From contig JAOAEQ010000006.1 in assembly GCA_026416715.1 (NCBI GenBank), positions 74,061-138,060 of the forward strand: a DNA stretch of 64,000 nucleotides, in the 5' to 3' direction. Position numbers and translations under genes: made by a program. Positions 1 to 64,000 of this stretch are shown piece by piece. Each line of letters begins with the position of its first letter. Within the stretch, counting starts at the first letter, position 1. The notes below the pieces were generated by a model that had not been told where the DNA came from, did not search any database, and saw only the letters and a program-made list of their open reading frames with translations. Origin of the DNA: a bacterium (lineage in GTDB: Bacteria > UBP4 > UBA4092 > JAOAEQ01).

Positions 1-176
1 GTGCACGAAGTACACTTCTCGTTATCGGTGAAAACCGCATAATGGTATCCAGCAGAATTCAACTCTTCCGACATTACCAAAAGTTTCAAGGGACAAACGC
101 TTATACACAACTCGCACCCTTTACATCGTTCTTTATCAATAATAACTCTTAATTTAACGTTAGTATCGTTTTTCAT
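1..176 (-). CDS. korD: 2-oxoacid:ferredoxin oxidoreductase delta (ferredoxin) subunit, partial
   Basis: Reading leftward from the ATG at 176, 58 codons run off the window edge. The protein shows a first 4Fe-4S motif CKGCELC followed by CP, and the start of a second (CTSC) just before the edge. A short basic N-terminus followed by two clusters is the pattern of the small ferredoxin-like delta subunit of 2-oxoglutarate or 2-ketoisovalerate:ferredoxin oxidoreductases, usually the first gene of a korDABC-type operon. It would pass electrons from the thiamine-diphosphate subunits to ferredoxin in the cytoplasm. It lies 7 bp downstream of a membrane protein gene on the same strand, so the two may be co-transcribed. 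The exact oxoacid cannot be told from this subunit alone. Confidence 0.8.
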   Translation of the reverse strand, partial: MKNDTNVKLRVIIDKERCKGCELCISVCPLKLLVMSEELNSAGYHYAVFTDNEKCTSC

Positions 177-183
177 AGTTAGG

Positions 184-1275
184 TTATGTTGCGGGAACCG
201 CTCCTGAAAATGAAGGGTACCCCAGACTATTTCCCTCTGATTTTAAAACCGCTAATTCATGGTCGCAGGCACCAAGAAATAGCAAAGTATACGTTCGGAA
301 GAACACAGCTAACGGTAACAGTAAACATATCATAATCAGAAACAAGGGTATAATTAAAATACCGATCGGTACGCTTATTGCAATAACCATAATCGTTACT
401 TTCGCTAATGCTAGGTGCATAGCGGTGAGCAGCAAATACGTTATTCCTCCAATGATGAAACCAATGATTCCAAAAGGAATTAGTACCGCTAAAACCACCA
501 GGAACGTAATTATCCCGCCGCCTATGCCGAGTACAAATTTCATTAACAGGAATCTCACCGTATCCCAAGCATGCGACTGCAATGTTTTCCAATATCGTTT
601 CCACGCAGGGAGTATCCCGATATTCTGAACATACATGGTCGGAACTACAAAGTTGTTGGTAAACGTATGGACTAATACACCGATAAGGATAATCGGAAGC
701 AGGAGAATAATTATACCTAAAACTGTTATTACGATTGGTATAAACCCACTATCTTTAAGAGCATCGAGCCCGCCGACTGAAGCGATCAGTATAATAACCG
801 GAAGTGCAATTGCTAAGATAACTAAAAAGAAAATAATCAATCCGACAATTAACCGAAAGAAAAACAATCGCCAGCCCAGCGATTGAAATCGAGCGAACCC
901 AGGTCCAATAGCTACTTGATTTTTCGCTAATGCGTCTATAAAAATAAATGTGAATATCGCTCGAAGAATAGCAAAGATAACACTGAGCGTTATAATCAGT
1001 CCTAACATGATTCCAACCAGGATAATAATAACGACAATATGTTCACGCAGATATTCCCATAGAGGGGTTAATGATGGGGAATATGGTTGGTCTGGCGGTC
1101 CACCGGTAGGAATGTTAAATCCACCGCCGCCACCGCCGACAAACGCTTCCCCAGCCAGCCAAGCGACAAAGGCTAGCTTGAGCCATTTCCGAAAGGAAAC
1201 CGGACTCGTGAATAGCAGATTTTTGGTAAACTGAATTGCTGGTTCAATAAGTTGTGTTACCGAAACGGTTGTCAT
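184..1275 (-). CDS. polytopic membrane protein of unknown function
   Basis: A 363-residue, very hydrophobic protein with about eight membrane segments (roughly 20-48, 80-115, 137-170, 178-206, then several between 243 and 338). A glycine-rich stretch (six Gly in a row near residue 48) and a proline-rich loop follow the first segment. The N-terminal motif with Phe-Arg-Lys-Trp-Leu-Lys-Leu, followed by the glycine run, recalls poorly characterised membrane families such as DUF7544; that is an impression, not a search result. No transport or enzyme motif is visible. It starts at the ATG at 1275 without an obvious ribosome binding site, and a good minus-strand promoter lies at 1332-1361. The next gene downstream is the ferredoxin subunit, which may only be a neighbour. 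Confidence 0.6.
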   Translation of the reverse strand: MTTVSVTQLIEPAIQFTKNLLFTSPVSFRKWLKLAFVAWLAGEAFVGGGGGGFNIPTGGPPDQPYSPSLTPLWEYLREHIVVIIILVGIMLGLIITLSVIFAILRAIFTFIFIDALAKNQVAIGPGFARFQSLGWRLFFFRLIVGLIIFFLVILAIALPVIILIASVGGLDALKDSGFIPIVITVLGIIILLLPIILIGVLVHTFTNNFVVPTMYVQNIGILPAWKRYWKTLQSHAWDTVRFLLMKFVLGIGGGIITFLVVLAVLIPFGIIGFIIGGITYLLLTAMHLALAKVTIMVIAISVPIGILIIPLFLIMICLLLPLAVFFRTYTLLFLGACDHELAVLKSEGNSLGYPSFSGAVPAT

Positions 1276-1331
1276 AAAAAATAAGTCGAATCTAATCTGA
1301 TTCTTATGTGCTCATTGAACTTTCCTTATAT

Positions 1332-1361
1332 AGTATCCTATTCAAAGGATATACTTGTCAA
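1332..1361 (-). promoter_or_regulatory. sigma70-type promoter for the leftward membrane protein/ferredoxin genes
   Basis: On the minus strand there is a perfect TTGACA (1361-1356), an 18-bp spacer and GATACT (1337-1332), which matches four of six -10 bases. It ends about 57 bp before the ATG at 1275. Confidence 0.45.
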
Positions 1362-1399
1362 ATAGAATAAATGGGATAGTTCTTCGTTCCGTCATAAAC

Positions 1400-1429
1400 T
1401 TGACATAGACCGCTATATCACGGTAATAT
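1400..1429 (+). promoter_or_regulatory. sigma70-type promoter for the peptidylprolyl isomerase gene
   Basis: TTGACA at 1400-1405, an 18-bp spacer and TAATAT at 1424-1429, 45 bp before the ATG at 1475. A GGGAGG ribosome binding site at 1456-1461 follows. It is divergent from the promoter at 1332-1361. Confidence 0.55.
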
Positions 1430-1474
1430 TTTTGTAAAACAAATCTGTTCCGACTGGGAGGTTAAAACAACGGT

Positions 1475-3502
1475 ATGGTAATTCAACCAAAACGATTATG
1501 TTCTATTATCACCATAGGTTTTATCGGAGTATGTTTCATTTCACCGGTCTCAGCGCAATTGTTCAAAAAGAAACCCAAACCGGCGGTGCAACCAACTGCT
1601 GTGAGTACTTCTACTGCAACGACCGCTTCCGCTCCAAGTAACGAGGTTTCTCCCGCGGACATTATCGTAGCAACTTATCGTGGCGGAAAATATACTGGTC
1701 AAGATTTACAGTCGAAACTCAAATCGCTTGACCCTTATACTCGGTTGGAAATGGAAGAAGAGGGGAACGAAACTGAAGCGATAAAACGTTTGGTTAAAGA
1801 AGCGGTTCGCGACCGAGTTCTTTATGCAGAAGCGATTAAAAATAAACTCGACCAGGACCCGCTGTTCAAAAGTCTTGTTGAAGACCGGGAAGATCGGTTA
1901 ATGGTTGATAAACTATATCAGCGCGAAGTTCTGTCAAAAGCTACGGTAACCGAAGATGATATCCGTAACTATTATAATACCCATATAAACGAGTTTACTA
2001 ATCCGCAGGGAGACCAATTTAAAATTCGGTATATTTTCGTTGATACCAGAAGAAAACGCACGACCGACGAGGAGAAAGCGGAAGGATTGAAAAAAATCCT
2101 TGAAGCGTATCAGAAACTGAAAGAAGGTAACGATTTTGTTGAAGTAGCAAAAGAATATTCCGAGTCGGAAGAATCGCTGCGCGGGCAGGTTGCTGGTCCG
2201 TTTGCAAGAGACACAATCCTGAAAGAGATAGAAACTGCGGCATTATCGCTGAAACCAGGAGAATTTAGTAGTATTATTACTACCAAACACGGATATAACA
2301 TCGTTCGATTAGAAGAATTTATCCCCGCGGTAACCCCCTATGAAAAAGCTAAAGCCGCTATTCAAGGACGCGTTCTGTTTGAGAAACGACAGCAGATAGC
2401 AAATGAAGCGCAGAAACGGATTTTCGATTCCGTAACCACTTATAAAAATATCGCCGCATTGGAATCGCTCGCCGGGATAACCACTGCTAAAGAAACAGGC
2501 GTCCAAGATACAACAGCACAACCGACGAGCAAAAAAGAAAAGAAATATTTAGCGGATGTTGTTGCAGACTATGCGAAAAAAACCGATGCAAAATCGTTGG
2601 CTGAATTCGTTGATAAATTCAGTTGGAGCCACAAATCGAATCCGATATTATTAAGTATCGTTCGTCTTCCCACAAAAAGCGATAAAAAGCAAACGTTCCT
2701 TGATTTCTTACGAGAAGGTCGCCCGCAAGACCGATATATTTTCACGCTCAATGATATGAGATTACGCCAGAACGATCCGCGGTTTGCCCCGATGTGGGCT
2801 AATCTCGATGCACAAAAACGGTCGCTTGACCAATTGGCGCAAATAAAAACGTTCGCTATGGAAGCGCGCATACAAGGGCTGGATAAAGACCCAGACATCG
2901 TAAAGCAAGTTCAGGAGTTTAAAGAAAAAGAACTGGCGAATAAAATGCTTAACCAGAAAGTTGATGCGCGGTTAACTGTTTCCGATAAGGATATCGAAGA
3001 ATTTTATGCAAGAAACAGTTCGTGGTATATGACGCAGAAAGAGATTTTTGCGCGTGTCATTTTAATTAAAGCACCGCGCGAGAATCCAATGCAACTGAGT
3101 ATCGCTAAAGATTCCTGCTGGGAGATTTATAGTAAACTCACTGCCGGCGCGAATTTTATCGAACTAGCGCAAGAATATTCGCAAGGACCGAATCCGGAAA
3201 AAGGGGGAGAAATCGGGTGGGTATTTATGGGACCGAGCGGATATTTATTTGATACTGCGGCGTTTGCCTTGAAAAAAGGCGAGTTTAGCGTTCCGGTTCC
3301 GCTAAAACAGGGATACGGAATTATTAAAGTTGATGATATTCGCGAACCGCGTCTGCAAACCCTTGATGAAGTTCGTAATAATGTTAAAGAAGGGGTAATG
3401 AACGAGAAACGAATGAAATTAACTCAACTCATTACTGATGAAATTCTTGCTTCGGTTAATTTCCAGTTAGACGAGAAACAGATGCTGAAAGCTATCCCGT
3501 AA
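1475..3502 (+). CDS. periplasmic peptidylprolyl isomerase with two parvulin (PpiC) domains
   Basis: 675 residues. The N-terminus is a signal peptide with a hydrophobic core at about 10-25 and a likely cleavage after SPVSA, followed by a Lys/Pro-rich linker. A SurA/PrsA-type helical chaperone region covers about 60-175. A first parvulin domain (about 180-295) carries the family signatures GPFARD and HGYNIVRLEE. A helical insert follows, and a second parvulin domain (about 518-635) carries GGEIGW and KQGYGIIKVD. Two rotamase domains plus helical chaperone parts are the plan of SurA-like proteins that escort outer-membrane proteins through the periplasm, which fits the barrel proteins encoded at 58-61 kb. 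It ends at a strong bidirectional terminator shared with the convergent TPR gene. Confidence 0.85.
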   Translation: MVIQPKRLCSIITIGFIGVCFISPVSAQLFKKKPKPAVQPTAVSTSTATTASAPSNEVSPADIIVATYRGGKYTGQDLQSKLKSLDPYTRLEMEEEGNETEAIKRLVKEAVRDRVLYAEAIKNKLDQDPLFKSLVEDREDRLMVDKLYQREVLSKATVTEDDIRNYYNTHINEFTNPQGDQFKIRYIFVDTRRKRTTDEEKAEGLKKILEAYQKLKEGNDFVEVAKEYSESEESLRGQVAGPFARDTILKEIETAALSLKPGEFSSIITTKHGYNIVRLEEFIPAVTPYEKAKAAIQGRVLFEKRQQIANEAQKRIFDSVTTYKNIAALESLAGITTAKETGVQDTTAQPTSKKEKKYLADVVADYAKKTDAKSLAEFVDKFSWSHKSNPILLSIVRLPTKSDKKQTFLDFLREGRPQDRYIFTLNDMRLRQNDPRFAPMWANLDAQKRSLDQLAQIKTFAMEARIQGLDKDPDIVKQVQEFKEKELANKMLNQKVDARLTVSDKDIEEFYARNSSWYMTQKEIFARVILIKAPRENPMQLSIAKDSCWEIYSKLTAGANFIELAQEYSQGPNPEKGGEIGWVFMGPSGYLFDTAAFALKKGEFSVPVPLKQGYGIIKVDDIREPRLQTLDEVRNNVKEGVMNEKRMKLTQLITDEILASVNFQLDEKQMLKAIP

Positions 3503-3540
3503 GAGAAAAAAATCAGTAAAAAATTCGAATGATAGAATAG

Positions 3541-3578
3541 AAAAAAGTTCAATCCGCAGCAGGGGATTGAACTTTTTT
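3541..3578. terminator. bidirectional intrinsic terminator
   Basis: A perfect 15-bp stem (3541-3555 with 3564-3578) encloses an 8-base loop. The arms carry six A on one side and six T on the other, so the hairpin works for both convergent genes that end at 3502 (plus) and 3581 (minus). Confidence 0.85.
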
Positions 3579-3580
3579 CT

Positions 3581-5077
3581 TTAGGGCGTTCGTTTGATAG
3601 GTCCGTAGTCCAACCCGGATTTATAGGATTTAATCGCAGATTCTATAGCGTTCATTGATTGCTGCAACTCCTGCGCTTTCTCCAGTTTTTTTTGTACCTC
3701 CGGATTATGCGGTTCTAACTCTAATATTTCCTGATATGTTTTGATTGCCGGCGGATACATACTCCGTTGCATATAAGCATCAGCGAGTTTAGTTAATTCC
3801 ATTGCTGCGAGTTTCGGTTCATTCCGTTTTTTATAGAGCTCAACTAATCGATGCGCAATCTCTGCGTTTAACGGGTTCAATTGCAGAATTCGCTGATAAT
3901 TTTCGATAAGTTTTTCTTCCGGCGATTTTGCCGGAATACCTCCTTCTAACTGACTCGGTTGGGAAACCGATTTACTCTTTCTGAGTCTCGCTATTCCATC
4001 CAATCCTTGCATAGCTAGCGGATGTCCTGGTTCTAGCTCAATAATGTGACGATAGGTTTTCTCGGCATTATCCAGGTCACCGGTTTCTAGATATGATTCC
4101 GCTAATGAAAGATAATCCGGGATTAACTCAAATTCTAATCCTACTTCCAGGTAAGCATTAATATATCCTAATCGTGCGGGGATATCTCTGGGATTGGTAT
4201 CAAGGATTTTCCGATAATATTCTAGTTTCCCATTCGTTGATTCCGGAATCGGTTCTACCGGCGGTTCGGATGCAATGGGTTGACTCACCGGTTGCGGTTC
4301 GCTTATTGTTGGTTCGGATATCGGTTCCGTCGGAGGTTGTGCTGACTCAATCTGGTCGACAGGTTCCAATGGTTGACCTGCGATTTTTTCTTCTGATTCT
4401 GATAGTACAGTTGGTTCCTGCGCTAAAACTTGTTCTGCAGGAACTGGCTCCGAAACACTTTCTGAAACCGCAGAGATTGCTTCCGGCGCTGTTTCTGATT
4501 GAGGTTCTACTTGCATTGGTGGAGTAATTTCAGGAGTAATTACTTCGGTAACGATTCCGAGCGCAGTTTTCGCGGTCGCATTATCTGGGTCAAGTTCTAA
4601 TATCCGTTGATAAGTCTGGGTAACCGAGTTTATCTCTTCTTTTTTCTGATACGCTTCGGCAAGATTTATGAGCTCTTTAATTGCTTCCGATTTCGCATTA
4701 TTGTTTAAGAGAATATCGATCAGTTGATTTCGGACTTCGATATTTTCCGGTTGCAACGCTAATATCGCATGATATACCCCTACCGCTTCCCAGACCGCAC
4801 CGTTAGCCAGATGCTCTTCTGCTACCTTAAGCGACCGTTGAATAAATCCAGCGATATCCCCTTGCGGAGTTTTCTCTCCTGCAACGGGTTCACTTGTTCC
4901 CGAGGGCGGTGTTATAGGATATGCGACAACCTCGGTTACTTCTCGAACACGTTCCGTGGCGTTCTTCCCCTGCAACTGCTTTTTGATGAATGCGGTTGCG
5001 CTGAATCCGCCACGCGCTCGCGGTTGTTGCGGTTGTTGGGTATTAGTATTATTTGTTGTATCGCTTTTATTCGCCAT
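3581..5077 (-). CDS. tetratricopeptide repeat protein with Pro/Glu-rich linker
   Basis: 498 residues with no signal peptide or membrane segment, so probably cytoplasmic. TPR-type helical hairpins occur at about 75-175, 290-365 and 385-470, with repeated motifs of the form YxxILxLxPxNxxA. A low-complexity stretch rich in Pro, Glu, Ser and Val (about 185-285) separates the first and second blocks. The N-terminus is Asn/Gln/Thr-rich and then basic. TPR proteins are scaffolds; no enzymatic motif is present. The ExeA-like ATPase lies 102 bp upstream on the same strand, so the pair may form one operon and possibly one complex, for example in surface-structure assembly. That partnership is inference from order only. 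Confidence 0.75.
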   Translation of the reverse strand: MANKSDTTNNTNTQQPQQPRARGGFSATAFIKKQLQGKNATERVREVTEVVAYPITPPSGTSEPVAGEKTPQGDIAGFIQRSLKVAEEHLANGAVWEAVGVYHAILALQPENIEVRNQLIDILLNNNAKSEAIKELINLAEAYQKKEEINSVTQTYQRILELDPDNATAKTALGIVTEVITPEITPPMQVEPQSETAPEAISAVSESVSEPVPAEQVLAQEPTVLSESEEKIAGQPLEPVDQIESAQPPTEPISEPTISEPQPVSQPIASEPPVEPIPESTNGKLEYYRKILDTNPRDIPARLGYINAYLEVGLEFELIPDYLSLAESYLETGDLDNAEKTYRHIIELEPGHPLAMQGLDGIARLRKSKSVSQPSQLEGGIPAKSPEEKLIENYQRILQLNPLNAEIAHRLVELYKKRNEPKLAAMELTKLADAYMQRSMYPPAIKTYQEILELEPHNPEVQKKLEKAQELQQSMNAIESAIKSYKSGLDYGPIKRTP

Positions 5078-5107
5078 GTATCACTTATTGGAAGAAAATC
5101 GAGTCGT

Positions 5108-5162
5108 CAGAAGTGAGATGCCCGATGTCAAACATTCGGGATACTCCGCCCGCTGACTTCTC
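5108..5162 (-). repeat. nested inverted repeat between ATPase and TPR genes
   Basis: An outer arm AGAAGTGAG near 5109 pairs, with one mismatch, with CTGACTTCT near 5152-5160. Inside it a short CCCGA/TCGGG stem sits around 5118-5139. There is no T-run, so it is a weak terminator candidate; it could be an attenuating or mRNA-processing hairpin in an operon of the two genes. Confidence 0.4.
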
Positions 5163-5179
5163 TTCTTACCTCTTGGATT

Positions 5180-6010
5180 TTATCGAATTGGGATTCGCGC
5201 TACTTCCGCGGTAACCAGGTCTCCGTCAACTACTTTCTTCCCTTGAGTATATGCAGATAACAACGAATATGATGCTAACTTGCAGATATCTCGCGCTAAT
5301 CCATTCGTTTCGCTATGAATAACATTGATCGCATCATCGGTAAAAATTGTTTCCCCTTCCGGAAGGCCAGCTTTCTTCAATCGGAATTCAATCAATCCTT
5401 TTGTATCTTCGGGACCAAGCGGGTTTAATATATATGACATTGCTACCCGTTGCCGGAAGTTTTTAAATCGTGGCGTACTGATTTTGTTTAAGAATTCTAA
5501 CTGCGCAAAGATAACCACATTGATCAATTTCTGGTCAACCGTTTCCATATTGAGTAATTCTCGTACCCGAAGGAGCTGGGTCGGGGTCATTTCCTGTCCT
5601 TCATCAATAATCAGCACGATCTTCTTTTTATTTTCGAATCCTTCGCGTTCAACGAATTTGAATAATCCATCTTCTAGCCGTAATAGAGTAGCTCTGCCAT
5701 TTAACGATGGAATTCCGAACGCATTACTGATTTTTTCTAGAAACGACATTTCTGATTTCGCTCGCGGCTGTCGAATAACCGCAAATAATGTATTTCCATC
5801 CTGAATCAGTTTATCGATGAGAAGATTACTTAAACTGGTTTTTCCGGTTCCGGCGTCTCCCAGCGTAACACATAATCCGCTGTTTAACGATAATGAAACG
5901 AGTATTCGCGATAAACATTCTTCATGCTCCGGACTCATATATAAAAACTCGACACTCGGTCCGCTCTGAAACGGCTCTTTTGTTAACCCAAAAAATTCAT
6001 AATATGCCAT
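5180..6010 (-). CDS. ExeA/GspA-like AAA ATPase
   Basis: 276 residues. The start YEFFGLTKEPF is the hallmark N-terminus of the ExeA/MshM group of AAA ATPases. Walker A is GDAGTGKT at 51-58, Walker B is IVLIIDE at 131-137 followed by GQEM, and a sensor-like VVIFAQLE lies near 165. Unlike full-length ExeA there is no C-terminal transmembrane segment or peptidoglycan-binding domain, so this is the ATPase part alone. Family members power or assemble type II secretion, MSHA-type pili or transposition. The start at 6010 is supported by GGGAGGA about 10 nt upstream. The only neighbour is the TPR gene, so the machine it serves is not shown here. Confidence 0.8.
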   Translation of the reverse strand: MAYYEFFGLTKEPFQSGPSVEFLYMSPEHEECLSRILVSLSLNSGLCVTLGDAGTGKTSLSNLLIDKLIQDGNTLFAVIRQPRAKSEMSFLEKISNAFGIPSLNGRATLLRLEDGLFKFVEREGFENKKKIVLIIDEGQEMTPTQLLRVRELLNMETVDQKLINVVIFAQLEFLNKISTPRFKNFRQRVAMSYILNPLGPEDTKGLIEFRLKKAGLPEGETIFTDDAINVIHSETNGLARDICKLASYSLLSAYTQGKKVVDGDLVTAEVARIPIR

Positions 6011-6441
6011 AATGTATATTCCTCCCGGTCTATAGTCCGAATCGAAAATAGAAGAATATTCTTTATCTCCGGTTCGTTTTTTATTCGTTTTTTAACGTTC
6101 GTTATCCAAAATCCGAACTTCAGATTTATGGTTAAATAATACCATTGTATTCAATAGTTTGCAACAGAAAAATAAGAATATCGGATAAGAATAGCAGTTT
6201 TGAGCAGAATAGGATACTTTTTCGCCTGATTTTGCCCATAAAATCTAGTAGAGTCAGCCAAACGAACCCTGATACGTTACCAGTTCTATGAGAGATAATT
6301 ACATTGTAGTCTCAACAAATAATAGGGAGTAAGGATGAACGAGCTCGAGCTCGTTCATCTTAACTCCAGTTACTCTGGTAGTGCCTAGGGGCAAAATAAT
6401 TAGGGTCGCGCGTAGTGTTTTGTATTATAATATCTAACGAT
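6011..6441. other. intergenic region between ATPase and larE
   Basis: About 430 bp upstream of both divergent genes. It holds the ribosome binding site of the ATPase gene, A/T-rich filler and a long palindrome at 6326-6367. A TATAAT lies at 6426-6431, only 10 bp before the preferred larE ATG and without a good -35. No small ORF with a ribosome binding site and no known riboswitch was recognised. Confidence 0.5.
6326..6367. repeat. 42-nt near-perfect palindrome
   Basis: Two 21-nt arms (6326-6346 and 6347-6367) are reverse complements with two mismatches. The central 26 nt (6334-6359), which include the core GAGCTCGAGCTC, are perfectly self-complementary with no loop. There is no T-run, so it is not a typical terminator. 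Confidence 0.8.
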
Positions 6442-7320
6442 ATGACGGATTTAGAAAAAAAATATATGAAATTGAAAGAGATACTTAAGGGAATGGAAAG
6501 TATTTTGGTTGCATATTCCGGCGGAGTAGATAGCACTTTTTTACTGAAAGTTGCAACCGATACGCTTGGTCGGGAGAAAACGCTCGGAGTAACTGCGCAA
6601 TCGGCAACGTATCCGAAACATGAACGCGAATCAGCAATTCAAATGGCTAAACAATTTGGGTTTAGCCATCTAGTAATTGAATCTGAAGAACTGAATATCG
6701 AAGGGTTTGCTGCGAATTCAGTTAACCGCTGTTATATCTGCAAACGGGAGTTGTTTCGTAAACTGGTTCAGATTGCAAAAGAAAAAGGGTTAGCGTATGT
6801 CTGCGACGGGAGCAATCAATCCGATTTAGCTGACATCCGTCCGGGAATGAATGCCGCAAAAGAATTCGGTATCCGCAGCCCATTGCAGGAAGCAGGGTTG
6901 ACTAAAGAAGAAATTCGAGGGTTATCCCGTGAACTCGGGCTTCCGACCTGGGATAAACCGTCGTTCGCTTGTTTAAGTTCACGAATCCCGTTTGGAGAAC
7001 GGATAACTATCGAGAAACTACAACAGGTAGATGCGGCAGAACGGGTTCTTCGCGAGTGCGGGGTTAAACAGGTTCGGGTTCGGCATCACGGCGCAATCGC
7101 GCGTATCGAAATCGAACCCGCTGATTTCCCAAAAGTTATTGAACCTAAGACGGCGCAGAAAATCTGCACGAAGCTTAAATCGCTCGGGTTTACTTTCGTT
7201 ACCTTAGATTTACAAGGATACCGTACCGGAGCGATGCACGAAGTAGCGGCAAATCCGAAACCCGAATTGATAACTAAACCTAATCGCAAAAGTCGCAAGA
7301 AAAAACTTCAAAAAGCATAA
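6442..7320 (+). CDS. larE: LarE-like ATP-dependent sacrificial sulfur transferase
   Basis: 292 residues from the ATG at 6442. An in-frame GTG at 6415 would add nine residues but looks less likely. The PP-loop SGGVDS (26-31) adenylates the substrate. Cys177 in PSFACLSSRIP lines up with the sacrificial cysteine (Cys176) known in Lactobacillus LarE. An additional C97-x2-C100 pair is present; with Cys177 this is the three-cysteine pattern expected of versions that carry an iron-sulfur cluster, an inference here. LarE inserts sulfur into pyridinium dicarboxylate to build the nickel pincer cofactor of lactate racemase and relatives. No larA, larB or larC is in the window. RecO follows 54 bp downstream on the same strand. 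The basic C-terminal tail is an extension. Confidence 0.85.
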   Translation: MTDLEKKYMKLKEILKGMESILVAYSGGVDSTFLLKVATDTLGREKTLGVTAQSATYPKHERESAIQMAKQFGFSHLVIESEELNIEGFAANSVNRCYICKRELFRKLVQIAKEKGLAYVCDGSNQSDLADIRPGMNAAKEFGIRSPLQEAGLTKEEIRGLSRELGLPTWDKPSFACLSSRIPFGERITIEKLQQVDAAERVLRECGVKQVRVRHHGAIARIEIEPADFPKVIEPKTAQKICTKLKSLGFTFVTLDLQGYRTGAMHEVAANPKPELITKPNRKSRKKKLQKA

Positions 7321-7374
7321 CGCGAATGAAGATTGAGGTATTCGGATTTGGTGTATTTTTATTTTTATTAAGTT

Positions 7375-8175
7375 ATGTCTCTTCATCGAACAGAAGCTAT
7401 TGTTATCAGGGTGGTTGATTTTCTGGAATATGATAAACTGGTAACGTTATATACCCAGAAACTGGGAAAGGTTCGCGCGGTGGTTAAATCTGCACGAAAA
7501 CCAACGAGTAAACTTGCGCCGTCGTTAAGTTTATTCGCCCATCTAAAAATTACACTGTTTGGTAAACGGCCAAAAGAACTCTATCGGTTAACCCAGACGG
7601 AAATCGTTAGTTTCCATCAGCGGTTGCGGGAAGAAGTTGAACGGTTAACGTATAGTGCATTATTTATTGAACTGCTAAACCGTGCCACCGGTGAAAACGA
7701 ACCGGATGCGGAATTATTCGAGTTATGTGTCAATTACCTGAATGGTATTGAGAAAAAAGTAGATTTGCATTCGTATACGTTAATCCATTTAATTAAATTA
7801 TTGCAGATTGTCGGGTTTGCGCCGTGGTTAACCGGATGTCTTGTCTGTAGAACGACGGTATCGGATAAGAAAACAGAGCAGAATTGGATGTATAGCGTTA
7901 ACCGAGGTGGATTGGTTTGTTCCGCTTGTCGTAAAAAAAAGGGTGGCAAAAATGATGGAACGTCGCTACAGCCGATTTCGCGCGGAGCGATTTATTTTTA
8001 TCAACAGGTGTTACGGTTTGGATTTCCACGAGTTATCCAGCTAAAGATTGATCGAAAACAAGGGAGACCTCTATTCGATTTATTGTTAAATCACATCGCT
8101 TATCATCTGGAAGGACAACTCAAATCGCAAAAGTTTTATCGTTACCTGACTGGAACAAAGGGTTCGGATACCTAA
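7375..8175 (+). CDS. recO: DNA repair protein RecO
   Basis: 266 residues, the usual length. The N-terminal OB-fold (about 1-80) has the family signature in which the first strand is followed by EYDKLVTLYT and GKVRAVVKSARKP. The C-terminal helical domain carries a zinc site formed by C155, C158, C182 and C185. RecO loads RecA onto SSB-coated gaps together with RecR in the RecFOR pathway. It is 54 bp downstream of larE and may share its transcript. No clear Shine-Dalgarno precedes the ATG. Confidence 0.93.
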   Translation: MSLHRTEAIVIRVVDFLEYDKLVTLYTQKLGKVRAVVKSARKPTSKLAPSLSLFAHLKITLFGKRPKELYRLTQTEIVSFHQRLREEVERLTYSALFIELLNRATGENEPDAELFELCVNYLNGIEKKVDLHSYTLIHLIKLLQIVGFAPWLTGCLVCRTTVSDKKTEQNWMYSVNRGGLVCSACRKKKGGKNDGTSLQPISRGAIYFYQQVLRFGFPRVIQLKIDRKQGRPLFDLLLNHIAYHLEGQLKSQKFYRYLTGTKGSDT

Positions 8176-8526
8176 ATACACAATGGTCATCAGCTCTACT
8201 TAATTCTTAAGTTTAAGCGAATAGTGCAGTCCTGTTATCTCGCTGCGAAAAACAAACTAGAATTTGGTTTATGAATTTGCGCCGGAGTTAAACTGAGTTA
8301 CGCTGGGTATTTAAAATTTATTTAGAACCAATATTAGTTGACAATCAATCTCAGCTCAAGCTATAGTAATACTTTAAGTGAAGTGGTTAATTAGTTAAAA
8401 TATTGCTACATAGCTACTACGATATCAAGCGAACAGCGTTTAGCGCGGGATTTAACTCGGTAAATTATTATTATTCTAGGTTTCACGGTCATGTTTCCAA
8501 ATATTAAAGAAAAGGAGCTACATTGA
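8176..8526. other. intergenic region upstream of exported propeller gene
   Basis: 351 bp. It contains the promoter at 8338-8367 and the ribosome binding site AAGGAG just before 8527. Nothing else was recognised: no T-run terminator after recO, no small ORF with a ribosome binding site, no RNA motif. Confidence 0.5.
8338..8367 (+). promoter_or_regulatory. sigma70-type promoter
   Basis: TTGACA at 8338-8343, an 18-bp spacer and TATAGT at 8362-8367. The untranslated leader to the ATG at 8527 would be about 150 nt. Confidence 0.5.
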
Positions 8527-9492
8527 ATGCCACAAATTAGACTCGTCCTTTGTATTATTTGTTTTCTTCTTGGGATATACGCTGGTAATGTTACTGCCCA
8601 GATGGAAAGTTATCAGTCGCAAATAATCCTGCAATCATCCTGGGGTTCGGAACCCGGCCAATTTGGTCTACAACAAGGACCTGAACTGGAAACCGTTGGT
8701 CCCTTAACCTTTACCGTAGATAATTTCGGGTATATCTATATTTATGATTTCATCAACCAGCGAATCCAGCAGTTTGACCCAGCAGGGAACTTTGTAAAAA
8801 TTATCGGAACCGGATTAATTGGGAACGCATTGTGTACGGATGTTTTCGGAAATATCTTTCTGTTAGATAGTTATACTAAACAGGTGAAGTGTCTTTCAAA
8901 AAAAGGCGAGTTGATTAAAACCATCAAACTCGCGGATGAACTCCAGCTCATTGAAGGATATGCGCAAGGGATCGCTGTTGATGCTGAAAATAATCTGGTG
9001 GTAAATCGGGTTGACCAGCGGGTGCATCCGATAGCAACTATCTCCAACTCAGGCTTGATCAGTCAAACCCCGACTCCCTTGGTGAAAGAAGTGAAAATAG
9101 GATATCTCGGGAAAACAGATAAGAACCGATACCGAATGCAGTGGCGAAACGCCCATCAAGCGGATATAATTATCACAAATGGCATCACCAACTCTGCGGT
9201 CGGTTCGATTTCAATGACAACTGAAGACGAATTCGGCGCTGTGCTCTTTTTAGGACAGGATACCGCAGGAAATATTTACACTGAAATAGAACGAACCGAT
9301 GTAAATGAAATACTACATCTTGAAGTTTGGAAATATAATTCTGACCGAAAGTTAGTTGCGGTGGTCGAGGTTCCGAACGATTACTTTGCAACAGTATATA
9401 AGAAATTGGAAGTAGATGCTGCCGGAAATATTTATCAAATGCATATTATACCGAAGGGGGTTAGGATAATTAAATATTCAAAACAGAATTAG
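8527..9492 (+). CDS. exported NHL/six-bladed beta-propeller-like protein
   Basis: 321 residues with a signal peptide (hydrophobic 5-20, probable cleavage after NVTA). The mature part repeats units of the type FTVDNFGYIYIYDFINQRI, TDVFGNIFLLDS, IAVDAENNLVVN and LEVDAAGNIYQMH. This D-x-x-GNIY pattern is typical of NHL or 6-bladed beta-propeller repeats. Such propellers bind partner proteins or glycans outside the cytoplasm; no catalytic residues are evident. The start is supported by AAGGAG. The next gene begins 23 bp later on the same strand and is also exported, so the two may be co-expressed. Confidence 0.7.
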   Translation: MPQIRLVLCIICFLLGIYAGNVTAQMESYQSQIILQSSWGSEPGQFGLQQGPELETVGPLTFTVDNFGYIYIYDFINQRIQQFDPAGNFVKIIGTGLIGNALCTDVFGNIFLLDSYTKQVKCLSKKGELIKTIKLADELQLIEGYAQGIAVDAENNLVVNRVDQRVHPIATISNSGLISQTPTPLVKEVKIGYLGKTDKNRYRMQWRNAHQADIIITNGITNSAVGSISMTTEDEFGAVLFLGQDTAGNIYTEIERTDVNEILHLEVWKYNSDRKLVAVVEVPNDYFATVYKKLEVDAAGNIYQMHIIPKGVRIIKYSKQN

Positions 9493-9515
9493 TAATATTC
9501 AATTATCCATGTCAC

Positions 9516-11594
9516 ATGAATCGTGAACCGATGAAATTAAATAAATCCATTTCCAGTTTATTGTTGATTCTAGCGTTAACCAGTATACTTTTCCCTAGTT
9601 TAGCCACGGCGATTCTGCGAGATACGGTCATCGCAGATGCCTATGTATTTTCTACTGCTGGATGGACGTGTATCCCCGGAAACGCAAATACAACGTATAA
9701 CTATTTTACCGTAGGCGGAGTGTATACTGGGATACCTTATAACTGGGGCGGATATGAAAGTGTTGCGCGCGCGTTATATAAATTAAGCACGGGCGCTGTC
9801 GCTGGCGATAGCAAAATTTTCGGTGATGTCCATTCGAATTTTGCTGGAGTTGATTGTTCTGGATATGTATCCACGTGTTGGCGGAGCGGCAGATATACAA
9901 CGAGCACAATACCGAATATCGCAACCACCATCAATTGGTCTGATTTACTCCGTGGTGATGTCACTAATAAAGCGGCAAGTCATGTTCGCTTGTTTGATTG
10001 TTATACAACCGGCACCAACCAGATTATGTTCTATGAATCTACCGCCGGCGTTAAACCGTGCCGTGTCGTCTATCGCGTTCTATCAAAGGACACTAGCTAT
10101 ACCCCGCTTCGCTATAAAAAAATAGAAGATGGACCGGTTCCGGTAGCGAGCTTTTATGCAACACCAACGACAGGAATAGCGCCGGTTTTAGTTCAGTTTT
10201 ACGACACTTCAACCAATTCGCCAACTAGTTGGACTTGGAATTTCGGCGACGGGTCAACCGCTACAACTCAACATCCAGCGCATCTTTATGTAAATCCAGG
10301 AACATATACCGTAACCTTAATTGCTCGGAATAGCAACGGAGCTAGCACCGCAACGAAAAGTAATTATATCACCGTGGGTATGTTACCAATAGCGAATTTC
10401 TATGGAACACCAACGACAGGAACGGCACCGTTAACCGTTAATTTCTACGATACATCTTCCGGCAATCCAACCGGTTGGAACTGGTCGTTCGGTGATGGAA
10501 CAACAGGCACGGTTCGGAATCCAACACATACCTATACTGCACCGGGGAACTATACCGTTACGCTTATCGCTACCAATCAATATGGTAGTGGCACCGTAAC
10601 TAAAATCGGGTATATTAATGTTTTGCCGCCACCAATTTTGAATTTTACCAGTTACGGCGAGTTTACTACAGGCAGCGATACGACCCGCTGGTATTTCGAA
10701 AAATATGGCGATGCTGATAGTGCCGGAACGTTAATTGTTGAGACAACGTATGAATATATTGCTATTGAACAGGTTCCCGGTCAGAAAGGGAAATTAACTC
10801 AAGTTTTTTCGGTTCCGAGCAGCGGCTGGTATACCGCAAAAGCAAAAGTATGGACAACTATTACTACGGTCAACCAGCAGCAAAAAGTTTATTTATATCT
10901 TCAGGAGCTCGCCAATGATTCTAGTATCATTGCTACTGGCAATTTGGTAATTCAGCCAGGAACGGGTTATTTTATTAACGCATGGATTCCGCAAGAAATC
11001 GAAATCTCGTTCTATACACAAAGCACCCTGGTTGGAGTTCAACTGGTTGCCATTAATCCAATTAATTCTGGAAGAGACGGGGCGTTATGCTGCGATTATA
11101 TTCGCGTGTCACCCGGAGCGCCGCAACCGAATTTAGTCATAATCAATAATGGATTTGATGCCGGTACCGCTGGATGGATTTATCAGATTTATGGCGATGC
11201 GGTTTCGTCAGGGATATGGTCATTAGCATCATCAACGTTAAGGTTAGTTCAGAATAGTGGCGAGAAAGGAAAAGCGAGCTATTCGTTCGGCTTTGCTACA
11301 ACGAATCGTAACACATTGGTTTCGGTTTGGGTATATAGCGATGCGTCGGTGATGAATGCAACGCAAAAAGTATATCTCTATCTCTATGATTTTACTGCTG
11401 ATTTTGGTAAAATTATTGATAGCGGGAATGCAATATTACAATCAGGAAAATGGCTTCCCGGACAATGGCGGCAGCTACGGTTTGTATTTAAATCCACCAG
11501 CCAGTATAATACCGTCCAATTAGTTGGAATCAATCCTGGAGGGAACAACTCTGCGGGATTATATTTCGATACGCTCGAAATAAAGCAGGAATAA
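9516..11594 (+). CDS. exported NlpC/P60-like protein with two PKD domains and two C-terminal lectin-like modules
   Basis: 692 residues. A signal peptide (about 10-32, ATA cleavage site) is followed by a cysteine-peptidase-like domain. It shows GIPYNWGG (72-79), DCSGYVS with candidate nucleophile Cys114, and His156 in ASHVRLF, matching the NlpC/P60 layout. Two PKD domains follow (about 208-288 and 291-370, each with WxxGDG and YTVTLIA). The C-terminal half is a tandem of two related beta-rich modules (377-536 and 540-692) that share the motifs YGDA, QKVYLYL and QLVxINP. The same module pair ends the SGNH-type protein at 34526-36424. Likely role: surface or secreted hydrolase of cell-wall peptides or another amide, held to a glycan by its modules; the substrate is unknown. 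Confidence 0.75.
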   Translation: MNREPMKLNKSISSLLLILALTSILFPSLATAILRDTVIADAYVFSTAGWTCIPGNANTTYNYFTVGGVYTGIPYNWGGYESVARALYKLSTGAVAGDSKIFGDVHSNFAGVDCSGYVSTCWRSGRYTTSTIPNIATTINWSDLLRGDVTNKAASHVRLFDCYTTGTNQIMFYESTAGVKPCRVVYRVLSKDTSYTPLRYKKIEDGPVPVASFYATPTTGIAPVLVQFYDTSTNSPTSWTWNFGDGSTATTQHPAHLYVNPGTYTVTLIARNSNGASTATKSNYITVGMLPIANFYGTPTTGTAPLTVNFYDTSSGNPTGWNWSFGDGTTGTVRNPTHTYTAPGNYTVTLIATNQYGSGTVTKIGYINVLPPPILNFTSYGEFTTGSDTTRWYFEKYGDADSAGTLIVETTYEYIAIEQVPGQKGKLTQVFSVPSSGWYTAKAKVWTTITTVNQQQKVYLYLQELANDSSIIATGNLVIQPGTGYFINAWIPQEIEISFYTQSTLVGVQLVAINPINSGRDGALCCDYIRVSPGAPQPNLVIINNGFDAGTAGWIYQIYGDAVSSGIWSLASSTLRLVQNSGEKGKASYSFGFATTNRNTLVSVWVYSDASVMNATQKVYLYLYDFTADFGKIIDSGNAILQSGKWLPGQWRQLRFVFKSTSQYNTVQLVGINPGGNNSAGLYFDTLEIKQE

Positions 11595-11614
11595 ATAAAC
11601 CATAACCTCTTTGA

Positions 11615-11640
11615 CCAGACTGCGGAGCGACTCCGTCTGG
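11615..11640. repeat. imperfect hairpin downstream of the PKD protein
   Basis: CCAGA (11615-11619) pairs with TCTGG (11636-11640), and inside it CGGAG (11623-11627) pairs with CTCCG (11631-11635). No T-run follows, so it may be a processing or weak termination signal between the PKD gene and the receiver gene. Confidence 0.45.
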
Positions 11641-11674
11641 TAACCCCGTCTAAGATAAAGGAGGCGAACAGCAT

Positions 11675-12070
11675 ATGGCAAAAAAAATCTTGATTATTGA
11701 CGACGAACCGGATATTCGAACAGTCATCAAACAGGTACTCGATACCGCTGGATATACGGTGCTCACCGCTGGCAACGCAAAAGATGCTATCGAACAAATT
11801 AATAAATCTGACCCTGACCTGATATTCCTTGATATCCAAATGCCGGATGATAGCGGGTTGGCGGTAGCAAACGAACTACATCGGAAACAACTGGCGATTC
11901 CATTTATTCTCTGTACTGCAACCGTTCTAGATGACCCGATTCAAGCGTATGAACTGTTTGTGGTTAAACATCTCTATGTTGGAACCTTGAAGAAACCGTT
12001 TAAAATTGAAGAGATACTGCCATTAGTTGAAAAAGGATTGAAAATGGGGAAAAACCGTGCTACCGCTTAG
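11675..12070 (+). CDS. CheY-like single-domain response regulator
   Basis: 131 residues forming one receiver domain. Acidic pocket residues are D9 and D10, the phospho-acceptor is D53 (in FLDIQMP), the switch residue is T81 and the conserved lysine is K107 (LKKPF). No output domain is attached, so it should signal by protein-protein contact. No histidine kinase is adjacent; the GGDEF/HD-GYP protein 1.2 kb downstream on the other strand is a possible but unproven partner. A strong AAAGGAGG sits just before the ATG. Confidence 0.9.
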   Translation: MAKKILIIDDEPDIRTVIKQVLDTAGYTVLTAGNAKDAIEQINKSDPDLIFLDIQMPDDSGLAVANELHRKQLAIPFILCTATVLDDPIQAYELFVVKHLYVGTLKKPFKIEEILPLVEKGLKMGKNRATA

Positions 12071-12191
12071 AAATTAACTCCGTAATCACACCGCAGAACA
12101 CGCAGAAGATGATAAAGCGTATGAATAATTGCGATTATACGGCTAAAAAATTCTCTGCGAACCCTGCGATTTCTATAGAGAGTTTTCTAGT

Positions 12192-12731
12192 ATGAAAAAC
12201 GAATTTATCGTTGGTGAAAAAGTGTATCTACGACCAGTGGAACTCGATGACCTCGAACTATTTTGCCGTTGTGCGAATCATCCGGATGCGCGATACTCAT
12301 TTTTTATCGCCTTTCCGAGCAATCGGGTTCGGCAAGAAGAGTTTATTCGTTCCCTTTATAAAGAGAAAGAGTTAATTTTTTTCACAATCGTTATCAAAGA
12401 GAGCGATATTCCAATTGGGCATACGGCATTTCATCGGATAGATTGGGTTAGCCGCGTCGCAACGTATGGAATTATCATTGGCGATTCCCGATATTGGGGG
12501 AAAGGATATGGCAGCGAGGTTACCCAATTGATGGTAAAATATGGTTTTGAAACGTTAGGATTAAACCGAATTCAACTTCATGTTTGGAAAGATAATATTG
12601 CCGGAATAAAAGCGTATGAACGCGCGGGGTTCAAGCAGGAAGGATTACTTCGTCAAGCGATGTTTCATGAAGGACACTTTTGCGATTTCTATATTATGAG
12701 CATTCTTCGTGAAGAATATTTCAAAAAATAA
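12192..12731 (+). CDS. GNAT-family N-acetyltransferase (RimJ/RimL type)
   Basis: 179 residues with the RimJ/RimL-like acetyltransferase plan. It opens with KVYLRPVELDDLELFCRC, has a central GHTAFHRIDW strand, then an acetyl-CoA loop of the form GKGYGSEV and the segment LNRIQLHVWKDNIAGIKAYE followed by RAGFKQEG. Family members acetylate protein N-termini, spermidine or small amines in the cytoplasm; the substrate cannot be told from sequence. It lies 46 bp upstream of the YedF-like gene on the same strand. Confidence 0.88.
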   Translation: MKNEFIVGEKVYLRPVELDDLELFCRCANHPDARYSFFIAFPSNRVRQEEFIRSLYKEKELIFFTIVIKESDIPIGHTAFHRIDWVSRVATYGIIIGDSRYWGKGYGSEVTQLMVKYGFETLGLNRIQLHVWKDNIAGIKAYERAGFKQEGLLRQAMFHEGHFCDFYIMSILREEYFKK

Positions 12732-12777
12732 ATTCTGTGATTCGAAATAATAAGATTAAAAAATTCTTTGAAAACGT

Positions 12778-13113
12778 ATGCGCGAAAAAATCGTTCTGTT
12801 AAGTTCTACTGGATTAGGCAGCGGTGACCAGCAGTTAGGTGAACTGATCATGGCGAATTTTCTCCGATTACTTCCTGACCAACCGAATCCGCCAAAGAAA
12901 CTTATCTGCTGGAACGCAGCGGTCAAACTATTAACCACTGATTCTCCGGTATTCAATCATTTACAGAAAATCGAATCTGCTGGAATAGAAATTCTTGCCT
13001 GCCGAACCTGTGTTGAATTCTTTGGACTAGAAGAGAAAATTGCGGTCGGCAAGATTTCAACCATGCAGGTTATCCAGCAACTCTTACTGGAGAACGATGT
13101 AATAACTGTATGA
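12778..13113 (+). CDS. YedF-like DsrE/DsrF-fold sulfur-relay protein lacking the TusA domain
   Basis: 111 residues. The N-terminus KIVLLSSTGLGSGDQQLGE and the later CRTC (C75-C78) followed by EFFGLEEK and VGKISTM match the C-terminal half of YedF proteins of sulfur and selenium metabolism. The TusA-like (SirA) N-terminal domain of full YedF is missing: the gene starts directly at the DsrE fold, so this is a stand-alone form. It would carry or hand over persulfide or selenide. A role beside selenophosphate synthase is known for the family, but no selenium genes are in view. It follows the GNAT gene and converges on the GGDEF gene. Confidence 0.75.
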   Translation: MREKIVLLSSTGLGSGDQQLGELIMANFLRLLPDQPNPPKKLICWNAAVKLLTTDSPVFNHLQKIESAGIEILACRTCVEFFGLEEKIAVGKISTMQVIQQLLLENDVITV

Positions 13114-13211
13114 TAGTCTGAAGTAGGGGTAAGAGGTTAGAGGCAGGGTTGAAAAAATCTGTTGAATTTCACCGGTTCATCTACTCTCCGATTCTCTGTT
13201 TCGTGCGGTTA

Positions 13212-15149
13212 TTATCTTGCGCCAACTGAAGTATTCTGGGAAACCACTAACCGGTCTTGCACCGCTAAAAATGCTTCTATAACTTTCGGGTCGAACTGCG
13301 TCCCAGCTCTGCTTTTCATTTCAGCGATTGCCTGTTCTCGCGCAATCCCTAGCCGATACGGCCGGTCAGACGTCATTGCATCAAATACATCCGCTACCGC
13401 TAATATTCGCGAAGCTAACGGAATATCTTCGCCACTTAATCCGTCCGGATATCCCGGATAATCCACGCCAATCATATTTCCATCAAATCGTTCGTGATGA
13501 TGTCGAATATATGCTGCGATATTACTTAATAATTCAACATCACGTACAATAATCTCGCCGACGACCGGATGCTGATAAACAATCCGGTATTCTTCTGGGG
13601 TTAATCGGTCGCGTTTGTTTAATATCGCAGAGGAAACACTGATTTTTCCGATATCATGTAGTAATGCCGCGTATGCAATTTCATCAATATCTTTTCGCGA
13701 TAAATTCATCTGTTGCGCGATCGCTACCGCATATTCTTTAACCCGTTCCGAATGCCCGCGCGTATAAGGGTCTTTAAATTCGACTACTTTCGCTAAACTT
13801 AACACCGCCTGCAGCGTATATCGCTGTCGGTCGGATTCAGACCGTTCTTGGAATTCAATGAGTTTACGCCGCTCAATCGTTCCTTTCGCTTTATACATTT
13901 CCTTATCCGCAAGCGCAATTAAATCATCGGCATCATCCTTTCCAGCGGTTTTAACCCCGATATTGAGAAATAACGCTAAATCCTGCCGGTCAATATCCGA
14001 TTCGTTATTCCATTGGACAACCGCTTGTTCAATCCGCTGTTTAACCGAGAACGCTTGCGTTTCATCGGTTTCCGGCATTAACACCACAAATTCATCGCCG
14101 CCATAACGAACCACGATATCGCTCGCACGAACGTTTCGTTTTAACAATCGTGCTACCGTTTTTAACCGATTATCTCCTGCGGGATGACCTAGGGTATCGT
14201 TATAATATTTAAAATTATATACATCTATCAACAACATACTCATTTTTGCGTTTTTCCGTTTTGCGCGTTCAACTTCGCGATGAAACACCTCGTCTAAATG
14301 CCGACGGTTATAGAGCCCGGTTAACCCATCCGTGGTCGCTTGCCGTTCTAAATCCTGAAATAAGAGCGCGGTTTCTAGCGCGATCCCGAGTTCGCTCCCG
14401 AACAGCGAGAGCAACTCGACCTCCGCCTTCGACACCTGAATTTCCTTGGTGCTGGCTAATAATAGAATCCCAAGCACTTCTTTCCGAGCAATTAATGGAA
14501 CACAAACATACCCGACAATTCCGGCTTTAACCACAAACTCCGGCGTAAACCGAACACATTCGCCTACCCGATTGGTTACTAGAATTTCTTTCGCTAGTAA
14601 TACTTTCGGGCATAAACATTCATTCACTGCCTGCCTAGCTTCTTCTTGGGAAACCTGAGCAAGCTCACCATGGTAAAATGATAAAGAATATGTTCCTAGG
14701 TCTCGGTCTTTAATAAACACCCATCCAGCATCCATGTTACTTGACTCTAATATCTTGGGAAGCGCTATCCAGAATATCTCTTCCAGATTATGGGAATAAG
14801 CAATAGACGAGGCTAATGCACGGACTGTTTCCAATTCGGTTACCCGCTGCTGGATAGACTGGTTTGCCTGCTGCAATTCTTTCGTTCGTTCCGAAACCCG
14901 CTGTTCGAGTTGCGCGTTAAGTCGGGAAATCTGAATACTATGGAAATACCCATTCCAGACAATATAGATGATACTTGCGGTTAAAAGCATTCCAAGCGCA
15001 ATAATAATTGCACTTGCGCGAACTAACGCTAGTTCTTCTCGGGCGAGCCAGCAAGCGGTATATATCACTACAGTGCTTAAAACAAAAATTAGTACCGTTA
15101 AGGCAACAGTTCGCCAGAAAAACTCTCTTTTAACTATAAAATTATTCAT
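13212..15149 (-). CDS. membrane GAF-GGDEF-HD-GYP cyclic-di-GMP turnover protein
   Basis: 645 residues. Two membrane helices (about 12-34 and 44-67) are followed by a short coiled coil (75-112) and a GAF domain (about 115-265). A GGDEF domain has an intact GGDEF motif at 350-354, metal Asp309 and an inhibitory-site RxxD (R341-D344) at the canonical five-residue distance. A C-terminal HD-GYP domain has HD at 498-499, an HHHE segment at 550-553 and GYPDGL at 566-571. Both halves keep their catalytic signatures, so the protein could make and break cyclic-di-GMP at the inner membrane under control of a GAF ligand. The residue two after Asp309 is Tyr instead of the usual Asp. Confidence 0.92.
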   Translation of the reverse strand: MNNFIVKREFFWRTVALTVLIFVLSTVVIYTACWLAREELALVRASAIIIALGMLLTASIIYIVWNGYFHSIQISRLNAQLEQRVSERTKELQQANQSIQQRVTELETVRALASSIAYSHNLEEIFWIALPKILESSNMDAGWVFIKDRDLGTYSLSFYHGELAQVSQEEARQAVNECLCPKVLLAKEILVTNRVGECVRFTPEFVVKAGIVGYVCVPLIARKEVLGILLLASTKEIQVSKAEVELLSLFGSELGIALETALLFQDLERQATTDGLTGLYNRRHLDEVFHREVERAKRKNAKMSMLLIDVYNFKYYNDTLGHPAGDNRLKTVARLLKRNVRASDIVVRYGGDEFVVLMPETDETQAFSVKQRIEQAVVQWNNESDIDRQDLALFLNIGVKTAGKDDADDLIALADKEMYKAKGTIERRKLIEFQERSESDRQRYTLQAVLSLAKVVEFKDPYTRGHSERVKEYAVAIAQQMNLSRKDIDEIAYAALLHDIGKISVSSAILNKRDRLTPEEYRIVYQHPVVGEIIVRDVELLSNIAAYIRHHHERFDGNMIGVDYPGYPDGLSGEDIPLASRILAVADVFDAMTSDRPYRLGIAREQAIAEMKSRAGTQFDPKVIEAFLAVQDRLVVSQNTSVGAR

Positions 15150-15416
15150 TAAATTATACGATTATTTTATTTCTCGGCATTTGGTATATGAACAGAGCCC
15201 TATTATATTATATAGTTTACATCAAGCTGAAATGTAAGTCAAGAAAATTTAATTGTTTAGGATTACTTGAGATTTTCGACCTAACTCTCGTTGAAGGTTA
15301 ATAGATTAATAAGACTCAAACTTTACATCGCTCGGCCAAAACCAAGTGAAATGTATGGTGTATAGCTGGGAAAACCAATGCAATGTAATGTATACTAATA
15401 AAAGCCTGAGAATGGT

Positions 15417-16154
15417 ATGGTTGAAGAACAAAAGATTACGATAACGCAAACTACATCGGTGGTTGTTCTGACCGGAGCAGGAATTAGCGCCGAATCGGGA
15501 TTAAAAACTTTCCGAGATAAAGATGGTTTATGGGAGAATTATCGGCCGGAAGAACTTGCCACCCCGGAAGCGTTTGCGCGTGACCCGGAACTCGTCTGGC
15601 GATTTTATCACTGGCGAAGAAATCAGGTTCGTTCTGCCACCCCAAATCCGGCACATTATGCTCTTGTCCGACTAGAACAATATCTACCGGAAACGAATTT
15701 TCTTCTCATCACACAAAATGTGGATAATCTGCATCAACGCGCAGGATCGAAGAAAATATTACCAATGCATGGCGAAATATTAAAAGTTCGATGTACCCGA
15801 TGTGATGCAGAACGATATGAAGAAGGTGTCCTTCCGCTGCTACCGAAATGTCATTGTGGCGGATTATTACGTCCAGCCGTGGTTTGGTTCGGGGAACAAC
15901 CGTTATTTTTATCACAAATATACGCTGCGGTGGAACGTTGCGATATATTTATCGCTATCGGAAGCAGTGGGGTGGTATATCCAGCAGCAGGACTATTGTC
16001 ACTGGCAAAATCTCATGGCGCAACTACCATCGGAATTAATAAAGAGAAACCAGCGAATGTACTGTTTATTGATTTATTTTTCCAAGGGAACGCTGGTGAA
16101 CTTTTGCCGAAATTAATTTACCTATGGACAAACGGTAAGATTTCTCTATCGTAA
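15417..16154 (+). CDS. cobB: NAD-dependent protein deacylase, sirtuin family (CobB)
   Basis: 245 residues. NAD-binding GAGIS lies at 20-24, TQNVDNLH at 99-106 and the catalytic base His118 in MHGE. The zinc ligands are C126, C129, C145 and C147; the second pair is the tight CxC form. Tyr64 and Arg67 make the YxxR pair that in SIRT5 and E. coli CobB allows removal of succinyl and malonyl groups, so desuccinylase activity is predicted as well as deacetylase. It is a cytoplasmic regulator of metabolic enzymes. The GH57 gene starts 100 bp downstream but has its own promoter-like sequence. Confidence 0.93.
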   Translation: MVEEQKITITQTTSVVVLTGAGISAESGLKTFRDKDGLWENYRPEELATPEAFARDPELVWRFYHWRRNQVRSATPNPAHYALVRLEQYLPETNFLLITQNVDNLHQRAGSKKILPMHGEILKVRCTRCDAERYEEGVLPLLPKCHCGGLLRPAVVWFGEQPLFLSQIYAAVERCDIFIAIGSSGVVYPAAGLLSLAKSHGATTIGINKEKPANVLFIDLFFQGNAGELLPKLIYLWTNGKISLS

Positions 16155-16165
16155 TTGGTTCTTTT

Positions 16166-16174
16166 TGCTATAAT
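16166..16174 (+). promoter_or_regulatory. extended -10 promoter for the GH57 gene
   Basis: TGCTATAAT at 16166-16174 is a perfect extended -10 element. No good -35 is visible at the matching distance. The leader to the ATG at 16257 is about 75 nt. Confidence 0.45.
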
Positions 16175-16256
16175 ATTCAATCACACTTGATATCGAAAAG
16201 AACAAATATTTTTTTGCTCGTACATATTAACCTTAAGCGGTTTTCAGATTAGGAAT

Positions 16257-18482
16257 ATGACTACCAAACCTATTTATCTCGCTATACTCTGGCATATGCA
16301 TCAACCGTATTATCGTGATGTAATCAGTAGAAAATGTTTTTTTCCGTGGGTACGATTACACGGAATTAAAGATTATTACGATATGCCAGCGATTTTGGAA
16401 TCATACCCGAACGTTAAACAGAATTTTAACCTGGTGCCGAGTTTGATAGAACAAATTGAGTTATATACCGAGCAAGGCGAAACCGATATTTTCCTTGAAT
16501 TAAGCCGGAAACCTGCGGCAGAGCTTACTCCGGAAGATAAAGAATTCCTGCTGTTAAATTTCTTTTTCGCTAACTGGCAAACGATGGTTGACCCTTATCC
16601 ACGGTATCAGGAACTCTTAAACCGACGTGGTCGGTATCTCGGAAAAGAAGAGGTTAAATCCGTTATTCGATATTTTTCGAAACAAGATTATCTTGATTTA
16701 CAGGTCTGGTTCAATCTCGTCTGGTTTGATCCGCTCCATCGGCAACGCGACCCAGCGCTGGCAGAATTAATCAAAAAATCGAGACGGTTCTCGGAAGAAG
16801 ATAAACAATTCGTTTTAACTAAACAACTCCAAATATTGCGTGAAATTATGCCACTGTATCAGCGAATGCAGGATACCGGACAGATTGAGGTTTCCGTCTC
16901 GCCTTATTATCATCCGATATTACCGCTCCTCTGCGATACCGAAATTGCTAAACACTGCCAACCGAATATAAAACTACCAGAAATACGGTTTATCCATCCG
17001 GAAGATGCAGAAGCACAAATCGTTTCTGCTTTGCAGTTTTATCAGGAGCGATTCGGTTGTTCATCAGCCGGGCTCTGGCCTTCAGAAGGGTCGGTTTCAG
17101 ATGCGGTGATTTCGTTAGCCGCAAAGCATGGATTTCGCTGGTTGGCAACTGATGAAGGAATACTTCAACGGTCATTCGGAGATGGATTATCTCCGGTCGA
17201 TTCTGCGGTTGGGAAAAAAGGCATTTTGCGTCCGGCAGATTTGTATCGACCTTATCTGGTTGGCGAAACGAAAGAGCGACCGTTGGCAATCGTTTTCCGC
17301 GACCGGACCCTGTCAGACCTTATTGGATTCCAATATTTCAAGATGACCCCGAAAGAAGCGGTAACCGATTTCATCGCGCGATTAGAACGAATCGCAAACC
17401 AGGTTGCAAACGAGCCGGAACCGCGCCTGGTTACCGTTATTCTCGATGGCGAGAATGCTTGGGAATATTATCCCAATGATGGTCATGATTTTTTGGAACT
17501 GCTCTATCAACAGCTGAACGACCATCCGAGAATTAGATGCACTACGATTAACGAGTTTATTTCGCAGCATCCGCCGGTACATCGGCTCCATAAAATTCAT
17601 CCTGGCTCCTGGATAGATAGTAATTTTGCCATTTGGATTGGGTCAGAAGAAGATAATGCTGCTTGGGAAATGTTAGCGGAAGCTCGACAAGTATATGCGG
17701 CAGCGAATCCGAACGAAATCGGAACAGAAAATCTTGCACTCGCTTGGAAATCGCTATTGATCGCAGAAGGGAGTGATTGGAATTGGTGGTATGGAACAGA
17801 ACATAGTTCGAGTTTAGATGAACAGTTCGACCAGCTCTATCGAACGCATATTGGGAATATCTATACCGCATTAGGTCGCGATATCCCGCCACAGGTTGCG
17901 GTACCGATTAAACGCGTTCAAGAACAACTTTTTTCTCTGCCGGTCGGATTAACCAAACCGAAACTGGATGGAAAAGTCACCGATTATTATGAATGGCTAA
18001 ACGCTGGAAAATATGAAGTTAGCCGCAGCGGCGGGACAATGGAACCGGCCCATAGTATTGTAAAAACGATATATTGTGGATTTGATTTATCGAATGTTTA
18101 CCTGCGAATTGATACCAACCTTGCATTATGTAGTGCTGAGTTTAGCGAAATCACCACGTTAATTTATTTCTTCAAGCCAAAACGGAAAATGCTCGAATTA
18201 ACGGTTCGTCGGACGAACGAGCATTGTGAAGCGACGGTTTGGGAATATATCCCAAACAATGGCGGATGGAATCCACAGAAAAAATTGACTTCGGTCGCGG
18301 TAAATAAAATCATTGAACTTGGGATTCCGTTTACCGATTTAGACGCAAGCCCTAGCGATATCGTTCAACTCCAGGTGTTGATTAAACATGGTGAGATAAA
18401 CATTCAACGCTGTCCGGCGAACGGGGTTATCCAGTTTACGGTCCCTGCGGAGAATTATGAAGAACTAATGTGGTCAGTGTAA
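16257..18482 (+). CDS. glycoside hydrolase family 57 (alpha-amylase/4-alpha-glucanotransferase-like)
   Basis: 741 residues, no signal peptide, so cytoplasmic. GH57 signatures in order: HMHQPYYRD near 13-21; GLWPSEGS with the candidate nucleophile Glu277; WLATDEG with the candidate acid/base Asp299; DGENAWEYY near 400. A beta-rich C-terminal region (about 560-741) completes the usual plan of amylopullulanase-type GH57 enzymes. These act by a retaining mechanism on alpha-glucans and would serve glycogen or imported maltodextrin turnover. No glycogen synthase or other maltodextrin gene is adjacent. AGGA lies only a few bases before the ATG. Confidence 0.9.
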   Translation: MTTKPIYLAILWHMHQPYYRDVISRKCFFPWVRLHGIKDYYDMPAILESYPNVKQNFNLVPSLIEQIELYTEQGETDIFLELSRKPAAELTPEDKEFLLLNFFFANWQTMVDPYPRYQELLNRRGRYLGKEEVKSVIRYFSKQDYLDLQVWFNLVWFDPLHRQRDPALAELIKKSRRFSEEDKQFVLTKQLQILREIMPLYQRMQDTGQIEVSVSPYYHPILPLLCDTEIAKHCQPNIKLPEIRFIHPEDAEAQIVSALQFYQERFGCSSAGLWPSEGSVSDAVISLAAKHGFRWLATDEGILQRSFGDGLSPVDSAVGKKGILRPADLYRPYLVGETKERPLAIVFRDRTLSDLIGFQYFKMTPKEAVTDFIARLERIANQVANEPEPRLVTVILDGENAWEYYPNDGHDFLELLYQQLNDHPRIRCTTINEFISQHPPVHRLHKIHPGSWIDSNFAIWIGSEEDNAAWEMLAEARQVYAAANPNEIGTENLALAWKSLLIAEGSDWNWWYGTEHSSSLDEQFDQLYRTHIGNIYTALGRDIPPQVAVPIKRVQEQLFSLPVGLTKPKLDGKVTDYYEWLNAGKYEVSRSGGTMEPAHSIVKTIYCGFDLSNVYLRIDTNLALCSAEFSEITTLIYFFKPKRKMLELTVRRTNEHCEATVWEYIPNNGGWNPQKKLTSVAVNKIIELGIPFTDLDASPSDIVQLQVLIKHGEINIQRCPANGVIQFTVPAENYEELMWSV

Positions 18483-18588
18483 TAACAAATCCGAATTTCG
18501 CATATCGAAACAAAACAATACATGCTACATGCTGAATGCTGAATAGTGATTTTCTAAAATCGTTTCTCCTGTTCAATAAGAATTTAGT

Positions 18589-19185
18589 TTAGGGTTCGTG
18601 GAAGATTTCGGCAGAATAAATAAATATTTCCGTATCTTTATCTTTCCAAGCATCCGGTGGCAATCCGGCTTTATAACAAGTATGCTGTAAAAACTCTTCG
18701 CGCGACCAGCCGTATTCCGTAGCAACTTGCGGTAATAATGTTCCGCCACGCCAGCCTCGAGTAATATACAGTCCATGTTTACCGACTTGGATTTCGTTGA
18801 TATCGCGGATTTTTTTTCGCGGGGTTAACACCGATATTTCAATTCTAATTTTAGGCAGTTCATCCGGAGTAACCGGAGAAAACCGTGGGTCGTCAGTTGC
18901 TGCCGCCAGTGCCATCTGTTGCACTACTTCAGCTACTGGCATATCCGGCTCGAACCGACCGATACAACCACGTAACTGCCCTTGAATTGTTAAGGTTACA
19001 AACGCGCCGAGTTTCTGCTGGAGTTCTGGTTCGGATATTTTTAGTTCTGGTACCCGATGGAAGCGAACATAACTTTCAATCGCTTCTCGGGCGATACGCA
19101 ACAATTCTTTTTTCGCTTTTTCTGTTAAAGCCGGACTACCTGATACTGGTGGTTCAATTCTAGTTTCATTATTTTTCATAACCAT
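18589..19185 (-). CDS. amrA: AmmeMemoRadiSam system protein A (AMMECR1 domain)
   Basis: 198 residues covering one AMMECR1 domain. The invariant LRGCIG stretch lies near 85-92, with TDDPRFSPVTPDEL and IEISVLTP after it, and a C-terminal segment with EEFLQHTCYKAGL. A second in-frame ATG two codons downstream (19179) is possible. The AMMECR1 protein occurs with MEMO1 and a radical SAM enzyme in many bacteria and archaea; the biochemical role is still unclear, with links proposed to radical chemistry or modification. It lies 76 bp downstream of the MEMO1 gene on the same strand. The radical SAM partner is not in this window. Confidence 0.92.
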   Translation of the reverse strand: MVMKNNETRIEPPVSGSPALTEKAKKELLRIAREAIESYVRFHRVPELKISEPELQQKLGAFVTLTIQGQLRGCIGRFEPDMPVAEVVQQMALAAATDDPRFSPVTPDELPKIRIEISVLTPRKKIRDINEIQVGKHGLYITRGWRGGTLLPQVATEYGWSREEFLQHTCYKAGLPPDAWKDKDTEIFIYSAEIFHEP

Positions 19186-19261
19186 AAAAAGATTCCACAG
19201 ATTCTAAGACCTGATTGTAGAGATTAAATCGGGGTAATCTGATTGATAATCTGTTCAATCA

Positions 19262-20137
19262 TTACTTAGCTTTAGTTATCGCGATCGCTGCATATCCAAC
19301 CACTTGCGATTTATCTCCTATTGCGACATCGCCGGAATTAGCGTATTTCAATAACGTCGCATGGTTCGCTCCGAGCTGTTTACTAGCTAGGACGACTACT
19401 TTCACCGCCGCTTCACTACACACCACACAATGGAGGTTCGGAATCCCTTTTCCGAGCCAGGTATCGGTTATCCTATCCAGTTGTTTGACATCTAGCGCGA
19501 GTATCGCTTCTATTGCCGCGTTATCAACTTCAACCGCATAGCGATACGCCGGATAATGGGTTAAATCCGTGCTAGCGATAAGAACAATTGATTTTTTCGT
19601 TGCCGCAATTGCGGTGGAAATATCGGTGGCAACCGACTCGCAGGTTTCGGTATCCGAATCATTGATAAGAATCGGAACAATTTTCGCTTCCGGCGCTACC
19701 TGTTGCAGGAATGGTAGCTGTACCTCCAGCGAATGCTCATATTTATGCGCAGCCGGATTAACTGTTATCGAACCGTTGTTTTTTATCAATTGCCCAGCTA
19801 ATTCAGAATCAATTTCAACCATACCAAGCGGAGTTGCAAACGCACCGGTTTCACAGAGCGCCGCACCGCTAATCGGATACCGATGACTTAATCCGACGAT
19901 AATCGCAGTATCTATTTTCTTTCCGACCAGCGGTTTATAGGCATATCCAGCTACATGACCGGAATAAATATATCCTGCATGTGGCGAAATCAAGGCAAGC
20001 AGGTCACCGGGAAACGAGGGGAGTTTTGCCTGTTCGATATATTCCTTCACCTCATTCTGCAATTCGGTGGCATCATCAGGATAAAATTGTCCCGCTACCG
20101 CAGGTGCACGGATATTTTTTGCTGCAGCAAATTTCAT
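19262..20137 (-). CDS. amrB: AmmeMemoRadiSam system protein B (MEMO1 family)
   Basis: 291 residues from the ATG at 20137, chosen because AAGAAGG sits about eight bases upstream of it; a GTG at 20146 would add three residues. The family motif RAPAVAGQFYPDD is at the N-terminus, followed by SPHAGYIYSGHVAGYAY, ASTDLTHYP and LHCVVCSEAA. These conserved His, Asp and Cys residues line the cleft that resembles extradiol dioxygenases in MEMO structures. With the AMMECR1 gene downstream it forms two thirds of the AmmeMemoRadiSam set, expected to act in the cytoplasm. Confidence 0.92.
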   Translation of the reverse strand: MKFAAAKNIRAPAVAGQFYPDDATELQNEVKEYIEQAKLPSFPGDLLALISPHAGYIYSGHVAGYAYKPLVGKKIDTAIIVGLSHRYPISGAALCETGAFATPLGMVEIDSELAGQLIKNNGSITVNPAAHKYEHSLEVQLPFLQQVAPEAKIVPILINDSDTETCESVATDISTAIAATKKSIVLIASTDLTHYPAYRYAVEVDNAAIEAILALDVKQLDRITDTWLGKGIPNLHCVVCSEAAVKVVVLASKQLGANHATLLKYANSGDVAIGDKSQVVGYAAIAITKAK

Positions 20138-20690
20138 AAGTAACACCTTCTTTACGTATCAAGTAAACGAAAATTTCAAAAAACGAAAGAACCATTGAAT
20201 CCCGATAATATTATCCTTTTTATTCTTCCGTTTTTTAGTTCTTCAGTTTGTATGTTCGTTTCATTACAATAAGCATAGACCAAAAGGACAGTTTTTGTAA
20301 ATATGAAAATCGAAATATAATCAAATGCGGATTGAAATACTGCCAACCGAACGAGGATGTTTTCCCTTAATTAGTTTCAGTGGAAAGTTTACCAAAACAA
20401 GGATTATCCACCAATAACTACTCGGGGAATCGCAAGAAGGTTCTTCTTACCTCTTGACTCTTTACTCTAGCTCGTAACTATTCTATAATTAAATTATGTA
20501 ACTCTTTGAACCTTTAACTAAGATTTATACCGATACCGAACACCGGGTTCGCTACGTTATCATAGGAAATCCTAATGTCCTGTTCCTAATGCCTAAGGGA
20601 CTACAAACCGAAGAGGAACCAGTGTGGGTTTAACCCACACTGGTTCCTCTTAAGAAAAAATCATAAACTTATTTAACGCAAATTAGCTTT
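20138..20690. other. intergenic region between divergent amrB and DUF192 genes
   Basis: About 550 bp. It contains A/T-rich stretches, degenerate TTCTTCCG/GAAAGAAC-type filler also found at 55251-55330, a pyrimidine-rich string around 20448-20475 and the perfect palindrome at 20611-20651. No ORF with a ribosome binding site, tRNA or known riboswitch was recognised. Confidence 0.5.
20611..20651. repeat. perfect 41-nt palindrome (20-bp arms, one-base centre)
   Basis: Arm 20611-20630 and arm 20632-20651 are exact reverse complements around a single T at 20631. The inner part reads AGTGTGGGTT and its complement. It is followed by A-rich, not T-rich, sequence, so it is not a standard terminator. 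It ends 39 bp before the DUF192 gene. Confidence 0.85.
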
Positions 20691-21113
20691 ATGAAATTAA
20701 GTGTTTTTAGCCGCGTGGTACTTCTCTTTCTCTTGATTGGATGCAAAACCACATCACCGCCGATATCCCAGGTGATCATTAACGGTCATCCGGTAACCGT
20801 TGAACTTGCAGTGACGCAAGAAGAACGACGTCGTGGATTGAGTTATCGCGATTCGCTCCCTGCAGACTATGGGATGTTGTTTATCTACCCGAATTCTGCG
20901 ATTCGATCGTATTGGATGAATGAAATGCGGTTCCCCATAGATATCATTTGGATTCGTGAAAATCGGGTTGTTGGTATCGTTCATTCCGCATCGACCACTT
21001 CTCCGCCACAACGATTCCAATCGCCGGAACCAGTGAATTATGTTCTGGAAGTTAATGCTGGTTGGGCAAACGCTCATTCTATAACCACTGGTGCCCATGT
21101 GGTATTTCGGTAA
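20691..21113 (+). CDS. DUF192 lipoprotein
   Basis: 140 residues. The N-terminus has a hydrophobic stretch ending in the lipobox LLIGC (Cys18), so the protein should be lipid-anchored in the envelope. The rest is one DUF192 domain: VELAVTQEERRRGLSYR, then GMLFIYP, YWMNEMRFPIDIIWI and VNYVLEVNAGWA. The fold is a small beta-barrel of unknown function seen in many exported bacterial and archaeal proteins. It stands alone, with the long palindrome just upstream and glyS 250 bp downstream behind its own promoter. Confidence 0.88.
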   Translation: MKLSVFSRVVLLFLLIGCKTTSPPISQVIINGHPVTVELAVTQEERRRGLSYRDSLPADYGMLFIYPNSAIRSYWMNEMRFPIDIIWIRENRVVGIVHSASTTSPPQRFQSPEPVNYVLEVNAGWANAHSITTGAHVVFR

Positions 21114-21263
21114 ACATAGATTACGCAGGTTGAAAAACAAAGATTGCTCCGATTAACTCTTATCTTTCGACGCCCACATCATTGTAGAACCACAACCCGC
21201 ACCGCTTAACCTAATTGACAAAACCGTTTATCCAATAATAATTCCGTAACTCCGCTAAAATTT

Positions 21264-21272
21264 TGCTATAAT
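21264..21272 (+). promoter_or_regulatory. extended -10 promoter for glyS
   Basis: TGCTATAAT at 21264-21272, identical to the element before the GH57 gene. The leader to the ATG at 21367 is about 90 nt and shows no T-box signature. Confidence 0.5.
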
Positions 21273-21366
21273 AATTAGTCTAATAATCAACAGGAATCAC
21301 GGTTTGGTTTTAGCTTGATAACAACAAACTGCTCTGCTGCATATAAAGGAATTTGAGGATATCATT

Positions 21367-22746
21367 ATGATTGAAATGGATAAATTAGTTTCATTATGTA
21401 AACAGCGTGGATTTATTTTCCAGAGTAGCGAAATCTACGGCGGGTTCGGCGGATTCTGGGACTATGGTCCGCTCGGAGTAGAATTGAAAAACAACGTTAA
21501 ACGTGCCTGGTGGAAATCTGTGGTGCAAGAACGAGATGATATGGTCGGAATAGACGCGGCGCTCATTATGAATCCGAAAGTATGGGAAGCGAGCGGGCAT
21601 GTGAGCCAATTCACCGACCCGATGGTCGATTGTAAATCATGCAAAAAACGATATCGCGCTGACCAAGTCGGAATCAAAGCGACTATCCACGGCGAACATG
21701 TAGCTGACGTAGTAGCACCGTCTCCTGCCAAAACACCAGCTGACAGTCAACGATACCAGCCGAAATGTCCGGCGTGTGGCGGCGAGTTGACGGAAGCGCG
21801 GCAGTTTAATTTATTGTTCCGAACGTTTGTTGGTCCGGTTCAGGATGAAGCGTCGGTTGCCTATCTTCGTCCGGAAACCGCCCAGGGGATTTTCGTTAAT
21901 TTCAATAATGTTCTGCAATCGAGTCGGAAAAAACTACCGTTCGGAATTGCGCAAATCGGAAAAGCGTTTCGGAACGAAATCACGCCTGGAAATTTCACGT
22001 TCCGTTCTCGGGAATTCGAGCAGATGGAAATCGAATATTTCGTGAAACCGGAACAAGCAGAAGAAGCGCATCAGAAATGGATTGCTGATCGAATGAACTG
22101 GTATATTAATCTTGGAATAAAACCGGAGAATCTCCGGCCGTATGTATATCAGAAAGAAGAACTGGCGCATTATGCTGCGGCATGTACTGATATCGAATAT
22201 CTCTTCCCGATGGGCTGGTCAGAACTAGAAGGGATTGCGAACCGAACGGATTTCGATTTAAGAAATCATTCGCGAGTGAGCGGAGTCAATCTAGTGTATT
22301 TCGACCCGGAAACCAACCAACATATAACACCGTATGTTATTGAACCATCAGCTGGGGTTGATCGATCAGTGCTGGCTTTTTTAATTGATGCTTATCACGA
22401 AGAGAAAGTCCGTGGGGAAAAAAGAAAAGTCCTCCGTTTGCATAAAGATTTAGCACCGATTAAAGTTGCGGTGTTCCCGCTGCTTGCGAATCGACCGGAA
22501 CTGGTTGAACTCGCGAAAAAACTCGCTGCAGAACTTCGTCCTTGTTTTCCGACGGCATACGATGATACCGCGTCTATCGGTCGGTTGTATCGCCGCCAAG
22601 ATGAAATCGGGACGTTATATTGTATCACGGTAGATGTGCAATCGCTAGAAGATAAACAGGTTACAATCCGCGATCGGGATACGATGGAACAAATCCGTGT
22701 TCCGATTGAAAAAGTGAAAGAAATTCTGAAAGAGAAACTCCTCTAA
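21367..22746 (+). CDS. glyS: glycine--tRNA ligase, alpha2 type
   Basis: 459 residues, the length of single-chain dimeric GlyRS. It opens with KLVSLCKQRGFIFQSSEIYG and GFWDYGPLG (motif 1 region). Zinc-binding-like CKSC and CPACGG pairs sit in the insertion at about 91-140. Motif 2 covers FRNEITPGNFTFRSREFEQME, and motif 3 lies near GVDRSVLAFL. The C-terminal anticodon-binding domain (about 365-455) starts at KVAVFPLL. It charges tRNA-Gly in the cytoplasm. This eukaryote/archaea-like single-chain type contrasts with the alpha2beta2 enzyme of many Gram-negatives. A GAGGAT ribosome binding site precedes the ATG. The deacetylase-fold gene follows directly. Confidence 0.95.
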   Translation: MIEMDKLVSLCKQRGFIFQSSEIYGGFGGFWDYGPLGVELKNNVKRAWWKSVVQERDDMVGIDAALIMNPKVWEASGHVSQFTDPMVDCKSCKKRYRADQVGIKATIHGEHVADVVAPSPAKTPADSQRYQPKCPACGGELTEARQFNLLFRTFVGPVQDEASVAYLRPETAQGIFVNFNNVLQSSRKKLPFGIAQIGKAFRNEITPGNFTFRSREFEQMEIEYFVKPEQAEEAHQKWIADRMNWYINLGIKPENLRPYVYQKEELAHYAAACTDIEYLFPMGWSELEGIANRTDFDLRNHSRVSGVNLVYFDPETNQHITPYVIEPSAGVDRSVLAFLIDAYHEEKVRGEKRKVLRLHKDLAPIKVAVFPLLANRPELVELAKKLAAELRPCFPTAYDDTASIGRLYRRQDEIGTLYCITVDVQSLEDKQVTIRDRDTMEQIRVPIEKVKEILKEKLL

Positions 22747-22833
22747 ATGGAAATTAAATTTGCGATAAGTTTCACCCGCAACCGTAACGTTCGTCCAGCT
22801 GGCGGAAAGACCGCAAAACAACCATGGGCTGTA

Positions 22834-23745
22834 ATGAAATCTCAGTCTATTTCTGTTCTATGGTTCATTTGGTTATTTGTTTATGTGACGATATGTTCGG
22901 CCAGAACCGCTGCTGACCAAGGACCGTATCGGATAAAGGAATTCCCGAATGTCTGCGTTACGCTCCGGATTGATGATATGCAGTCCCGGATAACTACTTA
23001 CGGTCAATCTTGGTCGAAATTCCTGCAAACAGCGGAACGTCATGGCGCAAAATTAACGCTTGCGGTTGTTCCGCATCGGCTTATCGAACCACAGAATGAT
23101 GATGGCCGGTTGGTTGAACAACTGAACGGTGCTATCGCCCGAGGACATTGCGTGATTATGCATGGATATAACCATATTTGTCCGCTGTGTTTAAGTAGTG
23201 GGCATGAATTCTGCTGTAACACTTCCGCTCGCCGGTTATCTATCAAAGAACGGATTGAGTATCTGAAATTGGGGATAACGATTTTTGAACAAAAACTAGG
23301 GCGTCGTCCGTTATTCTATTGTGGACCTGGGTCTGATGACGAAATCGCATCGCCAAACTACGATGCGGTTACTGCTGCTGGATTTCGGTTCATCACGCAG
23401 GGAGATAATCATTATCCCTATCGCCGGCGTGAAGTTATCGAGGTTCCGTGTTCCGATGAGTTTACCTGGGGATTAACTACCGCAACCTATCAAAAAGCGT
23501 TGGACGAAGCGAAAACTCGGTTTTTGAACCTCGCTAAACGGTATCCAGGATATTTCGGTCTCTGTTTCCACGACCCGTTTATTCGTGATGGATATGAGAA
23601 CGGGTTGCTTGCTCAATGGTTAGATGAATTCCTGACTTTTATTGATACCGAAACTGCTGGAAACGTCTGGTATGCAACGAACGAAGAAGCCGCCGTGTAT
23701 TATTTTAATCTGCCTTCTCTCAATTACAATAACACTATCCGCTAG
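22834..23745 (+). CDS. exported polysaccharide deacetylase-fold protein (DUF2334-like)
   Basis: 303 residues from the ATG at 22834. The ORF is open back to an ATG at 22747, right behind the glyS stop, but the extra 29 residues look non-coding, and the later start gives a clean signal peptide (hydrophobic 6-20, then CSA). The mature part has a NodB-like order: LRIDDMQSR with a metal-type Asp pair, then LAVVPHR, HGYNH, a Tyr-Cys-Gly-Pro-Gly loop and LCFHDP. This matches DUF2334-type deacetylases rather than classical chitin deacetylases. Substrate unknown; probably envelope or extracellular glycan. It converges on the methyltransferase gene with an 8-bp gap. Confidence 0.7.
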   Translation: MKSQSISVLWFIWLFVYVTICSARTAADQGPYRIKEFPNVCVTLRIDDMQSRITTYGQSWSKFLQTAERHGAKLTLAVVPHRLIEPQNDDGRLVEQLNGAIARGHCVIMHGYNHICPLCLSSGHEFCCNTSARRLSIKERIEYLKLGITIFEQKLGRRPLFYCGPGSDDEIASPNYDAVTAAGFRFITQGDNHYPYRRREVIEVPCSDEFTWGLTTATYQKALDEAKTRFLNLAKRYPGYFGLCFHDPFIRDGYENGLLAQWLDEFLTFIDTETAGNVWYATNEEAAVYYFNLPSLNYNNTIR

Positions 23746-23753
23746 CGATTCTT

Positions 23754-24512
23754 TCAAACCATCTGGTTTTTTCGAGCAAGATACATAATTCGCGAACTAA
23801 ATGTTGACCCTGGATTTAAAGTAAAACAGTCATATTCTGCAATGGGGATTAATCCGGCGTTGCGTAATGCTCGATGAACCTGTTCAGCGGTATATGCGCG
23901 ATTAGCGAACTGCGTAGTAATTTTCCTAACTTTATTCTTTTGAGTAACATAAATCGTCGCGTTCACCGTTGCCCGTTTTCTCTTGGCGGAATAGGATGAC
24001 TGGAAAATAACATAAAGGTTTTTCTTTTTCTGTTCGGAATGCTTATTATTCCAGAACGTTTTCAATCCGAATTCGGTGTTTAAATCGAACATAAACAATC
24101 CGTTCGGATGCAGAACGGTTCCAACATTTCGACAAACCCGTTCGAAATCTCGGTAGGTATAAAGATGGTTCATGGCATCGAAAAAACAGGTTACTAAATC
24201 ATACCGCTGATTCATGGTTAGGTTTCGCATATCCTGGCAAGAGAACTTAATCGGCAGCCCGATTTTTTTCGCCTTTTTTCGAGCTAGTTTAAGCATCGGC
24301 TCAGAAATATCTATTCCGGTAACTCGATATCCTTGTTTAGCTAACAGAATCGCTGCCGTACCGGTTCCGCAAGCTAAATCGAGTATCGTTTCTGGCTTAC
24401 ATCCGATTGTCGCTAAAAGCTGGTCAAGATAGAGAACACATTGTTTACTAAATTCATCGAACGAGAGCGCATCATAATATGGTGCGAATCGTGCATAGCT
24501 ATTTTGGTTCAT
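23754..24512 (-). CDS. class I SAM-dependent methyltransferase
   Basis: 252 residues. SAM-binding motif I is ILDLACGTGTAA near residues 43-54, the acidic end of strand 2 is VTGIDIS, and a CQDMR and DLVTCFFDAMNHL follow. The N-terminal helix YARFAPYYDALSFDEF is typical of small-molecule methyltransferases (ubiE-like/class I). No substrate-specific motif stands out. It is transcribed alone, convergent with the deacetylase-fold gene. Confidence 0.88.
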   Translation of the reverse strand: MNQNSYARFAPYYDALSFDEFSKQCVLYLDQLLATIGCKPETILDLACGTGTAAILLAKQGYRVTGIDISEPMLKLARKKAKKIGLPIKFSCQDMRNLTMNQRYDLVTCFFDAMNHLYTYRDFERVCRNVGTVLHPNGLFMFDLNTEFGLKTFWNNKHSEQKKKNLYVIFQSSYSAKRKRATVNATIYVTQKNKVRKITTQFANRAYTAEQVHRALRNAGLIPIAEYDCFTLNPGSTFSSRIMYLARKNQMV

Positions 24513-24783
24513 ATCATACTCAATTAAACCGATTTACTCACGGTAACAAAGTTAAGGTATATTATACCGCAATCTGCAAATTTGCTATGATACGTAGTGA
24601 AAAAATGGATTGGCTGGATTTTCATTCATATCTATTCTAAGAGTTCGTTTTTCTTGCTTATAACCGTAGTTTTTCGTTACAATACTTTTTAAGCTACACA
24701 TTTCATGAATTCAAATATACCTGCGGTTTCCAACCATAGCTTCACGGGGATTGGAACTACCGGATACAGACTATATCTTAATT

Positions 24784-25734
24784 ATGTCAATTCAACTTAC
24801 TGCATGGATTGTGTTCAATACTTTAGTTTTCGGAATGCTCGCGTTAGACTTGGGGATATTTCATCGGAAAGCGCATGTGGTTCGTATCCGCGAAGCGCTT
24901 ATCTGGAGTGCAGTCTGGATTTGTTTAGCGTTGTTATTTAATCTCGGTATCTATTTTTGGCGCGGGAGCCATACCGCAATCGAATTCTTGACCGGTTATC
25001 TTCTCGAAAAATCGTTGAGCGTAGACAATATATTCGTGTTCTTGCTCATCTTCTCTTATTTTCGCGTTCCGGCGGAATACCAGCATAAAGTGTTATTTTG
25101 GGGCATCCTTGGCGCTTTGATTATGCGGGCAATTTTTATCATTACCGGGGTCGTTCTCATCCAGAAGTTCCATTGGGTAATATATCTCTTCGGCGCATTT
25201 CTCATTTTAACCGGGATAAAAATGGCGTTCCAGAAAGATAAACAAATTTATCCGGAACGAAATCCAGTGTTAAAATTATTTCGCCGCTTTATGCCAGTAT
25301 CGGCTGATTATCACGGTAGTAAATTCTTCATTATCAACAAAGGAAAATGGCTGGCAACACCGATGTTTGTAGTTCTCCTGGTAATTGAGACCACAGATGT
25401 GATTTTTGCTGTGGATTCGATTCCGGCTATCTTTGGAATTACTCGCGACCCTTTTATCGTTTACACGTCAAACGTGTTCGCAATTTTAGGGCTTCGCGCG
25501 CTATACTTTGCTATTGCAGGAATAATGCGATTGTTTCATCATCTGCATTATGGACTATCAATTATTTTAGTTTTTATAGGCGTAAAAATGCTTATCACTG
25601 ATTTCTGTAAAATCCCTATCGTAATTGCATTAGGAGTTGTTGCTGGGATTTTATTAATATCCATCGTTGCTTCGCTCGTATGGCCACGTGCTACAACGGT
25701 GCCAGATAAATCCGCCGATCGGGAACATCAGTAG
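24784..25734 (+). CDS. TerC/Alx-family integral membrane protein
   Basis: 316 residues from the ATG at 24784. An upstream in-frame TTG at 24751 would add 11 polar residues before the first helix and is less likely. About nine membrane helices carry the TerC signatures: LALDLGIFHRKAH, the acidic pair in FLTGYLLEKSLSVDNIFVF, and ETTDVIFAVDSIPA with its conserved Asp and Glu residues in the membrane. Alx/TerC proteins export Mn2+ or support metal loading of exoenzymes and tellurite tolerance. A yybP-ykoY manganese riboswitch is common upstream of this family, but I could not find its core here. Confidence 0.9.
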   Translation: MSIQLTAWIVFNTLVFGMLALDLGIFHRKAHVVRIREALIWSAVWICLALLFNLGIYFWRGSHTAIEFLTGYLLEKSLSVDNIFVFLLIFSYFRVPAEYQHKVLFWGILGALIMRAIFIITGVVLIQKFHWVIYLFGAFLILTGIKMAFQKDKQIYPERNPVLKLFRRFMPVSADYHGSKFFIINKGKWLATPMFVVLLVIETTDVIFAVDSIPAIFGITRDPFIVYTSNVFAILGLRALYFAIAGIMRLFHHLHYGLSIILVFIGVKMLITDFCKIPIVIALGVVAGILLISIVASLVWPRATTVPDKSADREHQ

Positions 25735-25790
25735 CGCTGGTTCGGCAAGAAATACTCGCAACTTCATACTGAACGTTTGCACAGATATCG

Positions 25791-26774
25791 TTACTCAATT
25801 TTAGAATTTGCACCATTCTGCGCTGCGCGTTCTAACCGGTCCATAATCGCTCTTCCCAAGCCAATTTTGGGCACCGGTTCCGCGTAAATTATATCTAACC
25901 CTGCTTGATCAAGTTCATGAAGACATTCGAACAAATTCGCTGCTGCTTCCCGCAAATCACCTTTAGTAGAGAGAACCGCTATTTTTGCATATGCTTCAGA
26001 AAATGACGGGGGCGTTAATGATAATAGACCAATTTTTTGTTTCCGGTCAATGTTGATGTTTCTGTTTATAATTTTGAGCGGCGTTCGCGGGGAATAATGC
26101 TGGGGAAGTTGACCGGGTGAATTGGGTTTCGCTGGTAAGAACTTAGGAAGTTTCACCTTGCCGACTATTTTCTCGATATCTTCAATTGGTAGCCCGCCTG
26201 GCCGCAATAAAACAATATCTTTCCCAACAAGCGAAAGCACGGTTGATTCTACACCAATCGGCGTTTTGCCAGCGTCAAGAATAAGGGCAACGCGATTTTT
26301 CAGTTGGGCTGGGATATGTTTAATTGCAGTCGGGCTTAATCGTCCGAATAAATTCGCACTCGGAGCCGCAATTGGCGTTCCAGCTTCTTGAATTAGTGAT
26401 AACGCTACCGGATGCGCTGGCATTCGAACTGCAACATTAGGCAACCCTGCGGTAACAATATCTGGCACAGTCTCCTTTTTCGGGAGAATAAGCGTCAATG
26501 GTCCTGGCCAAAATTTTGCCGCGAGCTTCTCCGCACGTTCACCTACCCTCTGACATAATCTTGGCATGTCGTCAACCGCCGCAATATGAATAATTAATGG
26601 ATCAAACCTCGGACGCCGTTTAACTTCAAAAATTTTTGCTACCGCTTCTGGATTAAAAACACTTGCGCCAAGCCCATAAACTGTTTCCGTGGGAAAAATC
26701 ACTATTTCACCGTTTCTTAATAATTCCGCTGCAAGCTTGATGGATCGTCGGCTAATCTTGACCACTTTTGCCAT
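25791..26774 (-). CDS. tsaC: L-threonylcarbamoyladenylate synthase (Sua5/YrdC)
   Basis: 327 residues from the ATG at 26774; a TTG two codons upstream is possible. The YrdC domain (about 1-205) shows IVFPTETVYGLGASVFN, the basic KRRPRFDPLIIH and PIAAPSANLFGRLSPT. A C-terminal Sua5 domain (about 210-325) follows, so this is the long Sua5 form rather than short TsaC. It makes threonylcarbamoyl-AMP from threonine, bicarbonate and ATP for t6A37 of ANN-decoding tRNAs. It lies 79 bp downstream of purE on the same strand. No tsaD, tsaB or tsaE is in view. Confidence 0.93.
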   Translation of the reverse strand: MAKVVKISRRSIKLAAELLRNGEIVIFPTETVYGLGASVFNPEAVAKIFEVKRRPRFDPLIIHIAAVDDMPRLCQRVGERAEKLAAKFWPGPLTLILPKKETVPDIVTAGLPNVAVRMPAHPVALSLIQEAGTPIAAPSANLFGRLSPTAIKHIPAQLKNRVALILDAGKTPIGVESTVLSLVGKDIVLLRPGGLPIEDIEKIVGKVKLPKFLPAKPNSPGQLPQHYSPRTPLKIINRNINIDRKQKIGLLSLTPPSFSEAYAKIAVLSTKGDLREAAANLFECLHELDQAGLDIIYAEPVPKIGLGRAIMDRLERAAQNGANSKIE

Positions 26775-26853
26775 AAACAAGTTGATGGTTTTCTGTCATG
26801 CTGTAAATATTTTATGAGGGGTGAACCGCTGAAAGAGACCCGGTTATTGTTCT

Positions 26854-27393
26854 CTATTTTTTGTCTTCAGACCGATTTCGCATTTTCCGCAGATATGTCT
26901 TATATCCAAACCGTTCCAGTTCTTCCGATTTTCTTTCAACTTCCTTTTTCAAAGTTGATTTATACCGATTAATTCTCTTTCTTAATTCGGGATATTTTAT
27001 ACCTAGAATTTCAACCGCTAAAATCCCGGCATTTTTCGCATTGCCAACCGCTACCGTCGCTACTGGAACGCCAGTAGGCATCTGCGCAATCGATAACAGT
27101 GCATCTAGCCCTTGCAATTGTGCCGTCGGGATTGGCACCCCGATAACCGGTATTGCAGTTAACGAAGCGGTCATCCCGGGTAAATGCGCCGCTCCACCTG
27201 CCCCAGCGATAATTACCGCTAATCCTTTTTTCTCGCTAGTTCGCGCATATTTAACCAGTCGATTTGGGGTGCGATGTGCTGAAACTATGGTGAGTTCATA
27301 CGCTATCCCAAACTTTTGCAAGATTTCTGCTGCTTCCTTCATCACCGGTAGGTCAGAATCACTACCCATAATTATGCCAACTAACGGTTTCAT
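26854..27393 (-). CDS. purE: N5-carboxyaminoimidazole ribonucleotide mutase (PurE)
   Basis: 179 residues. The class I PurE signature is intact: [15 protein letters not shown] at 8-22, SAHRTP at 43-48 and [11 protein letters not shown] at 69-79. It moves the carboxyl group of N5-CAIR to make CAIR in purine synthesis. A basic, Lys/Arg-rich C-terminal tail of about 25 residues (about 155-179) exceeds the usual length (near 160). The start lies 2 bp after the purK stop on the same strand, so the two are translationally linked, in the order purK-purE. Confidence 0.95.
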
Positions 27394-27395
27394 GG

Positions 27396-28541
27396 TTAAA
27401 CCTCCGCTTTAACTTTTAATATCTGTTTAACTTCTTTAGCTTTTTCGAGTGCACATTCTATCTGTTTATCCACGATAGTAATATGTCCCATCTTGCGATA
27501 GGGTCGGCAGATTTTTTTTCCATAGAAATGAAAGGATACCCCAGGAATCGCTAATACCGTTGGTAATCCTTCAATAACTGGCGGACCCTCACTTCCTTCT
27601 TCGCCAAGGATATTGAGCATTACTGCCGGAGATAACTGTGCGGTTGCTCCGAGCGGTAGCCCGGCAATCGCGCGAATATGCTGTTCAAACTGGCACGTCA
27701 TACAGGATTCTATAGTATAATGCCCAGAATTATGCGGGCGTGGCGCGATTTCATTAACCAAGATTTTCCCGGATTTCGTTAAAAACATTTCTATACCAAA
27801 AACACCTACGCCATCAAGTATTTCAACGGTATTAACTGCGATTTGTTGTACCTGATTGGCGATTGCTGGGTCAATTCGTGCGGGCGCAATTACCAGCTCA
27901 CAAATGTTCGCACGCGGATTAAACACCATTTCAACTACTGGATAACTGACGATTTCGCCAACCGTATTTCGCGCAACCATAACTGCCAATTCCTTTTCAA
28001 TATCAACGTATTCTTCGACGAACATTCCGTGCTGTTCAAGTCCCGCCAAATCTTGCCGGTTACGTATTATCCTTAATCCGCGACCATCATATCCTCCTTT
28101 TCTTGCCTTGTAAACAAACGGAACCGGCACGGTATTAAGAAATTCAGGTGATATGACTTTATCATATTTAGGAACCGGAATCCCTGCCTGCGTTAACCGT
28201 TCTTTCTGTTTCAGTTTATCCTGTATCACTTCAACTAAATAGGGCGATGGATATATTCGATGTCCTTTATCAACCAAATTTTTTAAAACGTCTATATTAA
28301 TATGTTCAATATCCTGCGTGGTAACATCATTCTTTTGCACAAGTTCATTCAATTTATTCGCATCATAAAATGTCGCGACTAGTTGACGGTCAGCAATTTG
28401 CGCTGCTGGACAGTTCGGGGTCGGATCTAACACTGTCACTGCAAACCCCATCTTTTTTGCTTTCAATGCCATCATTTTCCCTAATTGTCCACCGCCAATA
28501 ATCCCGATTTTCATTAGTGGATATTGAAATATCTTCTTCAT
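27396..28541 (-). CDS. purK: N5-carboxyaminoimidazole ribonucleotide synthase (PurK)
   Basis: 381 residues with an ATP-grasp plan. The N-terminal [20 protein letters not shown] is the nucleotide-binding start. The central region has [16 protein letters not shown] and [19 protein letters not shown], and the late part has [18 protein letters not shown], a PurK hallmark. It makes N5-CAIR from AIR, ATP and bicarbonate for PurE. The start at 28541 is supported by GAGGTG six bases upstream; an ATG nine codons later (28514) would also fit the fold. It forms a tight operon with purE. Confidence 0.95.
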
Positions 28542-28584
28542 ATATTCACCTCGGCACTATCGACTACCGTTTGGTCTTTCGCTC

Positions 28585-29280
28585 TTAAAGGCTAATAGCT
28601 TGCGCTCCTTCAAGAAAACCAAGCACCGCGGATATAGAAGTCACCTGTTCTATCTTCGATTCCGATAATCGAACCGGCTGCTCTCGGCTATTTCGATTAA
28701 GCCAACATCCAACCATACCGACTCTGGTTGCTGCGGTAACATAATCGAACTGGTCATCGATAAACATACACGATTCCGGTTTACAACCAAGTTTCTCTGC
28801 CGTATATAAGTATATTTCCGGTTCCGGTTTCGCCAGCGCAACTTCATACGATAACGTGACCGCATCGAAATGAGATTTTAACGCTAATGTATCGATTACC
28901 TTGCCCCATAAACTTCCGAGATTGCTGATTAATCCAAGGTTATATCCCTGTTCTCGCAATTTGGTTAATGTTGGTAAGGTATCTTCAAAATAGCGGACAT
29001 GTTCCCGCATCGCTAGCCGAATTTCAACGAGTTTCTGGATTATCTGCGGGTCGGGAACTTTCCCCATTTCTTTCAGGATTACTGCAAAGTAGTCAGATAA
29101 CGCTAACCGCCCTTTAAAATATTCTATCCGATGCACTGCCGATTTCGGTGCCCAGTTCTCGCGAAAGACTTTACTTGCGACACCGGCAACCGCTGCCATG
29201 TTATCTAATTCTGTATTGAGTATGCTCGGTTCGATATAGATTAACGTATCAAATAAGTCAAATATAATCCCTTGCATCAT
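28585..29280 (-). CDS. HAD-superfamily hydrolase
   Basis: 231 residues from the ATG at 29280; an in-frame GTG three codons upstream is possible. HAD motif I reads FDLFDTL: the nucleophile Asp is present but the residue two positions on is Phe, not the Asp used as acid/base by phosphatases. Motif II is LISNLG, the motif III lysine lies in LAKPEPEIY and motif IV is FIDDQFDYVTAA. Haloacid-dehalogenase-type members also lack the second Asp, so this may not be a phosphatase. It is the first gene in a minus-strand run with purK, purE and sua5, 43 bp upstream of purK. Confidence 0.82.
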   Translation of the reverse strand: MMQGIIFDLFDTLIYIEPSILNTELDNMAAVAGVASKVFRENWAPKSAVHRIEYFKGRLALSDYFAVILKEMGKVPDPQIIQKLVEIRLAMREHVRYFEDTLPTLTKLREQGYNLGLISNLGSLWGKVIDTLALKSHFDAVTLSYEVALAKPEPEIYLYTAEKLGCKPESCMFIDDQFDYVTAATRVGMVGCWLNRNSREQPVRLSESKIEQVTSISAVLGFLEGAQAISL

Positions 29281-29382
29281 ACATCGCACCGCTGATACAC
29301 GCAGGATACTTAATCGTTTTATATTTTATCATAGACTCCCGCTAACTTGCTGAAGATTAATTTTATTGTTTAAAATTTTTAA

Positions 29383-29420
29383 TGATAATATCTGTGTTAA
29401 TCTGTGTAATCTGTGGCTAA
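29383..29420. repeat. direct ATCTGTGTTA-type repeat before radical SAM gene
   Basis: Three near-copies of TCTGTGTAA (near 29391, 29400 and 29409) stand in a row directly in front of the radical SAM start. The string is of a kind common in intergenic DNA and recurs in degenerate form elsewhere in this window (59177-59275). Confidence 0.5.
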
Positions 29421-29424
29421 TACT

Positions 29425-30438
29425 ATGACAGAATTCCATATTCAATGGCATATCACCGACCGATGTAATTTGCGTTGTCTCCACTGTTATCAGGAGCAAT
29501 TTACACGAGACACTGAACTTCATTGGCAACAGCTACAACACATCTGCGATAATCTTTTCGCTACCATGGAACAATGGAATGCGCAACTAACCATCGCATT
29601 AACTGGCGGTGAACCGTTGTTAAAAGAAGAACTCTGGCAACTGATGGATATCCTTAGTTCATCTCCTGTTGTCTCTTCATTAAGCATTATTACTAACGGA
29701 ACAGTTATCAACCGGTATTTATCTGAGCTTAACCAAGTACGGAACCTAACCCAACTGCTAGTATCGTTAGACGGAATTACCGCAGAAACGAATGATGCCA
29801 TCCGCGGAAAAGGAACGTTTGCGAAAACCATAGCGAATATCCAATTGGCAAAAGAACAGCTTGAGGTTCCCATCGGGATAATGTTCACGTTACTAAACCG
29901 GAATTTCGCAGAAGCGCATGATATTATTCCGTTTGCGAAAAATCTTGCGGTTGATAGCGTTATCCTCGAACGGTTTATTCCGCTCGGGCAAGGACGAGAC
30001 CTGAAACATGAAGTTATCTCTACGAGAAACCTAGATAATTTATATCGCAATCTTTTCATCCAATGCGACCTAGAATATCATCCGGAAGAAATGGTTAAAT
30101 ATCGCGCGTTGCAACTTCTGTTTGAAAAAGATTCAGTTCATCCGACGCTCTTAGGCGCAGAGTGTGTTGTTGGAAAGGACGGTATGGCGCTGTTACCGGA
30201 TGGAACAGTTTTCCCGTGTCGTCGATTTAATATACCGATTGGAAATCTACTAGACACCTCACTTGATGAACTATGGCGAACCTCTGATGTGTTAAGGAAT
30301 ATCCGAAATAAAGAGTTATATAAAGGTGCTTGTAGTATCTGCAGGGTTACGGATTGTTTCGGATGTCGCGCAATGACCTACGCCTTAACCGGAGATTATC
30401 TGGCGGAAGACCTGCATTGCTGCATTAAACCAACTTAG
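29425..30438 (+). CDS. radical SAM/SPASM domain protein
   Basis: 337 residues from the ATG at 29425; an in-frame GTG four codons upstream is possible. The radical SAM triad C14-x3-C18-x2-C21 lies in RCNLRCLHCY, and ALTGGEPLLKEEL supplies the SAM-binding GGE motif. A C-terminal SPASM region supplies further cysteines in FPCRRF, CSICRVTDCFGC and a final CC. This plan is used by peptide-modifying maturases, sulfatase maturases and heme-carboxylyase-type enzymes. No short precursor peptide gene was found within a few hundred bases, and no sulfatase is nearby, so the substrate is unknown. It precedes an exported sialidase-like gene on the same strand. Confidence 0.85.
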   Translation: MTEFHIQWHITDRCNLRCLHCYQEQFTRDTELHWQQLQHICDNLFATMEQWNAQLTIALTGGEPLLKEELWQLMDILSSSPVVSSLSIITNGTVINRYLSELNQVRNLTQLLVSLDGITAETNDAIRGKGTFAKTIANIQLAKEQLEVPIGIMFTLLNRNFAEAHDIIPFAKNLAVDSVILERFIPLGQGRDLKHEVISTRNLDNLYRNLFIQCDLEYHPEEMVKYRALQLLFEKDSVHPTLLGAECVVGKDGMALLPDGTVFPCRRFNIPIGNLLDTSLDELWRTSDVLRNIRNKELYKGACSICRVTDCFGCRAMTYALTGDYLAEDLHCCIKPT

Positions 30439-30537
30439 CTTTTTTGGATACTACGTGTTATAATGAAAACCACATATCAAGACGTTCACGGTGGATTCTA
30501 AAAGATAAAAACAACGATAATTCCGGAACTTTCATCT

Positions 30538-31542
30538 ATGCTGAAGCATCATATAATAGTATTCGGGTTGGTTCTATTATCAAATTTATTCTATGCAATA
30601 AAAGGATACGCTGCCATGCAAGCGATAGAGTACAACCAAATCCAACTTCTTGAAGTTAAAAAAATTTGGGATAAAGCGCCGCATAATGCTTTTACCGACC
30701 TTATTCGATACCGCAACCGATGGTGGTGCGCTTTCCGAGAAGGACAGAACCATGTTTCACCAGATGGCGCAATTCGGATTATCGCGTCGTCGGATGGTAA
30801 CATCTGGAAATCCGTCGCATTATTGCGTTCAAGAACCGAAGATTTACGCGACCCGCATTTAACCATTACGCCGGATAATCGGCTCATGCTGAATGCTGCC
30901 GGTGCGATTAAACAAGGGAATGTGTTTATCCGCCAATCCTATGTATGGTTTTCAAAATCTGGTAGAACTTGGGGAGAAGCGATTCCGGTTGCCGACCCAA
31001 ACTTTTGGATATGGCGGGTTACCTGGCATACCAAATGTTGTTATGGGATTGGGTATAATACCTTCAGTAAAACTGTCCGCCTGTATCGAAGTCAGGATGG
31101 TTCTCGGTTTGAACCGATGATTAATGATTTCAATATCCCAGGGTTTCCTAACGAAAGTTCCATTATTTTTTCTTGCGGAACCGCATACTGTTTACTGCGC
31201 CGTGAACAGGATAACGCATTGTTTGGAACCGCAGTGTTCCCCTATTCGGATTGGCAGTGGAAAGATACTGGCGTCCGACTCGGCGGGCCGAATATGCTTC
31301 AACTCCCTAATTGCCAGATAATCGCTGCGGTGAGATTGTATGATAGACATACTCGAACCGCATTATGCTGGATTGATACTGAAACCGGAAAACTCCGAGA
31401 AGCGGTAACGTTACCTTCCGGAGGTGATACCAGTTATGCTGGTCTAGTTTGGTATAATGGTCTGCTCTGGGTAAGTTACTATTCTTCGCATGAAGGTAAA
31501 CCTTCTATTTACCTAGCTAAAGTTAAAATCGCTATGAGATAG
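30538..31542 (+). CDS. exported sialidase-like (BNR/Asp-box) beta-propeller protein
   Basis: 334 residues with a signal peptide (hydrophobic 5-20, cleavage near GYA-A). Asp-box-like turns appear as SSDGNIWKS, SKSGRTWGEA and SQDGSRFEP, as in GH33-type sialidases and relatives. Early residues FTDLIRYRNRWWCAFREG resemble the first blade with its Arg. The full arginine triad of true sialidases cannot be confirmed by eye, so exo-alpha-sialidase activity is only a suggestion; other propeller glycosidases are possible. It sits among other exported carbohydrate-directed genes (31.6-36.4 kb). Confidence 0.65.
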   Translation: MLKHHIIVFGLVLLSNLFYAIKGYAAMQAIEYNQIQLLEVKKIWDKAPHNAFTDLIRYRNRWWCAFREGQNHVSPDGAIRIIASSDGNIWKSVALLRSRTEDLRDPHLTITPDNRLMLNAAGAIKQGNVFIRQSYVWFSKSGRTWGEAIPVADPNFWIWRVTWHTKCCYGIGYNTFSKTVRLYRSQDGSRFEPMINDFNIPGFPNESSIIFSCGTAYCLLRREQDNALFGTAVFPYSDWQWKDTGVRLGGPNMLQLPNCQIIAAVRLYDRHTRTALCWIDTETGKLREAVTLPSGGDTSYAGLVWYNGLLWVSYYSSHEGKPSIYLAKVKIAMR

Positions 31543-31611
31543 CTAATGCCCCAGAACCCGACTGTTCTCCGTATATGATATATGAATGATGGACGGTTAA
31601 CAACCGGACTT

Positions 31612-32724
31612 TTATGGCGAATAAATTACCGTTCCTGCTCCTTCAACCCATAGCCGATTCCACGATTCTTCCCCGATTTTATTTACATGGATACCGTCTG
31701 CGCTTAATTCTTCCGGATGGTCTTTAAACCAGTCGTAGGCGTTAACCTTTCCCTTTCCAGTTATACGGTCAAAAAAGAGCGGACAGTATTTTCTGATTAA
31801 CGGGTCATAGATATTAGTGACGTATGGTCCCGACCCGTTTTCTTCCGGCGGAACCACCGGTTCCGTCTTATATGCACGATAGGATAATCGTGATAATATC
31901 GGGATTTTACCAGACCGCTTAATCATGGTAAGAATAGCAATTAAATCTTGTTTAAGCTGATTAGCGCCACCGGGATACGGGCGGTATTGCGTAACGTTAT
32001 TCCCCCCGATATGGATTCCGATATAACTTGCTTCCGGATGTTCAGCCAGAAACTCGGGTAACGCTTTTCGAAGATGGTCACTGCGCCAGCCACTTACTGC
32101 AAGGTTAAATACTACCGGGTCATATCCCGCAAACCGTTCTTGCACGAACCGTTTAAATACACTGTTCCGAATACTTTGCGCCTGAATACTCGCTCCAAGA
32201 ATCAACCAATAATCTTTTCTCTTTTTCCCACCAAGCTGATATAATCCGATATCCGTTATTTTCCGCTCGGTTGAACTTGTTACCATCAACCGATACCAGA
32301 AAGGAACCGGTTTGGTAGAGATAACAACCTTTTCTAAAGGCCATTGGCACGTCTTTTTCTCTAGAACGACCCAGCTACCATCAGCTCCGGATTTCGAATC
32401 TGCGGAACATTCGAGAATTACCACTTCTTGCGAACGCTTCGAAAACCCGCCAAACGTCCATAAAATCCGGTGCGGTTTCTTAGTTGCTGGAAGTTTAACC
32501 GCTACCCAAGCGGATTCTGTGCCAATCGACCACGTCATATCTTTCCCAGACAATAACGCTTGCCAGTCCCCTTGCGCAGGATTGAGCGTAACCTTTTCCG
32601 GAATATACCGCCAATTTTTTTCCGGTGATAGGTTTACACTATAACCGAAAGAAACATAGCCAAATGATACAATAACTAATGCGATAAAAAGCGAACGGTT
32701 TTTTCTCAGAATAAAATTTTTCAT
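31612..32724 (-). CDS. exported SGNH/GDSL-family hydrolase
   Basis: 370 residues with an N-terminal signal peptide or anchor (hydrophobic about 12-30). The first 160 residues form a beta-rich region. The SGNH core follows: block I LILGASIQ with the Ser nucleophile, block II SGWRSD, block III IGGNN with the conserved Asn, and block V DGIHVN with the Asp-x-x-His pair. All four blocks are intact, so esterase activity, for example deacetylation of acylated sugars, is plausible. It is the last gene of a minus-strand run behind a deacetylase-fold gene. Confidence 0.82.
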   Translation of the reverse strand: MKNFILRKNRSLFIALVIVSFGYVSFGYSVNLSPEKNWRYIPEKVTLNPAQGDWQALLSGKDMTWSIGTESAWVAVKLPATKKPHRILWTFGGFSKRSQEVVILECSADSKSGADGSWVVLEKKTCQWPLEKVVISTKPVPFWYRLMVTSSTERKITDIGLYQLGGKKRKDYWLILGASIQAQSIRNSVFKRFVQERFAGYDPVVFNLAVSGWRSDHLRKALPEFLAEHPEASYIGIHIGGNNVTQYRPYPGGANQLKQDLIAILTMIKRSGKIPILSRLSYRAYKTEPVVPPEENGSGPYVTNIYDPLIRKYCPLFFDRITGKGKVNAYDWFKDHPEELSADGIHVNKIGEESWNRLWVEGAGTVIYSP

Positions 32725-32767
32725 AACGTTGTTTTCAATTTATATTGTGTATGTTGCATTGAATCGG

Positions 32768-33550
32768 TTATTTTAGCAGTTCATCTATCCGGACAAACCG
32801 ATAACCTTTCTTTTCCAGATACTCTAATAATTCTCCTAATCGAAGATACATCTTATCAGTTCGTTTCGGGCCTGCGCCGATATGCATGAGAAGCAGAAAT
32901 CCGTTTAATCCATTCGGGTCTTCTTTCTCCTTTTTAATAATACTCTCGTATATCGTTTGAGATGAAACGAAATTTTTCGCATCGTCTTCAGTATAATCTG
33001 CTGTTGAGCGTGTTCCTGGAGTAAAATTAACCAGCGTTAACCCTTTTTCTCGACTCCATTCAACTATTTCTTGGTTATACCATTCATACGGCGGTATCCA
33101 GAATTTAACCTGATCGCGTTTCACGCCAAATTTCTCGATTTCTTTGAGGTTATTCTCTAAATCGGTCATAAACTCTTCTTTCGTTACCAAGGTTTTTTTC
33201 GGTCCTTCCCAGGGACAGTAGAGTGGATGTTTATCCGAATGGGGTCCAAGATAGTGTCCTTCACGAATAATCCGTTCGATAATCGGTTTAAATTCCGGGT
33301 TCCGAAAAAAATCACCAATGAAATAGAACGACGCTTTCGCATTATGCTTTTTCAGTTCATCGAGTATAATTTGTCCACCTTCCGCAAAATAGCCACCGGT
33401 GAACTGCAACGCAATCAGTTTTTTATCTTTCGGCCCGCGGATAATTCCGCCGTCTAGATATTCATACCTCGGGTCCTGTTTTGTTGTAGCAATTGAGCTG
33501 ATTATTAAACAGCTCATGGTAACCATAGGAACAAAACTTTCAATCATCAT
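32768..33550 (-). CDS. polysaccharide deacetylase-fold protein with altered metal motif
   Basis: 260 residues from the ATG at 33550, which has AGGAG seven bases upstream; the frame is open for 20 more residues, but that part reads through a dispersed intergenic repeat. A signal peptide (about 5-25) is followed by a NodB-like domain: IALQFTGGYFAEGG at the place of the usual TFDDG, ASFYFIGDF, GPHSDKH (metal His pair), FWIPPYEWYN and a final FLLLMHIG. The Asp pair of motif 1 is replaced by Gly-Gly, so metal binding would differ from canonical CE4 deacetylases. It may be a divergent or non-hydrolytic member. Confidence 0.75.
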   Translation of the reverse strand: MMIESFVPMVTMSCLIISSIATTKQDPRYEYLDGGIIRGPKDKKLIALQFTGGYFAEGGQIILDELKKHNAKASFYFIGDFFRNPEFKPIIERIIREGHYLGPHSDKHPLYCPWEGPKKTLVTKEEFMTDLENNLKEIEKFGVKRDQVKFWIPPYEWYNQEIVEWSREKGLTLVNFTPGTRSTADYTEDDAKNFVSSQTIYESIIKKEKEDPNGLNGFLLLMHIGAGPKRTDKMYLRLGELLEYLEKKGYRFVRIDELLK

Positions 33551-33576
33551 TTTTAATCTCCTAAACCACGAATTTG

Positions 33577-33645
33577 ATTTACCACAGAATTCGTCGCATC
33601 CGCAGAACATAGATAAAATCAGCGTTTTCGGTGAACTCTGCGGTT
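33577..33645. repeat. dispersed intergenic CCGCAGA/TCTGCGG element
   Basis: Contains a TACCACAGA-type string, CATCCGCAGAACATAGA and its counterpart GTGAACTCTGCGGTTAC. Variants of the same wording occur near 12090, 21115, 34385 and 63770, always outside genes. Confidence 0.45.
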
Positions 33646-34378
33646 ACATTTTTTCTATATATGATAGTATATCATGGAACCGCGTTACTACCGCATCGGG
33701 AATAATCCTGCTTCTCTTACTATTATAATTTTCTTTCGGTTCAATAAGTTTAACCAGAATCGTTTTCAAACCGAGCTGTTGCGCACCAACGATATCTATC
33801 TCAAGTAAATCACCGACCATAACGGTTTCCTCTGGTTTCGCTTGAAGTTCGGTTAACGCAACTTGAAATATTTTCGGATGCGGTTTCCGATACCCGATTT
33901 CCGCAGAAATGATTATTGCATTAAAATATTTAACCAAATCTCTATTCGCAGCAGCTTTTCGAATCAGCCGACCGGAAGTAGCATTTGAAACGAGCGCCAT
34001 ACTATATCCACGGGATTTAAGTTCAGCTAAAACTTCCGGAACTCCAGGAAATACCGGATACAAATTTTCTTCCGGTGCAAAAAACGCATCAACCGCTTGT
34101 TCTAACATATTCGGTGTAATATTTGTTATTCCAAGCCGAGATAACAGGTGAGCAAGCGATTCTTCTGCCGGATACTCTCGCAATTCCGCTTCCGCTTTCG
34201 CGAAATTCTCTTTTCGAATCTGTAAAAACGCTTGACCAAATGTTTCTCTATCAACCTTGATGTTTACAGAATCCAAATACGCTAGTAGACTAGCGATATT
34301 CTGGTCAAGAACTACTTCCCAATCGAGTTCTGTAGAAACGAGCGTATTTCCGAAATCGAACAAAATCGATGTAATCAT
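33644..34378 (-). CDS. HAD-superfamily hydrolase
   Basis: 244 residues from the ATG at 34378, chosen because GGAGA stands six bases upstream; an ATG two codons earlier is possible. HAD motif I is LFDFGNTLV: the first Asp is present but the residue two on is Gly, so the usual acid/base Asp is missing. Motif II is LVSNATSG, the motif III lysine lies in YRKPHPKIF and motif IV in VMVGDLLEIDIVGA. A cap domain fits at about 20-90. It sits between two exported hydrolase genes on the same strand. Confidence 0.85.
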   Translation of the reverse strand: MITSILFDFGNTLVSTELDWEVVLDQNIASLLAYLDSVNIKVDRETFGQAFLQIRKENFAKAEAELREYPAEESLAHLLSRLGITNITPNMLEQAVDAFFAPEENLYPVFPGVPEVLAELKSRGYSMALVSNATSGRLIRKAAANRDLVKYFNAIIISAEIGYRKPHPKIFQVALTELQAKPEETVMVGDLLEIDIVGAQQLGLKTILVKLIEPKENYNSKRSRIIPDAVVTRFHDILSYIEKM

Positions 34379-34452
34379 ATACATTCTCCGCAGAGTAGCA
34401 GAAGAAACAGTTATTTTGAACCACTATTATACTATAAACTATAAATAAAAAT

Positions 34453-34478
34453 GGCAAAAGGTCGAGCATCCTTTTGCC
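34453..34478 (-). terminator. intrinsic terminator after the SGNH-type protein gene
   Basis: A 9-bp perfect stem (GGCAAAAGG at 34453-34461, CCTTTTGCC at 34470-34478) with an 8-base loop. On the minus strand it is followed by a T-rich tail (TTTTTATTT). It lies 48 bp downstream of the stop of the gene at 34526-36424. Confidence 0.75.
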
Positions 34479-34525
34479 TAGTTATATCTTAACCTCTTAT
34501 TTCTAACTTCTGGCGCTAGGGTATT

Positions 34526-36424
34526 TTAATCGCTTTTCACTTGTATATCATCGAAATAAAGCGCTTGATACGGTCTGCCTGTCGGATTAACTCCTACTAC
34601 CTGCACCGCATTATATCGAGTTAATGGAACCAATCCAAACTGTAGCTGATACCATACGCTCGGTATCCATTTGCCTGGCTGGGAAATCGCATTTCCGCTT
34701 TCCATAATTTTATTATATCCACTATCGTGACTATATATATAGAGATAGATTTTTTGCGTATTGCCAGCGGTAGTCGCGCCACTTAACACTTTTACCGATG
34801 CGGTCATATTCCGTCCTGCACTGGTTATACTAAACATCTGAGTTAGTTTGCCCTTTTCGCCGCCGGATTGGATTCCGAGTAATAAATTACTCCAGCCAGT
34901 CCAACTCCCTGCAGATACCGCATCGCCGTAAGGTTCGATTAACCAGCCAATGGTTCCAGAATCGAAACTCGAATTAGATAATGGAACCGTTCCTGTCGGC
35001 AGGTCTGCTCCAGCATATACCCAAATATCGTCTATATAGAGACTGCTGGTAACACCGCTATTCGCTGGATTGATACTTACCAATTGTATACCCAGAAATG
35101 TTGTCGATGCATAAAATGATATTTTCAGGTTCCGCCAAGTGCTTGATGGACTTAACGCGCCTGCTCCCGACGCGACTACCAGATTGCCGGTAGCGGTAAC
35201 GGTCGTGTTGATATCGAGTTGTTGTAGGTATAAATATACTTTCTGCTGTTTCGATAGGGTAGCGACATCGGTTGCAACCTTAGCGATTGCGGTGAACCAA
35301 CCGGTGTTGTTTACATTCACCACTTGTGTTATTTTCCCTTTTTGACCAGGGGTCTGGGTTAGTTTTAATACTCCAGTTTGTCCGGAGAAACTACCTACCC
35401 ACGTTAGGATACCTGCCGCACTACCATCTCCATATCTTTCGAAAAACCAATGGGTGGTATCACTTGCGGAACTGAACGCACCGAAACTATTTAGATAAGT
35501 CGGTATGCCAAATTTCCAATTATGATACGCTGCATCGATAAAATTCGATGGACTGGTAGCGAAAATAATCGTTGTCGTTTGATTTGCTACGGTGTTTGGA
35601 TGTGAATCTTCGGTTCGATACGCTGGTTTCGTCATGTTTCGCACCGGATAGACGCCGGTTGTATCTCCGTTCGCTGGCGTATATAGTTCCGTTCCGGTAT
35701 AGTTATTCGGATAGGTTAAGATATCAAACCAATCAAATACTGCAACGTTTTTTAATGTCGGATGTGCTGCGTTGTAGCTTGATAGCCAGTCATTTTTCAG
35801 CCAGTTGTTGAACACCCGGGCGCGGTCAGCCCAGTCGGTGCAAGTTTCGTTCGGGATATTCGACGGTGCGGTTACCGGAATAAATAGGATGTCCGGATTT
35901 TCTGCAAAAATCTGTTCAAGCGGTTTATAGGTTCGAGCATTATAGGTATAGGTACTATGGGCGCCGAAGGGATGCCGATATACCGCTTGATAATTCAACA
36001 ACTCCTGGTCTTCAGAAAACGGGTTACCTGGTTCGGTTCCATCAGCATAAATACAGCTGATCGGATAACAGCTTTTAAACATAATAATTTTATTAGAACC
36101 GTTCGCACAACCATACGATTTAATCCGCTGGAGATAATCATTGAACCAGAGTATCCAGTGATTCATGTTCGTATTATCGCCTGGAACTGAACCTAATGAA
36201 GCTGGTCTGCCAGTATCAGGAAGGAAGGTTGTTCCGTAGGTGATTTCATTCACTTCATCAATATAACTTTTCATTTCTAACGCGGTACGCAATCCATCGT
36301 TCAGCCAATTTTCGCCGCAGGAATGATGGATAAACATCAGGTCGTCAGTTCCCGCGATAACGTTACCACAAACGACGATACCGAATAAAAAAATAATGGG
36401 TACAACATCCGCAATTCGTTTCAT
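34526..36424 (-). CDS. exported SGNH-like protein with two C-terminal lectin-like modules
   Basis: 632 residues with a signal peptide (about 7-24, IAG). The first 300 residues contain FIHHSCGENWLNDGL near the start, IIMFKSCYP in the middle and EDSHPN near 275, an arrangement of SGNH-like hydrolases with a terminal Asp-x-His pair. Two modules follow (about 312-470 and 475-632). They share WFFERYGD, PGQKGK, QKVYLYL and LVSINP motifs with the C-terminus of the protein at 9516-11594. The modules look like carbohydrate-binding-type beta-sandwiches. A good promoter lies at 36473-36501 and GGAGGAT stands before the ATG. Probable role: secreted enzyme on a polysaccharide; the substrate is unknown. 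Confidence 0.7.
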   Translation of the reverse strand: MKRIADVVPIIFLFGIVVCGNVIAGTDDLMFIHHSCGENWLNDGLRTALEMKSYIDEVNEITYGTTFLPDTGRPASLGSVPGDNTNMNHWILWFNDYLQRIKSYGCANGSNKIIMFKSCYPISCIYADGTEPGNPFSEDQELLNYQAVYRHPFGAHSTYTYNARTYKPLEQIFAENPDILFIPVTAPSNIPNETCTDWADRARVFNNWLKNDWLSSYNAAHPTLKNVAVFDWFDILTYPNNYTGTELYTPANGDTTGVYPVRNMTKPAYRTEDSHPNTVANQTTTIIFATSPSNFIDAAYHNWKFGIPTYLNSFGAFSSASDTTHWFFERYGDGSAAGILTWVGSFSGQTGVLKLTQTPGQKGKITQVVNVNNTGWFTAIAKVATDVATLSKQQKVYLYLQQLDINTTVTATGNLVVASGAGALSPSSTWRNLKISFYASTTFLGIQLVSINPANSGVTSSLYIDDIWVYAGADLPTGTVPLSNSSFDSGTIGWLIEPYGDAVSAGSWTGWSNLLLGIQSGGEKGKLTQMFSITSAGRNMTASVKVLSGATTAGNTQKIYLYIYSHDSGYNKIMESGNAISQPGKWIPSVWYQLQFGLVPLTRYNAVQVVGVNPTGRPYQALYFDDIQVKSD

Positions 36425-36472
36425 CTTTCTCTATCCTCCTTATTAACGGTTTGATTTTGATGTAGTGAGATA

Positions 36473-36501
36473 ACTGTAGCGCAACTCTGATTTCTTGTCA
36501 A
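36473..36501 (-). promoter_or_regulatory. sigma70-type promoter of the exported SGNH-like gene
   Basis: Minus strand: TTGACA (36501-36496), a 17-bp spacer and TACAGT (36478-36473), about 48 bp before the ATG at 36424. Confidence 0.65.
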
Positions 36502-36601
36502 CTCAATTGATACGATTTTTGAGGTTAGGTGGGTATAGTGCGGTTTGCTTCGCAAAAAAGAACGAGTTATTAAACAGATCCTTCCTCAAGGGTATCCATA
36601 C

Positions 36602-36636
36602 AAAACGCAAACTTACCAGTGCTGCGGTTGCGTTTT
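36602..36636 (-). terminator. possible terminator of the MacAB-like operon
   Basis: AAAACGCAA (36602-36610) pairs perfectly with TTGCGTTTT (36628-36636). The 3' side on the minus strand is a short T-run. It directly abuts the stop of the permease gene. Confidence 0.5.
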
Positions 36637-37851
36637 CTATTCATAATGGAGCGCTTCGATTGGATTTAGGTTAGCAGCTTTTGAAGCAGGATAAATGCCG
36701 AAAAACATACCGACAAAAACTGAAAATACAAACGCAATGATAATTGAACTTGGCAGAATCGCTGACGGGATTTCTCCCCGCGTTAATATATCAATTGATT
36801 TGGCGAGCGGTATTCCAAGGATAATCCCAATCACTCCGCCACATCCACTGATTGTCCCTGCTTCTATCAGGAATTGAAATAAAATATCACGCCGTTTTGC
36901 ACCAATCGCTTTGCGAATCCCAATCTCCCGGGTACGTTCGGCAACGGATGCTAGCATAATATTCATTATCCCGATTCCGCCAACCAATAAAGATAATCCG
37001 CCGATTGCGCCGATAACTCCGGTGAATACATTCAATGCGATATTAATCTCTTTCTGAATATCTTCTGGGTTGAAAACGTGATATCGTCCTTTTCCGCCAT
37101 GTCGTTCTTTTAACAGATTTACAATTTTATTCCCGATTTTTTTCGTTTCTTGAATATCCGTTATCTGAACTGAAATTGTTGGGATATTCTTGGTCTGTGC
37201 ACTCCGTAATAAAATGGTTACCGGGACAAAAATGGTGTTCGGACTAGTCCCAAAAATCTGTCCTTGGTCGGATTTGGCTAAAACCCCGACGATTTCAAAC
37301 CTAACTCCACCGAGTTTAATTGTCCTCCCGAGAATAGAAGCATAATTCATTGTTTTAGCTGCAGTATCTTCGCTGAACAACGATAATGCACTTTCCGATT
37401 TCAACACGCAGACACGTTGTCGTAACTCCAGGTCGGGAGCAGTTAACGTTCTACCGGAATCAAGACGTAAATTGTTAATAATAAAATAATCCGGGGCGAC
37501 ACCACGAATCTCCATCGGCTGGGTTTTCGTTGCTCCTTTAACTTCGGTATTCCAGTTCACTTCTGGCGTAACATCGGTTATGCCGGAAAGAGAACGGATT
37601 GCGCTTATATCATTTAAAGTTATTTCACCTATCCGTTGTGTTTCAGCGTCCCATCCAGCATGGATATAGATCCGGTTTGCGCCAAGTCCGGAAAACTGGT
37701 TGATAATTTTATATTTTAATCCGTTTCCAAGCGCAACGATAATTATCACTGACGCTATCCCAATAATGATGCCTAGCATCGAAAGGAAGGTGCGGAGTTT
37801 ATTCAACCGAATATCTATACTAGCGATTCTAATGCTCTCTCGAATATCCAT
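36637..37851 (-). CDS. MacB-like ABC transporter permease
   Basis: 404 residues. One N-terminal membrane helix (about 20-45), a large periplasmic MacB_PCD domain (about 50-275) and three C-terminal helices (about 283-305, 330-360, 368-392) give the FtsX/MacB topology. The signatures LSMLGIIIGIASVI, GLGANRIYI, GGIGIMNIMLASVAERTREIGIRKA and the C-terminal GIYPASKAANLNPIEALHYE are all present. The ATPase is a separate gene upstream, so MacB is split, as in YknYZ/YtrF-like sets. With the adaptor it would move substrates, such as lipoproteins, peptides or drugs, out of the periplasm. Confidence 0.92.
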   Translation of the reverse strand: MDIRESIRIASIDIRLNKLRTFLSMLGIIIGIASVIIIVALGNGLKYKIINQFSGLGANRIYIHAGWDAETQRIGEITLNDISAIRSLSGITDVTPEVNWNTEVKGATKTQPMEIRGVAPDYFIINNLRLDSGRTLTAPDLELRQRVCVLKSESALSLFSEDTAAKTMNYASILGRTIKLGGVRFEIVGVLAKSDQGQIFGTSPNTIFVPVTILLRSAQTKNIPTISVQITDIQETKKIGNKIVNLLKERHGGKGRYHVFNPEDIQKEINIALNVFTGVIGAIGGLSLLVGGIGIMNIMLASVAERTREIGIRKAIGAKRRDILFQFLIEAGTISGCGGVIGIILGIPLAKSIDILTRGEIPSAILPSSIIIAFVFSVFVGMFFGIYPASKAANLNPIEALHYE

Positions 37852-37886
37852 AAAAAATAATTACTCAGACTATACATCAAATAATC

Positions 37887-38561
37887 TTATTTCCGTTCAT
37901 CTTTAATTATCTTACCGTCAAACAGGCGGATGTTTCGAAACGCATACGCAGCAATATCCGCTTCGTGTGTAACCAGAATAATGGTCATACCTTCTTTATG
38001 TAACCGCGCAAAAGTTTCCATAATTTCTTTCCCCATTTGTGAATCAAGGTTTCCGGTTGGTTCATCCGCAAGTAATATTGCTGGATTATTAACTAACGCC
38101 CGAGCGATCGCTACCCGCTGTCGTTCTCCGCCGGAAAGTTCGTTCGGCCGATGCTGCCATCGTTCTTTCAACCCGACACGTTCTAATGCCTGAAATGCCC
38201 GTTCTCTTCGTTTAGCGGGAGACACTCCGCCGTATACCATCGGGAGTTCAACGTTCTGTAATGCGTTATATTTCGGGAGTAGATTGAATGTCTGGAATAC
38301 GAACCCGATTTTCCGGTTCCGGATTTCAGCAAGTTCGTTTTCAGATAGTTTACTTACTTCCGTGCCATCAAGAAAATAGCTTCCGCTGTTGAACGTATCT
38401 AAGCAGCCGATAATATTCATCAAGGTTGATTTCCCCGACCCAGACGCACCCATAATTGCAACAAACTCGTTCTTTTCCACAGTTAGTGAGACTTTATTTA
38501 ATGCGGTAACCTGGATTTTCCCTAAATCATAGATTTTTACGATATCGATTAAAGTTACCAT
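37887..38561 (-). CDS. MacB/LolD-type ABC transporter ATP-binding protein
   Basis: 224 residues from the ATG at 38561; a GTG five codons upstream is possible. Walker [10 protein letters not shown] at 38-46, Q-loop FQTFNLLP, signature [15 protein letters not shown], Walker [14 protein letters not shown] and the H-loop TH in LVTHEADIA. The NLDS after Walker B and the short length are typical of the MacB/LolD/FtsE group. It is encoded between the adaptor and permease genes on the same strand. Confidence 0.94.
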
Positions 38562-38614
38562 ACCATTAAAACCCACATGCCCATTAACGTAATTAATTGT
38601 TTGACGTGCATTTT

Positions 38615-39874
38615 TTATGCTTTCTTCTCTTTGGTTTTCTTAATTTTAATCCGATCATTATCCTTGAGTTTCGCTGCGTTGTGCAGAACGATAATTTCCC
38701 CTTCGGTAACTCCGGTTTCAACAATCGCATATTTCGAATTCGTTAATCCCACGATAACCTCTTTCTTTTTCACTCGGTTGCCAGTAACTATAAACACATA
38801 CTTTTTTTCATCCTGTTTTACAATCGCTTCAATCGGCACTTTCAGAACACTATCCTGTTTATAAGTTAAAATATCCGCATCGACGGACAGGTTCGGTCGA
38901 ACCGGTTGTCCGAGTGTACTATCAACTTTAATGGTTACTTCTACTTCTGCAAACGTCTGCCGAATCGCTTGAGCAGCTATGTCCGTAACCGTTCCCGGTA
39001 ATTTAACTTCTTTAAACGCATCCGATGAAATCGTTGCGGTTTGTCCGGTAGAGACCTTGCTGATATCAAGTTCATCAACTTTAACTTTTGCATTAAACTG
39101 GGATAAATCGCCGATACTAAAAATCTCTTCTCCGTAACCGATATATTTTTTCTCTTTAAGCGAATCTTCTACTATTGAACCGTCAATCGGCGCTTTAATA
39201 ATCGCTAGATTATATTTACGCTGTGCCTCTTTCAGTTCCGCTTCTGCAATCTGCACTTCTCCCTGTAGTTCCTGGACATCTTTCTCAAATTTCTGTTGCT
39301 GAAACGCTACTTGTTGTTGCATTACCGCATAATCTAACTTTGCAGATGCATAGCTCCGTTCCGCCTCTTCCAGTTGGCGACGGGTAATAACTTCTTGGTC
39401 AAACAATCGTTTCATTGTCGCAACATTTTTTTCCGCATAATCGAGCGCAATTTTCACTTTTTCGAGATTATTCTTCGCTTGTGCTAGTTCATACGGCCCG
39501 GAATTTTCGATTAAATTCTTCAAATTATTCTGGAGTCGTTTCAATCGGATTTCTGCATTTGTAACTTCGGTTTTCAGCTTCTCCTGGTCAACCACTACTA
39601 AAATTTCACCTTGTTTAACTCGGGCTCCGTCTTTAACTCGTTTTTCACGCAGGTTCCCTTCTACTTCTGCCCGAACCTTTATCTTATTTGCTGGTTCAAG
39701 GATCCCTGTCGCCTTAACTGTTTGCTCAAACACCCCTCGTTCCACCTGTCCGGTAGTAACTTCAACCGCACTCTGTTTACTCCCCAAGAACTGGTTTGCA
39801 TAGAAAATAATGATACAAACAACTATGATTCCTAGTATAACTATTACTTTTTGTAACCTATTTTTCTTTTCCAT
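38615..39874 (-). CDS. MacA-like periplasmic adaptor (membrane fusion protein)
   Basis: 419 residues from the ATG at 39874; the frame is open 20 codons further, but those residues look non-coding. An N-terminal anchor helix (about 9-27) is followed by a lipoyl-type half ([20 protein letters not shown]), a long alpha-helical hairpin (about 85-185, Lys/Glu/Gln-rich with heptads), the second lipoyl half ([15 protein letters not shown]), a barrel domain and a C-terminal domain ([18 protein letters not shown]). This is the HlyD/MacA plan. It couples the inner-membrane MacB permease to an outer-membrane channel. No TolC gene is adjacent. Confidence 0.92.
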
Positions 39875-40036
39875 AGAGTAATTCCGAACCGCAAAGGACG
39901 TCTGGGTTAACCAAACACACGTAGAAAACTGCAAAATATCTTGTGCGGTTTTTACGGTAGATACTTCGTCATTATACAGTAACGTTTCGTTTTTATTTTT
40001 TCTAGATTCTAACTCTCTAATCTCGCTTCTAGTTTA

Positions 40037-40792
40037 CTATTCCGTATCATCTTCAACTTGCATCGGGTTCGATTTTTCGATTAACGGTTGAAATACTTTC
40101 GTTATCCCTAACCCTAAACCGATTCCTATTAAATAGAGCGATAGCAGAATCACCGCAGCTTTTTTCCAGCTAAATTTATAAACAATCGCTATCCCGATAA
40201 TAGATAGCCATAACGACCATAGGGTAAATAAATCGATATAGTTCCAGAAGGTATACCCGAGCAACCCGACCTTTTCTTTCGTGAAAACTAATCCGAGACT
40301 AGCGTTGAATGGAATATACTCATTGGGATTTAGGAAGACATATACTAACGATAGGAGCCCAAAAATCAATCCTGGCGTAGAAGCATACCCAAGCACACTA
40401 ACTGCATGTTTAAATGTGCTTTTTCCATTCAAAAACGGCGCAATAACATGGATTATCCCAGCTTTAATTAGTAAAATCATTAGCATTATAATAATCCCGA
40501 AAATTGCGCCAATAATCGGCGCACCATATTTCATTACGGTTGACATTGTTTCCGGCATCTTCTGCATTGCTTCTTCAAACTGCGGACTCCGAAACCCGAC
40601 GATAACGTTCGCAACTGATACTAATAACGTTCCTACCACAGGGATTAATATGGATTGAAAAACTCGCGGATGTTCGTCTACCCTGCGAAACTCTTCTTTC
40701 GGGCTGGTTAACATATTACCTATTGATACCAAATATCGGATAAATCCGTTTCCTGAAACTTTTGGTTTAAATTCTTGTTGAATTTCATTCAT
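40037..40792 (-). CDS. YIP1-family membrane protein
   Basis: 251 residues with five membrane helices (about 47-68, 90-118, 128-155, 185-208, 210-232). The LTSPKEEFRRV motif near residue 31 and PLLGAII/VIAPFLNGKSTFKHAVSVLGYASTPGLIFGLL-type sequence (YAS-P) are hallmarks of Yip1 domains. In bacteria such proteins often sit beside ABC transporter genes, but their role is unknown. It is the first gene of the run with adaptor, ATPase and permease, about 160 bp upstream of the adaptor. Confidence 0.8.
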   Translation of the reverse strand: MNEIQQEFKPKVSGNGFIRYLVSIGNMLTSPKEEFRRVDEHPRVFQSILIPVVGTLLVSVANVIVGFRSPQFEEAMQKMPETMSTVMKYGAPIIGAIFGIIIMLMILLIKAGIIHVIAPFLNGKSTFKHAVSVLGYASTPGLIFGLLSLVYVFLNPNEYIPFNASLGLVFTKEKVGLLGYTFWNYIDLFTLWSLWLSIIGIAIVYKFSWKKAAVILLSLYLIGIGLGLGITKVFQPLIEKSNPMQVEDDTE

Positions 40793-41019
40793 TATTCGCC
40801 TCTCTGTTCAACCGAGGTTATATTTCATTATCTCTCTGGTTATATATGCTTTACTATTTATATTTAATTGACTATCCTATCATACTTCATCATTTAGAGC
40901 AAAAACCTATCCCTAATATACACCGACGGACTAATTTTAGCTTCTCTTACTGGTTGTATAATAATTACGGGGCATAACAGGAATGGAATGAAGTAAGGAT
41001 AAGGGAATAAGCCACTGCC

Positions 41020-43269
41020 TTAATACTTCTCCAGTACTTGACCATATTGAACTTGAAAAATCGTCATACCTCTTGGGTTGTGATACACCGGAAGTAAGCT
41101 CGGGCTAGCGAGAAATAATTGAAATAACTCAAGTTCTGCAATAGACTTAAACCGCTGGCGGAAATAGGGGTAGTATAACCGCAGCTCTTTTTCGTTATAG
41201 AGGATATATTTCACTTGCAGTTCAGCGAGTTTCTCTTTAATCTGGTCAACGGTTTCCGACTGCTGGATAATCCGCAGGATTACCGGGGTATCAAAAAAAT
41301 CCGCACAATAATATGGCCGTTGGCAGTATAATGCCCGATATTCACCAATAAATAGGATTCGGTCGTCCGGCAGGGTCTTCTGGTTGACATATGTAAACAT
41401 CGGGTAATAATCGAGGTTCCGTGCAAGAAATGCTTCGTTCGATTCCATACCGATAATAAACGATAATGGATTATGGTATCGCGCTACCGTCTGAACCGTC
41501 CAGATAGCATTATAGACTAACATGATACCTAAAGTACCGAATAGTAAGTATCTCATACCTAACTTTTTTTCCGCAATCCGCATTTGATACAACGACCACG
41601 GTATCAGCGCGCTCAATAGCGGAAGTATCGGTTGCAAAAACCGATTATCACGGTAGGTAGCAGACCAGAATATGAAATAATAAATAGCGGTCAGAAGTAA
41701 GAGGTAAAATGTCAGGTTATTCTTCTTTTCGGAACAGTGCGAAGATATTTTCCTGCTGCATATAACGGCGTAGACTATTAACGGTAGGAATGCGAGGTAA
41801 ATAGGGCCAAGTTGCCAATCCCCGAAATTCACCGGATGCATTGCTGTTTTTGGTGGATTCATGGTCGCTCGCCAAGGGAGTTGAAATAATTCTATTATTC
41901 GATACCCCAGATTCTGCTGGTTCGCTTGAGCGAGCCAACCTTTTTCCTGAGCGTGAGCAGTATAATATTCGGCATTGAACTGGCTCCAATCAGTTCCGCC
42001 GAAAATACTATATCCCAGTGGGTAGACCGGATTGCCGGTATAGATATAATTTTTTATATACCAAGGAATCGCAATACCAGTAGTTAGTATCAAGCACAAG
42101 ATACTATGGTTTAAAATCTTTTTATAATCCTTACGTTGATAGAATAAGATTATTATCAATATACTCCATAAGAAAAACACCACGGCAACCATGGAATATT
42201 TTATTCCGAGCAAGAATCCGGTAACGATAGAAAATAAGTAGCATGTAGACTGAGGACAGAAGTTAGAGTTTTTTTCACTGGTTTCCGCCTTCTTGTTTCT
42301 AGCTCTTCCTGTGATACAAAGTGTATAGATTGCGATGAAAACATAAAAGGTTAATCCGCTCTCGATAAACGCCCAGGATGAAATAATCGGAATAAATGGA
42401 GTGCTGATATAAATCGCTACCGGAACGAGCGGGTTCGTGAACGGGGAAAATCGTTTCGTAAAACTATGGATTGCGATAGCGGTTAACACCAAAAAAAGCC
42501 AATGGATAAGTTTTGGTAGTATCGTGCCCGAAATTGCTAATCCGAGCGTATATAACGATTCGATGAGAAATGGAAAATTCGAAAACGCATTATAGGGAAC
42601 ATATACAATTCTATGTTTCCATAAATATTGTTGCGGTACTGCGAGATGATACCGGAGCGCGTCTGATTCGGTACACGGGGTTAACGAACTTAAAAACGAG
42701 AGAGAAAGAATAAACAGAATAAATATAGTGAGCGACTGATTGCGTTTTGTAAGTTTAATCTTCAATAATTTTTGCCAACATTTAGTAATCCAATGTTTTG
42801 TTTCTTGATAACTGAAAATTATTCCAAAGATGAGAAGGATAAACAGAACTTGATATCGCAAATGTCCAATTAAACCTAATCCAAAAAGCAATAGACTCAA
42901 CAGACCCAACCCTACGGCAACCGAAAAGATAACTTGTTCGGTATCATCAGACGTATCACTATCCGTATGCGATAAATTCATTAATAACCTATTATGGTCC
43001 TCAGTCGACGGACAGCCTGTGTTCCATCCGGATATATTTATTAAGGATAGCGTTTTCTTACCAAATCCATAAGCGATACTAAGTATAATGAGTAGATTAA
43101 CTATGGAAGTAAGTATGGAAAATAGGTTGGATAAGAATGTCTGCCATTGAAATAGACCAGGAAAGTTAACTCCCGCTAATATTGAACTAGGTATTATCGG
43201 ATATAAAGGATAGTAAAAAATAAATACTACGAACGCAAATAGAAAGCAAAGTAATAAAAGGAGTTTCAC
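41020..43269 (-). CDS. GT39/ArnT-like polytopic glycosyltransferase
   Basis: 749 residues with a GTG start at 43269 and about 12 membrane helices. SLTPCTESDALRYHLAVP after the central helices has the acidic loop expected in GT-C enzymes that use polyprenyl-phosphate sugars. A later segment, PWYIKNYIYTGNPVYP, is shared almost motif for motif with the gene at 44954. The C-terminal soluble part (about 615-749) is hydrophilic with Tyr/Arg-rich segments. It probably glycosylates lipid-linked or protein substrates on the outer face of the inner membrane. It is a paralogue of 44954-47053, and the two lie on opposite sides of dnaN and the origin. Confidence 0.7.
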   Translation of the reverse strand: MKLLLLLCFLFAFVVFIFYYPLYPIIPSSILAGVNFPGLFQWQTFLSNLFSILTSIVNLLIILSIAYGFGKKTLSLINISGWNTGCPSTEDHNRLLMNLSHTDSDTSDDTEQVIFSVAVGLGLLSLLLFGLGLIGHLRYQVLFILLIFGIIFSYQETKHWITKCWQKLLKIKLTKRNQSLTIFILFILSLSFLSSLTPCTESDALRYHLAVPQQYLWKHRIVYVPYNAFSNFPFLIESLYTLGLAISGTILPKLIHWLFLVLTAIAIHSFTKRFSPFTNPLVPVAIYISTPFIPIISSWAFIESGLTFYVFIAIYTLCITGRARNKKAETSEKNSNFCPQSTCYLFSIVTGFLLGIKYSMVAVVFFLWSILIIILFYQRKDYKKILNHSILCLILTTGIAIPWYIKNYIYTGNPVYPLGYSIFGGTDWSQFNAEYYTAHAQEKGWLAQANQQNLGYRIIELFQLPWRATMNPPKTAMHPVNFGDWQLGPIYLAFLPLIVYAVICSRKISSHCSEKKNNLTFYLLLLTAIYYFIFWSATYRDNRFLQPILPLLSALIPWSLYQMRIAEKKLGMRYLLFGTLGIMLVYNAIWTVQTVARYHNPLSFIIGMESNEAFLARNLDYYPMFTYVNQKTLPDDRILFIGEYRALYCQRPYYCADFFDTPVILRIIQQSETVDQIKEKLAELQVKYILYNEKELRLYYPYFRQRFKSIAELELFQLFLASPSLLPVYHNPRGMTIFQVQYGQVLEKY

Positions 43270-43408
43270 ATGAATGATTACGGAAAAAACTTTTTTATCT
43301 CAAATCTAAACTATGTGATAACAAAAGGAATAGAAAATGAAAAATCTTTCTACTATACAATATCTTTTTGTGGATACCCACTTGCCACTTACGGTTAACG
43401 TTTAGGTA

Positions 43409-44512
43409 TTAAGTAATTTTAATTGGCATAATAACGTTAATATAATTATCATCTCCAACAGGTTTAATGACTCCTGGGGTTAACGGCTGGTTAATTTCTA
43501 AACTCATTTCTTCCGCATCAATATTCTTTAAAATATCAATGAGATATTTCCCGTTAAACGCTATTTGGACTTCTTCACCGTCATACGTAACATTAAATTC
43601 ATCTTTTGCTTCTCCAATTTCAGGAGTGTTTGCTGAAACCTGGATACAATTCGGTTGAATGGTAAATTTTATCTGGTTGGTTTTTTCACTTGCAAGCACT
43701 GAAACTCGTCGAATCGCTTGTAATAACCGGGTTGATTTCATCCCGATTTTCTTTTCACAGAATTTTGGAATAACTTGTTCGTAGTTGGGAAATTGACCGT
43801 CAATTAATCGCGAGGTGACTAGACTATTTTCTGTTTTAAAAAATATTTGTGTTCCAGTGCTCGCGATTGTAATATTACCTTCTTCTCCTAAAATTGTCTG
43901 GAGTTCATTAATCGCTTTAATGGGAATAATTACCCCTATTTCATCTTTAATTTTATCTTCGACATTCCCTTTAATATACGCTAATCTTCGTCCGTCAGTA
44001 GCCACCATTCGAACCTCATTTCCCTTTGCCCAGAAATAGAGTCCATTTAAGACTTGCCTCATCTCTTCTAGGGATACCGCAAAACTTGTTTTTCTCACCA
44101 TACTTTTCCAAATCTTTTGGGGTAATTCAAACGCTCCGGTTTTAGGAAATACCGGTAAAACTGGAAAATCTTCTTTCGGCATACCTGATAAGGTAAACAC
44201 GGTTTTCTCGCATTCTATTTTAGCTATCGTATCTTCAGTGCTTATGATAACAGGCGCATCCGGTAGTTCTCGGACAATATCACTTAACTTTTTTGCTGGT
44301 AAGGTTATCCCGCCTTTTTCATTTACTTCTGCAGGAATTTCATATTCTACGCCAACATCAAGATCGGTTGCAGCTAATCGCAGTTTCTTCTCTTTATCTT
44401 TCGCTTCAACTAAAATATTTGATAGAATCGGCATAGCACTTTTAACACTTACCGCATTACTGACAATACCGACGCATTTCTGTAATTCTGATCTATCAAC
44501 AACAATTTTCAT
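43409..44512 (-). CDS. dnaN: DNA polymerase III beta sliding clamp
   Basis: 367 residues, the normal length, spanning three clamp domains (about 1-120, 128-245, 247-367). Typical signatures are LRLAATDLDVGVEYE, GNEVRMVATDGRRLAY and a C-terminal NYINVIMPI. The clamp encircles DNA and tethers polymerase III. GGAGG lies 10 bases before the ATG. A promoter at 44570-44599 reads into it. It borders the candidate origin, as dnaN does in many bacteria, but here without dnaA next to it. Confidence 0.96.
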   Translation of the reverse strand: MKIVVDRSELQKCVGIVSNAVSVKSAMPILSNILVEAKDKEKKLRLAATDLDVGVEYEIPAEVNEKGGITLPAKKLSDIVRELPDAPVIISTEDTIAKIECEKTVFTLSGMPKEDFPVLPVFPKTGAFELPQKIWKSMVRKTSFAVSLEEMRQVLNGLYFWAKGNEVRMVATDGRRLAYIKGNVEDKIKDEIGVIIPIKAINELQTILGEEGNITIASTGTQIFFKTENSLVTSRLIDGQFPNYEQVIPKFCEKKIGMKSTRLLQAIRRVSVLASEKTNQIKFTIQPNCIQVSANTPEIGEAKDEFNVTYDGEEVQIAFNGKYLIDILKNIDAEEMSLEINQPLTPGVIKPVGDDNYINVIMPIKIT

Positions 44513-44953
44513 AAATATTATCCTCCAAAAAAATATTCAAATCTTTATAACCTAATATTTGTAATAATAAATATACCTGTTAATTTGTGGATAGGTCAAG
44601 CAATAATATATAAATATATCATTATTTTCTGTGGATTAGCTATGAATTATTCTATTATTTCTATCCAGAGTGATTAACAGTTATTTTTAACGTAATAATC
44701 TTATTTCTATTATTCACTTATCAACAAACTTATCCACAAATAAATTGTGGATAAGTTAATAAACTATTATAATATATAGAGTTAATTACTTAATAGACAA
44801 TTTTATCGACCTGGGTGATACAATAAAACATTCATAAATTGTAGGTATATTTACCCTTGAGAAAACTAATAATTTATCCACATATCCACATACTTATCCA
44901 CAGGAAATCAATTTTTTATACATAACTGAATTAGGATAAGTTATCCCATTTTT
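44513..44953. other. oriC: candidate chromosomal replication origin (oriC)
   Basis: An A/T-rich gap of 441 bp between dnaN and a divergent gene. Perfect DnaA boxes (TTATCCACA or complement): 44730-44738 (+), 44746-44754 (-), 44874-44882 (+), 44894-44902 (+). One-mismatch boxes: 44586-44594 (-), 44630-44638 (-), 44718-44726 (+), 44882-44890 (+). The boxes at 44718, 44730 and 44746 form one cluster and those at 44874, 44882 and 44894 another. A/T-only stretches at about 44600-44628 and 44761-44795 are candidate unwinding elements. Gene direction changes here from leftward to rightward. Together this is strong for oriC, but initiation has not been shown. Confidence 0.85.
44570..44599 (-). promoter_or_regulatory. 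dnaN promoter overlapping a DnaA-box variant
   Basis: Minus strand: TTGACC (44599-44594), an 18-bp spacer and TATATT (44575-44570). A one-mismatch DnaA box (44586-44594) occupies the spacer next to the -35 element, so DnaA binding there could repress or tune dnaN. Confidence 0.55.
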
Positions 44954-47053
44954 ATGAGTATTTATACTCAAATTAAATCATTTTTATTTATCCTTCTTAT
45001 CTGTTGGTCAATTTTTATTGTTAGTTATTTTTATTATACCAATCTAGCGTTACTATATCTCTATATTAAGCTAGTAAAAATCATTATTTCCGGAGATTAT
45101 TACATTAATTTCAATAATATTTACTGGAAAGAAATATGGTTAGCAATCATCGGAATACTATTTTATACTTTTCCATTAACAATTATCTTTAAAGAAAAAA
45201 AGAAAAAAATATCTCCTCGCGCAATCACAATATCTTTCATCATCGGATTAGGAACGATTTCTGTTATTCTTGAATTATTAGGTATATTTCATTTTCTCCA
45301 TCGAAAAATTATTATCCTGGTATATCTTGTTCTCATTCTACTCTTTTTGCTCACCGCTAAAAAAAGAAAAACCACTATCTATTTTTCACAACTGACAGAA
45401 CAACTCGTAACCCATAAAATTTTCTATTCCTGTTGTCTCATCCTTATAATTTTAATAACTTCATTTACATTTTATCACGCATTGTTTTATCCGGAAACAT
45501 ACTGGGATTCGCTTATCTACTATCTTCATTATGGAAAAATGATATTTGAACAGAACGGTTTTCCGACGAGGGTATGCGCTCAAGTCGGACTCGGGCTTGG
45601 TGCAAACTATCCGCATTTATTCCCACTCATCGGAGGAACCTTATCGATTCTCTTTGGCGGATACTCCGATATCTTCGGTCAATTTATCGCGCCATTTGCC
45701 GGATTACTCGCAACGATTTTACTCTATTTTATTGCTCGAGAATTATTCCAATCGAAACTCGTTGCGATAACCACCGCGTTGTTATTTCGTAGCGTTCCGT
45801 TCGGTATAGCGTATTTCACCTATGCGACCGACTATGCGCTCGTTATGCTATTCACCGCAGGGTTCCTCTATACTTCCTTACAATATTTGCATACACGAAA
45901 GCAAACTTGGCTCTGGATAACTGGATTTATTGCTGCCATCCAGACCCATATCAATTATCTCGGCTGGATATTTTTCCCAGTGTTCGTATTGCTTTTGTTC
46001 CTGTCGAAAGAAAACATAAAAACGGTGTGTCTGGTTCTCTTGTTTTCTATACTGATCGCTATCCCGTGGTATCTTCGCAATTGGCTGGTTACCGGCAATC
46101 CAGTCTATGCATTCTTTCCCGAAATTTTCGGTGGCAAATATATTAATCGAGAAGTGCTTGCTTCTTGCTACCACGAATGGCGCGCTAACGGTATTGGCGT
46201 TCCCGGAGAAACAGTATTCAACCGAATTCTGTATACTCCGCAATTCTTTTTTTCCGACTGGCGATTCGCTCCGGTATTATTCGGGTTCGCGATACCAGGG
46301 ATTATCTTGGGATTGATACATAATCGGAACCGAACAGGTACCACTGCGAGTCGCGATAATCACTTTATTTATATTATAGTAACAGTTCTGGTTTTGGGCT
46401 TGGTCTACCATATAATAATTTCGCCATTCTATTTATATCAAATAGTATTTATTATTCCAGCAATTGCACTTCTATCTGGATATTTTGTTCGAGAAATTAG
46501 CGAAGAACCGAAGGCATACCCCCAATTGATTCTCGTTAGGAAAATCAGCAAAAAAATAGGGTTTATATTAGTTATTTTAGTTGGACTCGTTCCCGGACTT
46601 GCTATGAGCATCATGGGACATAAATATGCGAATCCCAATTTGATAGCCTTCCAACATCCAGGAATAAATCACCTGCAGTTTATGGAACTCGTTTATGGTG
46701 ATGCGGTTCCGCTCTGGCAATATATCAATAAGAACTTAAAAAATACGAAACTGTTAACCCATGATAACCGATACCATATGTATGATGATAGCATCACCAT
46801 CGTGCATCTGGATGATTGGGATATCCAGCACCTCTATACCGTTTCTAATATAGAAGATAAGCTGGATAAATTGCAACAGTTAGGTATCCAATATTACCTT
46901 TTTATCCCAAACGAAAGAAACCATCCGATTGTCAGCCGGCTTAATCTTCAGGAGCTTATCGATCATAACTATCTAATAGAAATATATCGTTCTGGTGAAC
47001 ATATTCTCTATCAATTCAACTATGCTCTTTTGGGAAAAAATAAAAAACTATAA
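44954..47053 (+). CDS. GT39/ArnT-like polytopic membrane protein
   Basis: 699 residues with 12 to 13 membrane helices. After the fourth helix the segment ETYWDSLIYYLHYGKMIFEQNGF has the acidic and aromatic loop of GT-C glycosyltransferases. SILIAIPWYLRNWLVTGNPV parallels the paralogue at 41020-43269. A hydrophilic C-terminal part (about 590-699) ends the protein. It likely uses polyprenyl-phosphate sugars at the outer face of the inner membrane. The next gene overlaps its end. The start is the first ATG after the origin; no Shine-Dalgarno is clear. Confidence 0.7.
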   Translation: MSIYTQIKSFLFILLICWSIFIVSYFYYTNLALLYLYIKLVKIIISGDYYINFNNIYWKEIWLAIIGILFYTFPLTIIFKEKKKKISPRAITISFIIGLGTISVILELLGIFHFLHRKIIILVYLVLILLFLLTAKKRKTTIYFSQLTEQLVTHKIFYSCCLILIILITSFTFYHALFYPETYWDSLIYYLHYGKMIFEQNGFPTRVCAQVGLGLGANYPHLFPLIGGTLSILFGGYSDIFGQFIAPFAGLLATILLYFIARELFQSKLVAITTALLFRSVPFGIAYFTYATDYALVMLFTAGFLYTSLQYLHTRKQTWLWITGFIAAIQTHINYLGWIFFPVFVLLLFLSKENIKTVCLVLLFSILIAIPWYLRNWLVTGNPVYAFFPEIFGGKYINREVLASCYHEWRANGIGVPGETVFNRILYTPQFFFSDWRFAPVLFGFAIPGIILGLIHNRNRTGTTASRDNHFIYIIVTVLVLGLVYHIIISPFYLYQIVFIIPAIALLSGYFVREISEEPKAYPQLILVRKISKKIGFILVILVGLVPGLAMSIMGHKYANPNLIAFQHPGINHLQFMELVYGDAVPLWQYINKNLKNTKLLTHDNRYHMYDDSITIVHLDDWDIQHLYTVSNIEDKLDKLQQLGIQYYLFIPNERNHPIVSRLNLQELIDHNYLIEIYRSGEHILYQFNYALLGKNKKL

Positions 47054-48299
47054 AGCTACACCATATCTCATTTCTTTGGCTTACTTGCTTTGCTGTTGGC
47101 TATTTCGTTCCTATGAACTCGATGGCGGTGATAGCGACCAATGGATGCGTGAAACGGAGGGAGGAATTTGGTTCCGCAAACGAGAAATGTTATCCTTTTT
47201 TATGTTTCAGGCAGTCTATCAAATTACTAACCGGTTATGGCATTGGGACGGAAGGTTAACCATTAATCTCGTTAGTTGTTTAGCGGGAGCAATCTTTATC
47301 TTTTTCCTGTATAAACTCTGCATCCAATTAAAAAAAGGATGGATTCCCTTTTCGCTGGTTATGACTACGGGGATGACGGTATTGTTTTTCGGGCATATTG
47401 AAACCTATGCCCAAGTGGTTGCAGCAAGTATGGTTTTTTTCTACTATCTAATTCAGTATCTTGAACATCGTGTTGATGCGCGATATCCAGCATTTTTCTA
47501 TTCCCTAGCGGCGATGTTCCACCTGCAAGCTAGTTTATTATTCCCGGTTATCCCGGTAGCGTGGTATCTGAATGGGCGTAAGAAACAAGACATTATCCAT
47601 TGGATATTCGGCTTGCTTCCGTTTGGGTTATTCTGGCTAGCGATTCGTTTGGGTATCGGAGAAGGAGAATTATTTAACAATATCTATTGGGTAACGTTTA
47701 CCCCGAGACCTGACCGACAAGAACCATATTGGTTGTTTAGTAGAACGCATGTATATGAGTTTGTCTGGTTTTTATATCGAATTGCGGCGATAACTACGCC
47801 AATGTTAATTGTCTTGGTATATAAGTTTCGAAAGAAAATAGTTAACGAACCAACATTAACGGTGTTACTGATAGCATCCATCATCTTATTCGTGTTTATG
47901 TTTTTCTATTACCCGCATAAAAGTTTTGCAGATTGGGATTTATTCTCCCTCTATGGATTACCGAGTACATTATTAGTTGGCTATTTACTCCTGCGCGTTA
48001 ACCGAGCGAAAGAAATTACCGTTATTCTGCTTGTAATTTCATTAGGGGTTATTTCGCCAATTATTATTAAGCGAGCGAAACTAGGCCAGCGCGGGACAGG
48101 AACAATTATTATTAAGAATGTCCCGGAAGAAGCAATAGTGTTATTAGATGATTATTTAAAGAAACCGGAAATATATTACGTGTTGCAAGGGAAACATACA
48201 GTTCGGGTATTAAACCCGCCAAAACAGTTTAAACAGGAAATTGAAGTTATCCCGAACCAGACGGTTGTGATAGAATATCCGTTCAAAGAAAAGGAATAG
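47022..48299 (+). CDS. polytopic membrane protein with C-terminal PEGA-like tail
   Basis: 425 residues from the ATG at 47022; a GTG at 46995 is also in frame. It overlaps the 3' end of the previous gene by 32 bp, which suggests translational coupling. About nine membrane helices, with a Glu-Leu-Asp-Gly-Gly-Asp-Ser loop after the first, resemble GT-C type proteins, but the family is not certain. The last 65 residues leave the membrane: EEAIVLLDDYLKKP, a GKHTVRVLNP turn and VVIEYPF are like a PEGA beta-sandwich. It probably works with the upstream GT39-like protein. Confidence 0.6.
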   Translation: MLFWEKIKNYKATPYLISLAYLLCCWLFRSYELDGGDSDQWMRETEGGIWFRKREMLSFFMFQAVYQITNRLWHWDGRLTINLVSCLAGAIFIFFLYKLCIQLKKGWIPFSLVMTTGMTVLFFGHIETYAQVVAASMVFFYYLIQYLEHRVDARYPAFFYSLAAMFHLQASLLFPVIPVAWYLNGRKKQDIIHWIFGLLPFGLFWLAIRLGIGEGELFNNIYWVTFTPRPDRQEPYWLFSRTHVYEFVWFLYRIAAITTPMLIVLVYKFRKKIVNEPTLTVLLIASIILFVFMFFYYPHKSFADWDLFSLYGLPSTLLVGYLLLRVNRAKEITVILLVISLGVISPIIIKRAKLGQRGTGTIIIKNVPEEAIVLLDDYLKKPEIYYVLQGKHTVRVLNPPKQFKQEIEVIPNQTVVIEYPFKEKE

Positions 48300-48383
48300 A
48301 TAACCTACAGATATACAAAGTTCTGCATAGCGCATGGATACTCTTGAGTTAGTGCTAATGACTCTGTCGGTAATGGATAGGTT

Positions 48384-49739
48384 ATGACGAAACGCATTTT
48401 TCCTTCAGGATTCCTTTGGGGAACCGCAACAGCGGCATATCAAATTGAAGGGGCGTATAATGAAGATGGTAAAGGTGAATCTATCTGGGATCGGTTTTCG
48501 CATACGCCTGGAACGATTTCTCAGTTTCAGAACGGAGATATCGCCTGTGACCATTATCATCGCTGGCAAGAAGATATCGAGTTAATGGCAGGACTTCACT
48601 TGAACGCTTATCGGTTTTCAGTTGCCTGGCCGCGAATTTTCCCAGACGGCAGAGGGAATGTTCCGAATGAAAAAGGGTTAGCGTTTTATAACCGATTAGT
48701 TGATGCGTTGTTAGCTAAACACATCCAGCCAGTAGTAACCTTATATCATTGGGATTTACCGCAAGCACTTGAAGACCAGGGTGGTTGGCTGAACCCCGAT
48801 ACGTCGCATTACTTTGCGGATTATGCGCAGGTGATGTTTAAATCCCTTGGTGATCGAGTTGCATTATGGATAACATTAAACGAACCGTGGGTAAGTGCGT
48901 TTGTCGGATATCAAAATGGAATCCATGCTCCGGGTAAAAGAGATGCTAAAGGTTCGTTTATTGCGGCGCATCATTTATTATTAGCGCATGGTTTAGCGGT
49001 TCGCAGTTATCGGGAAAGCCAAACTTGCGGGCGAATTGGGATAACGTTAAATTTCACCCCGATGTATCCTGCTTCGAATAAAACCGAAGACCAAGCAGCA
49101 GCGATACGGAACGATGGATATGTTAATCGATGGTTTTTAGATGCGATTGTGAGGGGACAATATCCACAGGATGTATGGGACTGGTTTATGAAAAAGGGAT
49201 GGTTGTTTTCACTTAATCCGGAAGATATGAAAATTATCAGTCTGCCAATAGATTTTCTCGGGGTAAACTATTATACGCGGGGAATCATCGCTGCGGATCC
49301 CAACAATCCGTTTCTTGGTGCTAAAAGTATCTTGGGTTCGGGGAAACGGAGCGCTATGGGTTGGGAAATGTATCCGCTTGGGCTATATGACCTATTACTG
49401 CGGTTATGGAAAGAATATATGGCACCAATGCAAAAACCACTATACGTTACCGAGAATGGCGTAGCGGTTGACGATAACCTTAAAAAGGGTAAGGTGCATG
49501 ATACGAAACGAATCCAATATCTCCAAGCACATATCGAACAAGTATTTAAAGCGATTCAAGCCGGAGTAAACGTTCGTGGATATTTCGTCTGGTCGCTTCT
49601 GGATAATTTTGAATGGGCGCAGGGATATAGTAAACGATTTGGCATCGTTTATACCGACTACCCAACCCAAAAACGCATTATTAAATCAAGCGGATATTTC
49701 TATAAACAGGTTTGCGAAGAGAACGGATTGGTGCAATAA
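48384..49739 (+). CDS. bglA: beta-glucosidase/6-phospho-beta-glucosidase, GH1
   Basis: 451 residues, the usual GH1 length, no signal peptide. The N-terminal FPSGFLWGTATAAYQIEG is the family signature. The acid/base Glu167 lies in TLNEPW and the nucleophile Glu357 in VTENG. YRFSVAWPRI and WSLLDNFEWAQGY, with sugar-binding Trp and Glu, are intact. It hydrolyses beta-linked glucosides or galactosides in the cytoplasm by retention. No PTS gene is near, which favours a non-phosphorylated substrate. It converges on the amidase gene. Confidence 0.95.
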   Translation: MTKRIFPSGFLWGTATAAYQIEGAYNEDGKGESIWDRFSHTPGTISQFQNGDIACDHYHRWQEDIELMAGLHLNAYRFSVAWPRIFPDGRGNVPNEKGLAFYNRLVDALLAKHIQPVVTLYHWDLPQALEDQGGWLNPDTSHYFADYAQVMFKSLGDRVALWITLNEPWVSAFVGYQNGIHAPGKRDAKGSFIAAHHLLLAHGLAVRSYRESQTCGRIGITLNFTPMYPASNKTEDQAAAIRNDGYVNRWFLDAIVRGQYPQDVWDWFMKKGWLFSLNPEDMKIISLPIDFLGVNYYTRGIIAADPNNPFLGAKSILGSGKRSAMGWEMYPLGLYDLLLRLWKEYMAPMQKPLYVTENGVAVDDNLKKGKVHDTKRIQYLQAHIEQVFKAIQAGVNVRGYFVWSLLDNFEWAQGYSKRFGIVYTDYPTQKRIIKSSGYFYKQVCEENGLVQ

Positions 49740-49798
49740 TGCAATAGAAAATATATTAGCGGAAAACCACGACTCGTTAAACACCACCAATATTAGTT

Positions 49799-51367
49799 CT
49801 AAGGAATTCTATTTAGTGAAAAATTGATAAACTTCGTTTTGTTCGGCTCAACGGTTATCCAGAGTTTTATCGGCTGATATCCATCAGCACTAACCAGCAG
49901 CGATTGTTCACCAGCAGCAATTTCATCAAGGATATATCTACCGTCGCGATAGGTCAACGTGGTCGGATGGTCAACCATCGAAGTTATTTCTATTTTTGCG
50001 TTTTCAATCGGACGTGCGCGTTGCGCATCGGTAACTACGCCGGTTAATAATCCCCATTTGGTTATATCAAATTTTAAACTTGATACCGCCGTTCGTTGAC
50101 CGGATCTGGCTGTGAGAATAACGTCTGCGGCAACCGTCGTTGACCGGATATATCCCACCGCAACGCCATTCAGTGTACTTATGGTCGTATAAACCAATGA
50201 TCCGTTATCTGCGGTTAGTTCGATTATGGTTCCATCAGCGACTGGGTCACCAGCTTCATCTTTCGCAGTAATAAGAATCGCGGCTAGAGATTCGCCATCA
50301 GCTGGGATCAGCCACGGGATAATTTTCATTGATAAATCATTTACTGGCGGTGCAACCTGAAAAACATACTTTACCGGATATACATTCGTTTTATGCAGAT
50401 TCATATATACGGGTTGGAGCGTATGGTAATTATTCGCAAGTGGGGTTAACGGTTTTGCGGTAGCAATAGCGCTGGTTGCGTCATACGTTGGAATAATCCG
50501 CGTAGTATCAAGTTTGAAAAAGAGACTGCTTGGAATAATTTCCTTCCCACCAAGCCCGTCAGTAATCTGGACTTTTAATTCCGGAGTGCGGTCAGCGATA
50601 ATCGCTGGCGGAGAAAGAATCGTTGCTTTCGGGATACCGGAAAAGAAAAATTTCGCTAACCCGATAAAATACCCATACGCTTCCCGTTTATTATAGTCTG
50701 GGTCGGCGAGTCGCTGTTCTTCTTCCGGATTCGAATGAAACGAAGCTTCAACCAACGCAGCAGGGATTTTGGTGTTCCGTAACACCGCAAATCCTGCTCC
50801 GGGATAAATCGAATAATCGGTTCGTAACGGTCGCGGGGTTACCTGCGGGAGGTTGAGTGTATTTGCGATTCCATCCTGGAGATATCGCGCTAAATCCAGG
50901 TTGATGAGTTCATAATCTGGGTCAGCATGATACCACGTGGTTGTATAATTAACCTTCGGATTAGATACCGCATTATGATGCATGCTAACGAAAAACTCTG
51001 CACCACAGGTGTTCGCGAAATAACTCCGTTCATTCAATCCAACGAAATAATCTGCGGTACGGGTCATATATACCTGGGCGCCGCTTTGTTCAAGAAATTC
51101 ACGGAGATACTGCGCTACCCGAAGATTCACCTCCGCTTCCCGAACACCGGTCGGCCCGCGTTTATAATTTTTTACTTCTGCATCACCACCATGACCAGGA
51201 TCGAGGCAAATCTTCTGCCCTTTCAACGACGAGGCATACAGCGGTATCGGATACGACGGAAGACCGAGCGTAGAGATTACCGGCGGTTCTTTTTTTATTT
51301 GCACGCGTGCACAGCCTGCAAACACTACCCCGATAATTAAACCTATTACCCCGATTTTACGAAACAT
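49799..51367 (-). CDS. N-acetylmuramoyl-L-alanine amidase lipoprotein with Ig-like and carboxypeptidase-regulatory-like domains
   Basis: 522 residues. A signal with lipobox FAGC (Cys19) predicts a lipid anchor. The Amidase_3 domain (about 50-240) has the zinc ligands His59 (DPGHGG), Glu77 and His130 or His131 (SMHHNA), and the catalytic Glu207 in VEASF. The second part includes an invasin/Big_1-like domain (about 355-430, ILITAKDEAGDPVADGT, LTADNG) and a C-terminal carboxypeptidase-regulatory-like beta-sandwich (about 435-522). It would cleave the lactyl-peptide bond of peptidoglycan in the periplasm; the extra domains may place it at the wall. It is the only leftward gene right of the origin. 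Confidence 0.9.
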   Translation of the reverse strand: MFRKIGVIGLIIGVVFAGCARVQIKKEPPVISTLGLPSYPIPLYASSLKGQKICLDPGHGGDAEVKNYKRGPTGVREAEVNLRVAQYLREFLEQSGAQVYMTRTADYFVGLNERSYFANTCGAEFFVSMHHNAVSNPKVNYTTTWYHADPDYELINLDLARYLQDGIANTLNLPQVTPRPLRTDYSIYPGAGFAVLRNTKIPAALVEASFHSNPEEEQRLADPDYNKREAYGYFIGLAKFFFSGIPKATILSPPAIIADRTPELKVQITDGLGGKEIIPSSLFFKLDTTRIIPTYDATSAIATAKPLTPLANNYHTLQPVYMNLHKTNVYPVKYVFQVAPPVNDLSMKIIPWLIPADGESLAAILITAKDEAGDPVADGTIIELTADNGSLVYTTISTLNGVAVGYIRSTTVAADVILTARSGQRTAVSSLKFDITKWGLLTGVVTDAQRARPIENAKIEITSMVDHPTTLTYRDGRYILDEIAAGEQSLLVSADGYQPIKLWITVEPNKTKFINFSLNRIP

Positions 51368-51689
51368 ACTCTATAACCTCCCTTAAAACGAAAAAGCAAC
51401 CGAATCAAAAATGATACAATGGTTGTTTTCGTTCAACCATTTTGTTTTTGTAACAATTTAGTTATTCTAGCATACTTTCTATTTGACGAAAACCAGATTA
51501 AGGATTATTATTATTTGCTATGGTTTATATTAAAGGAAAAAATAACTATGGTTAAGGATTATTAAATTAGGGAGAAAGAATAAACTGTTCTGCAAAAGCG
51601 GAAATTAGTTATAGCGATAACCGATGACCTAAAACTTTTTACTGTCAAAAAAAATCAAAAATGACAATACTATAGAAAGGAAACAGCGG
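51368..51689. other. divergent intergenic region between amidase and URO-D genes
   Basis: 322 bp. A hairpin with ATGGTTG/CAACCAT arms lies at about 51418-51448 with T-rich flanks. A plus-strand promoter candidate is at 51483-51511. AAAGGAAAC precedes the ATG at 51690. No other feature was recognised. Confidence 0.5.
51483..51511 (+). promoter_or_regulatory. sigma70-type promoter for the URO-D/GH2 genes
   Basis: TTGACG (51483-51488), a 17-bp spacer and TATTAT (51506-51511), about 180 bp before the ATG at 51690. Confidence 0.4.
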
Positions 51690-52778
51690 ATGAAAAGTCA
51701 ACTCGAACGGTTTAAGGCAACGGTAGCACATCAGGTACATAACGAATACCTGTTCTATGCTGAATTTACTTCCGATTTGAAACGACGTATTCGGCAACAG
51801 CTTGGTATAGAAGAAGAGATTGACCTGCAAGAATATTTCGGGATGTTTAAGCCGATACCAGTGGTTCCGAAACCGCCGGAGAATTATATCCCGCCGGATT
51901 ACAGTCGATACTATGCCGGGCTGGACATCCCAGCGAACGCGAAAATCGATGCTAACGGTGTGCTCCATATTCCAGGAAGTATGTATCATTTCACACGGTA
52001 TATTAGCCCATTGCGGAATGCAACTAAATTCGAAGAGATAGAATCGTTTCCCTATCCGAATATTGATGGTTATGTTGAATCGAATATGGCAAATGAAGTT
52101 AAAACCGCCCATGCACATGGGAAAGTAGCATCATGCTGGGTTGGGCATATGTATGAAGATGCGTGGCAGATTCGTGGGTATGAAGAGTTCCTGATGGATA
52201 TGGTTACGCAACCGGCGTGGAGCGAATATATTCTCGACCGGATTATGGAACGAAATAAGCAAGTAGCGATTGCCGGCGCGAATGCAGGGGTTGATTTCCT
52301 TCATACTGGCGATGATGTCGCGAACCAACGAACCCTGATGTTTTCGCTAGAACTTTGGCGTCGGTTCATGAAACCACGTTGGGCAGAAGTTTTTGCTGCC
52401 GCTAAATCTATTAAACCGGATATCCAGATTAAGTATCATAGCGACGGAAATATCGAAATGATTATTCCAGAACTGATAGAAATTGGGGTAACGATACTTA
52501 ATCCGATACAACCGGAATGTTTAAATCCAATAGAAGTCAAACGGAAATACGGAACGCAAGTGGTTCTTGATGGAACGCTTGGAACGCAGACGATATTTCC
52601 ATTCGGGACACCGGATGATGTTCGGAAAGTTGTTCAAGAGAACATTCACACCCTCGGGTATGACGGTGCGTTAATTCTCGCGCCAACCCATATCCTTGAA
52701 CCGGAGGTACCCATAGAGAATATAATCGCGTTTATTCATGCGGTTACCGAATATTCGATAATCAATGCAAAAAGCTAA
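51690..52778 (+). CDS. uroporphyrinogen decarboxylase (URO-D) family protein, probably methyltransferase-type
   Basis: 362 residues. The fold-level signs are the ADD-like FLHTGDDVANQR near residue 210, the KYHSDGNIEMIIPELIEIGVTILNP segment near 250-275 and the C-terminal ILAPTHILEPEVPIENI. These occur in URO-D superfamily members that act as corrinoid or thiol methyltransferases and in sugar-gene clusters, not in HemE. The basic N-terminus RPDYSxxxP of HemE is absent. The substrate is unknown. It lies 49 bp upstream of the GH2 gene on the same strand, so the two are probably co-transcribed. Confidence 0.8.
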   Translation: MKSQLERFKATVAHQVHNEYLFYAEFTSDLKRRIRQQLGIEEEIDLQEYFGMFKPIPVVPKPPENYIPPDYSRYYAGLDIPANAKIDANGVLHIPGSMYHFTRYISPLRNATKFEEIESFPYPNIDGYVESNMANEVKTAHAHGKVASCWVGHMYEDAWQIRGYEEFLMDMVTQPAWSEYILDRIMERNKQVAIAGANAGVDFLHTGDDVANQRTLMFSLELWRRFMKPRWAEVFAAAKSIKPDIQIKYHSDGNIEMIIPELIEIGVTILNPIQPECLNPIEVKRKYGTQVVLDGTLGTQTIFPFGTPDDVRKVVQENIHTLGYDGALILAPTHILEPEVPIENIIAFIHAVTEYSIINAKS

Positions 52779-52827
52779 TGCTAGTGTATAATGAAGAATA
52801 ACGAAAAATAGTTAAGAGGATTAAGTC

Positions 52828-54558
52828 ATGGGTAGAGAAAAGTCTATTCCTCGGGCGGAATATCCACGGCCGCAGTTCGTTAGAAAAGAGTGGTTGAATC
52901 TGAATGGGAGTTGGGATGTTGAGATAGGGAAAATGGATACCACGCCACCGACGGTGTTTAGCAGGAAGATACTTGTTCCATTCTGTCCGGAAAGCAAGTT
53001 GTCCGGAATCGCTAAGAAAGAGTTTATACCATGGATCTGGTATCGACGAAACTTTGAGCTTCCGAAACAATGGTTTGGAAAAAGAATCCTGCTCCATTTT
53101 GGGGCGGTAGATTATGAAGCTACGGTTTGGGTAAATGGAAACAAAATCGGGTCGCATCGCGGAGGATACACTCCATTTTCGTTTGAAATTACTAGATATA
53201 TTACCAACGGTAATAATGAACTAATCGTCTGTGCAAAAGATGATACTCGAAATCCACTACAACCTTCAGGAAAACAGTCAGATAAACTCGAATCCTACGG
53301 CTGTTTTTATACCCGCACAACTGGCATCTGGCAGACCGTCTGGCTTGAACCTGTTCCACAAACCTATTTGCGCTCATTCAAGATATACCCAAATATTAAA
53401 AAAGGTAGCATAACCGTCAGAGCGACAGTAGACGGAAAAACGAGCGGGTTGAATCTGACGACTACCGCATTTGCTAAAAATAGAAAAGTTGGCGAGGTAA
53501 CAGTTCCGACAAAGAAGATACTTAAATTTCATCTTCATTTATCAGAAAAGAAACTTTGGGAACCGAACAATCCGTTTCTTTATGCTCTCGAGTTTAAGCT
53601 TGTAAAAGAAAAAAGGAAAGAAAAAGTCATAGATACAGTTAAGAGTTATTTCGGGTTACGAGAAATCAGAATTAGCAGGAAAAAGGTGTTGATAAATAAT
53701 AAGCCGATATTTCAGCGGTTGGTGTTAGACCAAGGGTATTATCCGGATGGGATATACACTGCACCGAACGATACCGCTTTGAAAAGAGATATCGAACTAT
53801 CGTTAAAACTGGGATTTAACGGCGCACGGTTACATCAGAAAGTGTTCGAGCCGCGGTTTCTCTACTGGGCGGATAAACTTGGGTATCTGGTCTGGGGAGA
53901 ATATCCGAACTGGGGATTAGACCATAGTCATCCGGAAGCGATAGTTCGGGTTCAGGCGGAATGGCGCGAAGTGATTGAGCGCGATTTCAATCATCCGTGT
54001 ATCGTCGGCTGGTGTCCGTTTAATGAAACGCCGCGACAGCAGAACCCAGAACTGCTGCGAATAATATACCGATTAACGAAACAGCTTGACCCGACCCGCC
54101 CGGTAATTGATACCAGTGGATATGTCCACGTCGAAACAGATGTTTATGACGTGCATAATTATGAACAGGATCCGGATAAGTTTAAAGCGTTATTCGAACC
54201 ATTTAAAAAATTAGATAAAAACGTTTGGCGAAATGTTCCGGAACAAGAGGTCGCATATCAAGGTCAGCCATATTTCGTCAGTGAATATGGTGGGATATGG
54301 TGGAATCCCGAACAGAAAGATAAAAAATCTTGGGGGTATGGCGAACGACCGAGAACCGCAGAAGAATTTATCGCTCGATATCGTGGATTAACAGAATCGC
54401 TTTTATTCCATCCGAAAATGTTCGGGTTCTGTTATACGCAACTCTATGATATCGAGCAGGAAGTTAACGGGCTCTATACTTACGACCGAAAGCCGAAATT
54501 TCATCCGAACACGATCAGAAGAATTAATATCCAGCGTGCGGCTATAGAAAAAACCTAG
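52828..54558 (+). CDS. glycoside hydrolase family 2 (beta-galactosidase/beta-glucuronidase-like)
   Basis: 576 residues, no signal peptide. Jelly-roll domain at about 14-175 (LNLNGSWDVEIG, WYRRNFELP, YEATVWVNGNKIGSHRGGY), Ig-like domain at about 180-285 and a TIM barrel at about 290-576. The acid/base Glu400 (PFNETP) and nucleophile Glu486 (VSEYGG) are both present. It is shorter than LacZ and closer to beta-glucuronidase-type GH2 in size. Cytoplasmic action on an imported oligosaccharide is likely. It is coupled with the URO-D family gene. An AGAGGA string precedes the ATG. Confidence 0.93.
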   Translation: MGREKSIPRAEYPRPQFVRKEWLNLNGSWDVEIGKMDTTPPTVFSRKILVPFCPESKLSGIAKKEFIPWIWYRRNFELPKQWFGKRILLHFGAVDYEATVWVNGNKIGSHRGGYTPFSFEITRYITNGNNELIVCAKDDTRNPLQPSGKQSDKLESYGCFYTRTTGIWQTVWLEPVPQTYLRSFKIYPNIKKGSITVRATVDGKTSGLNLTTTAFAKNRKVGEVTVPTKKILKFHLHLSEKKLWEPNNPFLYALEFKLVKEKRKEKVIDTVKSYFGLREIRISRKKVLINNKPIFQRLVLDQGYYPDGIYTAPNDTALKRDIELSLKLGFNGARLHQKVFEPRFLYWADKLGYLVWGEYPNWGLDHSHPEAIVRVQAEWREVIERDFNHPCIVGWCPFNETPRQQNPELLRIIYRLTKQLDPTRPVIDTSGYVHVETDVYDVHNYEQDPDKFKALFEPFKKLDKNVWRNVPEQEVAYQGQPYFVSEYGGIWWNPEQKDKKSWGYGERPRTAEEFIARYRGLTESLLFHPKMFGFCYTQLYDIEQEVNGLYTYDRKPKFHPNTIRRINIQRAAIEKT

Positions 54559-54619
54559 AAACGACGATATAGCATCGAAACCGAAATCCTTAAAAAAAAT
54601 AAAAAACGAGAAGTCCCTA

Positions 54620-54649
54620 TTGACCGATAATAAGGTTTTGCGCTACTAT
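54620..54649 (+). promoter_or_regulatory. promoter of the pyr operon
   Basis: TTGACC (54620-54625), an 18-bp spacer and TACTAT (54644-54649). The distance to the pyrR start is about 55 bp, too short for a classical PyrR attenuator leader. Confidence 0.5.
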
Positions 54650-54704
54650 GATTTGCAATTAGAAATTCATCAAATCGACCTCAAAGTTGCAACACCCTAA
54701 CGAT

Positions 54705-55250
54705 ATGCCATGGATTGAAAAACGAGAAATTATGGATGCGGCAACGATTGACCGCACTTTAAACCGGATGGTGCACGAAATTATCGAAAAGAATCCGGAT
54801 TTGTACAATCTAGCGATCGTTGGTATTCGCACCCGTGGAATCTATTTAGCGGAACGGCTCCAGAAGAAACTAGCCGAAATAGCGAAAATTAACATTCCAC
54901 TCGGAACTTTAGATATAACGATGTATCGAGATGATCTAAGTCGATTAGGGTATCATCCGGTTGTTGGTGAGACGCACCTCCCGTTTGTGCTAGATGATAA
55001 ACAGATACTGCTGGTCGATGATGTATTATATACCGGGCGAACTATTCGCGCGGCATTAGATGCGTTGATGGATTATGGCAGACCGGCGAGTATCCAGCTA
55101 GCGGTTTTAATTGACCGTGGACATCGGGAATTACCCATCGCAGCAGATTTTGTCGGAAGAACTATTCCGACCGCAAAACAAGAACAAGTTCAGGTTAAAC
55201 TAATAGAAACTGATACCATTGACCAGGTGGTAATAACCGAACAGCAATAG
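54705..55250 (+). CDS. pyrR: bifunctional pyr operon regulator/uracil phosphoribosyltransferase PyrR
   Basis: 181 residues from the ATG at 54705; an in-frame TTG at 54687 would add six residues. The PRPP loop is ILLVDDVLYTGRTIRAALDA, IVGIRTRG lies near residue 40 and LAVLIDRGHRELPI after the loop is the PyrR signature. It binds pyr mRNA in Bacillus and also makes UMP from uracil. No PyrR-binding hairpin with terminator is visible in front of pyrR or pyrB, so regulation by attenuation is unproven here. It is first in pyrR-pyrB-pyrC. Confidence 0.93.
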   Translation: MPWIEKREIMDAATIDRTLNRMVHEIIEKNPDLYNLAIVGIRTRGIYLAERLQKKLAEIAKINIPLGTLDITMYRDDLSRLGYHPVVGETHLPFVLDDKQILLVDDVLYTGRTIRAALDALMDYGRPASIQLAVLIDRGHRELPIAADFVGRTIPTAKQEQVQVKLIETDTIDQVVITEQQ

Positions 55251-55300
55251 ACATTTCACGAAAGAACTGAACAACGAAAGAACAAGAAAACGAGATAATA

Positions 55301-55336
55301 GGAGGTTCTTAAGTTCTTCCGTTAGTAAGTTCCTCC
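55301..55336 (+). repeat. inverted repeat covering a GGAGG between pyrR and pyrB
   Basis: GGAGG (55301-55305) pairs with CCTCC (55332-55336), with a TTA/TAA pairing inside. It lies 10 to 46 bp before the pyrB ATG. Nearby sequence is the GAAAGAAC-type filler of other intergenic regions. Confidence 0.4.
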
Positions 55337-55346
55337 GGTTTATCGT

Positions 55347-56303
55347 ATGCTTACTGGACTCAAAACCAAACATCTTTTAGGATTAGAATATCTCTCAAAA
55401 GAAGAAATCGAATTGATTTTGCAGACCGCAAAACCGTTTAAAGAACTGTTCACCCGGTCGGTGAAAAAAGTACCGACATTACGCGGGAAAACATTAGTTA
55501 ACTTGTTCTACGAAGCCAGCACCAGAACCCGTACCTCATTTGAGCTTGCTGCAAAACGGTTATCCGCAGACGTGATTAATATTGCTGTAGCGAGTTCGAG
55601 CGTAGTTAAAGGGGAAAGTTTGATTGATACCGTGCGAACCATTGAAGCGATGAAAACGGATTTTTTAGTTATCCGACATTCGGCAGGTGGTGTCCCGCAG
55701 TTTCTTTCAACGCGCGTTCAATCAGCAATAATTAACGCTGGTGATGGCCAGCATGAACATCCTACCCAAGGGTTGTTAGATATTTATACTATTCTGGAAA
55801 AGAAAAAGCGAATTGCGGGATTGAAAGTAGTTATCGTTGGTGATATCCGACATAGCCGGGTTGCGCGAAGTGATATCTGGGGGTTAACCAAACTCGGAGC
55901 GAACGTTACCGTCGTCGGTCCACCAACGCTCATTCCGCCGGAAATCGAAAAGATGGGCGCTACAGTCTCATACCATACCGATACTGCAATCCAAGATGCG
56001 GATGTAATCAATATACTTCGGCTACAACTCGAACGACAGAAAAAAAATATGTTTCCGTCAATTCGGGAATATACCGCATTGTTTGGAATAGACCGGCATC
56101 GGGTGAAAAAAGCGAAACCAGACGTGATTATTATGCATCCGGGCCCGATGAACCGTGGAATAGAAATTTCTGCAGAAGTCGCAGACGGCGTTGAATCGGT
56201 TGTCGAACAGCAGGTTACAAACGGGGTAGCGATTCGCATGGCGGTATTATATCTGCTTGGTGGCGGGAAACCCACCGCCGCACTCGAACAAGCTGTAGAA
56301 TAA
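55347..56303 (+). CDS. pyrB: aspartate carbamoyltransferase catalytic subunit
   Basis: 318 residues. The carbamoyl-phosphate motif STRTRTSFE lies at 58-66, HPTQ at 138-141 and the aspartate-side loop [11 protein letters not shown] near 268-278. It catalyses the first committed step of pyrimidine synthesis, carbamoyl phosphate plus aspartate to carbamoyl aspartate. No pyrI regulatory subunit follows, so it is likely the unregulated trimer or the type that associates with PyrC. It is 60 bp upstream of pyrC. Confidence 0.96.
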
Positions 56304-56363
56304 CCTAAATAGTAAATTGAATGACAATACGAACAGATTAAATTATATTATATCAGATGCGTT

Positions 56364-57650
56364 ATGAAATTATTAATTAAAAATGGATTGGTTATCAATC
56401 CAGAGAAATTAACTTCGGAAAAATTAGATATTCTCATTGAAAACGATCGAATCTCGTTAATAGGCACATCAATTACCTCTGCAGATGCACAGATTATCGA
56501 TGCGCAATCGAATTATGTTTGTCCGGGTTTAGTAGATATGCATGTCCATTTACGGGAACCCGGTCGGGAAGATGAGGAAACAATCTATAGTGGCACTAGA
56601 GCGGCTGCGCTCGGTGGTGTAACTTCAGTTGCGTGCATGGCGAACACCGATCCGCCGATAGATGACCGTGCTGGCGTAGAATTTATCAAAGCGAAAGCGA
56701 AACGAGACGGTATCGTTAACGTTTATCCCATCGCTGCGATTACGAAAGGATTAAAAGGTGAAGAAATCGCTGAACTAGGTGATTTACATCGGGCGGGTGC
56801 CGTTGCGGTCTCCGACGATGGGAACTGTGTCATGAACGCAGAAGTGTTACGTCGGGCGATGGAATATTCGCTGCCATTCAATTTTCCGATTATTGAACAT
56901 TGCGAAGATAAGAATCTTGCGGGTGACGGCGTGATGCATGAAGGTTGGCATTCGACTGAATTCGGACTGCGCGGGATACCGTCAGCCGCTGAAGATGTTA
57001 TTGTTGCCCGAGATATAACCTTAGCGGAGATGACCGGTGCGAAATTGCATATTGCCCATGTTAGTTCCAGCAAATCAGTTGAACTTATCCGGCAAGCGAA
57101 ACAACGCGGGGTTCGGGTTACCTGCGAGGTTACCCCGCATCATTTAACCTTAACCGATGCAGCGGTAGCAACCTATGATTCGAATATGAAAATGAATCCG
57201 CCGTTACGAACGGAAGCGGATGTTACTGCGCTAATAAAGGGATTGCAGGATGGAACTATCGATTGTATCGCTTCTGACCATGCGCCACATGCTGTGTTTG
57301 AAAAAGAGCAAGAGTTTGATGTTGCTCCATTCGGTGTAATTGGGGTTCAGACGATGGTCAGTGTTATTTTCACCGAACTGGTTGCGAAAAATAAAATTAT
57401 ATTAGAACGAGCGATTCAAGCGATGAGTTATAATCCGGCAACGATTTTAGGGCTCGACCGAGGCAGACTAGACGTTGGTTCAATTGCCGATGTGGTTATT
57501 ATCGACCCTAAAAAAGAAATAACCGTTACCGCAGATTGGTTATATGGGAGAAGCAAGAACTCAGCATTTTTAGGCAGGAAATTGATGGGAATAGCAACCA
57601 TAACTATTGTTGCCGGAAAGATAGTTGTCAATGATGGGAAATTGGTATAA
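56364..57650 (+). CDS. pyrC: dihydroorotase, class I
   Basis: 428 residues. The metal-binding DMHVHLREPG (His60, His62), a further HIAHVSSSKS, and ASDHAPH with the catalytic Asp near residue 305 are intact. The length and motifs fit class I dihydroorotases (Aquifex/Bacillus type), which can pair with PyrB. It cyclises carbamoyl aspartate to dihydroorotate. It is the last gene of pyrR-pyrB-pyrC. No terminator is visible downstream. Confidence 0.96.
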   Translation: MKLLIKNGLVINPEKLTSEKLDILIENDRISLIGTSITSADAQIIDAQSNYVCPGLVDMHVHLREPGREDEETIYSGTRAAALGGVTSVACMANTDPPIDDRAGVEFIKAKAKRDGIVNVYPIAAITKGLKGEEIAELGDLHRAGAVAVSDDGNCVMNAEVLRRAMEYSLPFNFPIIEHCEDKNLAGDGVMHEGWHSTEFGLRGIPSAAEDVIVARDITLAEMTGAKLHIAHVSSSKSVELIRQAKQRGVRVTCEVTPHHLTLTDAAVATYDSNMKMNPPLRTEADVTALIKGLQDGTIDCIASDHAPHAVFEKEQEFDVAPFGVIGVQTMVSVIFTELVAKNKIILERAIQAMSYNPATILGLDRGRLDVGSIADVVIIDPKKEITVTADWLYGRSKNSAFLGRKLMGIATITIVAGKIVVNDGKLV

Positions 57651-57757
57651 GTCTCCCAATACAAAATAAACATAAAAAAATCAAAAAAAAAGTGGAATTA
57701 TAACTTCTTGTTTATCAATGGTTTATAAAAATATACATAAATAAAGTCAAAATCTAC

Positions 57758-57787
57758 TTGACAAATTGACATTTTTATGTATATAAT
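57758..57787 (+). promoter_or_regulatory. strong sigma70-type promoter of the outer-membrane protein gene
   Basis: TTGACA (57758-57763), an 18-bp spacer and TATAAT (57782-57787), both perfect. A second TTGACA at 57766-57771 is too close to be the -35. The leader to the ATG at 57935 is about 140 nt. It has TGGGGGAG near 57804 and CTCTCCCA near 57849, which can pair with one mismatch. Confidence 0.8.
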
Positions 57788-57934
57788 TTTTGCGATTTGA
57801 ATTAATGGGGGAGTGAAGAAGTGTCTGCATTTTTCTACCGTATTAATTCTCTCCCATAAAAAATCGAATCAAAATTCTCTGTAGCTGAATTTAAATTACC
57901 CAGTGGTATTGTGAGTTGAGAGGAACACATTAAC

Positions 57935-59176
57935 ATGAGACCGAATACTGTTGCGATTCTAGGTATAATTCTTATTCTGAACATTGGATTGGGTACCGCG
58001 GGGATGTCAGCGAATACGAATAATCGTCCGACAATAGATTATGGTGGAAGTATAGAACTGCAAGGTTGGTTATTCGATGGACTCGCTAATAAGCAGTATA
58101 GTTGGGCGGAAACTGAATTGTATCTATGGATATCAGCTGACCTGAATGAAAAAGTCTTCACCAAAATCAACTTGGTGAATCAATATGTTTGGGGTAAAGA
58201 TGATTCGTTTACGCTTCCAAGTTTAACCGACCCGAGTCGAACCATTGCCCCGTTTACTACCGGTGATGAATTCGAGCTCTGGGAAGGATATCTTACCGTA
58301 AAAGATATTTTTAATGCGCCAATAAATTTAACCGTCGGTCGTATCCTTGAAAACTATGGAGACGGATTTGTTATCTCAGATAGTCTTCCGGTAGATGCTG
58401 CAAAAGTTCAAGTTACGCTCGGGAAAACTTTGCTTAACGCGTTTGTCTATAAACAGGTTGAGAATATTTCGGATATTTCCGACCGAAACCTTTGGGGAAT
58501 TTATAAACAAACCAAATGGACGGATTCGTTCCAAACCGACGGATATCTCCTCTATTTACAAGACCGGTCAGTTACACCACATCAGCGGATATATACGATC
58601 GGAACCCGGGCGAATGCGGATATCACTGCGGTGCCGGGATTAACCTTGAAGGGCGAACTGGCGTATCAGACTGGCGATGAAGGCGATATCGATTTCGATG
58701 CTTGGGGCGGATATTTTGCCGGAACGTATCAGTTTACCGCAGCGACATATAAACCGGCAATAAGTTTAGCGTATATCTATCTTTCCGGAGATGGCGATGC
58801 GACTGATGACGAAAATAATAGCTGGCAGAATTTGTTAGGGCATAGTATGCAAGAACGATTAGGCCAGAAAGCGTGGGGTCGAATTGTTGATTTTGAAAAT
58901 GGGATAAAAGAGAATATGCGAATCTACTGGATTGGGGCGAGTGCACAGCCGACGGAAAAAGTTAAAGGGGATATTGATATTTATAATTATCAGTATAATA
59001 AGAAACAGGGAAATAAATCGAAAAATTTAGGATACGAAATTGATGTTAAGGTAGCGTATCAATATACCGAAAATGTAGCGGCAGAACTTATTGGTGCATG
59101 GTTTAATCCGACGAAAGATTATAATGATGACGAACAGGTGATTGCGGCGAAAGGAGCGATTAAAGTTAGCTTTTAA
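57935..59176 (+). CDS. outer-membrane beta-barrel protein (alginate-export/porin-like)
   Basis: 413 residues with a signal peptide (hydrophobic 7-20, cleavage near AGMSA). The mature part alternates hydrophobic and polar residues in strand-length blocks. Early segments of the type AETELYLWISADLNEKVFTKINLVNQ and ELWEGYLTVKDI, with VGRILENYGDGFVISDS, are typical of alginate-export-like barrels. The C-terminus is VSF with a terminal Phe, the signal for outer-membrane insertion. It probably forms a channel for sugars or other solutes. AGAGGAA before the ATG and a perfect promoter indicate high expression. Confidence 0.75.
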   Translation: MRPNTVAILGIILILNIGLGTAGMSANTNNRPTIDYGGSIELQGWLFDGLANKQYSWAETELYLWISADLNEKVFTKINLVNQYVWGKDDSFTLPSLTDPSRTIAPFTTGDEFELWEGYLTVKDIFNAPINLTVGRILENYGDGFVISDSLPVDAAKVQVTLGKTLLNAFVYKQVENISDISDRNLWGIYKQTKWTDSFQTDGYLLYLQDRSVTPHQRIYTIGTRANADITAVPGLTLKGELAYQTGDEGDIDFDAWGGYFAGTYQFTAATYKPAISLAYIYLSGDGDATDDENNSWQNLLGHSMQERLGQKAWGRIVDFENGIKENMRIYWIGASAQPTEKVKGDIDIYNYQYNKKQGNKSKNLGYEIDVKVAYQYTENVAAELIGAWFNPTKDYNDDEQVIAAKGAIKVSF

Positions 59177-59439
59177 TTGCGATTACACAGACAGCACAAA
59201 AGCAACGAGAGATTATACTCCGATTCTTTACTAAATTCGGTGTAATTTCGTGGTGCTCTACTCTGTGTAATCCAAAACTGAATAGTTAGTCACACGAGCC
59301 AGCCAAGAAAGGGGGTGCACAAGTTCCTATTAGGCGGCGTGTGAACGTGCAGAAAAACAGTGGTTCGGGATAGGAATAAAAACACAACCCTGTTTGCTGC
59401 ATTTGAGTAACAAACTAAATAAGGGGGAACTTAGACTAT
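59177..59439. other. leader region with possible RNA structure
   Basis: 263 bp between two outer-membrane protein genes. The left part (59177-59275) is dispersed ACACAGA/CTCTGTGTAA-type filler. The right part (about 59300-59400) is G/C-richer, with TTCCTAT (about 59323-59329) that can pair with ATAGGAA (about 59370-59376) and GTGCAC/GTGC repeats between. AAGGGGGAAC precedes the ATG at 59440. No known riboswitch core was found. Confidence 0.4.
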
Positions 59440-60474
59440 ATGAAGAAACTACTCACTCTCGTAGTGATTGCGTTATGCGTAACCGGTATAGGTTTCGCGA
59501 AAACTTTCTGGGTAGGTGAAGCGCAGCAGGTTTCGCTTCGTCTAGAAGGATTAAGCCCAGATTTTGCTGGGTTAGTTGATGATGAATATACAGATTTCTG
59601 GGTTAACCCGGCGGATATTCTGAATGTGAAAGGTGGTAGACTCTATACCAATCTCAGCAACTATGTTACCGGAGAAGAGACCCAATTTGGTGGCGCATCC
59701 GCAGATGAATATCTCATTGGTGGCGTTTATTCTTGGGAGAACATCGGGACATTTGGTGCGTTCTTCTTGAATCGGAAGTTAGGCGCGGATGATAATGATT
59801 GGGCATTACCGGTTTTCTATGGTCGTCAGATTAACGATGCGTTAGCGTTTGGTGCGAAAGTAAGCTACCAGAAAGCTGAAATTGGTAATGATGCGGATTT
59901 AATCACCTTGATTCCAGCGGTGAAATATCAGATTAGCCCGGAAGTATCAGTTGCCGGATTAATTAAATTCGGAATGTATGATGCGGATGTTGATGTTGAT
60001 GGAACACTTTGGGGTGTTGGTGTTTCCGCAGCGTATCAGTGGAATGATGCGAATAAACTCCGTGGATATATTTCGTATGAGAATGCAGAGATTGAAGATA
60101 CGCCTAACGAAGGTGATGCGTTTGCTATTGGTGTAGGAAACGCAACCAAACTGAATGAAAAGCTGTTATTAGCACTGGGTATCATCTATGGTGATGCGGA
60201 TATTGACGGTACTTTTGCCGGATATAATCTGTTGAACAACCCGACGAATGAAAGCGAAATTACCTTACCGGTCGGTCTTGAATATACCATGACGGATTGG
60301 TTAGCGTTCCGCATCGGTGCATCACATCGGATTCCGGAAGACCACAGCAGCCAAACTGATTACTACTACGGTGCTGGGCTGAATATTACCGAGAACCTGA
60401 CCGTAGATGTTCTGGGCTGGAAGAATTTAACCGAGCTGGATAATTGGAGACTATCAGCCACGGTGAAATTCTAA
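59440..60474 (+). CDS. outer-membrane beta-barrel protein
   Basis: 344 residues. Signal peptide (2-20, GFA cleavage), then a region (LEGLSPDFAGLVDDEYTDFW) with a plug-like look, followed by about twelve strand-like segments with Gly, Tyr and Trp and acidic turns rich in Asp. The C-terminus is ATVKF with the terminal Phe. No enzymatic motif is visible. The Asp/Asn-rich turns could bind Ca2+. Between two strong signals, a ribosome binding site upstream and an intrinsic terminator downstream (60492-60528), it is likely an abundant single-gene transcript. It shares style with 60626-61387. Confidence 0.7.
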   Translation: MKKLLTLVVIALCVTGIGFAKTFWVGEAQQVSLRLEGLSPDFAGLVDDEYTDFWVNPADILNVKGGRLYTNLSNYVTGEETQFGGASADEYLIGGVYSWENIGTFGAFFLNRKLGADDNDWALPVFYGRQINDALAFGAKVSYQKAEIGNDADLITLIPAVKYQISPEVSVAGLIKFGMYDADVDVDGTLWGVGVSAAYQWNDANKLRGYISYENAEIEDTPNEGDAFAIGVGNATKLNEKLLLALGIIYGDADIDGTFAGYNLLNNPTNESEITLPVGLEYTMTDWLAFRIGASHRIPEDHSSQTDYYYGAGLNITENLTVDVLGWKNLTELDNWRLSATVKF

Positions 60475-60491
60475 TCAGCAATAGAAGTATC

Positions 60492-60528
60492 ATCTTCTCC
60501 TCGGGGATTCTATCTCCGAGGAGAAGAT
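60492..60528 (+). terminator. intrinsic terminator
   Basis: Perfect 13-bp stem (60492-60504 with 60516-60528), a loop of 11 bases, then TTTTTG. It follows the outer-membrane gene that ends at 60474. Confidence 0.9.
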
Positions 60529-60625
60529 TTTTGAAACAAAAAACGGGCTAGAAGGCTTAAGTCCTAATGGAGAACCGTAGGGTTTAAATCTTCTAACCAC
60601 TTCAACCAAGAGAGGGGGGAAATAA

Positions 60626-61387
60626 ATGAAACGATTAATACTCGCAACGCTATTAACGCTTGTTGTTAGTTCATTTGCGTTTGCCGGATTCGAACGAACG
60701 ATTCATTATCAATTTGATGTCCTTAGTCCGGAAGCGCAGAATCTTGAAGCTGGCTTAGTGTTCGATTACAATAATGAAAGTGATTGGTTAACCGCTTGGG
60801 TTCTTGATGCGTATGCGAAATACGGAATTCTTGATAACTGGGAAGTCGGATTTGATGTTCCGTATATTGGTTGGGATGTTGATGGATGGCGAGAAGAAAG
60901 CGGACTCGGTGATGTGAATGTCTGGACGAAATATCGGTTTATCAATGAAGAAGAAAGTTGTTGTGGGCTAGCTGCTGGCGTGAATGTGAAACTAGCTACC
61001 GGAGAACAAAGCGAAGGGTTAGGTACCGGTCATGTAGATTGGATGCCGTTTATTATGGGCACAATCAAACCAGCTGACCAGATTACGCTCGGTGCGAAAG
61101 TCGGATATAATCGAGTATCCGATGATGATAATAATGATCGCGATGATGAATGGAATTATGGTATCTGGGGCGGATACGCTATCCAGGATAACCTCAGCAT
61201 CGTTGGCGAAATCTACGGCAAAGAGGTTAAGGGAGACGACCCGCTTACGTTCGATGCTGGAGTGACCTATGGGATCGCAGAGAATGTTGGGTTAGTCGGC
61301 GGAGCTGGTTGGGGATTGAACAACGCAGCGTGGGATTGGCATGTATTTCTTGGGATAAAAGGTAACTTCCCAATTATGGGACATTAA
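60626..61387 (+). CDS. outer-membrane beta-barrel protein (MetA-pathway/transporter-like)
   Basis: 253 residues. Signal peptide (2-20, AFA-G), then short strands: LEAGLVFDYNNES, YAKYGILDNWEVGFDVPYIG, LGDVNVWTKYRF, CCGLAAGVNVKLATG and GWGLNNAAWDWHVFLGIKGNF. This is the plan of small 'phenol MetA-pathway'-like outer-membrane proteins. The C-terminus ends in GH rather than Phe. The function is unknown. The start is supported by GAGGGGGG just upstream; a terminator lies at 61424-61465. Confidence 0.7.
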   Translation: MKRLILATLLTLVVSSFAFAGFERTIHYQFDVLSPEAQNLEAGLVFDYNNESDWLTAWVLDAYAKYGILDNWEVGFDVPYIGWDVDGWREESGLGDVNVWTKYRFINEEESCCGLAAGVNVKLATGEQSEGLGTGHVDWMPFIMGTIKPADQITLGAKVGYNRVSDDDNNDRDDEWNYGIWGGYAIQDNLSIVGEIYGKEVKGDDPLTFDAGVTYGIAENVGLVGGAGWGLNNAAWDWHVFLGIKGNFPIMGH

Positions 61388-61423
61388 TTTTATTCATTCT
61401 GAAAGAGAATCGCTAGTTCAATG

Positions 61424-61465
61424 AACCCCTTATATATTTTTGCTCGATATATAAGGGGTTTTTTT
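61424..61465 (+). terminator. intrinsic terminator
   Basis: 14-bp perfect stem (61424-61437 with 61447-61460), a 9-base loop and a T-run through 61466. It follows the stop at 61387. Confidence 0.92.
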
Positions 61466-61617
61466 ATTTTTCCGCCGCCGCTGAAAACGAAAACGGTTTC
61501 ACTGCACGAAGCACACACATAGCGGAGTACTCGATTATATTATATCGAGTATATCGAGACTCAACGTTAGTGTTAGTCGGTTCAAGATATATGAGGTATT
61601 AACCCATAAAAAATTTA

Positions 61618-63672
61618 ATGATTATGAAGATAATACAACCAAACACGCTCCTATGGCGAGTGGTTATCCGGAACATAGCAGGTAAAGAAATTGCGTTTAC
61701 TAATTTAGATGCGCAATTTAATAAAAAGCGGAATTGTTACCATAAAAACAAGCTTACGAAAAAGTCAGGGAGAAATAATATTAGGAAACATAGTTTTACC
61801 TGGGTATATCAGATTGCAAAAAGCGAATCGGTTAAAATCCAAGTGTATCTCCGGAGAAAAAATAGCGGTTCTGCGATACACTATACGTCAATAAAATTTA
61901 CTTTACCAAAATCATGGTTCGTGGTTAGAACCGAGTTTCCAATTATTTCAGATATTTATCTCGGTAACAGGATGAAACTTGCGGTTCCGTGTGGGTGGGG
62001 GCTGGAATATGATCTGTCGAATCCGGAAACGATTGAAAAATATCGGAAAACTGGTCTGGTCTATCAATCTGTTTATCCTTATTGTCAGGCAGTAATGCAG
62101 TTTATAGCGTTCTATTCCAACGGAAAAGGACTCTATCTCGGCGCACATGACCGAACCGCAACGATGAAAGAGTTCAAGGTTATACCTAAAAATAACGGAA
62201 CATTTGAGTTTCGGTTAACCACATTCGCTGGGGTAGACTTTAATACGATACAAGCTCGATATACGTTACCGTTTGAATTCGCTATTGCAACATTTACCGG
62301 CGATTATTATGCTGCAGCACAGTTCTATCGCGAGTTTAGTTATACTACCCCTTGGGGCAAGAAGAGCGCAATATCGAAACGACATACCGCTGATTGGCTG
62401 AAACAGACCGATTTATGGCTCCGTCCGATGGGTTCAGCGGAAACAAACCTTGCAATAACGCAACAAGCGCTGGATTATTTCGGGGTTCAAACCGCATTGC
62501 ATTGGTATCGCTGGCATAGAATACCGTATGATACGTTATATCCCGAATATTTTCCGGCGTTACCGGATTTCGCTGATGGCGTTAAAAAGATGCAGAACGT
62601 AGGAAGTTATGTTATGCCATATATCAACGGACGATTATGGGATCCCGCTTCAGATAGTTGGAAAAACGAGAAGGTTAAAGAGAAAACCGCAGCGTTGAAC
62701 GAAAAACAGGAAGTATATATAGAAGTTTATGGGTCGAAAGTTCCGCTAGCGGTAATGTGTCCTTATACACAGAACTGGAAACGTAAAGTGAAAGAACTGG
62801 TTAAAAGATTGATTAATGAAATTAATGTTGACGGAGTGTATATCGACCAAATTGGCGCAGCGCCAGCGGTGCAATGCTATAATCAGAGCCATGGGCATCC
62901 GGTCGGTGGCGGTGATTTTTGGTATCTCGGGTATCGGGATATGCTGGAAAGTATTCGGAAAACGCTGCCGAAATCGAAAATCATTACTACGGAAGAGAAT
63001 ATCGAATGCTGGATAGACCAATTTGATGCGATGCTCGTTGTGAATACACAAACTGATGAGCGGAAAATTATCCCGTTATTTCCGGCGGTATATTCTGATC
63101 GGATAATATTATTCGGATTTATGTATTATCCTGCAGACGATTTAGAGCGAGGGATCCCGTTTCGTGCGAAAATTGCTCAATGTTTTATTTTCGGTTCACA
63201 ACCTGGCTGGGTTCAGCCGGATAAAATTATGAACCCGAAATATCGGAACGAAGCGGAATTATTACGAAACATTGTTCGATGCCGACGGTTTGCGCATAAT
63301 TTCGTTAATTATGGTAAATTTCTCGGTTTGATTGAAGTGAAAGGAGATAATCCACGAGTTCTAGGGATAGGAACCGGTTCGTTCGGCGGAACATATCCTA
63401 TTGATATTCCGGCAGTTATCGCTTCCGGATGGCGAGCGAAAAACGGTTCAGTCGGTATCCTCATTGCGAATCATTCTGATAACGACCATACTGTTTCCCT
63501 AGACCTGCCATTAGAGAAAGAAAAGATAACGGATAAAAAGAGGATACATCTGTATATTTTCGGATCGGAAGGATTTGAATCTTTGAGAGTAATCAAATCG
63601 AACCGATGTTCGCTAACCGTCCCTTGCCGTTCAGCAAAACTACTTGACATAACGGTACTAAAAACAGTCTGA
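61618..63672 (+). CDS. DUF6259-like glycoside hydrolase (TIM-barrel)
   Basis: 684 residues, no signal peptide. A beta-rich N-terminal domain (about 1-260) is followed by a TIM barrel (about 265-600). The barrel has VQTALHWYRWHRIPYD, VMPYINGRLW and VDGVYIDQIGA, with an Asp at the place of an alpha-galactosidase-like nucleophile, then IITTEENIECW, whose Glu is a candidate second catalytic residue. This matches the DUF6259 family of proteins found in polysaccharide-degrading bacteria. Substrate and catalysis are not established. The N-terminal part is shorter than in many relatives. ATG codons at 61618 and 61624 are both possible starts. Confidence 0.75.
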   Translation: MIMKIIQPNTLLWRVVIRNIAGKEIAFTNLDAQFNKKRNCYHKNKLTKKSGRNNIRKHSFTWVYQIAKSESVKIQVYLRRKNSGSAIHYTSIKFTLPKSWFVVRTEFPIISDIYLGNRMKLAVPCGWGLEYDLSNPETIEKYRKTGLVYQSVYPYCQAVMQFIAFYSNGKGLYLGAHDRTATMKEFKVIPKNNGTFEFRLTTFAGVDFNTIQARYTLPFEFAIATFTGDYYAAAQFYREFSYTTPWGKKSAISKRHTADWLKQTDLWLRPMGSAETNLAITQQALDYFGVQTALHWYRWHRIPYDTLYPEYFPALPDFADGVKKMQNVGSYVMPYINGRLWDPASDSWKNEKVKEKTAALNEKQEVYIEVYGSKVPLAVMCPYTQNWKRKVKELVKRLINEINVDGVYIDQIGAAPAVQCYNQSHGHPVGGGDFWYLGYRDMLESIRKTLPKSKIITTEENIECWIDQFDAMLVVNTQTDERKIIPLFPAVYSDRIILFGFMYYPADDLERGIPFRAKIAQCFIFGSQPGWVQPDKIMNPKYRNEAELLRNIVRCRRFAHNFVNYGKFLGLIEVKGDNPRVLGIGTGSFGGTYPIDIPAVIASGWRAKNGSVGILIANHSDNDHTVSLDLPLEKEKITDKKRIHLYIFGSEGFESLRVIKSNRCSLTVPCRSAKLLDITVLKTV

Positions 63673-63908
63673 CACTTCTTCTAGTTTTAATCCAAACTCC
63701 AGACACTGGAATTTGGTCACTCTCGCTATCATAACCATCCGCTATTATCTGATTCTAATAAATTTTTTACCGCAGAGTTCGCTGAGAACAGCAGAGAAGT
63801 TTTATCTCTTTTATATCTTTTTTCTTCGGTTTTCTATTCAATTCTAACCTAACCAAAAGATAACCATCAACAGAAGCAGAATCTCTTAATCCAAGGAGTT
63901 AAGGATAC
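63673..63908. other. intergenic region, possible CRISPR leader
   Basis: 236 bp. A hairpin with one mismatch, CCAAACTCCA with TGGAATTTGG (63692-63716), stands near the stop of the DUF6259 gene but has no T-run. Next comes the dispersed element CCGCAGAGTTCGCTGAGAAC (near 63770), then an A/T-rich, T-run-containing stretch (about 63796-63850) that would suit a CRISPR leader if the repeats at 63909 onward are genuine. Confidence 0.45.
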
Positions 63909-64000
63909 ATCACAATCCCCTTCTAAGCGGGTCAATCATTTCCACTGGAAAATAAGCATTGTGGCTCCTTTGGAAGCCACAATATGTCACAATCCCCTTC
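63909..64000. CRISPR. probable CRISPR array start (one full repeat, one spacer, cut second repeat)
   Basis: TCACAATCCCCTTC occurs at 63910-63923 and again at 63987-64000, a period of 77 bases, where the window stops. The first repeat would be about 37 nt (63909-63945). It includes CACAATCCCCTTCTAAGCGG and CATTTCCAC, the flavour of many known CRISPR repeats (CAATCCCC start, ATTTC end). The spacer is about 40 nt (63946-63985), the expected size. The first repeat has A where the second has G at the base before the match. No cas gene is in the window. Only 14 matching bases are visible, so a simple tandem repeat remains possible. Confidence 0.6.

Follow-up and report, generated by a model that had tools for sequence, protein, structure and literature searches.

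We predict with high confidence that a 441-bp intergenic gap beside dnaN is the single chromosomal origin of replication (oriC) of this bacterium, whose dnaA gene lies elsewhere. The gap is at positions 44513-44953 of the window (the whole 64-kb stretch of DNA that was analysed), has a G+C content of just 23%, and separates dnaN from the gene for a PMT_2-type glycosyltransferase. The prediction rests on a cluster of DnaA boxes that is unique in the genome, a minimum in predicted duplex stability, the divergent orientation of the flanking genes, the conservation of both the position and a 29-bp box module in another genome of the class, and a minimum in GC skew at the corresponding gap of that relative. 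The sequence-only reading had proposed a candidate oriC beside dnaN, and nearly all of the sequence-based tests uphold that proposal. If correct, our prediction fixes the replication origin, and hence the direction of replication, of a deep lineage with very few genomes.

The gap contains four perfect copies of the DnaA box TTATCCACA (at 44730, 44874, and 44894 on the plus strand and at 44746 on the minus strand) and four copies with one mismatch (at 44718 and 44882 on the plus strand and at 44586 and 44630 on the minus strand). Both of the minus-strand copies with a mismatch, CTATCCACA at 44586-44594 and TAATCCACA at 44630-44638, point toward dnaN. There are two tight groups of boxes, at 44718-44754 and 44874-44902, with 119 bp between them. 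Our box search thus recovered exactly the four perfect and four one-mismatch boxes of the sequence-only reading, which had also described the gap as A/T-rich, its length as 441 bp, and the two clusters as about 120 bp apart. When we resampled the gap with a Markov model (n = 5000), the mean was 0.008 perfect boxes and 0.24 boxes with one mismatch, and no resampled sequence had more than three boxes in total. The genome assembly (2.96 Mb in 64 contigs, and rated as 100% complete) contains 35 perfect boxes, of which 4 are in the gap, and nowhere else in the genome are perfect boxes found less than 1 kb apart. A box cluster that is above chance and unique in the genome is what is expected of a DnaA-dependent oriC. 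We found no Rfam match to a known RNA within 43000-46000.

In a pattern search, each group proved to contain one copy of a 29-bp module, in which three box-like 9-mers all point the same way. Copy A (TTATTCACTTATCAACAAACTTATCCACA; 44710-44738, plus strand) has three mismatches to the class consensus pattern, and a perfect box lies 7 bp beyond it in the inverted orientation (44746-44754, minus strand). Copy B (TTATCCACATATCCACATACTTATCCACA; 44874-44902, plus strand) is 164 bp from copy A and matches it at 25 of 29 positions.

The module is conserved in G001, which is the only other genome of the class among the 60 relatives that we sampled and which belongs to another family. The two gaps align poorly except for the module, TTATCCACATATC[C/A]ACATACTTATCCACA, where copy B and the relative are identical at 28 of 29 positions; the gap of G001 has one strict copy. 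With up to three mismatches allowed, the module was found only in the window genome and in G001 among 60 genomes and was not found in the 58 others. The conserved module is a small candidate DnaA-binding unit that can be tested.

The gene order is conserved as well. On contig C66 of G001, a gene for a large membrane protein and dnaN (both on the minus strand) are followed by a gap and then by a gene for a PMT_2-like glycosyltransferase on the plus strand. (The DnaN proteins of the two genomes are 56% identical.) This gap contains 6 of the 68 perfect boxes of that genome and is the densest site on the contig. Cumulative GC skew along C66 is lowest at 5851, about 125 bp past the last box (at 5726), with a left arm of only about 5 kb. 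To the right of the gap, the skew follows the replication strand (+0.148 for plus-strand genes and -0.132 for minus-strand genes), and in the four genes of the short left arm it is about zero.

An origin should also contain an A/T-rich element beside the boxes that is easily melted, and a nearest-neighbour scan of duplex stability over the whole window places one here, as far as predicted stability can tell. The least stable 50 bp in 64 kb are at 44756-44805, just past the box group of copy A, which makes this stretch the most likely DNA-unwinding element. The second-lowest 50 bp of the window (44526-44575) are an alternative unwinding site between the boxes and dnaN, and the two least stable 100-bp stretches of the window are within the gap as well. 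Boxes whose CACA end faces 44756-44805 fit the usual orientation of boxes toward the unwinding element, as exemplified by R1 of E. coli. In B. subtilis, the boxes nearest to the unwinding element must be correctly oriented (PMC6669920).

The basal unwinding system has been described as DnaA boxes, a spacer, and DnaA-trios, with at least three trios no farther than about 16 bp from a box (PMC8287927). In the gap of the window, we found only chance-level candidates for a DnaA-trio, and as 81% of shuffled sequences reach the best score, we dropped them. In the gap of G001, two tandem boxes (TTATCAACA-CTATCCACA) are followed by CTA ATT TTC CTA ATA ATT ATC (CTAATTTTCCTAATAATTATC), and 1.3% of shuffled sequences are as good. 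A very long run of DnaA-trios, resembling a textbook example, is present in the dnaA-dnaN gap of an outgroup genome, G039 (L017:1311-1375), beside an TTATTCACA box; it has up to 18 NTN triplets, many of which are CTA or TTA.

The identities of the flanking genes are as first read from the sequence. The dnaN gene (43409-44512, minus strand) encodes a DNA polymerase III beta clamp of 367 amino acids with all three of the sliding-clamp domains in Pfam, and the membrane glycosyltransferase (44954-47053, plus strand), whose place to the right of the origin is conserved in the class, matches PMT_2. Downstream of dnaN is a gene for a protein with multiple membrane spans (41020-43269, minus strand), which has a similar neighbour in G001. 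The product has no match in Pfam and is glycosyltransferase-like only by its position and appearance.

To the left of the gap (31.6-44.5 kb), ten successive open reading frames of at least 150 amino acids are all on the minus strand, and to the right (45.0-63.7 kb), most of the open reading frames of this size are on the plus strand. (Some short antisense reading frames in the list are probably spurious.) Because gene direction flips at the gap, replication forks leaving it would move in the direction of transcription on either side. However, when we ran the same test across the whole contig that contains the window (C6), a boundary at 46.5-47.1 kb of C6 scored higher than the gap, so the flip by itself does not prove that there is an origin.

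The sequence-only reading had also expected the cumulative GC skew to turn at about 44.7 kb. Within the window, the skew does have its minimum nearby, at 47.1 kb, which is about 2.3 kb from the gap, but the same contig has a second V at 46.4 kb of C6 whose depth is similar or slightly greater. This second V (G000:C6:46376, to the left of the window) coincides with a sharp flip in gene direction, without a cluster of DnaA boxes, and probably reflects coding-strand bias. Skew at third codon positions tracks the coding strand on C6 (0.124 for plus-strand genes and 0.155 for minus-strand genes), and the residual skew of leading and lagging strands differs little (0.14 vs. 0.07 within 45 kb). As only this small difference remains, GC skew is a weak witness in the window genome.

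The sequence-only reading further suggested that this lineage kept dnaN rather than dnaA at its origin, and both genomes of the class agree. In the window genome, a canonical dnaA (with domains I, III, and IV) is on another contig, C19, at about 26.5-28.0 kb. About 19 kb separate the gap from an end of C6, and about 27 kb separate dnaA from an end of C19; even with the two contigs abutting, the distance between dnaA and the gap would be no less than about 45 kb. In G001, dnaA is on contig C70 and is not beside dnaN. Both DnaA proteins have the box-binding domain IV (PF08299; 114.8 and 106.6 bits). The neighbours of dnaA are common to the two genomes, with a pseudopilin-like gene downstream and a gene resembling FAD amine oxidases upstream, which implies that dnaA had also reached its new position before the two families diverged. 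Just upstream of dnaA in the window genome, there is a group of DnaA boxes (G000:C19:28006-28091, or L004:10907-10992) that is absent in G001 and that plausibly serves the autoregulation of dnaA.

Could the true origin instead be upstream of dnaA on C19, near parS and ParB, with the gap beside dnaN serving as a promoter under DnaA control or as a titration site? Upstream of dnaA, about 450 bp hold one perfect box and three with one mismatch, and the two best parS-like sites (with 1 and 2 mismatches) are on the same contig, together with the only HTH_ParB protein that we found (C19:49626-51111, 22-23 kb from dnaA). However, the boxes at dnaA have a score of 5, as compared to 12 for the gap beside dnaN, so the better cluster is not beside dnaA. 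In G001, no box with one mismatch or less is found in the stretch of roughly 480 bp that precedes dnaA, and it is the gap beside dnaN that has a high score (16) and the skew minimum. There is no turn in GC skew at dnaA on C70 of G001, where both gene strands show the same top-strand skew along the contig. Given the weaker boxes at dnaA and their absence from G001, we rejected this explanation, which we consider very improbable.

As parS is normally near oriC, C19 may be a neighbour of C6 on the chromosome, or parS may have moved. (A parS close to the gap was considered and dropped: no site in the window has two or fewer mismatches, and a single site with three mismatches is at the level expected by chance.) A refinement of our main reading would be a wider bipartite origin, in which the gap beside dnaN is the unwinding site, the boxes upstream of dnaA form a regulatory sub-origin, and C6 and C19 are close together. 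This would account for the boxes in both regions and for the usual proximity of parS to oriC, and the distance between the gap and dnaA could be as little as about 45 kb. On the other hand, known bipartite origins flank one gene, G001 lacks the boxes upstream of dnaA, and the best pair of parS-like sites in G001 is on a third contig (C27) that has neither dnaN nor dnaA. We view the wider arrangement as improbable. The gap might also be nothing but the promoter region of dnaN and the glycosyltransferase, with DnaA boxes for the control of transcription; it does lie between divergent genes, as a divergent promoter region would, and DnaA does regulate promoters via its boxes. Yet eight boxes, modules that are identical at 28 of 29 positions across the class, the least stable DNA of the window, and uniqueness in the genome go beyond what a promoter needs, and the skew minimum of G001 is at its corresponding gap. 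We give this explanation almost no chance of being correct.

If the gap is indeed oriC, then we infer that DnaA, encoded elsewhere, would bind to the two 29-bp modules and to the inverted box. Oligomerisation of DnaA would then proceed toward 44756-44805 and melt this A/T-rich stretch, and helicase loading would give rise to a pair of divergent forks. The fork moving leftward would be co-directional with dnaN and the other minus-strand genes, and the rightward fork with the plus-strand genes.

In three outgroups that are among the best DnaN matches (G039, G025, and G032), dnaA is directly upstream of dnaN, which suggests that the joined state is ancestral. By this comparison, the ancestral origin probably had dnaA beside dnaN, and dnaA departed later. 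In the class's common ancestor, either dnaA would have moved out of a dnaA-oriC-dnaN arrangement or the origin would have moved away from dnaA together with dnaN. The two genes are apart in roughly a third of the 60 genomes sampled. We scored the boxes around dnaN and dnaA in 21 of these split genomes, including both members of the class (in one genome, no true dnaA was found). With a score that uses a single consensus and so misses origins with other types of boxes, a strong group of boxes at dnaN was seen only in the window genome (12) and in G001 (16), and the next best score was 3. In G028 (5) and G056 (6), by contrast, a moderate group is found at dnaA.

Cyanobacteria are already known to have an origin next to dnaN and apart from dnaA; this is their usual arrangement, and their box is TTTTCCACA (PMC4674748; PMC6323995). 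As in the oriC of Cyanothece ATCC 51142 and of most cyanobacterial species in DoriC, the gap in the window genome adjoins dnaN and has several boxes and an A/T-rich stretch, and in both genomes of the class dnaA is not adjacent. Unlike the cyanobacterial origins, it has a membrane glycosyltransferase as a neighbour and a paired 29-bp module of three boxes, and it belongs to a different and barely sampled lineage. Its perfect boxes are the common TTATCCACA and not the species-specific TTTTCCACA, so the arrangement is the same but this is not a cyanobacterial origin. The classical dnaA-oriC-dnaN arrangement (as in B. subtilis, C. difficile, and the three outgroups) shares the box consensus and the location of boxes and unwinding element 5' of dnaN; here, in contrast, dnaA is not adjacent and recF does not follow dnaN. 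The oriC of E. coli is tens of kb or more from dnaA and has arrays of perfect and weak boxes beside its unwinding element. The predicted origin resembles it in these respects, but in E. coli the origin lies apart from dnaN too, whereas here dnaN was kept. This is a second apparently independent case, and one outside of the cyanobacteria, of an origin that remained beside dnaN when dnaA departed; it leaves our general view of bacterial initiation unchanged.

Both genomes of the class also encode a second DnaA-type ATPase (G000:C4:112204-113727, plus strand, L005:9105-10628; and G001:C41, minus strand, L059:9340-10899). We know of no earlier description of this protein or of the paired 29-bp module, and when the literature was searched for MshEN in combination with DnaA, no paper that treats the fusion was found. 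A more speculative idea, which we consider unlikely, is that the origin of the class is built from a repeated module that serves as a preformed platform for DnaA oligomers and that, now that dnaA is elsewhere, this ATPase may act as an Hda-like switch to tune the use of the origin. The second ATPase is possibly an Hda-like regulator of DnaA. It has an N-terminal MshEN domain (of the c-di-GMP receptor type) and the AAA+ domain of DnaA (200-205 bits), without the DNA-binding domain IV. In the window genome, it also matches Hda_lid and is preceded by a gene that has the MshEN domain only.
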